A stretch of DNA of 64,000 bases from Dyella halodurans (lineage in GTDB: Bacteria > Pseudomonadota > Gammaproteobacteria > Xanthomonadales > Rhodanobacteraceae). The stretch covers positions 124,001-188,000 of the forward strand of contig NZ_JAPDPF010000007.1 in NCBI RefSeq assembly GCF_026283925.1, written 5' to 3'. Below, piece after piece: positions 1 to 64,000 of the stretch; position 1 is the first letter of the stretch; every line of letters starts with the position of its first letter. Position numbers and translations under genes: made by a program. The notes under the pieces were generated by a model, which saw only the letters and a list, made by a program, of their open reading frames with translations, ran no database searches and was not told where the DNA came from.

Positions 1-2
1 TC

Positions 3-233
3 GCCAAGGTGACCGGTGCGGAAGTGAAGGTATTGCTGAAGGCACCGCTGGAAGGTCGTCGCCGCATGCGCGGCAAGGTGGTGTCGGTCGAGGGCGAGCG
101 TATTTCGCTGGAAGGCGAAGGCAAGACCTTCGAGTTCGAACATGGCGCGGTGGAAAGCGCGCGCGTGGTACCGGATTGGGTGGCGCTCGGTTACGTGCCG
201 CAGCCCAAGCCGGGCAAGAAGCCTACGAAGTAA
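3..233 (+). CDS. rimP: Ribosome maturation factor RimP, C-terminal part (truncated by window edge)
   Basis: This is the last 76 codons of an open frame that enters from the left edge and stops with TAA just before nusA. The protein reads ...[20 protein letters not shown]... followed by a small beta-barrel-like segment ([20 protein letters not shown]), which matches the C-terminal SH3-like domain of RimP. RimP is needed for 30S subunit maturation in the cytoplasm. The rimP-nusA-infB-rbfA-truB-rpsO-pnp order is the classical gammaproteobacterial arrangement and supports the call more than the short sequence alone. The N-terminal domain lies outside the window. Confidence 0.8.
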
Positions 234-280
234 TCAATCGAAAGCGATCGGGCGCTGATGGCGTCTACGGAGTTGCTGCA

Positions 281-1786
281 ATGAGCAAAGAACTTTTGCT
301 GGTGGTTGACGCGGTTGCCAATGAAAAGGGCGTGCCGCGCGAAGTGATTTTCCTGGCGATGGAAGCGGCTCTCGCATCCGCCGCCAAGAAGCGTTACCCG
401 GACGAAGATCCGGATATCCGCGTGTCCATCGATCGCCATACCGGCGACTATGAGACGTTCCGTCGCTGGGAAGTCATCGCAGACGACGGTGAGATGGAAT
501 CGCCGTTCCACCAGGTGCGTCTGATGGACGCCGTCGACGAGCGCGAGGGTGCGCAGGTCGGCGAGTACATCGAGCAGCAGATCGAAAACGCCGAATTCGG
601 CCGCATCGCCGCCCAGGCCGCCAAGCAGGTGATCGTGCAGCGCGTGCGCGAGGCCGAGCGCCAGCAGGTGGTCGATGCGTTCCAGGAGCGCGTGGGCGAA
701 CTGGTCACCGGCATCGTCAAGCGCGTCGAGCGCGGCAATGTCTATCTGGACCTGGGCAGCAATGCCGAGGCCTTCATCCCGCGCGACAAGACGATTCCGC
801 GCGAGTCGGCCCGCGTTGGCGACCGCGTCCGCGGCTACCTCTACGAAGTGCGCTCGGAAGCCCGCGGCCCGCAGCTGTTCGTGTCGCGCGCCGCACCGGA
901 ATTCATGATCGAGCTGTTCAAGCTCGAAGTGCCGGAAGTCGGCCAGGGCCTGGTTGAAATCAAGGGCTGCGCCCGCGATCCGGGCGACCGCGCCAAGATC
1001 GCCGTGGTCGCCCACGACACACGCACCGATCCCATCGGCGCCTGCATCGGCATGCGCGGTTCGCGCGTCCAGGCCGTGTCGAACGAGCTCAATGGCGAGC
1101 GCGTCGATATCATCCTGTGGCACGAGAATCAGGCCCAGTACGTCATCAATGCGATGGCGCCGGCGGAAGTGCAGTCCATCATCATGGACGAGGAAAAGCA
1201 CTCCATGGACATCGCCGTGGCCGAGGACAAGCTGTCCCAGGCCATCGGTCGCGGTGGCCAGAACGTGCGCCTCGCCAGCAAGCTCACCGGCTGGCAGCTC
1301 AACGTGATGACCCAGGACCAGGTCGCCGCCAAGAGCGAGGCCGAGCAGGAATCCGCCCGCCAGCTGTTCATGGACAAGCTGGAAGTGGACCAGGAGATCG
1401 CCAACATCCTGGTGCAGGAAGGCTTCTCCAGCGTGGAAGAAATCGCCTATGTGCCCAGCGCCGAGCTGCTGGCGGTGGAAGGCTTCGACGAGGACATCGT
1501 CGAGGAACTCCGCGCCCGTGCCCGCGACGCGCTGCTGACCGAGGCACTGGCCGTGGAAGAAGGCATCGACGAACATCAGCCGTCGGGCGAGCTGTTGGCG
1601 CTGCCGGGCATGGACGAGGCCACCGCGTATGCGCTGGCTTCGCGTGAAGTGGTGACGGTGGACGATCTGGCCGATCTGGCGGTTGACGACCTGATCGATA
1701 TTGAAGGCATGGACGAAGATCGCGCCGCGGCGCTGATCATGGCTGCACGTGCGCCGATGATCGCGCGTCTGGAGAAAGGTGGCTAA
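281..1786 (+). CDS. nusA: Transcription termination/antitermination protein NusA
   Basis: A 501-residue protein, the usual length for gammaproteobacterial NusA. The start is the ATG opening [18 protein letters not shown]; the open frame extends further upstream but overlaps rimP. Domains in order: N-terminal RNA polymerase-binding domain (about 1-130), S1 domain (about 135-200, [16 protein letters not shown]), two KH domains (about 230-375, with RIAVVAHD-type and [16 protein letters not shown] motifs), then two helix-hairpin-helix acidic repeats (about 375-500) as in E. coli-type NusA. It binds elongating RNA polymerase and controls pausing, intrinsic termination and rRNA antitermination. It lies 47 bp after rimP and is probably co-transcribed with rimP and infB. 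Confidence 0.97.
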
Positions 1787-1911
1787 CCGCGGACGGCAGC
1801 GCCCTGGACGGGCGCGCCGAGGAGAGCTGAAAGGCTCTCCACCAGGGATGGGGGTGGACGTGCAGGCGAGGCCGCACGGACTTAGCGCGGGAACGGCGGA
1901 GAAAGAACACG

Positions 1912-4794
1912 ATGTCGGACGTTACAATTAAGCAACTCGCCAAGGTACTTGGCATGCCGGTAGACAAGCTGCTTGGTCAGCTTGGCGAGGCCGGTATGAA
2001 ATTCTCCGATCCGGAGCAGATCATCAGCAGCACCGAAAAGGTGAAGCTGCTCGGATTCCTGCGCCGTACGCATGGCAAGAGCGAAGTCGCCACGACCGAG
2101 GCGGAGGACAGCTCGCCGCGGCAGATCACGCTCAAGCGCCGCAAGGTCAGCGAACTCAAGGTCGCTACCCCGGGTGCACGCGGTGCCACCGCCGCCAAGA
2201 CGGTCAACGTCGAAGTGCGCGCCAAGCGTACCTACGTCAAGCGCAGCGTCATTGCCGAAGAGGCGAATGGCGACGTCGAGCGCGAGGACGCCGTGCGCAA
2301 GCTGCATGAATCGCAGCAACAGCGCGAGCATGAAGAGGCCGAGCGCGCCGAGGCCGAGCGCCAGCGCCACGAAGAGGCCCAGCAGCGTGCCGAGGAAGCC
2401 CAGCGCCAGCGCGAGGCCGAGGAAGAGCAGCGCCGCCAGCAGGCCGAGGCCGAAGCGGCCGCGCATGCCAAGGCACAGCAGGCAGCCCAGGCTGGCCAGG
2501 TCGAAGCGCCTGCGGCCGAGTCCGTGGCAGCCCCGGTAGTCGCCGAATCGACCCAGAAGGCTGCCGAGAAGGCGCCGGTGGTCGAGGCCGCCCAGCCGGC
2601 GCAGCGCGTCGATCACAGCGTGTTCGGCATGATCGTGCCGACCATCCATGAGCCGCGCCGCCGCGAAAAGAAAGTCGTGATCACGCCGGCCCCGGTGGTT
2701 GCGCCTGCGCGTCCGGCGGCTCCTGCCGCGGCGACGCCGGCCGCAGCGTCCGGCGCGCCCCATCGTGCGGGCGGCAATGCGCCGGCCAATACCGGCAACA
2801 GCGCCCCCAGCGCGAACGCCAATGCGAACAAGCCACGGCATGGTCGCGATCGCGACGAAGGCCCGGGCGGCAAGCGTTTCGCCGGTGGCGAACTGCACTT
2901 GAGCGACGCCGATCGTGCCCGCCGCTCCAACAAGCGTGGCAAGCCTGGCAAGGGCTCGGGTCGTGAAGCGTCGCGTGGCGGTTCGGCCGCTGCCGCCGGT
3001 ACCCACGGCTTCTCCCGCCCGACCGCGCCGGTGGTGCGTGAGGTCGTCGTTGGCGACAACAATGTCGTCGCCGATCTCGCCCAGAAGATGGCGGTCAAGG
3101 GTTCGGAAGTGGTCAAGGCCCTGTTCAAGATGGGCGTCATGGCCACCATCAACCAGACCATCGACCACGACACCGCCGTGCTGGTGATCGAGGAACTCGG
3201 TCACACCGCGGTGGCGGCGAGCGAAAACAACGCCGAGGCCACCCTGGCAGCTCACACGCAGAGCGCGGAGCTGGAAGGCGAGAAGAAGCCGCGTCCGCCG
3301 GTGGTCACCATCATGGGCCACGTCGACCACGGCAAGACCTCGCTGCTCGACTACATCCGTCGCACCAAGGTTGCGTCGGGCGAAGCCGGCGGCATCACCC
3401 AGCACATCGGTGCCTACCACGTGGAAACGCCGAAGGGCGTCATCACCTTCCTGGATACCCCAGGCCACGCGGCATTCACCTCGATGCGCGCACGCGGCGC
3501 CCAATCCACCGATATCGTGGTGCTGGTCGTGGCAGCGGACGACGGCGTGATGCCGCAGACGGCGGAAGCCGTGCAGCATGCACGCGCCGCCAAGGTGCCG
3601 CTGATCGTGGCGCTCAACAAGATGGACAAGTCCGACGCCAACCCGGACCACGTCAAGCAGGGCCTCGGCAACCTGGAAGTGATTCCGGAAGAGTGGGGTG
3701 GTGATACCCCGTTCGTGCCGGTGTCGGCCAAGACCGGCATGGGCATCGACGCCCTGCTGGACGCCATTTCGGTGCAGGCCGAAGTGATGGAGCTGACGGC
3801 GGTCGAGGACGGTCCGGCCTCCGGCGTGGTGATCGAATCCAGCCTGGATCGCGGTCGCGGCCCGGTGGCCACGGTGCTGGTGCAGCAGGGCACGCTCAAG
3901 CGCGGCGACTTCGTCGTCTGCGGCATTGAATACGGCCGCATGCGTGCGCTGATCGACGAGAACGGCAAGCAGGTGCAGGAAGCCGGTCCGTCGATTCCAG
4001 TGCAGGTGCTGGGTCTGTCCGGCGTGCCGGAATCGGGCGACGACTTCGTGGTGGTGGCTGACGAACGCCTCGCCCGCGAAGTGGCGGCCGAACGCCAGCT
4101 CAAGCGCCGCGAGACCCGCATGGTCAGCAAGGCCAACCGCCTTGAAGACATCATGGCCCAGATGAGCCAGGGTGCCGACCAGCAGACGCTGAATATCCTG
4201 GTCAAGGCCGACGTGCAGGGTTCGGTGCAGGCGCTGCGCGAGTCGCTCAGCCAGATCGGCAACGAGAACGTGAAGGTCAACGTGATCGCGGCCGGCGTCG
4301 GCGGCATCACCGAGTCCGACGCCACCCTGGCGGCCGCCTCCAAGGCCCTGGTGATCGGCTTCAACGTGCGTGCCGATGCCTCGGCCCGCAAGGTGATCGA
4401 CACCTCCGGCCTGGACGTGCGCTACTTCTCGATCATTTACGACGTGATCGACCAGGTGAAGCAGGCCGCTTCCGGTCTGCTCGGCAAGGAAGTGCGCGAA
4501 GAGATCATCGGCGTGGCCCAGGTCCGCGAAGTGTTCCGCAGCTCCAAGTTTGGTGCGGTCGCCGGCTGCATGGTCATCGAAGGTACGGTCAAGCGCAGCA
4601 AGCCGATCCGCGTGCTGCGCGACAACACCGTGGTCTTCCAGGGCGAGCTGGAATCGCTGCGCCGCTTCAAGGACCTGGTCGACGAAGTGCGCAACGGCAT
4701 GGAATGCGGTATCGCCGTGAAGCAGTACAACGACGTCAAGGTCGGCGATCAGATCGAATGCTTCGAGCGTATCGAGGTGGCCCGCACGCTGTAA
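1912..4794 (+). CDS. infB: Translation initiation factor IF-2
   Basis: A 960-residue IF-2, at the long end for the family because of an extended, charged Glu/Arg/Ala-rich linker (about 120-390) after the N-terminal IF2_N domain ([20 protein letters not shown]). The GTPase core is intact: G1 GHVDHGKT at about 469-476, G3 DTPGH at about 515, G4 NKMD at about 569. Domains II-IV and the fMet-tRNA-binding C-terminal beta barrel follow to the end. IF-2 positions initiator tRNA on the 30S subunit and drives subunit joining. It is separated from nusA by 125 bp and followed by a stem-loop before rbfA. Confidence 0.97.
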
Positions 4795-4799
4795 GCGCC

Positions 4800-4926
4800 A
4801 GGGACGAGAGGTGAGTAGCGAGGGCGCGAAAACCTGACGTCTGGCATCTCCGAAGCCCGGGCAACTTTGTCCGGGCTTCGCGTTTCTCCGTAAACTGCGA
4901 CGGTGGCGCCCTCGCTACTCGTCCCT
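4800..4926. repeat. Nested inverted repeat between infB and rbfA
   Basis: The left arm (4800-4827, AGGGACGAG...TAGCGAGGGCGC, with a 7-nt insertion AGGTGAG) is complementary to the right arm at 4906-4926 (GCGCCCTCGCTACTCGTCCCT). The two arms bracket a separate 10-bp stem-loop at 4851-4880. The layout resembles a bacterial interspersed mosaic element with two REP-like units facing each other. No second copy was recognised in the window. Confidence 0.55.
4851..4888 (+). terminator. Stem-loop, weak terminator or attenuator after infB
   Basis: CGAAGCCCGG (4851-4860) pairs perfectly with CCGGGCTTCG (4871-4880) around a 10-nt loop, followed by CGTTTCTCC. The T-tract is poor, so partial termination or transcript processing between infB and rbfA is more likely than full termination. 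Confidence 0.5.
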
Positions 4927-4955
4927 CGCCCCTAGCGGCGTTTCAGGAGGCTTCC

Positions 4956-5339
4956 ATGCCCTCACGCGATTTCAAACGTACCGACCGTGTCGGTGCCGAA
5001 CTGCGCCGCGAACTGGCCCTGCTGGTCCATGCTGCCGTGCGCGACCACGGCCTGCCCTCGGTCAGCGTGTCGGATGTGGAGGTCACCCGTGACCTCGACT
5101 GGGCCACGGTCTGGGTCACCGCCCTGCAGCCGGAGCGTTCCACCGAGGCGATGAAGGCGCTCAAGGAGCTGGCCATCGAATTTCGGCGTGAACTGTCGCG
5201 CACCATGCGCCTGCGCCGGGTGCCCGAGCTACGCTTCAAGTACGACGACTCGGTCGACAAGGGCGAGCGCATCGAAAGCCTGCTGCGGCAGGACAGTGCG
5301 CGCGCGGCCGGTACCAACGAGGAAGACGCCGAAGACTGA
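4956..5339 (+). CDS. rbfA: 30S ribosome-binding factor RbfA
   Basis: A 127-residue protein starting MPSRDFKRTDRVGAELRREL with a good ribosome binding site (CAGGAGG) about 6 nt upstream. The KH-like fold signature includes VSDVEVTRDLDWATVWVT and the conserved C-terminal segment RRVPELRFKYDDSVDKGERI, typical of RbfA. It binds helix 1 of immature 16S rRNA during late 30S assembly and cold adaptation. Its TGA overlaps the ATG of truB by one base (TGATG), indicating translational coupling. Confidence 0.96.
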   Translation: MPSRDFKRTDRVGAELRRELALLVHAAVRDHGLPSVSVSDVEVTRDLDWATVWVTALQPERSTEAMKALKELAIEFRRELSRTMRLRRVPELRFKYDDSVDKGERIESLLRQDSARAAGTNEEDAED

Positions 5340-6292
5340 TGAGCCGGAGGCGACTGAAGCCACGCGAACGATTTCGCGACCTGCATGGCATTGTGCTGCT
5401 GGACAAGCCGCTCGGCTTGAGCTCCAACCAGGCGCTGCAGGCCGTGCGCAAGGGTATTTTCCAGGCGGAGAAGGGTGGCCATACCGGCGCGCTCGATCCG
5501 CTGGCCAGCGGCTTGCTGCCGCTGTGTTTTGGCGAAGCCACCAAGCTCGCCGGCATGCTGCTGGGCTCGCGCAAGGCCTATCTGGCGGAGTGTCGCCTTG
5601 GCATCACCACCACGACGGCGGATCTGGAGGGCGAGATCGAGCTCGAGCGCCCGGTGCCAGCCTTGACCGACGAGGTTATCGAGCAGGCGCTAGCCAAGTT
5701 GCGTGGCCGTATCACCCAGGTCCCCCCGGCGTATTCGGCGATCAAGCAGGATGGCGAGCGGCTTTACGTCAAGGCGCGGCGTGGCGAGGCGGTGGACATT
5801 CCCTCGCGCGAAGTCGAGGTCTACCGCCTTGAGCTGGTGTCGCGTAGCGAAAACAATCTGAGCTTTTACGTGGAGTGCGGCTCGGGCACCTATGTGCGTA
5901 GCCTGGCGGTGGATCTGGGCGAGGACCTGGGTTGTGGCGCACACCTGGTGGCCTTGCGCCGCCTGTGGGTCGAGCCGTTCAGGGAGCCCGCGATGGTGAC
6001 GCTGGAGCAGCTGCAGGCCGCGGCGGCGCAGGGCGACGAGGCCTTGCTGCCCTGGCTGTTGCCGGTGTCGGCCGGCCTGGCTGGCCTGCCTTCGCTGCCG
6101 CTGGACGCGGAGCGCACCCTGGCAGTCTCACAGGGGCAGCAGATTCCGCTGGACCCGTCGATGACGGGACAGCTGGCGGTCTACGCGGACGATGGCCGCT
6201 TGCTGGCGCTGGGCGAGGCGGTAGACGGAAAGTTGCGCATTGTGCGCGGTTTCAATCTGCCGTCGCCGGGTGCAAATAGCCGTCAACCATGA
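5339..6292 (+). CDS. truB: tRNA pseudouridine(55) synthase TruB
   Basis: A 317-residue pseudouridine synthase. The catalytic motif GALDPLASG carries the nucleophilic aspartate at about position 53, preceded by DKPLGLSSNQAL and followed by YSAIKQDGERLY and GTYVRSLAVDLG, all family signatures. A C-terminal PUA-like region (about 250-310) completes the enzyme. It isomerises U55 in the T-loop of tRNAs. It is translationally coupled to rbfA by a 1-nt overlap. The gene ends 138 bp before rpsO, and a separate promoter lies in that gap. Confidence 0.97.
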   Translation: MSRRRLKPRERFRDLHGIVLLDKPLGLSSNQALQAVRKGIFQAEKGGHTGALDPLASGLLPLCFGEATKLAGMLLGSRKAYLAECRLGITTTTADLEGEIELERPVPALTDEVIEQALAKLRGRITQVPPAYSAIKQDGERLYVKARRGEAVDIPSREVEVYRLELVSRSENNLSFYVECGSGTYVRSLAVDLGEDLGCGAHLVALRRLWVEPFREPAMVTLEQLQAAAAQGDEALLPWLLPVSAGLAGLPSLPLDAERTLAVSQGQQIPLDPSMTGQLAVYADDGRLLALGEAVDGKLRIVRGFNLPSPGANSRQP

Positions 6293-6297
6293 CGGTC

Positions 6298-6327
6298 TTG
6301 TTGTCATAGGGCTCCGGTCGTTACAAT
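6298..6327 (+). promoter_or_regulatory. Candidate sigma70 promoter of rpsO
   Basis: TTGTTG (6298-6303) and TACAAT (6322-6327) are separated by 18 bp just after the truB stop. This would start transcription near 6334 and give a leader of about 97 nt that contains the large hairpin at 6361-6405. Confidence 0.55.
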
Positions 6328-6360
6328 ACGGAGCTTGTTTAAGACTTTTCATTCATCAAG

Positions 6361-6405
6361 GCGAAGCTTGCGCAACGTCATCATGTGACGTTGCGCAAGC
6401 TTCGC
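6361..6405 (+). promoter_or_regulatory. Perfect 20-bp hairpin in the rpsO leader
   Basis: GCGAAGCTTGCGCAACGTCA (6361-6380) is followed by a 5-nt loop (TCATG) and its exact reverse complement (6386-6405). There is no T-tract, and a purine-rich ribosome binding site (AAGGAAGAG) follows directly. Its position between a likely promoter and the S15 start suggests a 5' UTR control or processing structure, not a terminator. Confidence 0.6.
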
Positions 6406-6430
6406 ATCCGCTTTTAAGGAAGAGATACTC

Positions 6431-6700
6431 ATGTCCCTCACCGTTGAACAGACCAGCAAGATCATTGCTGACTTCGGCCGCGTGCCGAACGACACTGGCT
6501 CCCCGGAAGTCCAGGTTGCCCTGCTGTCGGCCCGCATTGACCACCTCACCGGTCATTTCAAAGAGCACAAGCAGGATCATCATTCCCGCCGTGGCTTGTT
6601 GCAGCTGGTAAATCGCCGCAAGAGCCTGCTTTCGTACCTGAAAGATCGCGACCTGGCTCGCTATCAGACCCTGATTGAGCGCCTCGGCCTGCGCCGTTAA
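6431..6700 (+). CDS. rpsO: 30S ribosomal protein S15
   Basis: An 89-residue protein with the complete S15 signature ([50 protein letters not shown]), the normal length. S15 binds the central domain of 16S rRNA early in 30S assembly and in several bacteria represses its own translation. The start ATG follows AAGGAAGAG by 5 nt. pnp follows 80 bp downstream, the conserved rpsO-pnp pairing. Confidence 0.98.
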
Positions 6701-6710
6701 GTTGATATTT

Positions 6711-6758
6711 GCGTTCATGCTTGAACGCGAAGATCACGAAGTGGCCATCCCTGGCCAC
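6711..6758 (+). other. Two stem-loops between rpsO and pnp
   Basis: GCGTTCA/TGAACGC (6711-6717 / 6722-6728) and GTGGCCA/TGGCCAC (6741-6747 / 6752-6758) form two adjacent 7-bp hairpins with 4-nt loops. In E. coli the rpsO-pnp interval carries RNase III processing stems that mediate PNPase autocontrol. These stems sit in the matching place; equivalent function is inference. Confidence 0.45.
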
Positions 6759-6780
6759 AACCCCAATTCAGGAAAAGACC

Positions 6781-8886
6781 GTGGCGAAAGTAACCAAGTC
6801 ATTCCAGTACGGTAATCACGAAGTCACGCTGGAGACGGGCGAAATCGCCCGCCAGGCTTCTGGTGCCGTGATGGTCAGCATGGGCGGCACTGTGGTGCTC
6901 GTCACCGTGGTGGCCGCGTCCAAGGCGAAAGAGGGGCAGGATTTCTTCCCACTCACCGTCGACTACGTCGAGAAGTTCTACTCCGCCGGTCGCATCCCGG
7001 GTGGCTTCTTCAAGCGCGAAGGCCGCCCGACCGAGAAGGAGACGCTCACCTCGCGTCTGATCGATCGTCCGGTGCGCCCGCTGTTCCCGGAAGAGTTCAA
7101 GAACGAAGTGCAGGTCATCGCACAGGTCGTCTCGTTGAACCCCGAGATCGACGGCGACATCCCGGCCATGCTGGGTGCTTCCGCTGCGCTCAGCCTCGCC
7201 GGCATCCCGTTCAAGGGCCCGATCGCCGCTGCCCGCGTCGGCTACGCCGACGGCAAGTACCTGCTTAACCCGACCGCCACCGAGCTGAAGACCTCGGCGC
7301 TGGATCTGGTCGTTGCGGGTACCTCCAATGCCGTGCTGATGGTGGAGTCCGAAGCCAAGCTGCTGTCCGAGGACGTCATGCTCGGCGCGGTGGTGTTCGG
7401 TCACCAGCAGATGCAGACCGCGATCCGCGCGATCGCCGAGCTCGCCAGCGAAGCGGCCAAGCCGTCGTGGGACTGGCAGCCGCCGGCCCGCAACGAGTCG
7501 CTGATCGCCGCGCTGAAGGGCGCCGTCGGCAACAAGCTGGAAGAGGCTTTCCAGGTGCGCGACAAGCTGCAGCGCCGCGACGCGATCTCCGCGATCAAGT
7601 CCGACGTGCTGGAATCGCTGAAGGGCGAAGCCGAGCAGAAGGGCTGGGCGACTGCCGACCTGGCGAAGGAATTCGCTGAGCTCGAATACCACACCATGCG
7701 CGACAGCGTGTTGAAGACCAAGGTGCGTATCGACGGCCGTAACCTGGACGACGTCCGCCCGATCACCGTGCGCGTCGGCGTGTTGCCGCGTACCCACGGT
7801 TCGGCGCTGTTCACCCGCGGCGAAACGCAGGCGCTGGTTGTGACCACGCTCGGCACCACCCGCGATGCGCAGATCATCGACGCGCCGGAAGGCGAGTCGA
7901 AGGACGCCTTCCTGTTCCATTACAACTTCCCTCCGTTCTCGGTGGGCGAGGCTGGTCGCTTCGGCGCGCCGAAGCGTCGTGAAATCGGCCATGGTCGTCT
8001 CGCCAAGCGTGGCGTGCAGGCGGTGAAGCCGACGATCGAGGAATTCCCGTACGTGATCCGCGTGGTCTCCGAGATCACCGAGTCCAACGGCTCCTCGTCG
8101 ATGGCGTCGGTGTGCGGCTCGTCGCTGGCCATGATGGACGCGGGCGTGCCGCTGAAGTCGCCGGTGGCCGGTATCGCCATGGGTCTGGTCAAGGAAGGCA
8201 ACGACTTTGTCGTGCTGTCCGACATCCTCGGTGATGAAGATCACCTGGGTGACATGGACTTCAAGGTGGCCGGTAGCGCCGACGGTATCTCCGCGCTGCA
8301 GATGGACATCAAGATCGACGGTATCACCGAAGAAATCATGCGTACCGCGCTGGCCCAGGCCAAGCAGGGTCGTCTGCATATCCTCGGCGAGATGGCCAAG
8401 GTCATCACCACCGCCCGTTCGGAGATGAGCGAGTACGCCCCGCGCCTGCTCACCATCAAGATCCACCCGGACAAGATCCGCGAAGTCATCGGCAAGGGCG
8501 GCGCCACCATCCGCTCGATCACCGAAGAGACCGGCACCACCATCGACATCACCGACGACGGCACCGTGGTCATCGCCTCGGTCAACCGTGAGGCGGCCAA
8601 CGCCGCCAAGGCGCGCATCGAGCAGATCGTGTCCGACGTCGAGCCGGGCCGCATCTACGAGGGCAAGGTCGCCAAGCTGATGGACTTCGGTGCGTTCGTC
8701 ACCATCATGCCGGGCAAGGACGGCCTCGTGCACGTCTCGCAGATTTCCAGCGAGCGCGTCGAGAAGGTCTCCGACAAGCTGAAGGAAGGCGATATCGTCA
8801 AGGTAAAGGTGCTGGAAGTGGACAAGCAGGGCCGTATCCGCCTGTCCATGAAGGCCGTGGCCGAGGACGAAGGCGCCAACGCCTAA
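6781..8886 (+). CDS. pnp: Polyribonucleotide nucleotidyltransferase (PNPase)
   Basis: A 701-residue protein. The GTG start ([20 protein letters not shown]) was chosen over an in-frame ATG at 6709 because it follows AGGAAAAGA and matches the usual N-terminus of the family. Two RNase PH domains (about 1-215 and 310-535) flank an all-alpha domain; then come KH ([15 protein letters not shown], about 560-615) and S1 ([16 protein letters not shown], about 620-690). It degrades RNA 3'-5' phosphorolytically and is a degradosome partner. A strong intrinsic terminator follows. Confidence 0.97.
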
Positions 8887-8910
8887 GTCCGCCGCAAGGC
8901 AGGACCCTGC

Positions 8911-8945
8911 AAAAGCCCGGCAAATGCCGGGCTTTTGCTTTTGTT
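8911..8945 (+). terminator. Intrinsic terminator after pnp
   Basis: AAAAGCCCGGCA (8911-8922) pairs with TGCCGGGCTTTT (8925-8936), followed by GCTTTTGTTG. A 12-bp GC-rich stem with flanking A/T tracts can terminate in both directions. Confidence 0.9.
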
Positions 8946-8980
8946 GAACGGGACTTCGAGACGATTGTCCTCACACGAGC

Positions 8981-9008
8981 CGTCATCCCAGCCTTCGCTG
9001 GGATGACG
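8981..9008. repeat. CGTCATCCCAGC hairpin repeat, copy 1
   Basis: CGTCATCCCAGC (8981-8992), loop CTTC, and its exact complement GCTGGGATGACG (8997-9008). The same 12-bp arms occur again at 62871-62922 with a different interior, so this is a dispersed REP-like family. It lies between pnp and phaE; the remaining roughly 200 bp of the gap shows no gene. Confidence 0.7.
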
Positions 9009-9155
9009 ATGAGGTGGGACTGGTGCGCCGCTGTGGCGTGACTGGTAGGTATGGCCGGGGCACCGACACCTGGCCCCGGCCCCGCCCAACGGGTTTTTTG
9101 CGACCGCTGTCATCGGCTTTTGCTAGGATGCAAGCGATTCGACGAGGATGCGGGT

Positions 9156-10235
9156 ATGGCCGACCAGGCAAGTGATTTGTTGAAGGATTACCAGGCGATG
9201 GCAAAGCAATCCTGGGATTCCTGGACTCGATACCTGCAACAGCAAATGGCTGGAACCTCACCGTTCGCGCATGCCGCTGGCATGCCGCACGGCGGCAGCG
9301 GCGATGACTTGCTCGCGCGTAGCATGGCGGCCCTCAAGGGCTACGGTGAATGGTTGCAAGGGGCGGCCGGCAGCGGCCTGGGGCAGGCGGGCGGCGACTG
9401 GCAGCAGTCGCTGAATCAGATGTTTGCCGGGCTTGGCGGCCAGCCGTTCGCCCATGCCTTCGCCAGTATCGACAACGAATCGGCTCGCAGCTTCACCCAG
9501 CTGTGGCAGTCCTGGCTGCAGGCGACCCAGGCCGGCGCGGCAGGCCACGCCTTTGATGTCGAGCACATGGCCGCCTTCGGCTATACGCGCGAGCGTCAGC
9601 TGCATCAGCAAGCCATGGCAGCGGCGATGCGCGACTATCTTGATTGGGCTGGCAAGTACCAGGCCCTGATCCAGCGCGCCAATACCGAAGGCCTTGAGCG
9701 CCTGAAGCTCAAGCTGGCCGATCTCGGCGATTCGAAACAGCAGATCGACTCGCTCAAGGCACTCTATGACTTGTGGGTCGATGGTGCGGAAGAGGCCTAT
9801 GCCGAGATCGCACTGTCGGACGAGTTCCGCCACGTCTACGGCGCAATGACCAACGCACAGAGTCGCCTGCGCCTGCTACAGCAGGAACAGCTCGATGCGT
9901 TTTGCCGCGAACTGGGCATGCCCACGCGCAGCGAGGTCACGGCCCTGGGCAAGCGCCTGCAGGAGCTGCGCCGCGAGCTGCGTGCCACGTCGTCCAACGC
10001 CGGCGCCGATGAAGTCTCCGCCTTGCGCGCGGAAGTCGCCGCGCTGAAGCGGCAGCTCGCCGACCAGCCCGCGGCGGAGAAAGTCATCGCCAAGAAGCCG
10101 GTTGCCAAGAAGTCTCCGGCGCGTAGCAGCAAGCGCAGCGCCGACGACGAGATGGTCCGTCGCAGCAGCAAGCCAGCCGCGGCCGTGGTTGCCCGCAAGT
10201 CCGTCGTGCGCGGTGCCACGCGCACGCGCAAGTAA
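9156..10235 (+). CDS. phaE: Class III polyhydroxyalkanoate synthase subunit PhaE
   Basis: A 359-residue protein beginning MADQASDLLKDYQAMAKQSW after GACGAGGA; a longer in-frame extension has no ribosome binding site. It is helical, with Trp/Gln-rich segments (QSWDSWTRYLQQQ, LWQSWLQATQ) and the PhaE-typical region WVDGAEEAYAEIALSDEFRHVYG. PhaE partners PhaC in class III PHA synthases on granule surfaces. Coiled-coil segments lie at about 250-305. The last 50 residues (from about 309) are a Lys/Arg/Ala-rich tail with repeated KKPVAKK- and RSSK-like units, resembling histone H1-like tails of PhaF-type phasins. phaC begins 9 bp downstream. Confidence 0.88.
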   Translation: MADQASDLLKDYQAMAKQSWDSWTRYLQQQMAGTSPFAHAAGMPHGGSGDDLLARSMAALKGYGEWLQGAAGSGLGQAGGDWQQSLNQMFAGLGGQPFAHAFASIDNESARSFTQLWQSWLQATQAGAAGHAFDVEHMAAFGYTRERQLHQQAMAAAMRDYLDWAGKYQALIQRANTEGLERLKLKLADLGDSKQQIDSLKALYDLWVDGAEEAYAEIALSDEFRHVYGAMTNAQSRLRLLQQEQLDAFCRELGMPTRSEVTALGKRLQELRRELRATSSNAGADEVSALRAEVAALKRQLADQPAAEKVIAKKPVAKKSPARSSKRSADDEMVRRSSKPAAAVVARKSVVRGATRTRK

Positions 10236-10244
10236 GGAGTGTCC

Positions 10245-11312
10245 ATGTTTCCTCCCGTACGCCTCGACCCCGCCGCGCTGATGGGCGAAATCTCGGCCTT
10301 CCAGCGCAAGCTCAGCGCCGGCCTGGGCAATCTTGCACACCAGCAAGAGCCCGAATACGCGAATACGCCGCGTGAAGCCGTGTACCGAGAAGACAAGCTC
10401 ACGGTCTGGCACATGAAGGGGCAGGGCAAGCCGACGGCAAAGACGCCGACGCTGATCGTCTATGCGCTGGTCAACACGGTGTGGATGACCGACCTGCAGG
10501 CCGACCGTTCGCTGGTGCGCAACCTGCTCGAGCAGGGCGAGGATATTTACCTGCTCGACTGGGGCTATCCCGACGCCGCCGATCGCTGGCTGGGCCTGGA
10601 TGACTACATCAACGGCTATCTCGATCGCTGCGTGGATGCGGTGCGCAGGCATGCCGCCGTCAACGCGGTGAACCTGCTCGGCATCTGCCAGGGCGGCACG
10701 TTCTCGCTGTGCTACGCGGCAATCCAACCGGAGAAGGTCAAGAACCTCGTCACCATGGTGACGCCGGTGGATTTCCAGACCCCGGACAACATGCTGTCGC
10801 ATTGGTCGCGCGAACTGGACGTGGACCTGTTCGTCGACACCATGGGCAATATCCCGGCCGAACTGCTCAACTGGGTTTACCTCACGCTCAAGCCGGTTCG
10901 ACTGAACCAGCAGAAATACGTCGGCCTCGTCGATGTGCTCGACAACCCGAAGGAACTGGCGAATTTCCTGCGCATGGAACGCTGGATCTTCGATTCGCCG
11001 GATCAGGCGGGCGAGGCATTCCGCGAATTCATCAAGGACTTCTACCAGCAGAACAAGCTGATCAAGGGTGAGGTTGTGATTGGCGGCAAGCCGGTGGACC
11101 TGGGCCTGATCACCCAGCCGGTGCTGAATATCTTTGCCGAGCAGGATCACCTGGTACCGCCGGATGCATCGCGCGCACTGGGTCGCCATGTGGGCACGAC
11201 CGATTACACCCAGCTCGCTTTCAAGGGCGGACATATCGGCATCTACGTGTCCGGGCGCGCCCAGCGCGAAGTGCCCCCGGCGATCCATCAATGGCTCAGC
11301 TCACGAAGCTGA
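10245..11312 (+). CDS. phaC: Class III polyhydroxyalkanoate synthase subunit PhaC
   Basis: A 355-residue alpha/beta-hydrolase, the size expected for class III PhaC and much shorter than class I/II enzymes. The lipase-like box GICQGG contains the catalytic cysteine (C148); the aspartate is D301 (FAEQDHLVPP) and the histidine H330 (KGGHIGIYVSGRA). It polymerises (R)-3-hydroxyacyl-CoA into PHA on granules together with PhaE, encoded immediately upstream. ATG at 10245 is preferred to GTG at 10239 because AAGGAG at 10234-10239 is correctly spaced only for the ATG. Confidence 0.95.
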   Translation: MFPPVRLDPAALMGEISAFQRKLSAGLGNLAHQQEPEYANTPREAVYREDKLTVWHMKGQGKPTAKTPTLIVYALVNTVWMTDLQADRSLVRNLLEQGEDIYLLDWGYPDAADRWLGLDDYINGYLDRCVDAVRRHAAVNAVNLLGICQGGTFSLCYAAIQPEKVKNLVTMVTPVDFQTPDNMLSHWSRELDVDLFVDTMGNIPAELLNWVYLTLKPVRLNQQKYVGLVDVLDNPKELANFLRMERWIFDSPDQAGEAFREFIKDFYQQNKLIKGEVVIGGKPVDLGLITQPVLNIFAEQDHLVPPDASRALGRHVGTTDYTQLAFKGGHIGIYVSGRAQREVPPAIHQWLSSRS

Positions 11313-11338
11313 CGCACCCTCACGAGATCTGACTGGCC

Positions 11339-11524
11339 ATGGACAAGCGCCTTTATCGTTCACGCAGTGACCGGAAGATTGCGGGTGTCTGCGGCGGTAT
11401 CGCCGAACACTTTGGCTGGGACCCCACGCTGGTCCGCCTCGGCTGGGTCCTGCTTACCCTGATGGGTGGCTCCGGTATCTTGATCTATCTGATTCTTTGG
11501 CTGGTCATGCCTGAGGCACCCTGA
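11339..11524 (+). CDS. Small PspC-domain membrane protein
   Basis: A 61-residue protein consisting almost only of a PspC domain: [20 protein letters not shown], then [14 protein letters not shown] and one hydrophobic helix (about 32-57) ending LVMPEAP. PspC domains occur in phage-shock envelope-stress proteins and as stand-alone small membrane proteins of unknown role. It lies 26 bp after phaC and 67 bp before mtnA. No other psp genes are present, so a role in the Psp response is not supported. Confidence 0.85.
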
Positions 11525-11591
11525 ATATCAGCGGCGTCTTTCTGCCGTTTTTCGTCAGCCCGTCTTTCGTTTTCACCGAGTAGCAAGACAC

Positions 11592-12605
11592 ATGGATTAC
11601 GACCGTTACGACCGCATCCGCGCCGTGCAATGGCAAGGCGATCATCTGCGCCTGCTGGATCAGCGCCTGCTGCCCCAGGAAGAGCACTGGATCGACTGCG
11701 CCAGCGCCGCCCAGGTAACCCAGGCGATCAAGGATCTGGCCGTCCGCGGCGCGCCCGCGATCGGCATTGCGGCGGCCTGGGGCGTGGTGCTTGGAGCCAG
11801 GCAGGGCGAGTCGCTCGACGCCGTGCTGGCGATGTTGCGCGCTGCGCGCCCCACCGCGGTGAACCTGATGTGGGCGCTGGACCGCATGAAGGCGCGCATC
11901 GCCGCTGGTGCCGATGCGGCGGCGCTGGAGCGCGAGGCGCAGGCGATCCAGGACGAGGACCTTGCCGCCAACCGCCATATGGGCGAACTCGGCGCCGCCT
12001 TGATTGCCCCGCAATCGGGCGTGCTCACGCATTGCAATACCGGCTCGCTGGCCACGGCGGGTTACGGCACCGCGCTGGGCGTCATCCGCGCCGGCGTGGC
12101 GGGCGGTCGCATCGAGCAGGTGTTCGCGGGCGAGACGCGGCCCTGGCAGCAGGGCGCGCGCCTGACCATGTGGGAATTGGTGCGCGACGGGATTCCGGCC
12201 AAGCTCATCGCCGATTCCGCTGCCTCGCATCTGATGCGTTCGGGCGCGGTGCAGTGGGTGATCGTGGGCGCCGATCGCATCGCTGCCAACGGCGATACCG
12301 CGAACAAGATCGGTACCTATCAGCTCGCCATTGCCGCCCGCCATCACGGCGTGAAGTTCATGGTGGTGGCACCGTCCTCGACCGTGGACATGGCTACCGC
12401 GTCGGGCGAGGAGATCGAGATCGAGCTGCGTGACGCGGCCGAACTGCTGTCCGTGGCCGGGCGCCGCACCGTGGTCGACGGTGCCGAAGCGTGGAATCCC
12501 GTGTTCGACGTGACGCCGGCCGACCTGATCGACGCCATCGTCACCGAGCGCGGCGTGATCGAGCGCCCGAACACGCTGGCCATGCAGGCGCTGTTCGGCC
12601 AATGA
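11592..12605 (+). CDS. mtnA: S-methyl-5-thioribose-1-phosphate isomerase
   Basis: A 337-residue member of the eIF2B-alpha-like family. Signatures include [32 protein letters not shown] (catalytic cysteine) and [18 protein letters not shown] (catalytic aspartate). It converts methylthioribose-1-phosphate to methylthioribulose-1-phosphate in the methionine salvage pathway. No other salvage gene is in the window. Its stop overlaps the start of the downstream GtrA-like gene by 4 nt (ATGA), so the two are translationally coupled. In Xanthomonadaceae mtnA is often found beside gyrA, as here. Confidence 0.95.
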
Positions 12606-13012
12606 GTCTGCGTCGCCAGGTTTTGATGTTCACCGTAGGCGGTGTGATCGGCCTGGTGGTCGATGCCGGTGGGGTGCAGGCCCTGGTGAGCTTCGCGCAC
12701 TGGAATCCGTACCTGGCGCGCCTGCTTTCGTTCCTTGCGGCGGCCACCGCCACCTGGTTGTGGAACCGCCGCTACACGTTCGCCCAACACAGCAGCGGAC
12801 GCTCCCTGCTGGCCGAGTGGCTGCACTGGATCGCCTTGATGAGCGTGGGCGCGGTGGTCAATTACGGCGCCTATGCGGCGATTCTGTTGGCTTATCCGCC
12901 CCTGGTGCGCTGGCCGGCGATCGCCGTGGCGGCGAGTTCGGCGACGGCGGCGCTGGTCAATTTCGCGACAGCCCGCGGCATGCTTTTCAAGGATGCCAAG
13001 ACGCCGACGTAA
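12602..13012 (+). CDS. GtrA-like integral membrane protein
   Basis: A 136-residue protein with four predicted membrane helices (about 5-30, 38-58, 75-97, 105-125). Family motifs are [19 protein letters not shown] near the N-terminus and [12 protein letters not shown] in the middle, both characteristic of GtrA/DPMS_TM domains. GtrA-like proteins are thought to help translocate lipid-linked sugars. No glycosyltransferase adjoins it, so the substrate cannot be inferred. The start overlaps the mtnA stop by 4 nt. Confidence 0.85.
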
Positions 13013-13019
13013 GTCATTG

Positions 13020-13067
13020 ATTTTCAATGTGAAAATACTGTGAATCTGGCGACAAACGTGTTACACT
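13020..13067 (+). promoter_or_regulatory. Candidate gyrA promoter region with palindrome
   Basis: A TACACT hexamer at 13062-13067 could be a -10 element about 84 bp before gyrA; the corresponding -35 (TGTGAA, 13039-13044, 17-bp spacing) is weak. Upstream, ATTTTCA/TGAAAAT (13020-13026 / 13030-13036) forms a 7-bp inverted repeat that could be an operator or the end of the upstream transcript. Confidence 0.35.
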
Positions 13068-13150
13068 TCTGAGGTTGCCTCCAAGGTCGCTGACGTACAC
13101 GCATGAGGCGTGTGCAGGGCGACCTTTCTCATCATCACGGAAGCCGATTG

Positions 13151-15769
13151 ATGGCAGAACTCGCCAAAGAAGTCATTCGCGTCAATATCGAAGACGAGAT
13201 GCGCCAGAGCTATCTCGATTACGCCATGAGCGTGATCGTGGGACGCGCCCTCCCTGATGTACGCGATGGTCTCAAGCCGGTCCACCGCCGCGTCCTGTTT
13301 GCCATGAACGAACTTGGCAACAACTGGAACAAGGCCTACAAGAAGTCGGCCCGCGTGGTCGGTGACGTGATCGGTAAATACCACCCGCATGGCGACGCAT
13401 CCGTCTACGACGCGATCGTGCGCATGGCGCAGCCGTTCTCGCTGCGCTACATGCTGGTCGATGGCCAGGGTAACTTCGGTTCGGTCGACGGCGACAACGC
13501 GGCAGCCATGCGTTACACCGAGGTGCGCATGGCGCGCCTCACGCAGGAGCTGCTGGCCGATATCGACAAGGACACCGTCGACTTCGGTCCCAACTACGAC
13601 GAAAGCGAACACGAGCCGCTGGTACTGCCCACGCGCGTGCCGAACTTGCTGATCAACGGTTCGGCCGGTATCGCCGTGGGCATGGCGACCAATGTGCCGC
13701 CGCACAACCTCACCGAAGTTGTCGCCGCGACGATCGGCCTGATCGACGATCCCTCGTTGTCGATCGACGACCTGATGCGCTACATCCCGGGTCCGGATTT
13801 CCCGACCGCGGGCATCATCAACGGTTCCTCCGGCATCATCGAGGCCTACCGCACCGGCCGTGGCCGCATCCTGGTGCGTGCGCGCACGGAGATCGAGACC
13901 GAGTCGAACGGTCGCGAGACGATCCTCATCCACGAGCTGCCGTACCAGGTCAACAAGGCTCGCCTGATCGAGAAGATCGCCGAGCTGGTCAAGGAAAAGA
14001 AGCTCGAAGGCATCAGCGAGCTGCGCGACGAGTCCGACAAGGACGGCATGCGCGTGGTCATCGAGATCCGCCGCGACTCGATGGCGGACGTGGTGTTGAA
14101 CAACCTGTTCCAGCAGACCCAGTTGCAGGTTACGTTCGGCATCAACATGGTCGCCCTGTTGGACGGCCAGCCGCGCCTGCTCAACCTCAAGGAAATCCTC
14201 GAGGCGTTCATCCGTCATCGTCGCGAAGTGGTGACGCGCCGGACCATCTTCGATCTGCGCAAGGCCCGTGCACGCGCGCATATCCTGGAAGGCCTCACTG
14301 TCGCCCTCGCCAATATCGACGAGATGATCGAGCTGATCCGCACCTCGCCGTCGCCGCAGGAAGCGCGCGAGCGCATGCTGGCGCGCAAGTGGCAGCCCGG
14401 TATGGTGAGCGCGCTGCTGGGCGCCGCCGGTGCCGAAGCCTCGCGTCCGGAAGACATGGATCCGCGCGATGGCTTGAAGAGCGATGGCTACCAGCTGTCC
14501 GAAGTGCAGGCCCAGGAAATCCTGCAAATGCGCCTGCACCGCCTCACCGGCCTGGAGCAGGACAAGCTTTCCGACGAATATCGCCAGATCCTCGATACCA
14601 TTCGCGGCCTGATCGAGATCCTCGAAGATCCTGCGCGCCTGCTCGCGGTGATCCGCGACGAGCTGCAGGTGATCAAGGACGAATTCGGCGATGAGCGTCG
14701 GACCGAAATCCAGCATTCGCAGGAAGACCTCAACGTTCTCGACTTGATCGCGCCGGAAGACGTGGTCGTCACGCTGTCGCACACGGGCTACGTGAAGCGT
14801 CAGCCGGCCAGCACGTATCGCGCGCAGCGACGCGGCGGCAAGGGACGTTCGGCTTCCGCACTGAAGGACGAGGATTTCGTCGAGCAGCTGTGGGTGGTCA
14901 ATACGCATGACACCTTGCTGGCCTTTACCAGCATTGGTCGCGTGTACTGGCTCAAGGTGTACCAGATGCCGGAGTCGGGCCCGAACGCGCGCGGCAAGCC
15001 GATGGTCAACCTGCTGCCGCTGGGCCAGGGCGAGAAGGTGCAGGCCGTGCTGCCGGTGCGCGAATACACCGAAGATCGTTTCGTGTTCTTCGCCACCAAG
15101 CAGGGCACGGTGAAGAAGACGCCGCTCACCGAGTTCGCGTTCCAGCTGCAGAAGGGCAAGATCGCGATCAATCTCGATGAAGGCGATGCGCTGATCGGCG
15201 TCGAACTCACCGATGGCAACAGCGACGTGCTGCTGTTCGCGTCCAACGGCAAGACGGTGCGCTTCGACGAGTCGGAAGTCCGTTCCATGGGTCGCACCGC
15301 CACCGGCGTACGCGGCATGAAGCTGGCCGAAGAGGCGAGCGTGGTCTCGCTGATCGTGGCGGCCGAAGGCGACATCCTCACCGCGACGGAACGAGGCTAC
15401 GGCAAGCGCACCACGCTGGACGAGTTCCCGAAGAAGGGCCGCGGCACGCAGGGCGTGATCGGCATCCAGTGTTCGGAGCGCAATGGCGCCCTGGTGGCTG
15501 CGACGCAAGTGACCGAAGCCCACGAGCTGATGCTGATCTCCGACCAGGGCACCCTGGTCCGTACGCGTGTGGCGGAAATCTCGCAGCTGAGCCGCAACAC
15601 CCAGGGCGTCACCTTGATCCGTTTGCCAGCCGAGGAGTCGCTGGTGAGCGTGGTGCGTCTGGATGCGGAAGTGGAAAACGGCGAAGGCGAAGAAGGGCAG
15701 GTGCAAGAAGGCCAGGGTCACGAAGGCCAGGCGGAGCCGGGCGTTGATACGCCGACCGACGCCGAGTAA
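13151..15769 (+). CDS. gyrA: DNA gyrase subunit A
   Basis: An 872-residue GyrA starting [19 protein letters not shown]. The catalytic tyrosine is Y122 ([11 protein letters not shown]). The quinolone-determining loop reads [10 protein letters not shown]: residue 83 is Ala and 84 is Ser, reversed relative to E. coli, while D87 is kept. The six-bladed C-terminal pinwheel contains the GyrA-box QRRGGKG at about 558. The protein ends in an acidic Glu/Gly/Gln-rich tail (about 840-872) with repeated EGQ units. It is the breakage-reunion subunit that introduces negative supercoils. A strong bidirectional terminator follows. Confidence 0.98.
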
Positions 15770-15788
15770 GCCAACGCTGCACGCCTAA

Positions 15789-15819
15789 CAAAAAACCCGG
15801 CCTGGCCGGGTTTTTTTTT
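15789..15819. terminator. Bidirectional intrinsic terminator between gyrA and the peroxiredoxin gene
   Basis: An A-tract, then CCCGGCC-T-GGCCGGG (15796-15810), then TTTTTTTTT (15811-15819). It sits between convergent genes and has the right tract on both sides, so it probably ends transcription from both. Confidence 0.92.
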
Positions 15820-15868
15820 GTGTGCGCTGGATGCAGGATGTCTCGCGCAACAGCGGTGTTGCCGCTGC

Positions 15869-16348
15869 TCAGCCGATGGCTTCGAGCATCGCCTCGGCCG
15901 TCGACACGCGAAATTCGCCAGGCGCCTCGACCTGCAGCTGCTTCACCACGCCGTTCTCGGCGTACAAGGCGAAGCGCTTGGCGCGGAGGCCCATGCCGTA
16001 GGCGCTGCCGTCCAGCTCCAGGCCCAGCGCGCGAGTAAAGGCGCCGTTGCCGTCGGCCAGCATCAGCAGTGCATGCGGTACCTGTTGCGAGCTGGCCCAT
16101 GCCTGCATCACGTAGGCATCGTTGACGGCCAGGCACATCACCTCGATGCCGCGCGCCTGGAACTCGGCGAAATGCTGCACGTAACCGGGCAGGTGGCGGT
16201 TGGAACAGGTGGGGGTGAAGGCACCAGGCACGGCAAACATCACCACCTTGCGTCCGGCAAACAGTGGGCCGGTCTGGGTCTGGGCGATTTCGGCACCGAT
16301 GGTGCGGATCTCGACGTCGGGCAGCGAATCGCCCACTTGGATGCTCAT
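15869..16348 (-). CDS. Peroxiredoxin, Prx5/AhpE-like redoxin
   Basis: A 159-residue thioredoxin-fold protein starting MSIQVGDSLPDVEIRTIG. The peroxidatic motif PGAFTPTCS places the catalytic cysteine at C48; the VPGAFTPTCS...HLPGY pattern is typical of the Prx5 group (1-Cys or atypical 2-Cys). No fused glutaredoxin domain is present. It would reduce H2O2 and alkyl peroxides using glutathione/glutaredoxin or thioredoxin. The ATG at 16348 was chosen because the family begins here; the upstream open extension is low-complexity. No good ribosome binding site is visible. Confidence 0.9.
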   Translation of the reverse strand: MSIQVGDSLPDVEIRTIGAEIAQTQTGPLFAGRKVVMFAVPGAFTPTCSNRHLPGYVQHFAEFQARGIEVMCLAVNDAYVMQAWASSQQVPHALLMLADGNGAFTRALGLELDGSAYGMGLRAKRFALYAENGVVKQLQVEAPGEFRVSTAEAMLEAIG

Positions 16349-16578
16349 GGCGGAAGGCCTGTCGCGTTGGGAGGAGGAACCGGATGCTAGCGCCAGCCGG
16401 GGTGGCTTGTCGCCTTGAATCACACTGTTTTCGCACCCATTTCGCCATACAGAGGGTGGCGCTGGGTCGCTACGCATGACCGTTATTGGATCGGGCGGAT
16501 CCTGCCTTGCAGGCAGATTCGCGGGGCACGATGATTTCCCGCGTGTCCGAGTGAGCAGGTTTCCGCCGGGGAGTGGCA

Positions 16579-17481
16579 GTGGAATTCAAAGATTATTACG
16601 ACATTCTTGGCGTAAAGCCGGAGGCGACGGAGGCAGAGATCAAGGTCGCCTACCGCAAGCTGGCGCGCAAATACCATCCGGACAAGAACAAGGACGCCGG
16701 GGCGGAGGAAAAATTCAAGGCCATCAACGAAGCCAACGAAGTGCTTCGCGACCAGGAAAAGCGCCGCGCTTACGACGAGCTGCGCGCTGGCGGTTATCGC
16801 GGTGGCGAGCAGTTTCGCCCGCCGCCGGGTTGGGGCCAGAGTCACGGCTTCGACTTCGGTGGCGACGGCGGTGGCGACTTCAGCGATTTCTTCGAGAGCC
16901 TGTTCGGACGCGGCGGTGCTGGTCCACGCGCCGGCGCACCGCGCGCGCGTCGTGGAGGTGACGTGCATGCGCACGTGCAGATCGACCTGCAGACCGCTTT
17001 TGACGGTGGACGCACGCGGCTGGCCTTGCAGGATTCCAGTGGCGGCGAGCGCGTGCTCGAAGTGAAGATTCCTGCCGGTATCCAGCCAGGCCAGGTGATC
17101 CGCCTGGCCGGCCAGGGTCACGCCGGCATGGGTGGCGCGCCCAACGGCGACCTGCTGCTGGAAGTCGGCATTCGGGACGACGCGCGCTTCCGTCTGGATG
17201 GCCGCAATGTCTTGCATGTGCTGCCGATTGCGCCCTGGGAGGCTGCCCTGGGTGCCACGGTGCCGGTGCCGACCCTGGCGGGCACGGTGGACTTGCGCAT
17301 TCCGGCGGGTTCCCAGTCAGGGCGCAAGCTGCGACTCAAGGGGCGTGGCCTGCCGGGTGCGCACCCGGGCGATCAGCTGGTCGAGCTGTCGATCCGCGCG
17401 CCCGTGGCGGATAACGATGCCCAGCGTTCCGCCTATGAATCCCTGCGCGATCAATTTGCCGATTACGATCCCCGGCATTGA
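16579..17481 (+). CDS. cbpA: Curved DNA-binding protein CbpA, DnaJ-class co-chaperone
   Basis: A 300-residue protein with an N-terminal J domain (HPD at about 33-35; [33 protein letters not shown]), a Gly/Phe-rich linker (about 75-115) and two C-terminal substrate-binding beta domains. It lacks the zinc-finger cysteines of DnaJ, as CbpA does. GTG at 16579 fits best, with GGGGAG five bases upstream; another GTG lies at 16573. CbpA stimulates DnaK and in E. coli binds curved DNA in stationary phase. No cbpM follows. Confidence 0.9.
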
Positions 17482-17494
17482 CCCGCTTTCAAGG

Positions 17495-17527
17495 CAAAAA
17501 AAACGGCGCTGAGCGCCGTTCTTTTTT
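17495..17527. terminator. Bidirectional terminator between cbpA and pilH
   Basis: An A-run (17496-17503) leads into AACGGCGC (17502-17509), loop TGA, GCGCCGTT (17513-17520), then CTTTTTT. It lies between convergent genes and can serve both. Confidence 0.9.
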
Positions 17528-17540
17528 GCCCTGTCGACCG

Positions 17541-17906
17541 TCAGGCGGGCAACAGCTCCTTGAGCGTCGTCACCAGTTCCTCTTCCTTGATCGGCTTGGT
17601 CACGTAGGCTTTCGCGCCCTGGCGCAGTCCCCATACCTTGTCGGTTTCCTGGTCCTTGGTAGTGATCAGCACGACCGGGATATGCGAAGTCTCCGGGTCC
17701 TTGCTGATCGTGCGGGTGGCCTGGAAACCGTTGAGGTTCGGCATCACCACATCCATCAGGATCAGGTCGGGACGCTCACGCTTGGCCGCTTCCACGCCCG
17801 CCGCGCCGTCCTCGGCGGTAAGGGCCTCATGCCCGAGCTTCTCGACGATGCGCTTGATGCCCAGCAACTGCGACGGCGAATCGTCGACGATCAGGATGCG
17901 TGCCAT
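17541..17906 (-). CDS. pilH: Twitching motility response regulator PilH
   Basis: A 121-residue stand-alone CheY-like receiver: acidic pair D8-D9, phospho-acceptor D52 (LILMDVVMP), TTKD and the conserved lysine in YVTKPIKEEEL. The segments MARILIVDDSP, LNGFQATRTISKDPETSHIP and TTKDQETDKVWGLRQGA are diagnostic for PilH of the Chp type IV pilus chemotaxis system. PilH probably antagonises PilG in pilus extension and twitching control. Here it is alone; pilG, pilI, pilJ and chpA are not nearby. The upstream side carries a 273-bp inverted-repeat element. Confidence 0.9.
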   Translation of the reverse strand: MARILIVDDSPSQLLGIKRIVEKLGHEALTAEDGAAGVEAAKRERPDLILMDVVMPNLNGFQATRTISKDPETSHIPVVLITTKDQETDKVWGLRQGAKAYVTKPIKEEELVTTLKELLPA

Positions 17907-17989
17907 AAGGTGATATTCCCCTTGTTGTTTCGATGGATTCTAAGACGCTGTCGTGGAGCTTCCAAGCGTGACCGTCAGGCCGCCTGGCC

Positions 17990-18262
17990 TAGGGATGCTC
18001 TGATCTATTCAATGAGGGTGTCACCGGTTCTGTCTGCCCGCAGATGTGTGCTGCGTCGGCGAAGGCAGGCTGGCTGCCTGTCGAGACGGCGCGGCGCGCA
18101 GCTGCGGGCAGACAGAACCGGCCCTTCGGGTGATGTCCAGAAAGCCCGCAGGCCGCGGTGCGCGGCTTGCCCAGGCAGCCAGCCTGCGCCGCGCCACGCC
18201 CCACACCCTGCGAACATTCTGGACATCATGCCACCCTCATTGAATAGATCAGAGCATCCCTA
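17990..18262. mobile_element. 273-bp TA-bounded palindromic element, copy 1
   Basis: The ends are 31-nt perfect inverted repeats (17990-18020 and 18232-18262), each beginning with TA. Inside are two further hairpins: 18024-18043 pairs with 18102-18121 (20 bp, perfect) and 18132-18142 pairs with 18217-18227 (11 bp, plus a degenerate extension). The loops carry GCAGGCTGGCTGCCTG (18065-18080) and its exact complement (18172-18187). There is no coding sequence. A copy about 94% identical, by eye, lies inverted at 40651-40923. Size, TA boundary and terminal repeats fit a non-autonomous MITE-like element mobilised by an IS630/Tc1-type transposase; that mechanism is inference. The right end supplies the acuI stop codon. 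Confidence 0.85.
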
Positions 18263-19253
18263 CGTGTACCAGAGTACGCCCAAAGGATTCGCCAGCGAGC
18301 ATGCGGCCGAAAACTTCCGGCAGTTGCTCGAGCGTGACCTCGCGCGTGGCGATGCGTTCAAGATGCTGCGGCTTCCAGTCGCTGGCCAGATGCGCCCAGA
18401 CGCGATCACGGATGTCACGTGCCGTACCGGCAGACGCAATGCCCAGCAGGCTGGCGCCGCGGATGATGAAGGGCATTACCGTACTTTCGAGTCCGATACC
18501 CCCGGCATTGCCGCAGATGGCGACGTTGCCGTAGGGGGCGATCAACGGCAGCAGGCCGGCCAGCATGCTGCCGCCCACGTTGTCCAGCGCGCCACCGAAG
18601 CGCACGGAATCCATTGGCTTGCCGCTGAAGGCGAGCTGGTGCCGGTCGATGCATTCGGCCGCACCCAGGTCACGCAGGAAATCGAAATGGGACGCCTTGC
18701 CGCTGATCGCGTGCACGGCGTAGCCGGCGCGGGTAAAGATGTCGATCGCCAGCATGCCCACGCCACCGGTGGCGCCGGTGACGGCGATCGGTCCCAGTGT
18801 CGGCGTCTGCTGGTTGTCCTGCATGCGCAGCAAGGCCAGCGCGGCCGTAAAGCCGGCTGTACCGATGATCATGCTGTCACGCAGGCTCAGGCCTTTCGGC
18901 AGCGGAATGGTCCAGGCCGAGGGCAGGCGAATGTACTCGGCGTAGCCGCCGTCGCGCGTTTCCGACAGACCGCTGCCGGTGCACAGCACGGCGTCGCCTT
19001 CCTTGAAAGCGGGATCGCTGGATGCGACCACGTGGCCGGCCACGTCGATGCCGCCATTGAGCGGGTATTGCCGAAGGATCTTGCCCTTGCCGGTGCCGGC
19101 TAGGGCGTCCTTGAAGTTGACCGAGGAGTACGCCACCTGGACCAGCACTTCGCCCGGCGAGAGCGCCGTGGCGCTGATTGTTTCGAGGCCGCCGCGGTAA
19201 CCCGCGTCGTCGTTGTGGATGCGGAAAGCGCGGAATGCGTTGGGTGTGCTCAT
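18249..19253 (-). CDS. acuI: Acrylyl-CoA reductase AcuI/YhdH family, zinc-independent MDR oxidoreductase
   Basis: A 334-residue medium-chain dehydrogenase/reductase. Family signatures are FKDALAGTGKGKILRQYP, GGIDVAGHV and the NADPH-binding VTGATGGVGMLAIDI; structural zinc ligands are absent. AcuI reduces acryloyl-CoA to propionyl-CoA with NADPH and protects against acrylate toxicity. ATG at 19253 is chosen (AGGA about 10 nt upstream). The last three residues (Gly-Met-Leu) and the stop are encoded by the terminal repeat of the adjoining element, so the native C-terminus may have been slightly altered. The LOG-family gene lies 31 bp upstream. Confidence 0.88.
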   Translation of the reverse strand: MSTPNAFRAFRIHNDDAGYRGGLETISATALSPGEVLVQVAYSSVNFKDALAGTGKGKILRQYPLNGGIDVAGHVVASSDPAFKEGDAVLCTGSGLSETRDGGYAEYIRLPSAWTIPLPKGLSLRDSMIIGTAGFTAALALLRMQDNQQTPTLGPIAVTGATGGVGMLAIDIFTRAGYAVHAISGKASHFDFLRDLGAAECIDRHQLAFSGKPMDSVRFGGALDNVGGSMLAGLLPLIAPYGNVAICGNAGGIGLESTVMPFIIRGASLLGIASAGTARDIRDRVWAHLASDWKPQHLERIATREVTLEQLPEVFGRMLAGESFGRTLVHVGML

Positions 19254-19284
19254 GGTCAATCCTGTCGAGGAGTCGTCGGGCCGC

Positions 19285-19881
19285 TCAGGCCTTCACGCTG
19301 CTACGGTCGATCCATTTGGGCGTGCGCTGGCCCTCGTAGCCTTCCATCCAGTCGAACAGCTGTCCCATGTCCTGACCGAACCATACACTCTCGCGCTGTT
19401 CGGGGCGCACGAAGCGCTCTGCCACCATGTGATCCATCATCGCGCGGAGCTGTCCGTAGTAGCCGCGCACATCGAGGAAGGCGCAGGGATAGCGATGCAG
19501 ACCAAGCTGCGCCCAGGTCAACATTTCGAACATTTCGTCCATGGTGCCGAAGCCGCCGGGTAGCGCGACAAAGGCGTCGGACAGTTCGTACATGCGCGTC
19601 TTGCGCTGGTGCATGGTGTCGACGACGACGATCTCGGTCAGGCCGGTATGGGCCACTTCGAGCTCGACCAGCTGGCGCGGAATGACCCCGATCACCTGGC
19701 CGCCGCCAGCCAGTACCGCATTGGCCACGGTGCCCATCAAGCCGACTTTGCCGCCGCCATAAACGAGCGCGATGCCGCGCCGGGCCATCTCGGTGCCGAA
19801 GGCGTGTGCCTGGTCGACGTAGTCAGGATGACTGCCGCTGCTGGAGCCGCAGTAGACGCAAAGGGCAGAGGGTTGGGGCAT
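19285..19881 (-). CDS. LOG-family protein, cytokinin riboside 5'-monophosphate phosphoribohydrolase-like
   Basis: A 198-residue Rossmann-fold protein (TIGR00730 type). It starts MPQPSALCVYCGSSSGSHPDY and has the catalytic signature PGGFGTMDEMFEMLTWAQLG, matching the PGGxGTxxE motif of LOG enzymes. These cleave nucleoside 5'-monophosphates to free base and ribose-5-phosphate; most bacterial copies probably act in nucleotide metabolism. The start was chosen at the first conserved strand; an upstream extension overlaps a palindromic repeat. acuI follows on the same strand. Confidence 0.9.
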   Translation of the reverse strand: MPQPSALCVYCGSSSGSHPDYVDQAHAFGTEMARRGIALVYGGGKVGLMGTVANAVLAGGGQVIGVIPRQLVELEVAHTGLTEIVVVDTMHQRKTRMYELSDAFVALPGGFGTMDEMFEMLTWAQLGLHRYPCAFLDVRGYYGQLRAMMDHMVAERFVRPEQRESVWFGQDMGQLFDWMEGYEGQRTPKWIDRSSVKA

Positions 19882-19913
19882 GGGGGAATGGGGTAGGCGG
19901 GGGTAACAAAGGC

Positions 19914-19943
19914 CCGCCATGCCGGCGCAAGCCGGCATGGCGG
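19914..19943. repeat. 13-bp GC-rich hairpin upstream of the LOG gene
   Basis: CCGCCATGCCGGC (19914-19926), loop GCAA, then GCCGGCATGGCGG (19931-19943). A perfect stem with a GNRA-type loop and no T-tract. REP-like in shape, but no second copy was seen in the window. Confidence 0.5.
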
Positions 19944-19971
19944 CGGTGGGTGTTAGCTACGTATATGCCAC

Positions 19972-20010
19972 AAAAGCGAACGGCCCGCTCATGTCGCCAC
20001 GAGCGGGCCG
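19972..20010 (-). terminator. Intrinsic terminator of the sucAB-lpd operon
   Basis: CGGCCCGCTC (19981-19990) pairs with GAGCGGGCCG (20001-20010), a perfect 10-bp stem. Read on the minus strand after lpd it is followed by TTCGCTTTTG. It lies 48 bp past the lpd stop. Confidence 0.8.
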
Positions 20011-20057
20011 TGGATCTCGTGACACAGGCCCTACTCGGCCGGCACGAGATGACGCCC

Positions 20058-21506
<1,449 letters not shown>

Positions 21507-21598
21507 CTAGGGGGGCGCGGCACATGAAATGCGGGGGAGGGATGCGGCGAGCGTGAATAAGGTCTCACGTTTCGCCGCCAGAGCTCCGTTACCTATTG

Positions 21599-21624
21599 GC
21601 ATGGATCGCCGAGGCGATCCATGC
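21599..21624. other. Perfect 12-bp stem-loop between sucB and lpd
   Basis: GCATGGATCGCC (21599-21610) pairs with GGCGATCCATGC (21613-21624) around GA, only 5 bp past the sucB stop. There is no T-tract on the minus strand, so a processing or mRNA-stabilising stem is more likely than a terminator. Confidence 0.5.
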
Positions 21625-21628
21625 GCGC

Positions 21629-22831
21629 TCAAATGCCGAGCAGCATGCGCTGCGGGTTCTCAAGCTGGTTCTTGATATCGACCAGGAACAGCACCGCGTC
21701 CTTGCCGTCGATGATGCGGTGGTCGTAGCTCAGCGCCAGGTACATCATCGGCGCGGCGATCACCTGGCCGTTCTCGACGATGGCGCGCTCCTTGATGGCG
21801 TGCATGCCCAGGATGGCGCTCTGCGGCGGGTTGACGATCGGCGTGGAGAGCAGCGAACCGAAGGTGCCACCGTTGGTGATGGTGAAGGTGCCGCCCTGCA
21901 GGTCGTCCAGGCCCAGCTTGCCGTCACGCGCCTTCTTGGCGTAATCGACGATGCCGCGCTCGACGTCAGCGAAGTTCATGTCCTGCACGTCGCGCAGCAC
22001 CGGCGTCACCAGGCCCTTGTCGGTGGAGACGGCGATGGAGATGTCCTGATAGCCGTGATAGACGATGTCGTTGCCGTCGACCGAGGCATTGACCAGCGGG
22101 TGGCGCTTCAGCGCTTCGGCAGCAGCCTTCACGAAGAAGCTCATGAAGCCCAGCTTCACGCCGTTGGCCTTCTCGAACGACTCGCCCAGCGCCTTGCGCA
22201 TCTTGACCACTTCGGCCAGGTTCACCTCGTTGAACGAGGTCAGCATGGCGATGGAGTTCTTCGACTGCATCAGGCGCTCGGCGATGCGCGCGCGCATGCG
22301 GGTCATCGGCACGCGCTCTTCCGGACGGGCGCCCGGCGTCGGCTTGGCAGCCGGCGCAGCGGCGGCAGACGCGCCACCCTTGCCGTAGTTCACCAGGTCT
22401 TCCTTGGTCACGCGACCGTCGCGGCCGGTACCGGCGACCTTGGAGGCGTCGATGTTCTGTTCGGTGGCCACGCGCAGGCCGGCCGGCGACAGGTCGGCAT
22501 TGCCGGCGGCAGTCTGCGGAGCGGCAGCGGCGGGTGCGGCGGCCGGAGCCGGCGCAGCAGCGGCGGGAGCGGCAGCCGGAGCAGCGGCCACGGCACCTTC
22601 CTCGATCACCGCGATGACCTGCTGGCTGGTCACCGTGTCGCCGGTCTGGAACTTCAGTTCCTTGATCACGCCATCGACCGGGGCGGGCACTTCCAGCACG
22701 ACCTTATCGGTTTCGAGGTCGACCAGATTCTCGTCGCGCTTCACTGCATCACCGGCTTTCTTGTGCCAGGTGGCGATGGTGGCGTCGGAGACGGACTCGG
22801 GCAGGACGGGGACTTTGACTTCGATAGACAT
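21629..22831 (-). CDS. sucB: Dihydrolipoyllysine-residue succinyltransferase, 2-oxoglutarate dehydrogenase E2
   Basis: A 400-residue E2 starting [20 protein letters not shown] with AAGGA 7 nt upstream. It has a single lipoyl domain (lipoylated Lys in [11 protein letters not shown], about 43), an Ala/Pro-rich flexible linker (about 80-120), a peripheral subunit-binding domain ([33 protein letters not shown]) and the catalytic acyltransferase domain ending [15 protein letters not shown] with the active-site His/Asp motif. It transfers the succinyl group to CoA. It lies 20 bp after sucA. Confidence 0.97.
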
Positions 22832-22851
22832 ATGGAATCCTTGGGGGTCTC

Positions 22852-25698
22852 TTATTCTGCCGCGTGATCGGTGCCGATCGGTGCGACCAGCGCCTGCTCG
22901 ACGAGTGCTGCCTGTTCGGCGACATGGGTATTGAGGTGGCCAGCGGCCGGCGCCGGCGAGCGCGCGCGTCCCGCGTAGGACAGGCTTTGCTTGCTGCTGA
23001 CACAGGCCTGCAGGTGGTGGCGGATCTGGAACCACGCGCCCTGGTTCATCGGCTCTTCCTGACACCAGATGACTTCCTTGGCGGCCGCGTATTTTTCCAG
23101 CTCGGCGGTGACTTCCGGACGCGGGAACGGGTACAGCTGTTCCACGCGCACGATGGCCACGTCGGTGAGGCCGCGCTTCTCCGCGTCCTCCAGCAGGTCG
23201 TAATAGACCTTGCCCGAGCACAGCACCACGCGCTTGACCTTCTTGGCCGGCAGCTCGCGATGCTCCGGGATCACCAGCTGGAAGCCGCCGGTGGCGAGCT
23301 CGTCCAGGGTGGACACGGCCAGCTTGTGGCGCAGCAACGACTTCGGCGTCATCACGATCAGCGGCTTGCGCGTCGGGCGCACCATCTGGCGGCGGATCAT
23401 GTGGAAGGCCTGGGCCGGCGTGGTCGGCACGCAGACCTGCATATTGTCGAGCGCGCACAGCTGCAGGAAGCGCTCGATGCGCGCCGAGGAGTGCTCGGGG
23501 CCGGCGCCTTCATAGCCGTGCGGCAGGAACAGCGCGAGACCGCACAGGCGGTTCCACTTCGCTTCGCCGGAGCTGATGAACTGGTCGATCACCACCTGGG
23601 CGCCATTGGCGAAGTCGCCGAACTGGCCTTCCCAGATATTGAGCGTGTACGGATCGGTGGTGGACTGGCCGTACTCGAACGCCATCACCGCTTCTTCGCT
23701 GAGCAGCGAGTCGATGATCTCGACGTCAGCGCCGTCGCGCACGTTCGCCAGCGGCATATAGGTATAGCCGGTGTTCTGGTCGTGCAGCACCGCATGACGA
23801 TGGAAGAACGTGCCGCGACCGCAGTCCTGGCCGACCAGGCGCAGGTTGTAGTTCTCGTCGATCAGCGTGGCGTAGGCCAGGTTTTCGGCGAAACCCCAGT
23901 CACCGGCCAACTCGCCGCTGGCCATCTTGGCGCGGTCGTCGTAGATCTTGGCGACGCGTGCCTGCAGGGTCAGGTCCTTCGGGTACTTCAGCAGCTGATT
24001 GGCCAGCTCGACCAGGCGCTGCTTGTCCACGCCGGTGTTGGCCGGGGTGGACAGCTTGCCGCCGATGAAGACGTCCCAGTCGACCTCGATGTCCTTGACC
24101 AGGGCCGTGGTCAGCTCGGTCATCGGCTCGCCGGCTTCGAGGCGGGCACGATAGTCGTCGAACATCTTCTGCGCGTCGCCGTCAGCCAGCAAGCCATCCT
24201 TCACCAGCCGCTGCGCATACAGATCGCGGGCGGTGGGGCGCTTGCGGATGATCTGGTACATCACCGGCTGGGTGGCGGCCGGTTCGTCGGCTTCGTTATG
24301 GCCATGGCGGCGGTAGCACACCAGGTCAAGCACGACGTCCTTGCGGAACTGCTTGCGGAAGTCGTAGGCCATGCGGGTGGCCTGGATCACGGCCTCCGGG
24401 TCGTCGCCGTTCACGTGGAACACCGGCGCGTTGACCATCTTGGCCAGGTCGGTGCAGTACAGGGTGGAACGGGCGTCCTGCGGATTGGAGGTGGTGAAGC
24501 CGACCTGGTTGTTCACCACGATGTGCAGGCTGCCGCCGATCTTGAAGCCGCGGGCCTGCGACATGTTGAACAATTCCATGTTCACGCCCTGGCCGGCCAG
24601 CGCCGCGTCGCCATGCACCAGCACGGCCAGCGACTGCTTGTGCTCGGTATCGCGGCGGCGCGTCTGGCGCGCGTGCACGGAACCGGCGACCACCGGATTG
24701 ACGATTTCCAGATGCGACGGGTTGAACGCCAGCGCCACGTGGGTGCCGCCGTTCGGCGTCTTGACGTCGGCGGAGAAGCCCAGGTGGTACTTCACGTCAC
24801 CCGAGTGCGCCGGATCATCCGGATGGTCGAACTTGCCTTCGAACTCGTTGAACAGCGTGCGCGGCGGCTTGCCGAGGATGTTCACCAGCATGTTCAGGCG
24901 GCCACGATGGGCCATGCCGATCACGACTTCCTTGATGCCGTTGTCGCCGGCGGCGCGGACCACGTCGTCCACCATCGGGATCAGGCTGTCGCCGCCTTCC
25001 AGCGAGAAGCGCTTCTGGCCGACGTACTTGGTGTGCAGGTAGCGCTCCAGGCCTTCGGCGGCGGTCAGCCCGGCCAGCACGCGCTGCTTGCCCGCCTTGT
25101 CCAGACCGGCGCTGCCATTGGCCTGCTCGAGACGGGTGTAGATCCAGTTACGCTGCTCATGATTGCTGATGTACATGAACTCGGCGCCGAGCGTGTTGGT
25201 GTACACCTGCTTCAGTCGCGCGATCAGGTCGCGCAACTTCATGCGCTGGCCACCGCCGGCAAAGTTGCCGCAGTCGAACGCGGTGTCCAGGTCGGCGTCG
25301 CTCAGTCCGTGGAACGACAGCTCCAGATCCGGCGCCGGCAGCTTTTCAGCCAGGCCGAGCGGGTCAAGATTGGCAGCCAGGTGGCCGCGCGAGCGATAGG
25401 CGGTGAGGATGCGCAGCACGCCAGCCTGCTTGCGGGCGTGGGCGTCGTCCATCGGGCCGGCAACCGTGGCAACCGCGCTGCGGCGCTGCTTTTGCGCGGC
25501 CTCTATACGCGCAATGGCCGCAGAGTGGGGAACGTCCCCGGACTCGCGGCCTTTGAAGGATTCGAAATATTTGCTCCAGTCGGCGGAGACCGAGGACGGG
25601 TCTGCCAACCAGGATTCATAGAGCTGTTCGATATATTCGGCGTTGCCGCCGGCGAGTTGGGAGGATTCGAGGAACTCGCGGATCAGATTAGTGCTCAC
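22852..25698 (-). CDS. sucA: 2-oxoglutarate dehydrogenase E1 component
   Basis: A 948-residue thiamine-diphosphate enzyme with a GTG start ([30 protein letters not shown]). The N-terminal E2-binding segment, the dehydrogenase core ([38 protein letters not shown], the ThDP/Mg2+ site) and the transketolase-like C-terminal half ([36 protein letters not shown]) are all present. It decarboxylates 2-oxoglutarate in the TCA cycle. It is the first gene of sucA-sucB-lpd, with a well-placed promoter about 75 bp upstream. Confidence 0.98.
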
Positions 25699-25773
25699 GT
25701 CACCACCGGTGAGGAAGGAAGGCTTTCAGCCGTTCCGACCGGGGGGGACGGATGGCTGGGAAAAATCCTGTTA

Positions 25774-25804
25774 ATTATAGCCTCGTGCTGCTGCGACGCG
25801 GCAA
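25774..25804 (-). promoter_or_regulatory. Candidate promoter of sucA-sucB-lpd
   Basis: On the minus strand a consensus -10 TATAAT (25774-25779) lies about 75 bp before the sucA start; TTGCCG (25799-25804) is a possible -35 at 19-bp spacing, slightly long. The rest of the 258-bp gap up to 25956 shows no gene. Confidence 0.6.
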
Positions 25805-25956
25805 GCCGAAGCGTCCATCCAAAGTGGGGTTGATGCGCCATATTTCGAGCCCCGGGGTATCGACCATCGTCGTAGAGCGCTGTTTTTCACCGACTCATGG
25901 CATTTTCGTGACGCCTAGACACCTGCGCCAAAGCCGTAGTGTCGTTCAGCCAGCGG

Positions 25957-26904
25957 CTAGAGATCGAGCGGCTGCAGCGCGCTGGCCCGTGCCGAACGCT
26001 CCCACACTTCATTGAAGTGCTGCAGCAGCGGCGCCTGCGCCGCGCGGTCAGCCAGGGCGGCGCGGCCGGCAGCACGCTGAGCGTCGGGCTGGAACAGGTA
26101 GCCACCCTGGTCGGTGAGCAGGTAAGACGAGCTGTAGGCCAGATCGAGCTCCTCGAGCGGCGTCCGCACCAGCAACACGCTGGGCAGGCGCTGGGCGAGG
26201 GCGATCAGGCGGTGGCTATCGCGCAACGCGGCTGCCGGGTCGTGCAGCAGGATACGAATCTGGGCGCCGCGGCCCGAGGTGGCGATGCGGCGCAATTCGG
26301 CCAGTTCCTGCGCGCTGGCATAGACGTCATCGGTCAGACTGGGTTGATAGATGGACAGGCGACAGCCTGCCTCGCTCAGCAGGCGCTGGCGGCTGGCAGC
26401 GATATCGCTGCGGCTGTTGGCGGGCAGTGCATCGGCCGAGGCCACCGGATGGCTGGGTTCCGCCCGCTCGAGCTCGAGGCGCATGGTCTGGTGGATGAGC
26501 CCGGCATCCTCGAACCTGTCGCCAACAGCCACGAATCCTTCGCGCTGGTAGAAGGCGATGGCTGCGATCTGGGCATCCAGGGTGACCTGGGTCTGGCCCT
26601 GGGTTCTGGCCCGGGTGACCAGCTCGCGTAGCAGCGCGGCACCAACGCCCTGGTTGCGCCACGGCTGACGCACGGCGACCCGGCCGATCTTCCCTTGCGG
26701 GGTGAGGCGGGCGCAGCCGATGGCCTCACCCTGGCCGTCACGTGCAAGCAAATGAACGGAGACGGTATCCAGCTCGTCCCGTTCGAGTGCCTCGGGCAGG
26801 CGGTGTTCCACCAAGAAGACTTCCCGACGAAGGTCGCACAAGGCCTGGCATTCGCTGGCGCGAGCCCAGTCGGCGCTTTCGACGTGGAAGTCCTGCAGCT
26901 TCAT
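25957..26904 (-). CDS. GNAT N-acetyltransferase with an uncharacterised C-terminal domain
   Basis: A 315-residue two-domain protein. The N-terminal half (about 1-150) is a GNAT fold with the acetyl-CoA loop region [22 protein letters not shown] and a C-terminal GNAT strand FYQREGFVAVGDRFEDAGLIHQTM, close to ElaA/YjdJ-type enzymes. The C-terminal half (about 165-315) is a separate domain with SRSDIAASRQRLL and LIALAQRLPSVLLVRTPLEEL and no motif I can assign. Its ATG overlaps the stop of roxA by 4 nt, so the two are translationally coupled. The acetylated substrate is unknown. Confidence 0.8.
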   Translation of the reverse strand: MKLQDFHVESADWARASECQALCDLRREVFLVEHRLPEALERDELDTVSVHLLARDGQGEAIGCARLTPQGKIGRVAVRQPWRNQGVGAALLRELVTRARTQGQTQVTLDAQIAAIAFYQREGFVAVGDRFEDAGLIHQTMRLELERAEPSHPVASADALPANSRSDIAASRQRLLSEAGCRLSIYQPSLTDDVYASAQELAELRRIATSGRGAQIRILLHDPAAALRDSHRLIALAQRLPSVLLVRTPLEELDLAYSSSYLLTDQGGYLFQPDAQRAAGRAALADRAAQAPLLQHFNEVWERSARASALQPLDL

Positions 26905-28094
26905 CGGCGGCGCGTTTTGCGGGCGACCAGGTGGCCATCATTGACCAGCGCCAGCAGCAGGGTGCGCTCGGCGGCTGGGATCTTCTTGCCAGGACTCAAC
27001 TCGCGCTCGCGGCACAGGCGTTCGGCCAGTTCGATCGATGCCGGATACGCATGGCCGTTGACGAACAGCGTGGCATCACGCTTGCCACGTGCCCAGGCCA
27101 TGCGGGCCCAGGGATGGCGCAGCAGCTGCGCACCGCCATCCAGCTGCTTGAGCAGGGCGGCCTCGGTCACCGGCTTCTCGGGTGGCACCGGCACCTGGGC
27201 ATTGCGATAGCGCGTGATGAAGCGTCCAAACCAGTCGATCAGGGTGAGTTCGTCCAGCGCCGCCGCAAACGGCAGGGACTTCTTCAGGCGGGCGACAGCG
27301 GCGCGATCGATCTCGCCGACGGCCTTGGCGGGGCTGAGGTCGGCGTCGCTGTAACGCAGTTCGTCGGGCAGGCGCTCGGCCAGGTAATCGGCAAGGTCGC
27401 CGGTGAGTTCGGCCTGCGAGGGCGCGCGCATGCCGACCGAGATGGTCATGCAGGGGCCGCCGAAGGCAATGCCGTCATGCGGTGCACCGGGCGGCAGGTA
27501 AAGCATGTCACCCGGGTCCAGCAGCCATTCGTGGTCGGGGTCGAAGTGCTGCAGCTGCTTGAGCTCCACGTCAGGGCGGAAATCCTTCGGTGCATCCGGG
27601 TCGGTGCTGATCGCCCAATGGCGCTGGCCAATGGCCTGCAGCAGGAAGACGTCGTACTGATCCACGTGCGGGCCCACGCCGCCGCCGGGCTCGGCGTACG
27701 AAATCATGATGTCGTCCATGCGCCAGCTGGGCAGGAAGCTGAAGCTCGTCAGCAGGGCCGCGACGTCGGCATCCCACTTGTCCACGTCCTGCACCAGCAG
27801 GGTCCAGTTGCGTTCCGGCGTCTTGGCGAAATCGGCCTCGCTGAGCGGGCCGGTCTTGACCTGCCAGCGATCGCGCTTTTCATCATGCACGATCAGGCGT
27901 GACAGGGCCGACTCCTCACAGGCGAGGCCGGCCAGGTCGTCAGGTTCGATGGGCGACTCGAAATCGGCAAAGGCCTGGCGGATCAGCAGGGGGCGCTTCT
28001 GCCAATAGTCGCGCAGGAATTGTGCGGGGCTCATGCCCAGCGGCTGCTTGGCGCTGCCGCGGACTTCGATGGGGAGGGGGCGGGATGTGCTCAT
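26901..28094 (-). CDS. roxA: Ribosomal protein uL16 arginine hydroxylase RoxA (YcfD-type JmjC cupin)
   Basis: A 397-residue 2-oxoglutarate/Fe(II) oxygenase. The N-terminal LGMSPAQFLRDYWQKRPLLIRQAF is typical of YcfD. The iron ligands lie in GGGVGPHVDQYDVFLLQ (HxD) and in the later PGDMLYLPPGAPHDGIAF (distal His); a winged-helix-like C-terminal region follows. RoxA/YcfD hydroxylates an arginine of L16 near the peptidyl transferase centre. It heads a two-gene unit with the GNAT gene (4-nt overlap). Confidence 0.93.
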   Translation of the reverse strand: MSTSRPLPIEVRGSAKQPLGMSPAQFLRDYWQKRPLLIRQAFADFESPIEPDDLAGLACEESALSRLIVHDEKRDRWQVKTGPLSEADFAKTPERNWTLLVQDVDKWDADVAALLTSFSFLPSWRMDDIMISYAEPGGGVGPHVDQYDVFLLQAIGQRHWAISTDPDAPKDFRPDVELKQLQHFDPDHEWLLDPGDMLYLPPGAPHDGIAFGGPCMTISVGMRAPSQAELTGDLADYLAERLPDELRYSDADLSPAKAVGEIDRAAVARLKKSLPFAAALDELTLIDWFGRFITRYRNAQVPVPPEKPVTEAALLKQLDGGAQLLRHPWARMAWARGKRDATLFVNGHAYPASIELAERLCRERELSPGKKIPAAERTLLLALVNDGHLVARKTRRR

Positions 28095-28139
28095 TCGCTT
28101 ATTCTAAGCGAATAGCGAGACGGGCTCGGTTGACCGCGA

Positions 28140-28889
28140 TCAGTGACCCAGGAAGATTCGCGCCACGTTGTTGAGGCCGATCGCCAGCACGGCGAGCGCG
28201 GCCAGCACGGTGGCCGCACGAGGGGGCATCTTGCGCGCCAGCAAGGCGCTCACGGGCGCGGCTAGCACGCCGCCAGCGATCAGGCCCAGCACCGAGCTGC
28301 CATGGGGCAGGCCGACCTGCATGAAGAAGCTGATGCTGGCCACGGCGCTGACCACGCATTTGGCCAGGTGCACGGTGCCGATCACCATGCGCGGCCTGAC
28401 CCCGCGAGCCACCAGGGTAGGGACGCTAAGCGCGCTCCAGCCGCCGCCAGCGACCGCGTCGGCAAAACCGGCGAGCAGGCCCAGCGGGCGGGTGATGCGG
28501 GGTGTTTCGTCATGCAGGCGATGGCCCCGGACCGGGCGAAACAGCAGGAACAGGCCCATGCCGATCAGGTAAGGGGTAAGCACCAGTTTCATCCAGGCGG
28601 GCGGCACATGGCTCACCACGTACACGCCGAGGGTGGCGCCGATCGCCCCGGGGACCACCAGGGCCCAGAACAGCCGCCGCAGCACGTTGCCGGCCATCAG
28701 ATGGCTGATGCCGGAGGCGCCGCAGGTGAAGGTTTCCGCATAGTGCACGCTGGCGCTGGCCAGTGCCGGCGGTACGCCCAGCGCCAGCAGCAAGGCCGCC
28801 GAGGTGACGCCGTAGGCCATGCCTAGTGCACCGTCGACGAGCTGGGCGAGCGCGCCGATGACGGCGTACGTAAGAAAATCCGTAGGCAT
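28140..28889 (-). CDS. TSUP-family transporter, TauE/SafE-type sulfite/sulfonate exporter
   Basis: A 249-residue membrane protein with about seven to eight hydrophobic helices. The internal duplication typical of TauE/SafE is visible: GALAQLVDGALGMAYGVTSA in the first half and GLLAGFADAVAGGGWSALSVP in the second. It is divergent from cysJ across a 160-bp intergenic region. Export of sulfite or an organosulfur compound would fit the sulfate-reduction cluster, because sulfite is the toxic substrate of CysJI. The substrate is inferred from position. Confidence 0.87.
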   Translation of the reverse strand: MPTDFLTYAVIGALAQLVDGALGMAYGVTSAALLLALGVPPALASASVHYAETFTCGASGISHLMAGNVLRRLFWALVVPGAIGATLGVYVVSHVPPAWMKLVLTPYLIGMGLFLLFRPVRGHRLHDETPRITRPLGLLAGFADAVAGGGWSALSVPTLVARGVRPRMVIGTVHLAKCVVSAVASISFFMQVGLPHGSSVLGLIAGGVLAAPVSALLARKMPPRAATVLAALAVLAIGLNNVARIFLGH

Positions 28890-28936
28890 GGGCTATGGGA
28901 AAGGGTCGATGGCGCCAGTGTAGGGGAGTCCCGCTC

Positions 28937-28951
28937 CTTATTGGAAATAAG
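28937..28951. promoter_or_regulatory. Candidate LysR/CysB-type operator between tauE-like gene and cysJ
   Basis: CTTATT-GGA-AATAAG is a perfect 15-bp interrupted palindrome with the T-N11-A spacing of LysR-type regulators. It sits in the divergent 160-bp region upstream of cysJ. CysB is encoded in the same cluster, so it is the natural candidate; binding is not shown by sequence alone. Confidence 0.45.
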
Positions 28952-29049
28952 CGCGTGGACATATGGATATGCCAACACGTCCTTTCACATGACGTGTAGT
29001 GATGACTACTTTGGGTGGCCAGAAGTATGGACGTCCAAAGGAAGTCGAT

Positions 29050-30858
29050 GTGAACGCGGTCGTTGCGACAGAAATCCGTCCGGCATCCATGGACAGCGAA
29101 AGGCTGTCGGCGCTGGAGCGGCTGGCCGAAGGCCTCGGTCCGGCCGAGCTCTACTGGGTCGCCGCCTGGAGCGCCGCCCGGGCCGATCAGCTGCAACGAG
29201 GCCTTGTCGGCATCCAGGCAGCGCCGGCAAAGGCGGCCCATGATGCGCTGACCATCGTCTATGGCAGTCAGACCGGGCAGGCCAAGCGCATCGCCACCCA
29301 GCTCAGCGAACGGGCCGCGGCGGCAGGACTGTCCGTACGGCTGGTGCGGGCCGATGCTTATTCCCAGCGCGAGCTGGCGAAGGAGAAGCATCTCGTCGTC
29401 GTGATCAGCACCCAGGGCGACGCCGAGCCGCCGGATGATGCGCGTGGCCTGGTCGAATTCGTGCTGGGCAAGCGCGCGCCCAAGCTGGCGGGCCTGCGCT
29501 ACGCCGTGCTGGGCCTGGGCGATTCCAGTTATCCGCAATTCTGCGCCATCGGCCGCCAGCTCGACGAGCGTCTGGCCGAGCTTGGCGCCGCGCGCTTTGC
29601 GCCATTCGGCGAGGCCGATGTGGATATCGAGGCAGTCGCCGGGCCTTGGGCCGAACAGGCGCTCGAGCAGGCGAAGAAGCTGGTGGGCGCGCAGCCGCCG
29701 GCGGCGCGCGTGGCGACACTGCAACCCGTGCCCAGCCGGGCCACGCACTCGCGTGAACGCCCGTTTGCAGCATCCGTACTGGATAACCAGACGATCGTCG
29801 CGCGTGACGCCGCGCGCGATGTGCGGCACGTGGAATTGTCACTGGAAGGATCCGGCCTCAGCTATCAGCCCGGCGACGCCGTGGGCGTGTGGCCGCAGAA
29901 TCCACCCGGCCTGGTGCAGCAATGGCTGTCGCTGCTGCAGCTGGATGGCGAACAGCTGGCGAACCACGACGGGCGCAGCCTGCCGTTGCGCCAATGGCTG
30001 ACCAGCGAGCGCGAATTGACGCGGCTCAGTCGACCCCTCATCGCGGCCCTGGCCGACGCCAGCGGCGATGAAGGCCTGGCCCAGCTGTTGCGGCCGGATC
30101 AGTCGCGCGCCCTGGCGACCCTGCTCAGCGACCATCAGCCGATCGACCTGTGGCGGCGCCATCCGGCGGCCTGGTCGGCGGAAGAGCTGGTCGCCGCACT
30201 GCGCCCGTTGACGCCTCGGCTGTACTCGATTGCCTCGAGCCAGAAAGTCGTCGGTGACGAGGTTCATCTCACGGTCGCCACGGTGGACTACATCGCACAT
30301 GGCGAGCGGCACTGGGGCGCGGCTTCGTCCTTCATCTCTGCGGCCAACGACGAACGCCGCCTGCCCATCTATATCGAAGCGAACGAACGCTTTCGCCTGC
30401 CGAAGGACGATGCGCGCGACGTGATCATGATCGGTCCGGGTACCGGCGTGGCGCCGTTCCGGGCGTTCGTGCAGGAGCGCCGCGAGACCGGCGCACGCGG
30501 GCGCAACTGGTTGTTCTTCGGCAATCGCCATTTCACCAGCGAATTCCTCTACCAGCTGGAATGGCAGGCGGCCCTGCGCGATGGCTCGCTAAACCGCCTC
30601 GACCTGGCGTTCTCCCGCGATGGAGCGTCCAAGATTTACGTGCAACAACGACTGCGTGAGCAGGGTCGCGAGTTGTATGCGTGGCTGCAGGAAGGTGCGC
30701 ACTTGTATGTCTGCGGCGACGCGAACCACATGGCGAAGGATGTGCACGCGGCCCTGATCGACGTGGCGATCGCCCATGGTGGCCAAACGCCGGAACAGGC
30801 CAAGGAGTGGCTGGGCGAGCTTTTGCAACAGGGCCGTTATGCCCGGGACGTGTACTGA
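29050..30858 (+). CDS. cysJ: NADPH-sulfite reductase flavoprotein, alpha component
   Basis: A 602-residue protein. An N-terminal FMN flavodoxin domain (about 58-205; [20 protein letters not shown]) is followed by the FAD domain ([17 protein letters not shown]) and the NADPH domain ([33 protein letters not shown]), ending in the invariant ARDVY. The GTG at 29050 was chosen because AAAGGAAG precedes it by 5 nt. CysJ passes electrons from NADPH to CysI. It is divergent from the TauE-like exporter and separated from cysI by one base. Confidence 0.96.
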
Positions 30859-30859
30859 G

Positions 30860-32554
30860 ATGACGACGCCACCTTCGGACCTCGAACGCATCAAGGCCGC
30901 CAGCCGCTTCCTGCGCGGTGGCATTGCGGAAGGCCTGCGTGATCCGATCACCAATGCCATCAGCGACGACGACAACAAATTGCTGAAGTTCCACGGCAGC
31001 TACCTGCAGGATGATCGCGACCTGCGCGACGAGCGTCGTCGCCAGAAGCTCGAGCCCGCGTATTCCTTCATGCTGCGCGCGCGCCTGCCATCCGGCGTGG
31101 TGACGCCTGCGCAATGGCTGGTCTATGACCAGTTGGCGCGCGACTACGCCAACGGCACCCTGCGCATCACCACGCGCCAGACCTTCCAGTGGCACGGCAT
31201 CATCAAGCACAACCTGAAGCCGACGATTGCGGCCATCCACGCCTCCTTGGCCAGCACCATCGCCGCCTGCGGCGATGTCGTGCGCAACGTGGTGAGCACG
31301 CCGAACCCGGTCGAATCTTCGGCGCATGCGCTCGCTCATGCCTGGGCTGCGCGGCTTTCCGACGAGTTGGCGCCGCGCACGCGGGCCTATCATGAGATCT
31401 GGCTCGACGGTGAGCCGCTGGTGGATGAACCGAAACAGGAAGAACCGCTGTACGGGGCGACCTATCTCCCGCGCAAATTCAAGATCGGTCTGGCGATTCC
31501 GCCGCTGAACGATATCGATGTGTTCGCGCAGGACCTGGGACTCATCGCCATCATCGAAGCGGGCGAGCTGCAAGGCTTCAACGTGGCGGTAGGCGGTGGC
31601 ATGGGTGCGACGCACGGCGATCCCAGCACCTATCCGCGGCTGGCCAGCGTGATCGGCTTTGTCAGGGCCGAGCAGTTGTTCGAAGTGGCCGAAGCCGTAG
31701 TCGCCGTCCAGCGCGACTGGGGCAATCGCAGCGAGCGCAAGCACGCCCGCCTGAAGTACACCATCGATCATCGCGGCCTGGACGCGTTCAAGGCCGAGGT
31801 GGAGGCGCGGCTTGGCTTTGCGCTGCTGCCCGAACGCCCGTATCAGTTCGACCATAACGGCGATCGCTACGGGTGGATCGAAGGCTCCGACGGCCGCTGG
31901 CATCTGACGCTGCATATCGAGGCGGGTCGGCTGGCCGACGTCGGCGAGCGCCGTTGGCTCACCGGCCTGCGTGAACTGGCGAAAGTACACGAAGGCGATT
32001 TCCGGCTCACCTGCAATCAGAACGTGATCATCGCCAACGTGGCCGCCGAGCAGCGCGCGCGCATCGACGCCATCGTCGAGGCGCATGGGCTGGATGGCTA
32101 CCATCGGCAGAGCGGTATCCGCCGTCATGCGGTGGCCTGCGTGGCGCTGCCGACCTGCGGATTGGCGATGGCGGAGGCCGAGCGGTACCTGCCGGACCTG
32201 TTGCCCAAGCTTGAGGCCCTGCTGGAAACCCACGGCCTCGCCGATGCACCGATCCTGCTGCGCCTGTCCGGCTGCCCGAATGGCTGCTCGAGGCCTTACC
32301 TCGGTGAAATCGCCCTGGTCGGGCGTGGGCCGGGCCGCTATGACTTGCGGCTGGGTGCGGATTTTCGTGGGCAGCGGCTCAACCAGACCTATCGCGAGAA
32401 TGTCGACGAGCAGGCTATCCTCGAAGCGCTGTCACCGCTGTTCGCGAGTTATGCGGCGCGGCGCGCGCCGGGTGAGCATTTTGGCGACTTCCTGCTGCGT
32501 ACAGGTGTCGTCGATACCGCGTCACGGCGGATCCCAGTGGAGCTGGTGGCATGA
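30860..32554 (+). CDS. cysI: Sulfite reductase hemoprotein, beta component
   Basis: A 564-residue siroheme/[4Fe-4S] protein. The four cluster cysteines are C427, C433, C472 and C476 ([15 protein letters not shown]), with the same 6/39/4 spacing as E. coli CysI. Duplicated ferredoxin-like half-domains are evident ([30 protein letters not shown]). It reduces sulfite to sulfide with six electrons from CysJ. The siroheme would be provided by CysG encoded 4 kb downstream. Its stop overlaps the cysH start by 4 nt. Confidence 0.97.
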
Positions 32555-33273
32555 ACGAGGCGCTGCTCAAGGATGCACAGCATGATCCGGCAGCACTGGA
32601 AATCCTGAACCAGTGGCTCGAAACGCTCAGTGCGGAAGAGCGTGTGGCCTGGGCGCTCGAATACTCCGCTGGCACGCACGTGCTCTCATCGAGCTTCGGG
32701 GCGCAAGCGGCCGTGTCCCTGCATCTGCTGACACGGCAGCAACCCGCGTTGCCGGTGGTGCTCATCGACACGGGTTACCTTTTTCCCGAGACCTATCGCT
32801 TTATCGACGAACTGCGCGATCGCCTGTCCTTGAATCTCAGGATCTATAGCGCGCCGCAAAGCGCCGCGTGGATGGAAGCGCGCGAAGGTCGCCTGTGGGA
32901 ACAGGGTATTGCGGGGATCGACCGCTACAACCAGCTGCGCAAGGTGGAGCCCATGCAGAGGGCGTTGAGCGAACTGAAGGCAGGCACCTGGTTCGCCGGA
33001 CTTCGGCGCAGCCAGGCGCGAACGCGCGCCGCCATTCATGTCGCCGAGCGCCGCGACGGCCGCTGGAAGTTTCATCCCATCGCCGACTGGACCGACCGCG
33101 ATGTGGGCCAGTACCTGCGCCGCCACGACCTGCCTTATCACCCGCTGTGGGACCAGGGCTACATCTCGATTGGCGATGTGCACACCACGCATCGATGGGA
33201 GCCCGGCGCGGATCTCGACTCGACGCGCTTCTTCGGCCTCAAGCGCGAGTGCGGACTGCACGGCCTCACCTGA
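32551..33273 (+). CDS. cysH: Phosphoadenosine phosphosulfate (PAPS) reductase
   Basis: A 240-residue PAPS reductase. The P-loop-like [31 protein letters not shown] and the C-terminal KRECGLH (catalytic cysteine) are all present. The paired cysteines that bind [4Fe-4S] in APS reductases are missing, so it is the thioredoxin-dependent PAPS type, in agreement with the APS kinase encoded next. It reduces PAPS to sulfite and adenosine 3',5'-bisphosphate. The ATG overlaps cysI by 4 nt. Confidence 0.96.
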
Positions 33274-33343
33274 TCCGCCGACACCCCATGATTTACTCCA
33301 GCGTCCTGCGCTGGCCGCTACCCCGATCAAACAAGAAAACACC

Positions 33344-35113
33344 ATGAGCCAGAGCGCTGTTGCCCAAGCCAATGTTTCCTCACCCGGACACCTTGAAGAC
33401 CATCAACTGATTTCCCCGCACGGCGGCGTACTCAAGGAGTTGTACCTGTCGCCTGTGGAGGCCGAGCTGCTGAAGCACCGCAGCGCCGGACTGCCGGGCG
33501 TTGACCTCGACACCCGCCAGCTGTGCGATCTCGAATTGCTTTTGAATGGTGCATTTTCGCCGCTGGAAGGGTTTCTCACCCAGGCTGACTACGATCGGGT
33601 GGTCGACGAGCTGCGCCTGGCCGACGGCACGCTGTGGCCGATACCCATCACACTGGACGTCAGCGAGGACTTCGCCGCGCGGCTCGCGCCGGGCAGTGAG
33701 GTGGCCCTGCGCGACAGCCAGGGCGTGCCGCTGGCCGTGCTGACCGTGGAGGACATTTATCGGCCCGACCGCGAGCATGAGGCCTTGCGCGTCTTCGGCA
33801 CCACCGACCGCACGCATCCTGGCGTGGCGGAGTTGCTGGAACGCTATCGTCCGGTGAACCTCGGTGGCTGTGTGCGTGGCATCCAGGCGCCCGCGCATTA
33901 CGACTTCGCGGAGTTGCGCGACACGCCCCGCCGATTGCGCGAATGGTTCGAGGCGAACGGCTGGTACCGCATCGTCGCATTCCAGACGCGCAACCCGATG
34001 CATCGTGCCCATCGCGAACTGACCCTGCGCGCGGCCCAACAGGTGGGGGCGAAGCTGCTGTTGCAGCCCTCGGTGGGGCGCACCAAGCCGGGCGATATCG
34101 ATCATTTCACCCGCGTGCGCTGCTATCAGGCCTTGCTGCCGCAATATCCGGCGCACAGCGCGCGGCTTTCGCTGCTGCCTTTGGCCATGCGCATGGGCGG
34201 CCCACGCGAGGCGCTATGGCACGCCATCATCCGCAAGAACTACGGCGCCAGCCATTTCATCGTGGGGCGCGATCACGCCGGCCCCGGCAAGGACGCCAGC
34301 GGCAAGCCGTTCTATGGTCCCTTCGACGCACAGCATCTGCTGGAGCGTCACCAGGACGAGCTGGGCATTCGTATCGTGCCGTTCCCGGCCATGGTGTATG
34401 TGGCGAACCGCGATACCTACCTGCCGTCCACCGAAGTGCAGTCCGACGACGAAGTGCGCGATATCTCCGGCACCCAGCTACGCCAGCATCTGCAGGAAGG
34501 CAGCGAGATCCCCTCATGGTTCAGCTTCCCCGAGGTGGTGCAGATTCTGCGCGAACGGCATCCCGCCGAAGCGACGCGTGGCTTTGCGCTGTTCTTCACC
34601 GGACTCTCCGGCGCGGGCAAGTCCACCATTGCCCAGGCGGTGGTGGCACAGCTGCTGGAAAGGACCAGCCGCGCGGTCACCGTGCTCGACGGCGACGAGG
34701 TGCGCAAGCATCTGTCGAAGGGGCTCGGTTTTTCGCGCGAGGATCGCGTCGCCAACGTGACGCGCATCGGCTACGTCGCGAGTGAGATCGTGCGTCATGG
34801 CGGCATCGCGGTGTGCGCGCCGATTGCACCTTACGCGGACTCGCGCGCCCAGGCGCGCACGCTGGTGGAAGAGCATGGCGACTTCATCGAAATCCATGTC
34901 GCCACGTCGCTGGAAGTGTGCGAGGCGCGCGATCGGAAAGGTCTCTACGCGCAGGCACGTGCCGGTACCATCACCCACTTCACCGGCATCAGTGACCCCT
35001 ACGAAGCACCGGAACAACCCGAGCTTCGTGTGGACGGCAACGCCGCTGAGCCATTGGTGCTGGCCCGCCATATCGTGTCGCTGCTGCAACAGCGGGGCTT
35101 GCTGGGAAACTGA
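33344..35113 (+). CDS. Bifunctional ATP sulfurylase / APS kinase (Sat-CysC fusion)
   Basis: A 589-residue fusion. Residues about 20-400 form a monomer-type ATP sulfurylase with QTRNPMHRAHREL (from 214), VGRDHAGPG and SGTQLRQHLQEG. Residues about 415-585 form an APS kinase with P-loop GLSGAGKST (about 420-428), LDGDEVR, and RDRKGLYAQARAG. It activates sulfate to APS and then to PAPS, feeding CysH. Most gammaproteobacteria use the heterodimeric CysDN (CysN often fused to CysC) instead; no cysD or cysN is in the cluster. The start lies 70 bp after cysH. Confidence 0.95.
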   Translation: MSQSAVAQANVSSPGHLEDHQLISPHGGVLKELYLSPVEAELLKHRSAGLPGVDLDTRQLCDLELLLNGAFSPLEGFLTQADYDRVVDELRLADGTLWPIPITLDVSEDFAARLAPGSEVALRDSQGVPLAVLTVEDIYRPDREHEALRVFGTTDRTHPGVAELLERYRPVNLGGCVRGIQAPAHYDFAELRDTPRRLREWFEANGWYRIVAFQTRNPMHRAHRELTLRAAQQVGAKLLLQPSVGRTKPGDIDHFTRVRCYQALLPQYPAHSARLSLLPLAMRMGGPREALWHAIIRKNYGASHFIVGRDHAGPGKDASGKPFYGPFDAQHLLERHQDELGIRIVPFPAMVYVANRDTYLPSTEVQSDDEVRDISGTQLRQHLQEGSEIPSWFSFPEVVQILRERHPAEATRGFALFFTGLSGAGKSTIAQAVVAQLLERTSRAVTVLDGDEVRKHLSKGLGFSREDRVANVTRIGYVASEIVRHGGIAVCAPIAPYADSRAQARTLVEEHGDFIEIHVATSLEVCEARDRKGLYAQARAGTITHFTGISDPYEAPEQPELRVDGNAAEPLVLARHIVSLLQQRGLLGN

Positions 35114-35133
35114 GGGCTGACCCGCGCCAGGCG

Positions 35134-35164
35134 CCGGGGAAGGTCGGCATGGACCATTCCCCGG
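35134..35164. terminator. Stem-loop between the sat-cysC fusion and cysB
   Basis: CCGGGGAA (35134-35141) pairs with TTCCCCGG (35157-35164), with GGTC/GACC extending the stem inward. It lies between convergent genes. It lacks a clear T-tract, so termination efficiency is uncertain. Confidence 0.55.
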
Positions 35165-35170
35165 GGCTGT

Positions 35171-36190
35171 TCAATGCGCCTCGACTACCGGCTCCACCAC
35201 CTTGCTCGGCACGCGTCGCTCACGCCAATGCGGTACGCCCGGCCAGTTCACGCTGCCGACGCCGGCGTTGGCCAAGGCGTTGCTGACCGCGCGACGTTCC
35301 AGATGTGGTGCGAATACGCCGATGAAATCGAGCGCGTATTCGCGCAGCACGCTCTCCTTGCGCAGCACGATCCAGGTGATGCACGGCGCGAACAGGTGAT
35401 CGGCGCTCAGCTGGCGCAGATCCGTGTCGTGTTCCGGCTGGAATGCCATCTCCGCCAGCACGCCAATGCCCAGGCCTTCGCGCACGTATGTCTTGATCAG
35501 GTCGGCGTCACTGGCCGTCATGGCAATCTGTGGTTGCAAGTTGGCTGCGTGGAAAGCCCGGGTCAGCGACGAATCCGGCTTGAGCGACGAGTCATAGCTG
35601 ATCAGCGGTAGCGCGGCCAGTTGTTCCAGCGTGGGTGGTCGGTTGCGCCGGGCCAGCGGGTGATCGTGCGGTGCCACCACGATGCGATTCCAGCGATAAG
35701 CGGGCAGGGCGATGCCACTCGGCGGGGGAGCGCCCGCCGTGGTGCTGACAATGGCCAGGTCGACAAGGCCGCCTTCTAGCAGGGAAATGACGTCCGAGTC
35801 GCTGACCGGCTGCAGGTGCACGCTCACCTGCGGATAGCTGCGGCTCAGCGCCGCCACGGCGCCGGGCAGGGCAAAGCGCGCCTGGGTATGCGTGGTGGCG
35901 ATGCGCAAGGTGCCGTGCGCCTCGTTGCGAAGATTGGCGGCGATGGAACGGATATTGGCCGCTTCGGCCAGGATCGTGCGCGCGCGCTCAAGCACCTGGG
36001 TGCCTGCGTGGGTGATCGCATGCAGGCTGCGACCCTTGCGGTGGAACAGCTGGAAGCCCAGCTCGTCCTCAAGCTGCCGCAGCAGCTTGCTCAAGCCCGG
36101 CTGGGTGGCGTGCACCCGCTCGGCCGCGAGCGTGATGTTGAGTCCGGCGTCGGCAATGGCGACCAGATAGCGCAATTGGGTAAGAGTCAT
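35171..36190 (-). CDS. cysB: LysR-type regulator of cysteine biosynthesis, CysB
   Basis: A 339-residue LysR-family protein. The N-terminal winged helix-turn-helix (MTLTQLRYLVAIADAGLNIT; ATQPGLSKLLRQLEDELGFQLFHRKGRS) is followed by a CysB-type effector domain (IATTHTQARFALPGAV; THTQARY-like is a CysB/Cbl hallmark; TASDADLIKTYVREGLGIGVL). CysB activates sulfate assimilation genes in response to N-acetylserine or O-acetylserine. It lies inside the cluster, convergent with the sulfurylase gene and divergent from cysG. Confidence 0.92.
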   Translation of the reverse strand: MTLTQLRYLVAIADAGLNITLAAERVHATQPGLSKLLRQLEDELGFQLFHRKGRSLHAITHAGTQVLERARTILAEAANIRSIAANLRNEAHGTLRIATTHTQARFALPGAVAALSRSYPQVSVHLQPVSDSDVISLLEGGLVDLAIVSTTAGAPPPSGIALPAYRWNRIVVAPHDHPLARRNRPPTLEQLAALPLISYDSSLKPDSSLTRAFHAANLQPQIAMTASDADLIKTYVREGLGIGVLAEMAFQPEHDTDLRQLSADHLFAPCITWIVLRKESVLREYALDFIGVFAPHLERRAVSNALANAGVGSVNWPGVPHWRERRVPSKVVEPVVEAH

Positions 36191-36359
36191 GGCGTGGGTT
36201 CCGCAGGCGATCGAGAAGATGGTGGCTCGGGCTCGCAGGGCGGATACATCGCATCACGCGGCGCGACACGGACCGCTCGCGCTGGCAGCGGGTGACATCG
36301 ATGCTGATGGCTTTGCGATGGTGGTCCAAGGCGCTTCCGCGTCGGTTCTGATGGTTAAT

Positions 36360-36502
36360 TAGACGTCTATACAGCGGTTGTTGCGTTGCGTCAATGCTTT
36401 TGGCGCGGCAGCCGGGACTTATAACCGGCGGGCATATCGGTGGACGCACAAATCATTTGTGCGTCGGCGGGTGCTTGCCTAGCGTGGGTCGGAGCGCTAG
36501 GC
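36360..36502 (+). promoter_or_regulatory. Structured control region upstream of cysG
   Basis: The 340-bp gap between cysB and cysG holds a perfect palindrome TAGACGTCTA (36360-36369) and a possible promoter TTTGGC-16 bp-TATAAC (36398-36425). Two stems follow: GACGCACAAA/TTTGTGCGTC (36443-36452 / 36456-36465) and GCCTAGCG/CGCTAGGC (36477-36484 / 36495-36502). The stems would lie in the cysG leader. The palindrome is a possible CysB or other operator. The part from 36191 to 36359 shows nothing I can assign. Confidence 0.4.
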
Positions 36503-36530
36503 GCTTCCCCCTGACGGAGCCTGTGGATCG

Positions 36531-37967
36531 ATGAAGCTGTACCCCTTGTTCGCGGATCTCTCCGGGCGCCCGGCCTTGGTGGTTGGCGGCGGCGCGGTCG
36601 GCGAACGCAAGGCGGCTGCGCTGCTGGAGGCGGGAGCGCGCGTGACGGTGGGTGCTCCCAGGCTCAGTCCCGGCTTGCAGGCGTGGGTGGATCAGGGGCG
36701 CATCGAATGGCGCGCGGGCAGCTTCGAGGAAGCCTGGCTCGACGATGCCTGGCTGGTGATTGCCGCCACCGATGATCCAGCCCTGCACACGCGGATCGCC
36801 GCGTTGGCCGAGGCGCGGCGCCTGCTCGTCAACGTGGTCGACGATGCGGCCTTGTCGAGTTTTCATGTGCCGGCGGTGATCGATCGCGCCCCGGTGACCA
36901 TCGCCATTTCTTCCGGTGGCCACGCCCCCATGCTGGCGCGTCTGCTGCGCGAGCGACTGGAGGTATTGATTGATCCAGTGATCGGTCCCTTGGCTTCGCT
37001 GCTGGCCGCCATGCGTTCGCGCATCCGCGCGCGTCTGCCGGACCTGGCGGCGCGGCGGCGGTTCTACGATCAATTGTTCAGCAGTCCCGTACCGGGTCTG
37101 CTGCGAAGGCAACAGCCGGCGCTGGCCGAGACCGCGGTGAAACGCCTGCTGGATGCGACCAGCGCCAGTCCTGCCGGATCCGTGGTGCTGCTGGGCGCGG
37201 GCACGGGTGATCCCGGCCTGCTCACCTTGCGCGGCTTGCGTGCGCTCAACGAGGCCGACGTGATCCTGCACGACCGGCTGGTCAGTGCCGAGGTGCTCGC
37301 CTTGGCGCGTCGCGACGCCGAACGCATCGAAGTGGCCAAGCAGGCCGGCAACCATCACACCACCCAGGCCCAGATCCATGCGCTGATGCTGGAGCATGCC
37401 AGGGCGGGCCGCCGTGTCGTGCGGCTCAAGGGCGGCGATCCCTTCGTGTTCGGGCGCGGCGGCGAAGAGCTGGAGTTCCTGCAGGGACACGGCATTGCCT
37501 ACGAAGTGGTTCCCGGCATCACGGCGGCATTGGCCTGCGCGGCCTACGCCGGGATTCCGCTGACCCATCGCGACCATGCCCAGTCGGTGCGCCTGGTCAC
37601 GGCGCATTGCCAGGGATCGATCGACACGCTTGATTGGCAGGCGCTGGCGCAGGAGCGGCAGACGCTGGCCGTCTATATGGGAACCAGTGAATTGCCCGGG
37701 TTGCAGCAACGCCTGATCGCGCATGGCCGGGCCGGAACGACGCCGTTTGCGATCATCGAAAACGGCTCGCGCCCCGAGCAGCGCGTGATCACCGGTACTT
37801 TGTCGACCCTGGTCGAGCGCGCCACCGGCTACGACGTGCGCTCGCCCGCCTTGCTGATCATCGGCGAGGTCGCGGCGCTTGCCCCGACGCTCGCATGGTT
37901 TGGCCGTCCGCCGCTGGGAGCCGCGCTTCCGGTATCGTCGCCCGAGCCCGAGGCGCTGACCGCTTGA
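36531..37967 (+). CDS. cysG: Siroheme synthase CysG (multifunctional)
   Basis: A 478-residue fusion. The N-terminal precorrin-2 dehydrogenase/ferrochelatase part (about 1-210) has the NAD site [20 protein letters not shown] and [18 protein letters not shown]. The C-terminal uroporphyrinogen-III C-methyltransferase part (about 215-465) has [35 protein letters not shown] and [20 protein letters not shown]. It makes siroheme from uroporphyrinogen III, the cofactor of CysI. It is divergent from cysB and followed by cysK after 88 bp. Confidence 0.96.
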
Positions 37968-38055
37968 CGTAACCTTTCCATGCGCCGGCGCACCATCGCG
38001 GGCGATTCTGCGCCTATCCGTACCCTCCTTTCATACCGTGCCACGGAGTGACCTC

Positions 38056-38997
38056 ATGATTTACGACAGCATTCTCGACACCATCGGTAATACGCCCATC
38101 GTGCGCATTCATCGACTGGCGCCGAAACACGTGACCCTGTACGTGAAGGTTGAGGCGTTCAATCCGGCCGGTTCGGTGAAGGACCGCCTGGCTTACGCCA
38201 TCATCATCGATGCGGAGCAGCGCGGCCTGCTGAAGCCGGGGCAAACGGTGGTCGAGGCCACCTCCGGCAATACGGGCGTGGCCCTGGCGGCCGTGTGCGC
38301 GGCGCGCGGCTATCCCTTCGTGGCGGTGATGACCGAGACGTTCTCCATCGAGCGACGCAAGCTGATTCGCGCCTACGGTGGCAAGGTGCTGCTGACGCCG
38401 GCGGCCGAACGCGGCAGCGGCATGGTGCGCAAGGCCAAGGAGCTGTCGGAGAAGCACGGTTGGTTCCTGGCGCGGCAATTCGAGAACGAGGCCAACCCGG
38501 CGTATCACCGCAACACGACGGCGCCGGAAATCCTGCGTGATTTCGCCGGTCGCCGGCTGGATTATTTCGTCACCGGCTGGGGCACCGGCGGCACCCTGAC
38601 CGGCGTGGGCGAGGTGCTGCGGGTGGCACGTCCCGAGGTGAAGCTGATTGCCAGCGAGCCGGCCGGTGCGGCACTGCTGACAGGCAACGAATGGCAGCCG
38701 CACAAGATCCAGGGCTGGACCCCGGACTTCGTGCCGGCCGTGCTCAACCGCGACGTGGTGCACCAGATCCTGCCGGTGGACGATGTGCTGGCGCGAGACA
38801 CCTCACGTGATCTGGCGCAGAAGGAAGGCATCTTCGTCGGCATCTCGGCCGGCGCCACGCTGGCGGCGGCACTCAAGGTCGCGAAGGACGCACCGGAAGG
38901 CTCGGTGCTGCTGGCCATGCTGCCCGATACGGGCGAGCGTTATCTGTCGACGTTCCTGTTCGAAGGCGTCAACGAAGGATCAGACGAAGTGGAGTAG
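38056..38997 (+). CDS. cysK: Cysteine synthase A, O-acetylserine sulfhydrylase
   Basis: A 313-residue PLP enzyme. The PLP lysine is K42 (NPAGSVKDR); the substrate loop TSGNTGVALA and the phosphate-binding GWGTGGTLTG are intact. It replaces the acetate of O-acetylserine with sulfide, the last step of the pathway encoded here. The ATG at 38056 follows CGGAGTGA. The downstream 173 bp before purB hold a repeat unit shared with 54940-55096. Confidence 0.95.
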   Translation: MIYDSILDTIGNTPIVRIHRLAPKHVTLYVKVEAFNPAGSVKDRLAYAIIIDAEQRGLLKPGQTVVEATSGNTGVALAAVCAARGYPFVAVMTETFSIERRKLIRAYGGKVLLTPAAERGSGMVRKAKELSEKHGWFLARQFENEANPAYHRNTTAPEILRDFAGRRLDYFVTGWGTGGTLTGVGEVLRVARPEVKLIASEPAGAALLTGNEWQPHKIQGWTPDFVPAVLNRDVVHQILPVDDVLARDTSRDLAQKEGIFVGISAGATLAAALKVAKDAPEGSVLLAMLPDTGERYLSTFLFEGVNEGSDEVE

Positions 38998-39005
38998 TGC
39001 TCCAG

Positions 39006-39162
39006 CTTCCTCTCCCCGTTGGGGAGAGGACTGAGGTGAGCCCCTAAAAGGGGGTAAAGGGAGGGTGCTCGCGGGAAGGTCTCAATAGAGCGCGCTTCGA
39101 GCATCTTCTGTTGCAAGATTGTCCCCTCACCCCAGCCCTCTCCCCGGAAGGGAGAGGGAGCA
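39006..39162. repeat. Convergent-junction repeat, copy A (about 157 bp)
   Basis: CCTCTCCCC/GGGGAGAGG forms a short hairpin at the left end (39009-39029). CCCTCACCCCAGCCCTCTCCCC with a second hairpin (CCCTCTCCC/GGGAGAGGG) forms the right end. Between them lie AGGGGGTAAAGGG, GGGTGCTCGCG, CGCGCTTCGA and TTGCAAGATTG. The same order with small changes occurs at 54940-55096. Both copies lie between convergently transcribed genes (here cysK and purB). Confidence 0.8.
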
Positions 39163-39170
39163 GTGCGGTT

Positions 39171-40619
<1,449 letters not shown>

Positions 40620-40650
40620 CTAACGGCGCCGGGCCTATAGTGCCCCCAAC

Positions 40651-40923
40651 TAAGGGTGCTCTGATCTATTCAACGAGGGTGGCATGATGTCCAGAAAGGC
40701 CGCAGGGTGTGGGGCGTGGCGCCGCGCAGGCTGGCTGCCTGGGCAAGCCGCGCACCGCACCCTGCGGCCTTTCTGGACATCACCCGCAGGGCCGGTTCTG
40801 TCTGCCCGCAGCTGCGCGCCGCGCCGCCTCGACAGGCAGCCAGCCTGCCTTCGCCGACGCAGCACACATCTGCGGGCAGACAGAACCGGTGACACCCTCG
40901 TTGAATAGATCAGAGCACCCTTA
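40651..40923. mobile_element. 273-bp TA-bounded palindromic element, copy 2 (inverted relative to copy 1)
   Basis: Terminal 31-nt perfect inverted repeats lie at 40651-40681 and 40893-40923, each with TA outermost. The two internal hairpins are 40686-40709 with 40758-40781 (24 bp, perfect) and 40792-40811 with 40870-40889 (20 bp, perfect). The two loops hold GCAGGCTGGCTGCCTG (40726-40741) and its exact complement (40833-40848). Overall length equals copy 1. Its terminal arms differ from copy 1 at three positions, each matched by a complementary change in the opposite arm. It ends 20 bp before the fumC start. No coding content. Confidence 0.85.
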
Positions 40924-40943
40924 ACGCCAGGAATCGCAAGGAT

Positions 40944-42341
<1,398 letters not shown>

Positions 42342-42367
42342 GTTACCCGCCGCGGTGCCGTGCGCCC

Positions 42368-42934
42368 TCAGTTCGAAGCATGCTCGCGGCACTTCTCGAC
42401 ATTCGCTTCGCCCAGTGCCGAGGCGTAGGGCTTGAACGCGTCGAGCTGGGTCGCCAATTGGTCCTGCGCCGCCTTCATGCTGGCCACGTCGTCGCAAATC
42501 TTCGCGGCGGCCAGCTTCACGTCGTTCGCTGCCGCCTCGATCTGATCGTGGGCGGTGGCTTTGTCTTCGTCGTTGCCGGCAAGCTTGCTCGCCACCGAGC
42601 CGACCGCCTTGGCCGCCGTTGCCGCGCCGGCTTTGCCGGTGGCGATGGCGTCCGCACGCATGGCCTGCGCCGATGCGTTGTAGCGCTGCAGCAAGGCGCG
42701 CTGCGCGTCGTTCACGGGCACCTCACGGCCGTCGATGCTGAGCTTGCCGCTGCCATCGACAACGGCATCCGGTACGCCTTCAGCGTGGACGGTGACCTGG
42801 CCGTCCTGCAGGGTGATGCGGTGGTTGATGATGTCGGTATGACCGCCGAACACCTGGGTATCGTTGGACGAGTTGCTGCAGGCGGCGATCACGCCGGCCA
42901 TCGCCAACAAGCAGGGAAGACGTCGAAGGATCAT
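42368..42934 (-). CDS. Putative lipoprotein, YggN/DUF2884-like
   Basis: A 188-residue protein with a lipoprotein signal (MILRRLPCLLAMAGVIAACS; lipobox IAAC, cysteine at about 19). After processing the sequence has a short beta segment (HTDIINHRITLQDGQVTVHAEGVPDAVVDGSGKLSIDG) followed by alpha-helical, Ala-rich regions. The first part resembles the DUF2884 (YggN) family of envelope proteins of unknown function; this match is by recollection of family style and is tentative. It is convergent with fumC. Confidence 0.65.
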   Translation of the reverse strand: MILRRLPCLLAMAGVIAACSNSSNDTQVFGGHTDIINHRITLQDGQVTVHAEGVPDAVVDGSGKLSIDGREVPVNDAQRALLQRYNASAQAMRADAIATGKAGAATAAKAVGSVASKLAGNDEDKATAHDQIEAAANDVKLAAAKICDDVASMKAAQDQLATQLDAFKPYASALGEANVEKCREHASN

Positions 42935-43380
42935 GTGATGGCACTCCTTATCCGGGGTTCAAAACCTGAGCTCGGTGCAAGGTGGCTGCCGCTCCGGCCG
43001 ATCATACGAGGTGTGGTTCAGCCCCTGCCACGGAAGGCGGGGCGAATGGGGTGTCGCAGGAACCATCGGCTATCGATCATGGCATGGCCATCCACCTTCG
43101 CGCCAACCAAATTTCGAGCGCAGGACATCGCTGAACGGGCGCCGGCGCGGGCATCCGCAGCCCAGGGCAACGCGCTTCGATAAACCGGAGGCAACCCGGC
43201 CATGGACCCGGCAGGAACGACCGCTCGCACACACCTTTTATGCACATTCGGTGTGCTCACTTAGCGCAGCACACTTGGCGTGCACGCATGTCCCGAACGG
43301 TTGACGCACCGAGGTTGCACCGCGAGCCGAAGCTTTACTTGCCGTCCATTTCACCTGCAGAAAGTGAGGAGATGACTTTT
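42935..43380. other. Intergenic region without recognised gene (446 bp)
   Basis: No open frame here has both a ribosome binding site and a recognisable product. Features seen are a possible hairpin GGTGTGCT...AGCACACT near 43247-43271 and several short GC palindromes. It presumably carries the divergent promoters of the YggN-like lipoprotein and the glycine-zipper lipoprotein. Confidence 0.5.
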
Positions 43381-43854
43381 ATGAATGCCAGTCTCAATGC
43401 GCTTCGCACCCTTTCGTTCGCGCTCTGTGTTGGACTGCTCGTTTCCGCTTGTGAGACGCAACCTAGCGCCAACAGGTTCAGTTCAAATCAGGCCATGACG
43501 GCGCAGAGCGTCGAGCTGGGCGTGGTGGAGACCGTGCGTGATGTGACGATTCAGCCGGGTAACTCCACCTTGGGTGCGGCGACGGGTGCCGTGCTGGGTG
43601 GCATCGTAGGTAGCAACATCGGCAGCGGCACCCGCGCCAATACGGCTGGTGCGGTGGCTGGCGCCGTCGGTGGCGGCCTGGCGGGCAATGCCATCGGTCG
43701 TGGCTCGAGTACGGCCGGTGTGGAAGTGGGCGTACTGCTGGATTCCGGTCGACGGTTGAACATCGTGCAACCGGGGACGTCGAATGATTTCCGCCCGGGT
43801 GACCGCGCGCGCGTCAGCTCCGGCGGTGGTACCACCCGCGTCGTCCGCGGGTGA
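43381..43854 (+). CDS. Glycine-zipper (17 kDa surface antigen-like) outer membrane lipoprotein
   Basis: A 157-residue protein. The start MNASLNALRTLSFALCVGLL places GAGGAG 9 nt upstream. The lipobox LVSAC gives lipidated Cys at about 24. The middle (about 60-108) is a glycine zipper 2TM domain with small-residue repeats (GAATGAVLGGIVGSNIGSGT; AGAVAGAVGGGLAGNAIG). The C-terminal part (VGVLLDSGRRLNIVQPGTSNDFRPGDRARV) matches the SlyB/17-kDa antigen style. Such proteins sit in the outer membrane and influence envelope integrity. Confidence 0.87.
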   Translation: MNASLNALRTLSFALCVGLLVSACETQPSANRFSSNQAMTAQSVELGVVETVRDVTIQPGNSTLGAATGAVLGGIVGSNIGSGTRANTAGAVAGAVGGGLAGNAIGRGSSTAGVEVGVLLDSGRRLNIVQPGTSNDFRPGDRARVSSGGGTTRVVRG

Positions 43855-43900
43855 GCTCTGGCGGTCGTACCACTCAGGCCATACGTCGATCTCAAAAGCT

Positions 43901-43946
43901 TGCCCCACCGGCACTCCGCATCCATGCGGAAGGTGCCGGTGGGGCA
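43901..43946. terminator. Long hairpin between glycine-zipper lipoprotein and ABC permease genes
   Basis: TGCCCCACCGGCA (43901-43913) pairs with TGCCGGTGGGGCA (43934-43946); the interior TCCGCAT/ATGCGGA extends the structure. On the minus strand it is followed by AGCTTTTGAG, so it best terminates the ABC transporter operon; on the plus strand only AAAACA follows. Confidence 0.7.
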
Positions 43947-43953
43947 AAACACA

Positions 43954-44922
43954 TCAGCTGTCGTCACGAACCCGGCGGAACCAGATGGCACCGGCGATGA
44001 GTGCGGCACCGGCCACCACGCCCAGCCACAGATTCGGGGTGGCCAGCAGGCCGTAGGTGTGACCGGGGGACAGCACGCTAAGCGGATCGTTGGAGTCCAT
44101 GTCCGACATGGAGCTCAGGTTGTGGTCGCTGAACACGATGCTCGAACCGGGGAACACGCTGAGCAGTACGCGCTGTACGACATGGGTCCAGAACCAGGCC
44201 GTCGGCAGGTTGAACAAGCCCATGATGCCGAACCAGCTCACCATCAGGCCGACGACCACCGGCACCGCCATCGCCCACAGGAAAGGCTTGGTGCGTGACC
44301 AGGCCGAGCAGAACATCAGCCAGCCGACCGCGGGCAGGGCCCACAAGCTGTACAGCGGAACAGCGCTGAGCAAGCTGCCGATGACCCGGAACGGATGCGC
44401 CAGTGTCAGCAACTGCCAGATGTTCACGCCATGCAGCGACAGCACGACGGCGTAGATAAACAGTTGCATCACACCGCAGATGATACTCACGAACACCGCG
44501 ATGACGGGTGCAATGACTGCTGCGCTGACCACTTTCGAGAGCACGGTGCTGGTGTTGGATACCGGCAGCGATTTCCAGAACAGCACGCTGCGGTCACGAC
44601 GATCGTCGTACAGCGAACCCAGGCAGTAGAACAGCACCACCAGGCCCATGACGATGCCGATCAGGCTCATCGAAGAGAGCATCGCCACGTCCACGGCCGA
44701 GCCAATGTTGGCCAGGTCGCCGGCGTCCGCATGTTCGATCATCGTGCGGAAATCGTTGCCGCCGATCATCATGGCGCCATGGCGCGAGCCGAGCACTTCT
44801 GCGGTGATGATCGCCATCAGGTTGAGAATCAGGAACACCGCGCCGGTAATCACAGGGGCCCACAGCAGGCCGCCGCGATGCTCCCAGTATTCGCGTTTCA
44901 TGAGCCAGTAGAAGGTCTTCAT
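43954..44922 (-). CDS. ABC transporter permease
   Basis: A 322-residue integral membrane protein with about six hydrophobic segments (MKTFYWLMKREYWEHRGGLLWAPV...; SLIGIVMGLVVLFYCLGSLYDD; VVSAAVIAPVIAVFVSIICG; ALPAVGWLMFCSAW; AVPVVVGLMVSWFGIMG; LGVVAGAALIAGAIWF). The domain style is that of ABC-2/YtrC-like exporters in which the permease works with a separate ATPase. Its start overlaps the ATPase stop by 4 nt. Substrate unknown; envelope-active compounds are a reasonable guess from YtrA-regulated systems. Confidence 0.85.
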   Translation of the reverse strand: MKTFYWLMKREYWEHRGGLLWAPVITGAVFLILNLMAIITAEVLGSRHGAMMIGGNDFRTMIEHADAGDLANIGSAVDVAMLSSMSLIGIVMGLVVLFYCLGSLYDDRRDRSVLFWKSLPVSNTSTVLSKVVSAAVIAPVIAVFVSIICGVMQLFIYAVVLSLHGVNIWQLLTLAHPFRVIGSLLSAVPLYSLWALPAVGWLMFCSAWSRTKPFLWAMAVPVVVGLMVSWFGIMGLFNLPTAWFWTHVVQRVLLSVFPGSSIVFSDHNLSSMSDMDSNDPLSVLSPGHTYGLLATPNLWLGVVAGAALIAGAIWFRRVRDDS

Positions 44923-45776
44923 GCGTAAGTCCCCTTCATGGTGGCGACAAACAGGTCGCTGACTGTGGGGCGCCTGACTTCGCCCATGCGTTCCAGCACG
45001 GCGCGGTCGGCGCCATCGAACAGGAAGATGCTCTTGCCGAACACCTGGCGCTCATCCAGTGGTTTCAGCTGGCGCGCGGCCTCGGCCTTGTCGGCGCTGA
45101 CCATGACTTCGGCGAAGCGCTCGCCCACGGCATCCATATCGGTATCCAGCACCAGCTTGCCGTCGCGAATGAACATCAGGTCGGTGAGGATGTGTTCGAT
45201 TTCCTCGACCTGGTGCGTGGTGACGATGATGGTCTTGTTCTCGTCGAAGTAGTCCTCCAGCAGGCTCTGGTAGAACTGCTTGCGATAGAGAATGTCCAGG
45301 CCCAGCGTGGGTTCGTCCAGTACCAGCAGGCGCGCGTCGATGGCCATGACCAGGGCCAGGTGCAACTGCACGATCATGCCCTTGGACATCTGCTTCACGC
45401 GCTGGTCGGGCGTGAGTTTGGTGCGTGCCAGGAAAGCCTCGCACTTGGCGCGATTGAAGCGCGGGTGCACGTTGGCGACGAAATCGATGGCCTCGCGCAC
45501 GCGGATCCAGCGCGGCAGCACCGCGACGTCGGCGATAAAGCACACCTGCTCCATCAGGCGGTCGCGCTGGCTGCGCGGATCGAAGCCAAGTACGTTCAGC
45601 TCGCCCCGGAAATCGGTCAGGCCGAGGATCGCCTTCAGCGCGGTGGTCTTGCCTGCGCCGTTGGGTCCGATCAACCCGACGATGCGGCCGGACTCGATCC
45701 GGAAGCTCACATCGTCCAGGGCGAGGGTGTTCTTGTATCGCTTGGTCAGACCAGTGGCCGTCACAACCGCGTTCAT
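44919..45776 (-). CDS. ABC transporter ATP-binding protein
   Basis: A 285-residue nucleotide-binding subunit. Walker A GLIGPNGAGKTTALKAIL (about 34-51), a degenerate signature motif QMSKGMIVQLHLAL in place of LSGGQ, Walker B RLLVLDEPTLGLD and the H-loop TTHQVEE are present. The SKGM signature is common in YtrB/CcmA-like ATPases partnering GntR regulators. It overlaps both neighbours by 4 nt, giving a tight operon: exported peptide - regulator - ATPase - permease. Confidence 0.92.
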   Translation of the reverse strand: MNAVVTATGLTKRYKNTLALDDVSFRIESGRIVGLIGPNGAGKTTALKAILGLTDFRGELNVLGFDPRSQRDRLMEQVCFIADVAVLPRWIRVREAIDFVANVHPRFNRAKCEAFLARTKLTPDQRVKQMSKGMIVQLHLALVMAIDARLLVLDEPTLGLDILYRKQFYQSLLEDYFDENKTIIVTTHQVEEIEHILTDLMFIRDGKLVLDTDMDAVGERFAEVMVSADKAEAARQLKPLDERQVFGKSIFLFDGADRAVLERMGEVRRPTVSDLFVATMKGTYA

Positions 45777-46165
45777 GACTGGTTCTCCCCGTTAGCCGGC
45801 GCGTGGTCCGGCGCTTCCCGCAGCAGGGTTTTCAGATCCAGCCCCAGGCGCTGCAGCCGGGCGAAGAGCGAGGGCCATTCCTCACGAAGGAAGCGCTCAC
45901 GTTCGGACTTAAGCAGCGCTTCCCTGGCTCCATCAATGACGAACATGCCCAAACCCCTCCTTTTTTCCACCAGTTGATCATCGACCAGTTCCTGGTACGC
46001 CTTCGAAACAGTCAGCGGGTTGATTTGAAAGTCCGCTGCCACCTGGCGTACTGACGGCAGCGGGTCGCCCTCGTTCAAGGCGCCGTCCAGGATCATGGCC
46101 ACTACGCGTTCGCGCAATTGGCGGTAGATCGGGACGCTGTCGTTCCAGGTGATGGTCATATGCAT
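45773..46165 (-). CDS. GntR-family transcriptional regulator, YtrA subfamily
   Basis: A 130-residue short GntR protein. The N-terminal winged helix (PIYRQLRERVVAMILDGALNEGDPLPSVRQVAADFQINPLTVSKAYQEL) is complete and followed only by a short helical dimerisation segment, the YtrA architecture with no effector domain. Such regulators repress ABC transporter operons that contain them and respond to cell-envelope antibiotics. ATG at 46165 directly follows the stop of the upstream gene; a second ATG is at 46159. A palindrome over the operon promoter is the likely binding site. Confidence 0.9.
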   Translation of the reverse strand: MHMTITWNDSVPIYRQLRERVVAMILDGALNEGDPLPSVRQVAADFQINPLTVSKAYQELVDDQLVEKRRGLGMFVIDGAREALLKSERERFLREEWPSLFARLQRLGLDLKTLLREAPDHAPANGENQS

Positions 46166-46483
46166 TTATTCCTTGCTGATACGGCCGAACGTGGTGCCAA
46201 ACGAATAGTAGGGCATGGCCAACTGGGCCCCGAGCACACTGGCGTTGGCCGGGGAAGCCGGGCTCAGCAGGTGTGAGACCGTCGCGGTGGCCACGCCAGC
46301 CTCGCTCAGTGCCGCGGCGCGGAAATCTTCGGCGGTCGGGCGGACCTCGATCGGTGCCAGGGTTATAACCCGTACACCGTTGATTTCGCTGGCAGGAACG
46401 GCGTGGACATTGGAGTTGATGGCGGCCAGGCCTGCCGTGGTGAACAGGGCGGCGGCGGTCAGTGCTAGTAGGTTCGCTTTCAT
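46166..46483 (-). CDS. Small exported protein of unknown function, first gene of the YtrA-type operon
   Basis: A 105-residue protein with a signal peptide (MKANLLALTAAALFTTAGLAA, cleavage probably near Ala-28, after VHA). The mature part contains INGVRVITLAPIEVRPTAEDF and ends YYSFGTTFGRISKE. I recognise no family. It has an excellent ribosome binding site (AAAGGAG, 6 nt) and is the first gene after a consensus promoter, directly abutting the regulator gene. It is probably expressed with the ABC transporter and may act in the periplasm. Confidence 0.7.
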   Translation of the reverse strand: MKANLLALTAAALFTTAGLAAINSNVHAVPASEINGVRVITLAPIEVRPTAEDFRAAALSEAGVATATVSHLLSPASPANASVLGAQLAMPYYSFGTTFGRISKE

Positions 46484-46513
46484 GGCTGTACTCCTTTAGT
46501 GACCTCGTGGACC

Positions 46514-46554
46514 GGTGTTGTAGTGAACTATAACACCAGATCTTTAGCTGTCAA
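46514..46554 (-). promoter_or_regulatory. Consensus promoter with overlapping YtrA-type operator
   Basis: On the minus strand TTGACA (46549-46554), 16-bp spacer and TATAGT (46527-46532) form a near-consensus sigma70 promoter. An inverted repeat GGTGTTGTAGT (46514-46524) / ACTATAACACC (46527-46537), 10 of 11 positions complementary, covers the -10 element. The GTGT...ACAC arms resemble YtrA-family operators, so autorepression by the operon's own regulator is likely. Confidence 0.75.
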
Positions 46555-46771
46555 CAGGCGAGTCGGAAATTCGCAACATGACTGATGGCCTATAGGGCTG
46601 AACGAGCGATCCGGGCGGGCCATGGCGCCTGGAAGCCGGGGGAATGCTCCGCCGACCGAGCCCAGCAAGGCAGGGGCGGCCATCAGGCATCGCAGGTGAC
46701 AGGCATCACCTCACGGCGCCTTGGTGAAGGTCGTGCTTCAATGGCCTTCCAGCTCCACCAGGAAGCAGTCC

Positions 46772-47557
46772 ATGGATGTCGGTTTGAGCGGGCGTGTGGC
46801 GGTCGTCACCGGGGCCAGCAAGGGCATTGGCCTGGCGTGCGCCATGGCGTTTGCGCGCGAAGGTGCGAGAGTCGTGGGCATCTCGCGTGACCTCGCCCAC
46901 CTGCATGCCGCCCAGCACGATCTGCAGCGCGAAGGACTGTCCATGGAGGTGGCAGCAGCCGACCTCACCGATAGCGTCGCCGCCCAGATGGTGACCGAGT
47001 ACATCGAGAACGAGTTCGGTCCGATCGACGTCTTGGTCAATTGCGCCGGTGCAGCGAAGCGTACACCCGTCGCGGAGTTACATGCCGATGCGATGCATGC
47101 ATCCATGCAGGCCAAATACTTTACCTACATGCATATCATCGACCCGGTGATCCGCCACATGTCAGCGCGCGGACGCGGAAGCATCGTCAACGTCGTGGGG
47201 CAGGGCGGACGCCAGGCGAACCCGATGCATATCGGCGGCGGTGCCGCCAACGCCGCACTTATGCTCGCTTCCGTGGGCTACGCCAGCGCTTATGCCGCGC
47301 AAGGCGTGCGCGTCAACGTGATCAATCCCGGCCTCACGCGCACCGGTCGTGCGCAGGAAGGCCTCAATGCCTCCTCACGCGCCACCGGTCGCCCAACCGA
47401 TGAACTGCTCGCCGAGCAACTTGCGGAAATTCCCATGGGACGCATGGCCGAGCCTGCAGAAATCGCCAACGTCGCGGTGTTTCTCGCATCGTCGCTTTCG
47501 AGCTATGTCACGGGCGCCGTGATTCCGATGGATGGTGGCAAGACCAGCACGATTTGA
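46772..47557 (+). CDS. Atypical short-chain dehydrogenase/reductase (SDR) family protein
   Basis: A 261-residue Rossmann-fold protein starting MDVGLSGRVAVVTGASKGIG, with NAD(P) motif TGASKGIG, the NAG-like motif VLVNCAGA, and C-terminal PMGRMAEPAEIANVAVFLAS...VTGAVIPMDGG. The region that normally holds the catalytic Ser, Tyr and Lys reads NVVGQGGRQANPMHIGGGAANAAL: no YxxxK is present and His occupies the approximate Tyr region. Either it uses another mechanism or it is not a classical dehydrogenase. AGGAAG at 46760 serves as ribosome binding site. No metabolic partner adjoins it. Confidence 0.82.
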   Translation: MDVGLSGRVAVVTGASKGIGLACAMAFAREGARVVGISRDLAHLHAAQHDLQREGLSMEVAAADLTDSVAAQMVTEYIENEFGPIDVLVNCAGAAKRTPVAELHADAMHASMQAKYFTYMHIIDPVIRHMSARGRGSIVNVVGQGGRQANPMHIGGGAANAALMLASVGYASAYAAQGVRVNVINPGLTRTGRAQEGLNASSRATGRPTDELLAEQLAEIPMGRMAEPAEIANVAVFLASSLSSYVTGAVIPMDGGKTSTI

Positions 47558-47765
47558 ATGCAGCGATACCCGGCCAAAGGTGGACCAGGCATCGGCGCGG
47601 CGGCCGGGTCAGAAGCATCCCAACCAGCTAGCGTTTTTCCTGAGCTGCCTGGCGGGCGGAGGTCGTGTTTCTTGAAGGAAAACTCTCACCGTCTGCCGTC
47701 CTTGATCGTCCAGGTGCGGCGCACCGTACTCATAACGCGGTACACCGCGGGGCGACCATAGGACT

Positions 47766-48104
47766 CTAGGACTCCATCATCGGCTCACGTCTGAGCAACT
47801 CGGCGTATTGATCGAGAAAGTGGATTGCGGCGGCCAGGTTTTGCGTGCAAACCTGCGGAAGCGGCCAACAGCCGGACCGCATGGATGCGCCGCGCGCGAG
47901 GGCTTTGCGCGCGGCCTCGCTTTCGATCACCAACAAAGCGATATCGTTCTTCGCCGCGTTGATGGCGTCTACGCGCAGGGCAAGCTGCTGCCGTGATTTC
48001 CCAAGCGTGTCCGCCGTACGATGCGGACGACCGAGAGATGGGATGGATTTGCCGCCATGGGGATTCAGCGGGCGAGCGAGTGCCTTATGATCCGGCATAG
48101 CCAT
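47766..48104 (-). CDS. Hypothetical protein, 112 residues
   Basis: A small protein starting MAMPDHKALARPLNPHGGKS. A textbook ribosome binding site (GGAGGAG, 6-nt spacing) precedes the ATG, which is the main evidence that it is real. The sequence is mixed helical (RQQLALRVDAINAAKNDIALLVIESEAARKALARG; NLAAAIHFLDQYAELLRREP) with two cysteines near the C-terminal third. No signal peptide or membrane segment. No family recognised. It lies alone in a sparse stretch between the SDR gene and ssrA. Confidence 0.55.
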   Translation of the reverse strand: MAMPDHKALARPLNPHGGKSIPSLGRPHRTADTLGKSRQQLALRVDAINAAKNDIALLVIESEAARKALARGASMRSGCWPLPQVCTQNLAAAIHFLDQYAELLRREPMMES

Positions 48105-48624
48105 GATCAACTCCTCCGTAGTTGGCTATGGTCAGCGGATTGCGTGAGCATGCAACTCATGCGATCCGCGCTACTTCACTACATCGCTGCAATGGTCACC
48201 GACGTAGCCCCACGAGAGACGGCGTTGATGATTGGCCGAAAGTAGCAAATAGTCTCACTCGTACCTGTAGGGCTTGGCCGCGTCGCCGTATGCGGCCATG
48301 CCGACAGGCGCTGACCGCACTTTGGCGGCAAGCGTCTTTGCTTCCCTAAAAGCGGTACCTGAAAGCGCGGCCGGATTGATTCACCACGTCCGGGTGCCCA
48401 GCGCTGAAAAGGAAGAGTGCGGAGGCAGGTGATCGGCAACCGCCAAACCGACCATGACTACATCGCCTGGCACGGACACTTTGCATATGTGTCGGCCCGA
48501 TGCTTCGACGTGGCGTGGCTCCGTGCAAGTCGGTCTGGTGCCGTCTTGTCATGTCACCGAGCCGTTCGGCTTGTCGGCAGTCCAGCCCCGGAAAAGCCTC
48601 GACGTCGTGACGGAAACCACGGCC
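48105..48624. other. 520-bp stretch without recognisable gene
   Basis: Open frames on both strands here lack ribosome binding sites and have no recognisable product or consistent composition. The segment reads like degraded or non-coding DNA in the accessory stretch next to ssrA. I see no repeat or att-like duplication of the tmRNA 3' end, but could not run an alignment. Confidence 0.45.
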
Positions 48625-48846
48625 CTAATGCACGTTCACCCACACGCCTTCAATGTCATCCTTGACCGCGGTCTGCAAGTCGGCCGCCGGAAGCTTGGAC
48701 GCGTCAAAGACCCTTCCGTGCCGCATGCCACGGTAGATTCCGTGAAAGCGAAACGTCGCCATCCAGCGCACGCTGCCGTTGGCCGAGGGCTCGTACTCGC
48801 CCTCATAGGCAAAGCCGTTCGAGGTCGTACCGAAAATATTAGCCAT
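48625..48846 (-). CDS. Small hypothetical protein, 73 residues
   Basis: Starts MANIFGTTSNGFAYEGEYEP and ends DDIEGVWVNVH. GAGG about 9 nt upstream of the ATG may be its ribosome binding site. The protein looks like a compact beta-rich domain (GSVRWMATFRFHGIYRGMRHGRVFD) with a C-terminal helix (LPAADLQTAVKDDIEG). No family recognised. It lies about 215 bp beyond the 3' end of the tmRNA gene on the same strand and is probably independently transcribed. Confidence 0.5.
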   Translation of the reverse strand: MANIFGTTSNGFAYEGEYEPSANGSVRWMATFRFHGIYRGMRHGRVFDASKLPAADLQTAVKDDIEGVWVNVH

Positions 48847-49017
48847 GATCCAAACCTCGCAATGCCCCAGTGCCTTGACGGTACTCCTGCGACGCGTTGG
48901 CAGTGTGAACCTTTTGGTGTGGATCCCGGCGCAAAGCCGGAGCCGGCTTGACCTGCTTTTGATCAGCTCGAATTTGCGGGCGGTGACTTCGTGGGCCGTC
49001 TCGTAGGGCATGAACGT

Positions 49018-49052
49018 CCAAACAAGAACGCCCGGCAATCACTTGCCGGGCG
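49018..49052 (-). terminator. Intrinsic terminator of ssrA
   Basis: On the minus strand CGCCCGGCAA (49043-49052) pairs with TTGCCGGGCG (49029-49038) around a GTGA loop and is followed by TTCTTGTTTGG. It starts 10 nt past the tmRNA 3' end. Confidence 0.9.
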
Positions 49053-49061
49053 TTTTGCTAT

Positions 49062-49452
<391 letters not shown>

Positions 49453-49572
49453 GGGGAAGATCGTATTGCTGGTCCGGCAGTATATGGAGGTTCGCGCGAA
49501 TACATCAAGGCCGCGCACGGCGGACCGCCAGCCTCTATGGTGGGCAAGGCAACCATGCAGGGGAGGGGAAAC

Positions 49573-50025
49573 ATGTTGCGGATACGATTGGCGGGGTTGT
49601 CCGATGCGGGCTTGATGACCGACTTGCGTTGCACGTTTCTCGAGGAGCTCGGGCAGCGGCTGGAAGATGGCTTCGCGGACCACCTGCGCAGCTGGATCGA
49701 CGAAGCCCTGGCCGATGGCCGCTTGCAGGTCTGGCTGGCGGAACTGGATGGCCGCGTGGCCGGTTGCGTCGCCGTCAATCCCTATCCGCGCATGCCCTCG
49801 GCTTACTACCCGCGTGGCCTCGGCTGGCACCTGCACAACGTGTACGTGAAACCGGCGCACCGCAAGGCAGGCATCGCGCTGGCCTTGTTGTCGGCCGTGG
49901 GTGCGGCGGCGCGCGAGCAGGGCGTGGATGTGTTGAGCCTGCGCACCGAGCCCCAGGCACGCGCGCTTTACGAGCGCTTCGGATTCAGCACTGCGGTCGA
50001 TGCCATGAGCATGTCGCTCGTCTGA
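49573..50025 (+). CDS. GNAT-family N-acetyltransferase
   Basis: A 150-residue single-domain GNAT. ATG at 49573 follows GGAGGGGA. The fold is evident in LRIRLAGLSDAGLMTDLRCTF, GRVAGCVAVNPYPRMP, LHNVYVKPAHRKAGIALALL (acetyl-CoA loop) and LRTEPQARALYERFGFST. The substrate is not predictable. It is inserted between ssrA and smpB, which face the opposite way, and converges with smpB. Confidence 0.85.
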   Translation: MLRIRLAGLSDAGLMTDLRCTFLEELGQRLEDGFADHLRSWIDEALADGRLQVWLAELDGRVAGCVAVNPYPRMPSAYYPRGLGWHLHNVYVKPAHRKAGIALALLSAVGAAAREQGVDVLSLRTEPQARALYERFGFSTAVDAMSMSLV

Positions 50026-50040
50026 GCGACGAGCAGGCTC

Positions 50041-50529
50041 TTAGGCGCGATTGTGCGCGCGCATGGTGCGCTGCTTCTCGCGCTGCCAGTCGCGTTCCTT
50101 CTCGGCGTCGCGTTTGTCGTGATCCTGCTTGCCCTTGGCCAGGCCGATTTCCACCTTCACCTTGTTGCCCTTCCAGTACAGGGCCATGGGGATCAGCGTG
50201 TAGCCCTTGCGCTCGACGGCACCGATCAGCGTGTCGATCTCGGCGCGATGGAGCAGCAGTTTGCGCGTGCGGCGATCGTTCGCCACGACATGGGTGGAAG
50301 CACTGATCAGCGGCGGAATGGAGGTGCCTATAAGGAATATCTCGCCCCTGAGGACCATGGCGTAGCTGTCGCCGAAATTGATGCGACCGGCACGCAGCGA
50401 CTTCACCTCCCAGCCCTGCAGCTCAAGCCCGGCCTCGAAGCGCTGGTCGATGTGATACTCGTGGCGCGCGCGCTTGTTGAGCGCGATGGTGCCGCCAGCC
50501 TTCTTGTCTTTGTCCTTAGCCTTGGCCAT
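50041..50529 (-). CDS. smpB: SsrA-binding protein SmpB
   Basis: A 162-residue protein. The OB-fold signature [42 protein letters not shown] and [25 protein letters not shown] is complete, with a basic C-terminal tail ([21 protein letters not shown]) that enters the mRNA channel. SmpB binds the tRNA-like part of tmRNA and positions it on stalled ribosomes. It is divergent from ratA with an 81-bp gap and shares the locus with ssrA. Confidence 0.97.
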
Positions 50530-50610
50530 GTCCGTTAAACTTCGGGCTGTTTGCCCTGATGATGATCCGGCCATGTGGCCTGGATCCAGATGATTCCGAA
50601 AGAGGCTGAT

Positions 50611-51042
50611 GTGATCGAGATCCGCCGCAGCGCCCTGGTGCGATATTCGCCAGCCCAGATGTTCGAGCTGGTCAACGAAGTCGAAGCATACCCAAAGCGT
50701 TTCCCCTGGTGTGTCGCCGCCGAGATACTCGAGCGCGGGGACGATGTGTTGGTGGCGCGGCTGGATCTCAAGTACGCCGGCTTTCGGCAGAGCTTTACCA
50801 CGCGCAATACCACGGTGCGTCCGCAGCGACTGCATATGAGCCTGGTCGACGGGCCGTTCCGCAGCCTCGACGGCTTGTGGGAGTTCATCGCGCTAGGCGA
50901 CGCGGGCTGCAAGGTGTCCTTTGCGCTCGACTTCGATTATGCCGGCCGTCTTGGAGGCACTGCGCTCAAGCTGGGCTTCCAGGGACTTGCCGGCCGCATG
51001 GTGGACGACTTTTGCCGCGAGGCTGAGCGCACCTATGGTTGA
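50611..51042 (+). CDS. ratA: RatA/Coq10-family START-domain protein
   Basis: A 143-residue protein. GTG at 50611 gives [20 protein letters not shown], matching the usual family start; an ATG seven codons earlier is possible. Typical motifs are [29 protein letters not shown] and [19 protein letters not shown]. In E. coli RatA was described as inhibiting 70S formation; elsewhere the family is linked to ubiquinone binding (Coq10), so the function here is open. It overlaps ratB by 8 nt. Confidence 0.9.
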
Positions 51043-51316
51043 GCAGATCACGGTCAACGTCGTCTACGCGGAACCGGAACGCCAGTTCGTGCGTCGCCTG
51101 ACCTTGCCGGCGGGCAGCACGGTGATGCAGGCGATCGAGGCTTCAGGCATCGCCCAGGCCGTACCAGGGTTGGTGATCGACCCGGCGCGCCTGGGGATTT
51201 TCTCCCGCAAGGCTGCGCCGGACCATGTGCTGGACGAGGGCGATCGGGTGGAAATCTACCGGCCGCTCACGCTCGATCCGAAGGAAGCGCGCCGGCGCCG
51301 GGCCCACGAGGGCTGA
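51035..51316 (+). CDS. ratB: RatB/UPF0125 (RnfH-like) ubiquitin-fold protein
   Basis: A 93-residue protein starting [20 protein letters not shown]. The family pattern LTLPAGSTVMQAIEASGI, LGIFSRKAAPDHVLDEGDRVEIYRPLTLDPKEARRRRA is complete. It has a beta-grasp fold and always accompanies ratA; function unknown. It overlaps ratA by 8 nt and is convergent with bamE. Confidence 0.92.
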   Translation: MVEQITVNVVYAEPERQFVRRLTLPAGSTVMQAIEASGIAQAVPGLVIDPARLGIFSRKAAPDHVLDEGDRVEIYRPLTLDPKEARRRRAHEG

Positions 51317-51337
51317 TGCGGCGCCGGCAGGGCGACG

Positions 51338-51787
51338 TCAGTTGCCGCCGCCGTCCTTGCCGCTGTCCTTCTTGTCCGACCCGCCACCCGTGCTCTTGTC
51401 ACCGGAGGTTTCATCGACCGGATAGCTGGCGTGGTACTTCTTGGTGTCGTTCACCAGCTTCTGCGCGTCTTCGGCAAAGAAGTCGCCATCGGTGCGGACC
51501 AGGGAGTCGTTATTGAAGGTCAGCGTCAGCGTGCGGATCTTGACCGGGCCGCCACGGTGCTGCTGGGTGGATACGTAGTTCCACTGGTTCTGGCTAAACG
51601 GCGAGTTCACCGACGGGGAACCCATCAACACCAGCACCTGACGCTTGGTCATGCCGGGCTGCAGCTGATCCACGGTTTTCTTGTCGAGCAGGTTGCCCTG
51701 GTACACGTCTGGGGTATAGATAAGACGGCAGCTGGCCAGAGAAAGGGCCAGCATGGCAAAACCCAGCGTGCGAATCAGCTTTTGCAT
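51338..51787 (-). CDS. bamE: Outer membrane assembly lipoprotein BamE
   Basis: A 149-residue lipoprotein. Signal MQKLIRTLGFAMLALSLASC with lipobox LASC (Cys-20). The BamE fold motif YTPDVYQGNLLDKKTVDQLQPGMTKRQVLVLMGSP is followed by FSQNQWNYVSTQQHRGG. The C-terminal 30 residues are a hydrophilic Gly/Ser/Asp/Lys extension (DETSGDKSTGGGSDKKDSGK) longer than in E. coli. It belongs to the Bam complex that folds beta-barrel proteins. It is divergent from fur, as in many gammaproteobacteria. Confidence 0.95.
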   Translation of the reverse strand: MQKLIRTLGFAMLALSLASCRLIYTPDVYQGNLLDKKTVDQLQPGMTKRQVLVLMGSPSVNSPFSQNQWNYVSTQQHRGGPVKIRTLTLTFNNDSLVRTDGDFFAEDAQKLVNDTKKYHASYPVDETSGDKSTGGGSDKKDSGKDGGGN

Positions 51788-51863
51788 GCGTGTTGCGTCC
51801 GGATCGTAAAGGTGTCGGATGATACACTAACGGCCCCGTGGCGCCGTGTGCGTGGAGTTGGCT

Positions 51864-52280
51864 ATGGAACAGGAAACCAAAGAACTGCGCAAAGCCGGCC
51901 TCAAGGTGACGCACCCGCGCATGCGGATCCTGCAGATCTTCGAAGACGAGGAGGCTCACCACCTTACCGCCGAAGACATCTACAAACGCCTGCTGTCCCA
52001 CCAGGAAGACATCGGCCTGGCCACGGTGTACCGCGTGCTGACCCAGTTCGAGGCAGCCGGTATCGTGGTCAAGCACAATTTCGAGGGTGGCCAGGCCGTC
52101 TACGAACTGGATCGCGGCAAACACCATGACCACATGATCGATGTGGACAGCGGAAAAGTGATTGAGTTCGTCAGCGAGGAGATCGAGCGGCTGCAGCACG
52201 AAATTGCGGCACGCCACGGTTACGTCATCGAGGACCACAGCCTGGTGCTCTACGTGCGTCCGAAGCATCGGACCAAGTAA
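51864..52280 (+). CDS. fur: Ferric uptake regulator Fur
   Basis: A 138-residue metalloregulator. It has the winged helix (LRKAGLKVTHPRMRILQIFEDEEAHHLTAEDIYKRLL; GLATVYRVLTQFEAAGIV) and the dimerisation/metal domain (GKHHDHMIDVDSGKVIEF). The CxxC zinc pair of E. coli Fur is replaced by DVDS, as in Pseudomonas/Xanthomonas-type Fur. Iron-loaded Fur represses iron uptake genes. ATG at 51864 is the family start. An intrinsic terminator follows. Confidence 0.97.
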   Translation: MEQETKELRKAGLKVTHPRMRILQIFEDEEAHHLTAEDIYKRLLSHQEDIGLATVYRVLTQFEAAGIVVKHNFEGGQAVYELDRGKHHDHMIDVDSGKVIEFVSEEIERLQHEIAARHGYVIEDHSLVLYVRPKHRTK

Positions 52281-52305
52281 GGCCCGATCAAGGCGTCGCA
52301 ACGAG

Positions 52306-52340
52306 GGTCGGCGACGGGCGCGTTGCCGGCCTTTTTCTTT
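52306..52340 (+). terminator. Intrinsic terminator of fur
   Basis: GGTCGGCGAC (52306-52315) pairs through its full length (with G-U pairs) with GTTGCCGGCC (52322-52331) around GGGCGC, followed by TTTTTCTTT. Confidence 0.85.
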
Positions 52341-52366
52341 GGCGCCGCAGTCAGGCGTTCGCCCAT

Positions 52367-52405
52367 AAAAAAAGCCGCGGGAGGACTCCTGTCCGCCCAA
52401 CGGCT
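52367..52405 (-). terminator. Intrinsic terminator downstream of the sensor kinase gene, or end of a small RNA
   Basis: On the minus strand AGCCG...GGGCGGACAGGAGTCCTCCC...CGGCT folds with an inner GGAC-AGGA-GTCC hairpin and an outer GCCG/CGGC clamp, followed by TTTTTTT (52367-52373). It lies 218 bp past the kinase stop. Confidence 0.8.
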
Positions 52406-52622
52406 GATCCGTTACCGGATGGCTCCATATGAAGGCGAGTTGCTCGCTCAACCTGGCTATGCCACCGATTCCGGCGGAACGGCATCCTGCCGTCCTTCAT
52501 GCCCACCGTCCCCACGGTTGACATGGCTCACCATCTTGCGATGGTGGCTCCCCCACATCGATGAACCGAGACTAACGAACCCTTCACGAAGCGGGTATCA
52601 GAAAATTTCCTATGCCTGTGCT
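52406..52622 (-). ncRNA. Candidate small RNA or structured 3' UTR between the sensor kinase gene and fur
   Basis: This 217-bp stretch has no gene. Read on the minus strand it contains CCACCATC-GCAA-GATGGTG (a GNRA-capped hairpin), CCGT-GGGG-ACGG and several GGA-containing loops, and ends at a strong terminator. That combination is typical of an sRNA or long structured 3' UTR. I cannot name a family, and no clear promoter was pinned down. Confidence 0.35.
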
Positions 52623-54218
52623 CTAAGCCCGTGACAAATCGGCAATATTTGTGTTGCTGCGCAACAAAATACGCAGATGCACGCCCTGCGATTCGGGCCG
52701 CACGCGGAACAGGCCGCCCAGTGAGGTCACCCGGTCACGCATGCCCTGCATGCCCCTGCCACCACGCGGCATGCGCGCTGGCAGGCCAATGCCGTTATCC
52801 CTGATGTCGAGCAGGGCCATCGCCACGCCTTGTCGTTCACCGATACGCAGGCGCAGCTGGAACAGGTCCGCCTGGGCGTGCTTGACCGCGTTGGTGGCGC
52901 TCTCCTGCACCAGGCGATAGATCACCGTGCGGGTGTCGTCGTCGAGCAGGCGCGGGTCCCCGTGCAACTCGGTGTGATAGGCGACGCCAGCGGCGTTGAG
53001 CAAATCGCGGATCGGCCCTTCATCCAGGGCACGCAGCAGGCCGAACTCATCCAGTACGGCGGGGCGCAAGTCGTCCAGCAGCCGGTGCAGGGCGCGTCGC
53101 ATGTGACCCAGGATGGCATTGATCGAGATGCCGATATCGTCCATGCCGGCCTGCGCCAGGCGCGATTGCGCCAGCTTGACGTGGGTCTGGATGGCGGTGA
53201 GGTTTTGGCCGAGCTCGTCGTGCAGCTCCGCGGCCATGTGGCGGCGCTGGTTTTCCTCGGCCTGCAGGTTGCCGCGTGCGGCGTCGCGTAGCTGGCGGGC
53301 GAGATGGTCCAGGCGTCGATTGACCGCCGCCAGATAAACGTTTTGTTCGGCGACACGCTCACTGCTGCGCCGCAACGCATCGGTGGCCGAGCCAAGCATC
53401 AGGGCGCCGGTGCCAGCCACGGCTAGGAACAGCTCGCCGGCGGCGCCAGGGGTACCGTGGCCCGATATGTGATCGACCACGGTCATGCCGAGGCTGGAAA
53501 TCAGCATGGCCAGGCTGGCGCCGCGCCAGCCGTGCCGGAAGGCGAAGAACAGCACGGGTGCCAGCGACAGAACCCGGGCGAACTGGGGCTGCGGCGCACC
53601 GTGCGAGGACAACACCATCAGGATCGCCAACGACGGCAGCAGCACCAGCAGGCCGTCCATCAGCAGGCTGCCCAGGGCGCGTTTGCGCAGTCGCGCCCGC
53701 AGCAGCATGACCAGCAACGGCACGACCAGCAGCACGCCCACATAGTTGCCCAGCAGATCCTGGCCCATGGCCTGGACCAGCAGGTCCGAGGTGGGACTGG
53801 CGTGAACGAGGGCGAGCAGGACGGCGTCGGTAGCGGTGGTGGCCGCTACGGTGAACGCCGCCGAGAGCAGCAGGCGGGCAACGTCTTCCGGGTCGCGCAG
53901 GCTGGCGTGGAGATTGGCTCGCCGCATCAGCGACAGGCAGATCGTTACCACGATGGGTTCGGGAAACTCGCCCAAAAAGAAGCCCAGCCAGCCCAGGGGC
54001 AGGCCATTGGCGATGGCAATCAAGCCGGTAGCTGCGAACTCCGCGCCCAGCAGCCACGGCCACATGCGCATGGGCGCCAGCAACAGCGCACCGAAACGCA
54101 GGCCGTAAGGCAGCATCCAGTAGGGCTGTTCGGTCGGCCATAGCAGGAGCCAGAGCAGGAAATACGCCAGCCCGAGCATGAGGGTGGAACCGGGAATCGA
54201 TAATGATTTCGATGGCAT
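52623..54218 (-). CDS. MASE1-domain sensor histidine kinase (NarL/UhpB class)
   Basis: A 531-residue membrane kinase. The N-terminal half (about 1-290) has around eight hydrophobic helices of MASE1 type (LMLGLAYFLLWLLLWP; YGLRFGALLLAPMRMWPWLLGAE). A short coiled coil leads to the HisKA_3 box AAELHDELGQNLTAIQTH (phosphorylated His), then a HATPase_c domain with N-box NAVKHAQ, DNGIGLP and GRGMQGMRDR. The stimulus is unknown. It is divergent from a LuxR-type regulator 83 bp away, its probable partner. Confidence 0.92.
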   Translation of the reverse strand: MPSKSLSIPGSTLMLGLAYFLLWLLLWPTEQPYWMLPYGLRFGALLLAPMRMWPWLLGAEFAATGLIAIANGLPLGWLGFFLGEFPEPIVVTICLSLMRRANLHASLRDPEDVARLLLSAAFTVAATTATDAVLLALVHASPTSDLLVQAMGQDLLGNYVGVLLVVPLLVMLLRARLRKRALGSLLMDGLLVLLPSLAILMVLSSHGAPQPQFARVLSLAPVLFFAFRHGWRGASLAMLISSLGMTVVDHISGHGTPGAAGELFLAVAGTGALMLGSATDALRRSSERVAEQNVYLAAVNRRLDHLARQLRDAARGNLQAEENQRRHMAAELHDELGQNLTAIQTHVKLAQSRLAQAGMDDIGISINAILGHMRRALHRLLDDLRPAVLDEFGLLRALDEGPIRDLLNAAGVAYHTELHGDPRLLDDDTRTVIYRLVQESATNAVKHAQADLFQLRLRIGERQGVAMALLDIRDNGIGLPARMPRGGRGMQGMRDRVTSLGGLFRVRPESQGVHLRILLRSNTNIADLSRA

Positions 54219-54300
54219 GCGCGGGATGTTACATGGCGCCCGGCGGCTGATACGCGCCGGGGTATAGGCGGCCATCACCGAGGCTGCTATACATGCGGTC

Positions 54301-54936
54301 ATGTACAGCATTGTCCTGGTCGATGACCACGCCATCGTCCGCGAGGGGTTCAAGCGGCTGATCGAATTGGAACCGGATCTTGAGGTGGTGGCGGAGTGCC
54401 GCTGCGCCGATGATGCGGTGGAAGCGGTTGGCTTGCGGCGGCCTGATCTCGTGGCGCTCGATCTCTCACTGCCCGACGGCAGCGGGCTGCCGTTGATCGA
54501 GCACTTGCGCAGCGTCGCCGCGGACACGCGCATCGTGGTGCTGAGCATGCATGACGGTGAGCCTTACGTATCAGAGGCGCTGCGTCGCGGTGCGAGCGGC
54601 TACGTGACCAAGGGCGTGGCGCCGGAGGAACTGGTGGCCGGCCTGCGCGCCGTGATGCAGGGCGAATGCTTCCTCAGCTCCGATCTGCGCCGCCGTCGCG
54701 CCGAGCGACCGAGCGAGGGACTCGATCCGATTCATCGCCTGACCGCGCGCGAGCGCGAAGTGTTCCTGCTGCTGGCGGCCGGCCGAGCGCCCAAGCAGGT
54801 GGCTGGCGAACTCGGCATTGGCCAGAAGACGGTCTACATCCACCGCGCCAGCCTGATGGGCAAGCTGGGGGCGGGTTCGGAACTGGATCTGTACCGCATG
54901 GCGACTGAGCGGGGCATGTTGCCGCGGCGTGCCTAA
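54301..54936 (+). CDS. LuxR/NarL-family response regulator
   Basis: A 211-residue two-domain regulator. The receiver (D8-D9, phospho-acceptor D54 in LVALDLSLPDGSG, VTKGVAPEEL) is followed by a LuxR helix-turn-helix (LTAREREVFLLLAAGRAPKQVAGELGIGQKTVYIHRASLMGKLG). Overall closest in style to UhpA. It pairs with the divergent MASE1 kinase. Targets are not deducible. The repeat unit at 54940 starts four bases after its stop. Confidence 0.93.
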   Translation: MYSIVLVDDHAIVREGFKRLIELEPDLEVVAECRCADDAVEAVGLRRPDLVALDLSLPDGSGLPLIEHLRSVAADTRIVVLSMHDGEPYVSEALRRGASGYVTKGVAPEELVAGLRAVMQGECFLSSDLRRRRAERPSEGLDPIHRLTAREREVFLLLAAGRAPKQVAGELGIGQKTVYIHRASLMGKLGAGSELDLYRMATERGMLPRRA

Positions 54937-54939
54937 TGC

Positions 54940-55096
54940 CTTCCTCTCCCCACTGGGGAGAGGATTGAGGTGAGCCCCGAAAAGGGGGTAAAGGGCGGGT
55001 GCTCGCGATTCGGCATCTACTAGAGCCCGCTTCGAACCAGGTTTTGTCGCGAGATTGGCCCCTCACCCCAGCCCTCTCCCCGCAGGGGAGAGGGAG
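54940..55096. repeat. Convergent-junction repeat, copy B (about 157 bp)
   Basis: Same architecture as 39006-39162: CCTCTCCCC-AC-TGGGGAGAGG at the left, AAAGGGGGTAAAGGG and GGGTGCTCGCG in the middle, and CCCCTCACCCCAGCCCTCTCCCC with GGGGAGAGGG at the right. It lies between the convergent response regulator and recN genes. Confidence 0.8.
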
Positions 55097-55104
55097 CACA
55101 AGCC

Positions 55105-56775
55105 CTAGGCCTGCGCCCGATCCAGCATCTGCTTGGCGTGCGCGCGCGTCTCACGGGTGATCTCCACGCCGCCCAGCATGCGTGCCAGCTCGTCGCGACG
55201 CCCGCCGGCATCCAGCTTCTCGATTTGCGTGCGGGTGGACTCGCCGTCGCTGGCCTTGCTGACGCGCAGATGCGCATGGCCTTGCGCGGCAACCTGCGGC
55301 AAATGGGTGACGCACAGTACCTGGCGTTGCCCGCCCAGGGCGCGCAGTTTCTGGCCGACGACTTCGGCGACGGCGCCGCCAATGCCGGTATCGACCTCGT
55401 CGAACACCATGGTGCCGACCGTGTCCTTGCCCAGCGTCGCCACTTCGATGGCCAGGCTGATGCGCGCCAGTTCGCCGCCCGACGCGACCTTGCGCAGTGG
55501 ACGCGGCGGCTGGCCGGGGTTGGCGCTGACCAGGAGTTCGCAACGCTCGCGGCCCTGGGCATCGGGCTCATGCTCGTTCGATCCCTCCAGCTCGACCACG
55601 AGACGGCCGCCGCTCATGCCAAGCTCGGCCATCAGCACGCTCACTTCGCTGCCTAGCCGCGTCGCGGCATCGCGGCGCGATGCGCTGAGCCTGGAGGCGC
55701 TGGCGTCGTAGTCCTGCTGCAGCTGCTGGCGCCGGGCGGCAAGCTGCTCGAGCGCATCGCCGGCACCTTCCAGCTCCGTGAGCTCGGCCCGCAGCGACGA
55801 CGCCTTGTCGTGCAATTCGACCACCGGCACGCGATGGCGCCGGGAAAGTTCGTGCAGCTTGGTGAGATGGGTGTCGACATCGGCGTAGCGCTCGGGGTCG
55901 AGGTCGACGTCCTGCGCATAACGCCCCAGCGCGTCGGCAGCTTCAGTGAGCTGGATCGAGGCGTTGTCCAGCAGCTCCAGCACCGGCGCCAATTTGTCGT
56001 CCAGGGCCGCCAGCTTGCCCAGTTCCATATGGGCCCGGCTCAACGCGCGACGCAAGGCAAACTCGCTGTCGCCATCGAGCAGCTCGACCACCCCGCTGGC
56101 GCCTTCGGCAAGGCGCCCGGCGTTGGCCAGCCGTTTGTGGCTGGCCTCCAGTTCGCTCAGTTCAGCGGCGGGCAGCGCCCATTTCTCAAGCTCACCCAAC
56201 TCATGACTCAGGAGTTCGATGCGCTGTTCGCGATCGTCGCCACCGCTGAGCTTGCGGATGCGGGCACCCAGGTCGCGCCACTGCTGGGCCAGTTCGCGGA
56301 TCTGCCCGACCAGCGTTTCGTTGCCGGCATAAGCGTCAAGCAGCTCCAGCTGATGGGCGCGCGACAGCAGGGCCTGATGCTCGTGCTGACCATGGATCTC
56401 GACCAGCAGGGTGGCCAGCTCGCCCAGCTGGCTGGCGTTGGCAGGACGGCCATTGATCCAGGCGCGCGAGCTGCCCTCGGCGCGGATGACCCGGCGCAGC
56501 TGGCAGGTGTCATCCTCGTCTAGTTCCTCGTTCTTTAGCCATGCGCGCGCTTCGGGCAGGTCATCGAGGCTGAACTCGGCGGTGAGCTCGGCCCGATCAC
56601 TGCCGGCGCGCACCATCCCGCTGTCGGCGCGGGCGCCAGCCAGCAGCATCAATGCGTCGACCAGCAGGGATTTACCGGCACCCGTCTCGCCACTGACGAC
56701 GGTAAGGCCCGGGCCGAAGGCGATCTCGGCTTCTTCAACGACGGCAAAATGGCGGACGTAGAGCGAAGTAAGCAT
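55105..56775 (-). CDS. recN: DNA repair protein RecN
   Basis: A 556-residue SMC-like ATPase. N-terminal MLTSLYVRHFAVVEEAEIAF and Walker A SGETGAGKSLLVDAL (about 29-36), a long coiled coil (about 150-360) and the C-terminal ABC part with LRKVASGGELARISLAIEV (signature) and MVFDEVDTGIGGAVAEVVG (Walker B) are all intact. RecN acts early in RecA-dependent double-strand break repair. I see no clear LexA box in the 120-bp divergent region shared with hrcA. Confidence 0.96.
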   Translation of the reverse strand: MLTSLYVRHFAVVEEAEIAFGPGLTVVSGETGAGKSLLVDALMLLAGARADSGMVRAGSDRAELTAEFSLDDLPEARAWLKNEELDEDDTCQLRRVIRAEGSSRAWINGRPANASQLGELATLLVEIHGQHEHQALLSRAHQLELLDAYAGNETLVGQIRELAQQWRDLGARIRKLSGGDDREQRIELLSHELGELEKWALPAAELSELEASHKRLANAGRLAEGASGVVELLDGDSEFALRRALSRAHMELGKLAALDDKLAPVLELLDNASIQLTEAADALGRYAQDVDLDPERYADVDTHLTKLHELSRRHRVPVVELHDKASSLRAELTELEGAGDALEQLAARRQQLQQDYDASASRLSASRRDAATRLGSEVSVLMAELGMSGGRLVVELEGSNEHEPDAQGRERCELLVSANPGQPPRPLRKVASGGELARISLAIEVATLGKDTVGTMVFDEVDTGIGGAVAEVVGQKLRALGGQRQVLCVTHLPQVAAQGHAHLRVSKASDGESTRTQIEKLDAGGRRDELARMLGGVEITRETRAHAKQMLDRAQA

Positions 56776-56839
56776 GGGCGAGGGTATGGTGAAGTCGGTG
56801 GATTGTAGCGGTTGGTTGGACCGGTTAACCGTGTCCGGG

Positions 56840-56868
56840 CTTGCGCGCAGGCGCGAGAGACCTTATTT
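56840..56868 (+). promoter_or_regulatory. Candidate sigma32 promoter of hrcA-grpE-dnaK-dnaJ
   Basis: CTTGCGC (56840-56846), 14-bp spacer, CCTTATTT (56861-56868) matches CTTG and most of the CCCCATnT half of heat-shock promoters, 27 bp before hrcA. No CIRCE inverted repeat was seen here. Confidence 0.4.
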
Positions 56869-56895
56869 GTTCTCTATCTCACGGATTGCTACAGC

Positions 56896-57957
56896 ATGCC
56901 TCTTTCCTTCGGCCACGAACTCGATGCCCGCGCGCGACGCCTGCTGCGCACATTGATTGCCCAGTATCTGGCCGACGGCGAGCCGGTGGGCTCGCGCACG
57001 CTGTCGCGCTCATCCGGATTGGACGTGAGTCCGGCCACCATCCGCAACATCATGGCCGATCTGGAAGAGGCCGGCCTGGTCGCCTCGCCGCATACGTCAG
57101 CGGGTCGCATACCCACACCTCGCGGCCTGCGCCTGTTCGTGGACAGCCTCATCGAGTTGCATCCGCTGCCGCTTGACGAGATGGCCCGGCTGCGCCGGGA
57201 GTTGCCCCCGGGGCCCACTACGACGCGCGACCTGCTGGGCAACGTGTCCTCGCTGCTGTCGGCGATGACGCATTTTGCGGGTGTGGTCACGGTGCCGCGG
57301 CAGGTTGATTTTCCACTGCGCCACATCGACTTTGTGCCGCTGCCGGACAGTCGCGTGCTGGTGATCCTGGTGTTTTCGGACAACCAGGTGCAGAACCGCA
57401 TCGTGCAACTGGCCAAGCCCCTCGACGGCCGCGAACTGGAGCAGGCCGCCAACTACCTCAACAGCCAGTTCGCCGGCCTGCGCCTGGACGATATCCGCGC
57501 TCATTTGCTGCGCGAGCTGCGTGAGACCAGCGGGGAGCTCAACCAGTTGCTGTCTAGTGCCGTGGAGCTGGCGGCGGCTTCGTTTGCGCCACAGACCGAG
57601 AGCGACGACGTCCTGGTCAGTGGCCAGACCAACCTCATGGGCTATTCCGAGCTGGCCAACCTGGAGCGCCTGCGCGAGTTGTTCGAGGCGTTCCAGAAGA
57701 AGAATGAGCTGCTGCAGCTGATGGAGGTCTGCGCCAAGGCACCCGGCGTACGGCTTTTCATCGGCGAGGAATCGGGTTTCGCCGCGCTGGATGGCTGCAG
57801 CGTGGTGACGGCCAGTTACGGCGCGCAGGGGCGCGTGCTGGGGGCGGTCGGCGTCATTGGGCCCACCCGGATGGCCTACGAGCGGGTGATCCCGGTGGTC
57901 CAGGCGACGGCCGGTTTGCTCAGCGACGCCTTGAATCGCGCCGCCACGACCCTATAA
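56896..57957 (+). CDS. hrcA: Heat-inducible transcription repressor HrcA
   Basis: A 353-residue repressor. Start MPLSFGHELDARARRLLRTL. The N-terminal winged helix (SSGLDVSPATIRNIMADLEEAGLVASPHTSAGRIPT) and the long GAF-like domain ending SYGAQGRVLGAVGVIGPTRMAYERVIPVV are typical. HrcA represses chaperone genes through CIRCE elements, which are not visible at this operon; its targets here may be elsewhere (for example groESL). First gene of the heat-shock operon. Confidence 0.96.
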   Translation: MPLSFGHELDARARRLLRTLIAQYLADGEPVGSRTLSRSSGLDVSPATIRNIMADLEEAGLVASPHTSAGRIPTPRGLRLFVDSLIELHPLPLDEMARLRRELPPGPTTTRDLLGNVSSLLSAMTHFAGVVTVPRQVDFPLRHIDFVPLPDSRVLVILVFSDNQVQNRIVQLAKPLDGRELEQAANYLNSQFAGLRLDDIRAHLLRELRETSGELNQLLSSAVELAAASFAPQTESDDVLVSGQTNLMGYSELANLERLRELFEAFQKKNELLQLMEVCAKAPGVRLFIGEESGFAALDGCSVVTASYGAQGRVLGAVGVIGPTRMAYERVIPVVQATAGLLSDALNRAATTL

Positions 57958-58045
57958 CGCGCCCGGGAGGCGGGATTTACCCGCAGTATTGATTGACGGC
58001 TGGCGCCCTGGGGGCACCGGCCACGGATAAGGCTTGGAGTTATTC

Positions 58046-58564
58046 ATGCAGAGCAACGATCCACAGGCACCGAACGAGGCACAGGGCGAGTCGCCCCAGG
58101 CCGAACTGGAGGCACTCAAGGCGCGCATCGCCGAGCTCGAGGCCAGCAATGTCGAGCTGCGCGATACCGTGCTGCGCGAAAAGGCCGAGATTGAGAACCA
58201 GCGCCGCCGCCTGCAGCGTGATGTGGAGCAAGCCCGCCGCTTCGCCAATGAGAAGCTGTTGAACGAGCTGCTGCCGGTCTACGACGGCCTCGAGCGTGGC
58301 CTGGAAGTGGAGGGCGGCGACGTCGCCACGGTGCGCGAGGGCATCTCGCTCACGCTGAAGTCGCTGCTGAAGATTGCCGAGAACAATGGCCTGGTCCAGG
58401 TCGATCCGCTGGGCCAGCCGCTGGATCCGGAAAAGCATCACGCCGTCAGCATCGTCGATGCCCCGGGGGCTGCTCCCAATACCGTGGTGAACGTGCTGCA
58501 GAAGGGCTATGTGTTGAACGATCGACTGCTGCGCCCGGCGCTGGTGGCGGTCGCGAAGGATTGA
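58046..58564 (+). CDS. grpE: Nucleotide exchange factor GrpE
   Basis: A 172-residue protein starting [20 protein letters not shown] with GGAG upstream. It has the long N-terminal helix ([40 protein letters not shown]) and the C-terminal beta domain ([45 protein letters not shown]). It releases ADP from DnaK. It lies 88 bp after hrcA and 157 bp before dnaK. Confidence 0.96.
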
Positions 58565-58721
58565 CGCCTTGCCGGGGGCGAGGACGCCTGAACCGCGTCC
58601 CCCTTCGGGCCTGGGCAGAAGCATCGGAGGTCTTGCCGGCATTGAGATGCCAGGCGTCGGGCCCCATCTGGAAACCAGTTGCGGCCGAGGGGTCGCTATA
58701 AAGCATTCGGGAGTAGACAAC

Positions 58722-60650
<1,929 letters not shown>

Positions 60651-60680
60651 GATGTCCCGGTCGGCGCTGCCGATCCAACG

Positions 60681-60720
60681 CAGCCCGCGCCCGGGACTCG
60701 ACCCAGGCGCGGGCTGTTTG
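60681..60720 (+). terminator. Stem-loop between dnaK and dnaJ (attenuator-like)
   Basis: CAGCCCGCGCC (60681-60691) pairs perfectly with GGCGCGGGCTG (60706-60716), followed by TTTGCTG. The short T-run suggests partial termination, which would lower dnaJ relative to dnaK. A second imperfect palindrome (ACATGGATCG/CGATTCATGT) follows at 60729-60750. Confidence 0.6.
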
Positions 60721-60778
60721 CTGAAGAGACATGGATCGCGCGATTCATGTAAGAGAGCGGTCCATGTCGGATGCAACA

Positions 60779-61906
60779 ATGAGCAAGCGTGATTACTACG
60801 AAATCCTGAGCGTCGAACGCACGGTCACCGAGGCCGAGCTGAAGAAGTCGTTCCGCCGGCTGGCGATGAAGTTCCACCCGGACCGTTGCCCGGACGATCC
60901 GCACGCGCAGGAGAAGTTCAAGGAGGCCAAAGAGGCCTACGAAGTGCTGTCCGATCCGCAGAAGCGTGCGATGTACGACCAGCACGGCCATGCCGCCTTC
61001 GAGCACGGCATGGGCGGTGGTCGCGGTGGTGCCGGCTTCGGCGACATGGGCGACATCTTCGGCGATATTTTTGGCGACATCTTCGGCATGGGCGGCGGAC
61101 GCGGTCGCGCGCGCCGTGGCTCGGACCTGCGCTACATCATGGAGCTCGACCTCGAGGAGGCCGTGTTCGGGGTCGAGCGCAAGTTCGAGATTCCCACCCA
61201 GGTCAACTGCCATCATTGCAATGGCTCGGGTTCGGCGGACGGCAAGACCGTGCAGTGCCGCACCTGCCAGGGTCATGGCCGCGTGCGCATGCAGAACGGC
61301 ATCTTCTCGATCCAGCAGGCCTGCCCGCATTGCGGCGGCAGTGGCCAGGCGATCGAGAAGCCCTGCAAGGAATGCGACGGCGAAGGCCGCCTGCAGGAAA
61401 CCCGCGCCTTGTCGGTGAATATTCCCGCAGGCGTGGACAATGGCGATCGCATCCGCCTGGCCGGACAGGGCGAAGCCGGCCCCGCCGGCAGCGAGGCGGG
61501 CGACCTGTATGTGGAAGTGCGCGTGCGCGAGCACGCGATCTTCCAGCGCGACGGCAACGACCTGCATTGCGAGCTGCCGATCCGTTTTTCGCAGGCTGCC
61601 CTGGGCGCCGAGCTGCAAGTGCCCACGCTGGAAGGCGAAGTGGCCATCACCATTCCGCCGGAAACGCAGACGGGCCAGCTGTTCCGCTTGCGCGGGCGTG
61701 GCGTGAAGTCGGTGCGCAGCAGTCGCACCGGCGATTTGATCTGCCGCGTGGTGGTGGAGACACCGGTGCGCCTGACCAAGGCGCAGCGCGAGCTGCTCGA
61801 GCAGCTCGAAGCCACCTTCTCCGCTAGCGATGCTGATCAGCACACGCCGCGCGCGAAGACCTGGGTGGACGGCGTCAAGCAGTTCTGGTCGCGCGTCACT
61901 TCGTAA
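60779..61906 (+). CDS. dnaJ: Chaperone protein DnaJ (Hsp40)
   Basis: A 375-residue protein starting [21 protein letters not shown] domain with HPD at 33-35, Gly/Phe-rich linker with repeated [13 protein letters not shown], four zinc-finger repeats ([32 protein letters not shown]) and two C-terminal beta domains. It delivers substrates to DnaK and stimulates ATP hydrolysis. An upstream in-frame ATG (60764) would add five residues. Confidence 0.97.
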
Positions 61907-62030
61907 CTGTCTGCGCCTTCCCCGCCCAGGGAAGGCGCCCCCCATGCGGACTTGCCCGTGTACGCCGCTGCTGGCTGCCGTTAGCATCGCGTCTGCCGTC
62001 TTTGCTGCTACGCCCGGAAGGAGTCCACGC

Positions 62031-62834
62031 ATGAGCCGTCCCGTTCGACTCGCCATCAATGGCGCCACTGGCCGCATGGGGCAGGCCTTGCTCGGCCTGG
62101 TCAGGGACGATGCACGCTTCAACCTGGTCGCTGCCATGACCTCGCCAGCTTCATCGCGTCTGGGGCAGCCGGTTTTTGTCGGTGACGACAGCTTGTGCTT
62201 CACGCATGGTTGGCCGGGCGCCAACACGCTCGATGTAGTAGTCGACTTCAGCGGTCCGGCGGGACTGGCCGAAGCCTTGACCTATTGCGAGTCGCATGAG
62301 GTGGCCTTGGTGACCGGTACGACCGGTGTCGATGCAAGCTTCAGCCAACGGCTGGCGTCGTCGGCGCAACGCATCGCGCTGCTGAGGGCCGCCAATTTCA
62401 GTCTCGGCGTCGCCGTGCTGACACGCTTGCTGCGTGAGGCTGCGGCAGCACTGCCTAATTGGGATCTGGACATCATCGAGGCGCATCACAATCGCAAGGA
62501 AGATGCTCCCTCGGGTACGGCGCTTGCATTGGGTGAAGCGGCCGCTGCTGCCCGTGCGACTTCACTCGCTGAAAGTGCCGTCTATGCGCGCGAAGGTCGC
62601 ACGGGTCCGCGCGAACACGGCACAATTGGTTTTGCGGTCGTACGTGGTGGCGATATCGTCGGCGAGCACCTTGCCTTGCTGATGGGGCAGGGCGAACGCG
62701 TGGAACTCGCGCATCGCGCCACGGATCGCTCCATCTTCGCTCGTGGTGCATTGGAAGCGGCGCACTGGCTCAGCGGGCGCACGCCAGGGTCTTATGATCT
62801 CGATGCGATGCTGAGCGAACGCGCCGGGCGCTAA
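62031..62834 (+). CDS. dapB: 4-hydroxy-tetrahydrodipicolinate reductase
   Basis: A 267-residue enzyme. The nucleotide site LAINGATGRMGQALL and the catalytic EAHHNRKEDAPSGTAL are intact, with VRGGDIVGEHLALLMGQGERVELAHRATDRSIFARGAL at the C-terminal domain. It reduces HTPA to tetrahydrodipicolinate in lysine/diaminopimelate synthesis. GGAAGGAG lies 7 nt before the ATG. The position after dnaJ is seen in other Xanthomonadales. Confidence 0.96.
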   Translation: MSRPVRLAINGATGRMGQALLGLVRDDARFNLVAAMTSPASSRLGQPVFVGDDSLCFTHGWPGANTLDVVVDFSGPAGLAEALTYCESHEVALVTGTTGVDASFSQRLASSAQRIALLRAANFSLGVAVLTRLLREAAAALPNWDLDIIEAHHNRKEDAPSGTALALGEAAAAARATSLAESAVYAREGRTGPREHGTIGFAVVRGGDIVGEHLALLMGQGERVELAHRATDRSIFARGALEAAHWLSGRTPGSYDLDAMLSERAGR

Positions 62835-62870
62835 CAGGGCGACCACACGGTGCCCCTGCCTTCATCACCC

Positions 62871-62922
62871 TCGTCATCCCAGCTTGACCAGCCCTTCGGC
62901 TGTCGAGAGCTGCTGGGATGAC
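62871..62922. repeat. CGTCATCCCAGC hairpin repeat, copy 2
   Basis: CGTCATCCCAGC (62871-62882) and GCTGGGATGACG (62911-62922) are the same 12-bp arms as at 8981-9008. The interior here is longer and itself folds (CAGCC-CTTC-GGCTG). The remaining 296 bp up to 63218 contains no gene I can support. Confidence 0.7.
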
Positions 62923-63218
62923 GGCAAGGGCGGGGCGCACGTCTTGCTTGTCTGCCTGGATGGTCGCCAGTACCATGCCAGGCATTGTCATTGGGGAGTA
63001 GCCATCCTCACCCCACTCGCAGGCGATGTCGGCCTGCGATTCCAGAGGAATCCGCGTCAACAGACTTGAAGCCCCGGCTTCATGGCGTGGATGGCCCACC
63101 GATCACCATCAGGTGTCGGTAGCCCGGCGAGACCTTTGGCCGCGACGCGCTTACCCTGCCGGGCGAGCTCGCGTCGTCGAGCCAATGGTTGTTCGCTCGC
63201 CCGGCCCTGGAAATACGC

Positions 63219-64000
63219 ATGCTTACCGCGTTGTTGTTCCTGCTTTCGGCTAGTGCGATCTATCTCGCCTGCGAATTCTTCGTCAATGGCGTGGAATGGT
63301 TTGGCCGCAAGCTCAGCCTTGGTGCTACGGCCACCGGCTCGGTGCTGGCGGCATTCGGCACGGCCTTGCCCGAGAGCGCCGTCACCTTTGTTGCCGTGAT
63401 CTTCGGCAAGACGCCGGAACAGAAAGACATTGGCGTGGGTGCCGCCTTGGGCGGGCCGCTCGTGCTCGCCACGATTGCCTATGCCGTGGTGGGCGTGGCG
63501 TTGTGGATGAATCGCCGCAAGTTGCAGCGCGTCGATGCCTTTGTTCGGGTCGAGCATGCCCGCCTGGCGCGGGACCAGTCGTGGTTCCTGGCGATCTTCG
63601 TGGTCAAGTGCGGCCTGGGTCTGGTGGCCTTTGCCTTCAAGCCCTGGTTGGGCGTGTTGTTTCTCTGCGCCTACGGGCTGTACGTGTGGCGTGAGCTGAA
63701 GGACGACAGCACCGCGCCGGAAGAGGAAGAGCTCGAGCCGCTGAAGCTTCGCCCTAAGGACGGCGACCCGGGCTTGTGGTGGATCGTGCTGCAGACCACG
63801 CTGGCCTTGCTGGTGATCGCGTTCGCTTCTCACACCTTCGTCAAACAGATCGAGACCATTGGCGTCGCCTTGCAGCTATCGCCGCACCTGGTAGCCCTGG
63901 TGCTGAGCCCGGTGGCCACCGAGTTGCCGGAGACGATGAATGCGCTGATCTGGGTACGCCAGGGCAAGGAGCGGCTCGCCCTGGCGAACATCTCCGGTGC
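63219..64000 (+). CDS. Sodium/calcium exchanger-family membrane protein (3' end outside window)
   Basis: An open frame starting MLTALLFLLSASAIYLACEFFVNG runs off the right edge after 260 codons. The two alpha-repeat motifs of cation/Ca2+ exchangers are present: GATATGSVLAAFGTALPESAV in the first half and LSPHLVALVLSPVATELPETMNALIWV in the second. A charged cytoplasmic loop (about 165-185, EEEELEPLKL) separates the halves. It resembles YrbG-type exchangers. A weak ribosome binding site (CTGGAAA) precedes it. The ion specificity is not deducible. Confidence 0.88.
   Translation, partial: MLTALLFLLSASAIYLACEFFVNGVEWFGRKLSLGATATGSVLAAFGTALPESAVTFVAVIFGKTPEQKDIGVGAALGGPLVLATIAYAVVGVALWMNRRKLQRVDAFVRVEHARLARDQSWFLAIFVVKCGLGLVAFAFKPWLGVLFLCAYGLYVWRELKDDSTAPEEEELEPLKLRPKDGDPGLWWIVLQTTLALLVIAFASHTFVKQIETIGVALQLSPHLVALVLSPVATELPETMNALIWVRQGKERLALANISG

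What the first reader, a model, noticed from the sequence alone, without database searches (positions are those of the whole stretch)
17990..18262. Two-copy 273-bp palindromic element with fully covarying terminal arms
Copies at 17990-18262 and 40651-40923 have identical total length (TA to TA), opposite orientation and 31-bp terminal inverted repeats that are perfect within each copy. Between copies the arms differ at three positions (3, 6 and 24 from the outer T), and each change is matched by the complementary change in the other arm. Random drift would break pairing, so either the folded DNA/RNA is selected or each copy arose from a distinct perfectly paired parent. TA at both outer ends suggests a TA target duplication, as for IS630/Tc1-type elements. 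No transposase is encoded. It looks like a structured MITE not assigned to any family I know.
Basis: partly seen in the sequence, partly recalled or inferred. Interest (0 to 1): 0.85.

Follow-up and report, generated by a model that had tools for sequence, protein, structure and literature searches.

The report
Palindromic IS5-type miniature transposon family
Two copies of a 273-base palindromic DNA parasite sit between genes here; it makes no protein, appears to be moved by transposases of IS5-family insertion sequences, and belongs to a large family in soil bacteria whose paired arms keep changing in step.

Summary
Both 273-bp copies have perfect 31-bp terminal arms, and the whole element folds into a stem with two long side arms (z -17). 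The genome has 4 close copies; 187 copies were collected from relatives. It is a non-autonomous IS5-family-type MITE, not IS630/Tc1-type: flanks indicate a 4-bp CTAG/TTAA duplication (101 copies), and complete IS5-family elements, one on a Rhodanobacter plasmid, carry near-identical ends with exact 4-bp duplications. No IS630-type transposase was found in 25 genomes. The site of copy 1 is empty in 18 of 18 congeners. The same core wears three end types, each resembling ends of IS5-family elements. Mismatch types show no consistent strand preference, so the constraint looks DNA-level. Short copies lacking arms exist. Open: whether template switching or selection keeps the arms paired.

The parts
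17990..18262 (+). copy 1 of the palindromic MITE (TA to TA; 267-bp unit 17993-18259 between the 4-bp target copies)
17990..18020 (+). left terminal arm (31 bp), containing the IS5-type end GGATGCTCTGATC
18232..18262 (-). right terminal arm (31 bp)
17989..17992 (+). left target copy, CTAG
18260..18263 (+). right target copy, CTAC (3 of 4 bases repeat the left copy)
18024..18121 (+). side arm A (hairpin)
18122..18130 (+). tiny hairpin CCCTTCGGG between the arms
18131..18228 (+). side arm B (hairpin; its tip is close to the reverse complement of arm A's tip)
40651..40923 (-). copy 2 of the MITE, 94.5% identical to copy 1
40921..40924 (-). target copy of copy 2, TTAA
40650..40653 (-). target copy of copy 2, TTAG (3 of 4 bases repeat)

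Best explanation
The two copies belong to a family of non-autonomous mobile elements (MITEs) moved in trans by IS5-family DDE transposases. The transposase recognises the outer 13-20 bp at both ends and inserts the element at palindromic CTAG or TTAA sites (YTAR), duplicating 4 bp. CTAG and TTAA contain TAG or TAA, which fits the many insertions that abut gene 3' ends. Shown: ends shared with complete IS5-family elements, the 4-bp duplications family-wide, empty sites in related species, intergenic placement. Inferred: that these transposases actually move it. The palindromic interior (stem plus arms A and B) is a module found with three different end types. Its arms change in step at the DNA level; the likeliest cause is template switching between arms during replication, which rewrites one arm from the other, with selection for a foldable element possibly adding to it. 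That last step is inferred.
For: Class I ends: R. denitrificans plasmid NZ_CP088981.1 carries an IS5-family element (326-aa transposase; NF033581 350.6 bits, cut-off 140; PF01609 and PF05598) with ends GGATGCTCTGATCAAT / GGATGCTCTGATTTATTC and an exact TTAG duplication. Class II ends: an 822-bp IS5-family element in relative G021 has the left end AGGGCCTGTTAACACTA, identical 17 of 17 to both ends of copies L099 and L100; 42 of 374 copy ends examined lie within 3 mismatches of its ends, against 20 of 873,004 positions of the 8-kb loci, copies included. Class III ends: IS5-family elements of Polaromonas and Burkholderia (ISBmu23 family) with ends TTAAGGCAACGCTGAT / TTAAGGAAACGCTGAT and TTAA duplications (2 of 22 hits were viewed). 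Duplication: of 101 class I copies, TA lies at one exact offset in 69 left and 67 right flanks (0-5 at the four other offsets tried); 53 have both; in those, G-C type copies have C before (35 of 41) and G after (32 of 41), A-T type copies T before (8 of 12) and A after (11 of 12); 36 of 53 are exact 4-bp repeats. Empty site of copy 1: 18 of 18 congener loci lack the element, and 9 of 18 have exactly the 2 bases of one target TA between the flanks. 0 of 142 classified copies lie inside a predicted gene (12 more unclassified). Covariation.
Against: No DDE_Tnp_1 or DDE_Tnp_1_2 transposase was found in the own genome (PF01609, PF13586), so the helper is absent, lost or missed. 48 of 101 copies lack TA on one or both sides. 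The two window copies repeat only 3 of 4 target bases, and the terminal G-C/A-T pair stays complementary in 97 of 101 copies, as if it were part of the palindrome rather than of the target. In the other 9 of 18 empty sites of copy 1 the gap differs from 2 bases (-5 to 63). Solo ends without a partner exist and are unexplained.
Confidence: 0.86

Rival explanations
1. IS630/Tc1-mariner-type MITE with a TA duplication.
For: TA flanks both ends of both window copies and of 53 of 101 class I copies; empty sites with exactly one TA-sized gap fit TA as well as CTAG.
Against: Bases outside TA go with the type of the terminal pair as a 4-bp CTAG/TTAA duplication predicts; ends match IS5-family elements; no DDE_3 match in 5 genomes nor in 20 others, while 3 of 14 control genomes rang.
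Confidence: 0.03
2. A functional structured RNA (regulatory, or an RNase III or terminator site) carried on a mobile element, with arm pairing kept by selection on the transcript.
For: Very stable fold and strong covariation; copy 2 lies about 20 bp upstream of the start of a fumarate hydratase/aspartase-family gene; parts of the arm tips are conserved.
Against: On 68 pairs predicted on both strands, G.T and A.C mismatches are 58 and 60 in the terminal stem and 27 and 29 in arm B; arm A shows 37 and 14 at 90% filtering but 7 and 7 at 80%. No Rfam family at gathering score in 12 loci. No terminator-like site inside either copy (one outside copy 2, none). Gene orientation around copies is 81 tandem, 39 divergent, 22 convergent against a background of 196, 77, 65.
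Confidence: 0.12
3. The folded DNA itself (cruciform or single-strand hairpins) is selected because it helps transposition or replication, and compensatory changes are fixed by selection.
For: Pairing constraint without consistent strand preference; a T.C mismatch at the arm junction in 65 of 87 copies amid varying pairs, although 19 of 87 do pair there; blind arm correction should have removed such a mismatch.
Against: Copies of 61-151 bp that lack one or both side arms occur in several genomes, a 77-bp form at two sites of G057, so full arms do not seem required for movement.
Confidence: 0.35

Closest known systems
IS5-family insertion sequences (R. denitrificans plasmid IS; ISBmu23 family; 822-bp IS in G021)
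   Same: Terminal repeats and, for the four plasmid elements, an exact 4-bp YTAR target duplication
   Different: They encode a transposase and share only about 16-20 bp at the ends with the MITE
BrickBuilt and other IS5-type MITEs of Porphyromonas gingivalis (PMC4596501, passages seen)
   Same: Non-coding element with IS5-family terminal repeats; predicted stem loops
   Different: BrickBuilt has an internal minisatellite; no exchange of end types or arm-wide covariation in the passages seen
Correia/NEMIS and RUP (PMC2229807, passages seen)
   Same: Small MITEs with stable stem-loop transcripts and TA at the ends
   Different: Shorter (about 107-155 bp), stem loops by 5'-end/3'-end pairing without side arms; RUP is assigned there to IS630-Spn1
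CIR repeats of Caulobacter and Brucella (PMC2229807, passages seen)
   Same: Two long inverted-repeat arms joined by a linker
   Different: Listed there without terminal inverted repeats (with a footnote not seen)

Membership tests
IS5-family MITE | terminal inverted repeats matching an IS5-family element | tested here: met
   each of three end classes has an IS5-family counterpart
IS5-family MITE | target duplication of the same type (4-bp YTAR) | tested here: met
   36 of the 53 copies with TA on both sides are exact; 48 of 101 lack TA on a side; window copies 3 of 4 bases
IS5-family MITE | short, no transposase, several copies, empty sites | tested here: met
IS5-family MITE | moved in trans by the IS5-family transposase | not testable with these tools
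   needs a transposition assay
IS630/Tc1 MITE | TA-only duplication and an IS630 partner | tested here: not met
known Rfam RNA family | match at gathering score | tested here: not met
   0 matches in 12 loci; 8 hits for the window stretch, all below gathering score
REP/REPIN moved by RAYT | Y1 transposase partner | not tested

The most novel reading that the evidence does not exclude
A palindromic DNA chassis that persists across Rhodanobacteraceae and into Pseudoxanthomonas and Xanthomonas by changing its ends to use at least three different kinds of IS5-family transposase, while its two side arms are held in register at the DNA level for a role of their own (for example a protein-bound cruciform).
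Probability: 0.3. Interest if true: 0.7.

Novelty: new variant of a known kind. Interest (0 to 1): 0.47.

Why it matters
It gives a rare natural series (187 copies, three end types, several forms without arms) in which two explanations for compensatory change in inverted repeats, replication template switching and selection for folding, could be told apart, and it shows one non-autonomous core paired with ends of several helper transposases.

Tried and rejected
IS630 partner: no match. IS4/IS5 partner in the own genome: none. Of the PF01609 hits in G003 and G021, the two long ones were IS1182-family and IS4-family transposases without matching ends; L279 was the IS5-family element used here; L280 and L281 were stop-broken fragments and were not analysed further. 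Autonomous copy with class I ends: the inward-facing end pairs listed for 233 family genomes lie 61-382 bp apart by my reading of the table, none at 1-3 kb, but only the first places of a genome are listed. One inward pair 1.8 kb apart in G021 ends in an ordinary copy; its open frames were listed but not searched against families. Viral contigs: 0, 5 and 0 matches; the 5 had no near partner end except weak 6-mismatch ones in one. Element in plasmids or phages by distant blastn: none. A strand bias of G.T pairs in arm A and A.C in arm B (275/37 and 33/76) came largely from choosing pairs on one strand; with pairs found on both strands it shrank (37/14 and 27/29) and is not consistent at stricter filtering (7/7 and 5/12). 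Promoter scan: no site near copy 2, one on the minus strand outside copy 1, so a leader position of copy 2 rests on its place alone. Literature: 10 searches, judged by titles and starts of abstracts, listed no paper that describes this family; only the held open-licence library was searched. The gene calls come from a codon-usage script of my own, not from annotation. Class counts and copy counts are biased by the queries that fetched the loci.

Full report
Observation. Folding uses nearly every base: a 31-34 bp stem, side arm A, a tiny hairpin and side arm B, z -17.2 and -16.4 on the two strands. The element is also roughly symmetrical: it matches its own reverse complement at 71%.

Family. 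The own genome holds four close copies (90-100% identity) and several distant matches. 69 of 197 genomes searched, the own one included, have a match at E <= 0.001, many of them partial. A conserved-tip pattern found 106 stretches in named genomes; of the 80 rows listed nearly all are Dyella or Rhodanobacter, with 4 from Pseudoxanthomonas winnipegensis, 1 Xanthomonas, and MAGs labelled Lysobacterales, Rhodanobacteraceae (an isolate name) and Eremiobacteraeota. Contig lengths shared between searches suggest that the window's genus includes Dyella sp. AtDHG13 and D. silvae (inference). A profile search over the loci then held gave 187 distinct copies, 146 of them near full length; 3 of the 187 share an identical central half with another. 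The sample is biased by the queries that fetched it.

Covariation. On 87 copies under 90% identity to each other (of 128 aligned), 29 of 31 terminal pairs, 25 of 32 arm A pairs and 22 of 32 arm B pairs occur as two or more Watson-Crick types with at least 3 copies each; Watson-Crick fractions are 0.944, 0.842 and 0.949 against 0.651, 0.629 and 0.750 with shuffled partners. Shuffling does not keep relatedness. On 68 pairs predicted on both strands, mismatches are 58 G.T and 60 A.C in the terminal stem, 37 and 14 in arm A, 27 and 29 in arm B; at 80% filtering (24 copies) 14/18, 7/7 and 5/12. A transcript selected for pairing should favour G.U on one strand, so the constraint looks DNA-level. In 44 disjoint pairs of related copies there are 116 double Watson-Crick changes, 9 other doubles and 153 single changes, against 17.1 doubles expected if the arms changed independently; doubles/singles are 2/39 at identity >= 0.95, 40/73 at 0.90-0.95 and 74/41 at 0.85-0.90. 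So single changes are seen first and are later matched or removed, which fits selection as well as correction. Doubles lie next to another double in 22 of 116 cases against 12.8 at random placement, weak support for tract-wise copying. Template switching that repairs and creates stems is described in PMC8794818 (outline with abstract, and section 7) and arm homogenisation in PMC8604942 (abstract). A T.C mismatch at the arm junction stands in 65 of 87 copies, while 19 of 87 have a Watson-Crick pair there; this argues that correction alone is not the whole story.

Target site. In 101 class I copies TA lies at one exact offset in 69 left and 67 right flanks. In the 53 with both, copies ending in G-C mostly have CTAG flanks and copies ending in A-T mostly TTAA flanks (29 and 7 exact). 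The window copies repeat 3 of 4 bases. At the site of copy 1, all 18 congener loci held lack the element while both flanks match; in 9 of 18 exactly 2 bases, one target TA in size, lie between the flanks. In the closest relative G014 these 2 bases read AA, not TA. At the site of copy 2 none of 18 congener loci gives an element match; both flanks were found in 14, with 2-4 bases between them in 4, 22 in one, and 233-1277 bases of other sequence in 9, so that site is less clean. All 142 classified copies are intergenic by my gene calls (12 more unclassified), with a median distance of 4 bp to a predicted gene 3' end (125 such ends) and 50 bp to a start (159); neighbouring gene orientation resembles background.

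Helpers. Sorting the ends gave 69 class I (GATGCTCTGA), 31 class II (GGGCCTGTTC), 16 class III (GGCAACACTGA), 44 not matched by these expressions (on reading, mostly variants of I and II) and 26 without a clear repeat, 186 in all. Class I resembles IS5-family elements on a Rhodanobacter plasmid and, less closely, a Pseudomonas avellanae plasmid (2 of 5 hits viewed). Class II matches the 822-bp element of G021, whose boundaries recur in IS5-family records on plasmids. Class III resembles elements on Polaromonas and Burkholderia plasmids (2 of 22 hits viewed). The transposases pass NCBIfam IS5 cut-offs, except that of the two frames of the G021 element only the second does (134.6 against 110) and the first just misses (108.7). 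The four plasmid elements have exact 4-bp duplications TTAG, CTAG, TTAA, TTAA. The own genome has no PF01609 or PF13586 match, so its copies depend on a helper that is gone, was transient, or was missed.

Short forms. End pairs enclose elements of 46 to 382 bp; forms of 61, 77, 110, 117, 149 and 151 bp lack one or both side arms, and a 77-bp form with the same interior occurs at two sites of G057, differing at a few bases. A genome of another family of the order, G126, has other interiors between class I-like ends.

Judgement. An IS5-type MITE family, not described in the listings of 10 searches of the held library, unusual for its branched palindrome, the reuse of one core with three end types, and covariation through every arm. 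What moves it is inferred from ends and target; what keeps the arms paired is open between template switching and selection.

Noticed in passing
G000:C11:585288-585303 and G000:C18:36327-36342 (L201, L202): Solo class I ends TAGGGATGCTCTGATCC without a partner, each starting at a TAG that by eye reads as a gene's stop codon; the second recurs in the same context in G014 (L231). Remnants of lost copies or something else.
   Followed up: partly
L006, L375, L389: Extra hairpins of the type GAG..CATGGATG..CYCGGCTTTGAGGAGCGAGG inside a side arm, twice in L389: a second repeat module nested in the element.
   Followed up: no
L257-L266 (G126, another family of the order): 14 class I-like ends TAGGGAAGCTCTGATC, many followed by AATTCGAAT, around other interiors (spans up to about 513 bp), some near contig ends: a separate MITE group.
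   Followed up: partly
window 40924-40943: Copy 2 lies about 20 bp upstream of the start of a fumarate hydratase/aspartase-family gene, with purB diverging on its other side; it may lie in the leader of that gene, though the promoter scan found no site.
   Followed up: partly
L387 and L384: A form with a side arm replaced by another long hairpin (GGAGCGTAGGCTGGGATGGCAATCCCAGC).
   Followed up: no
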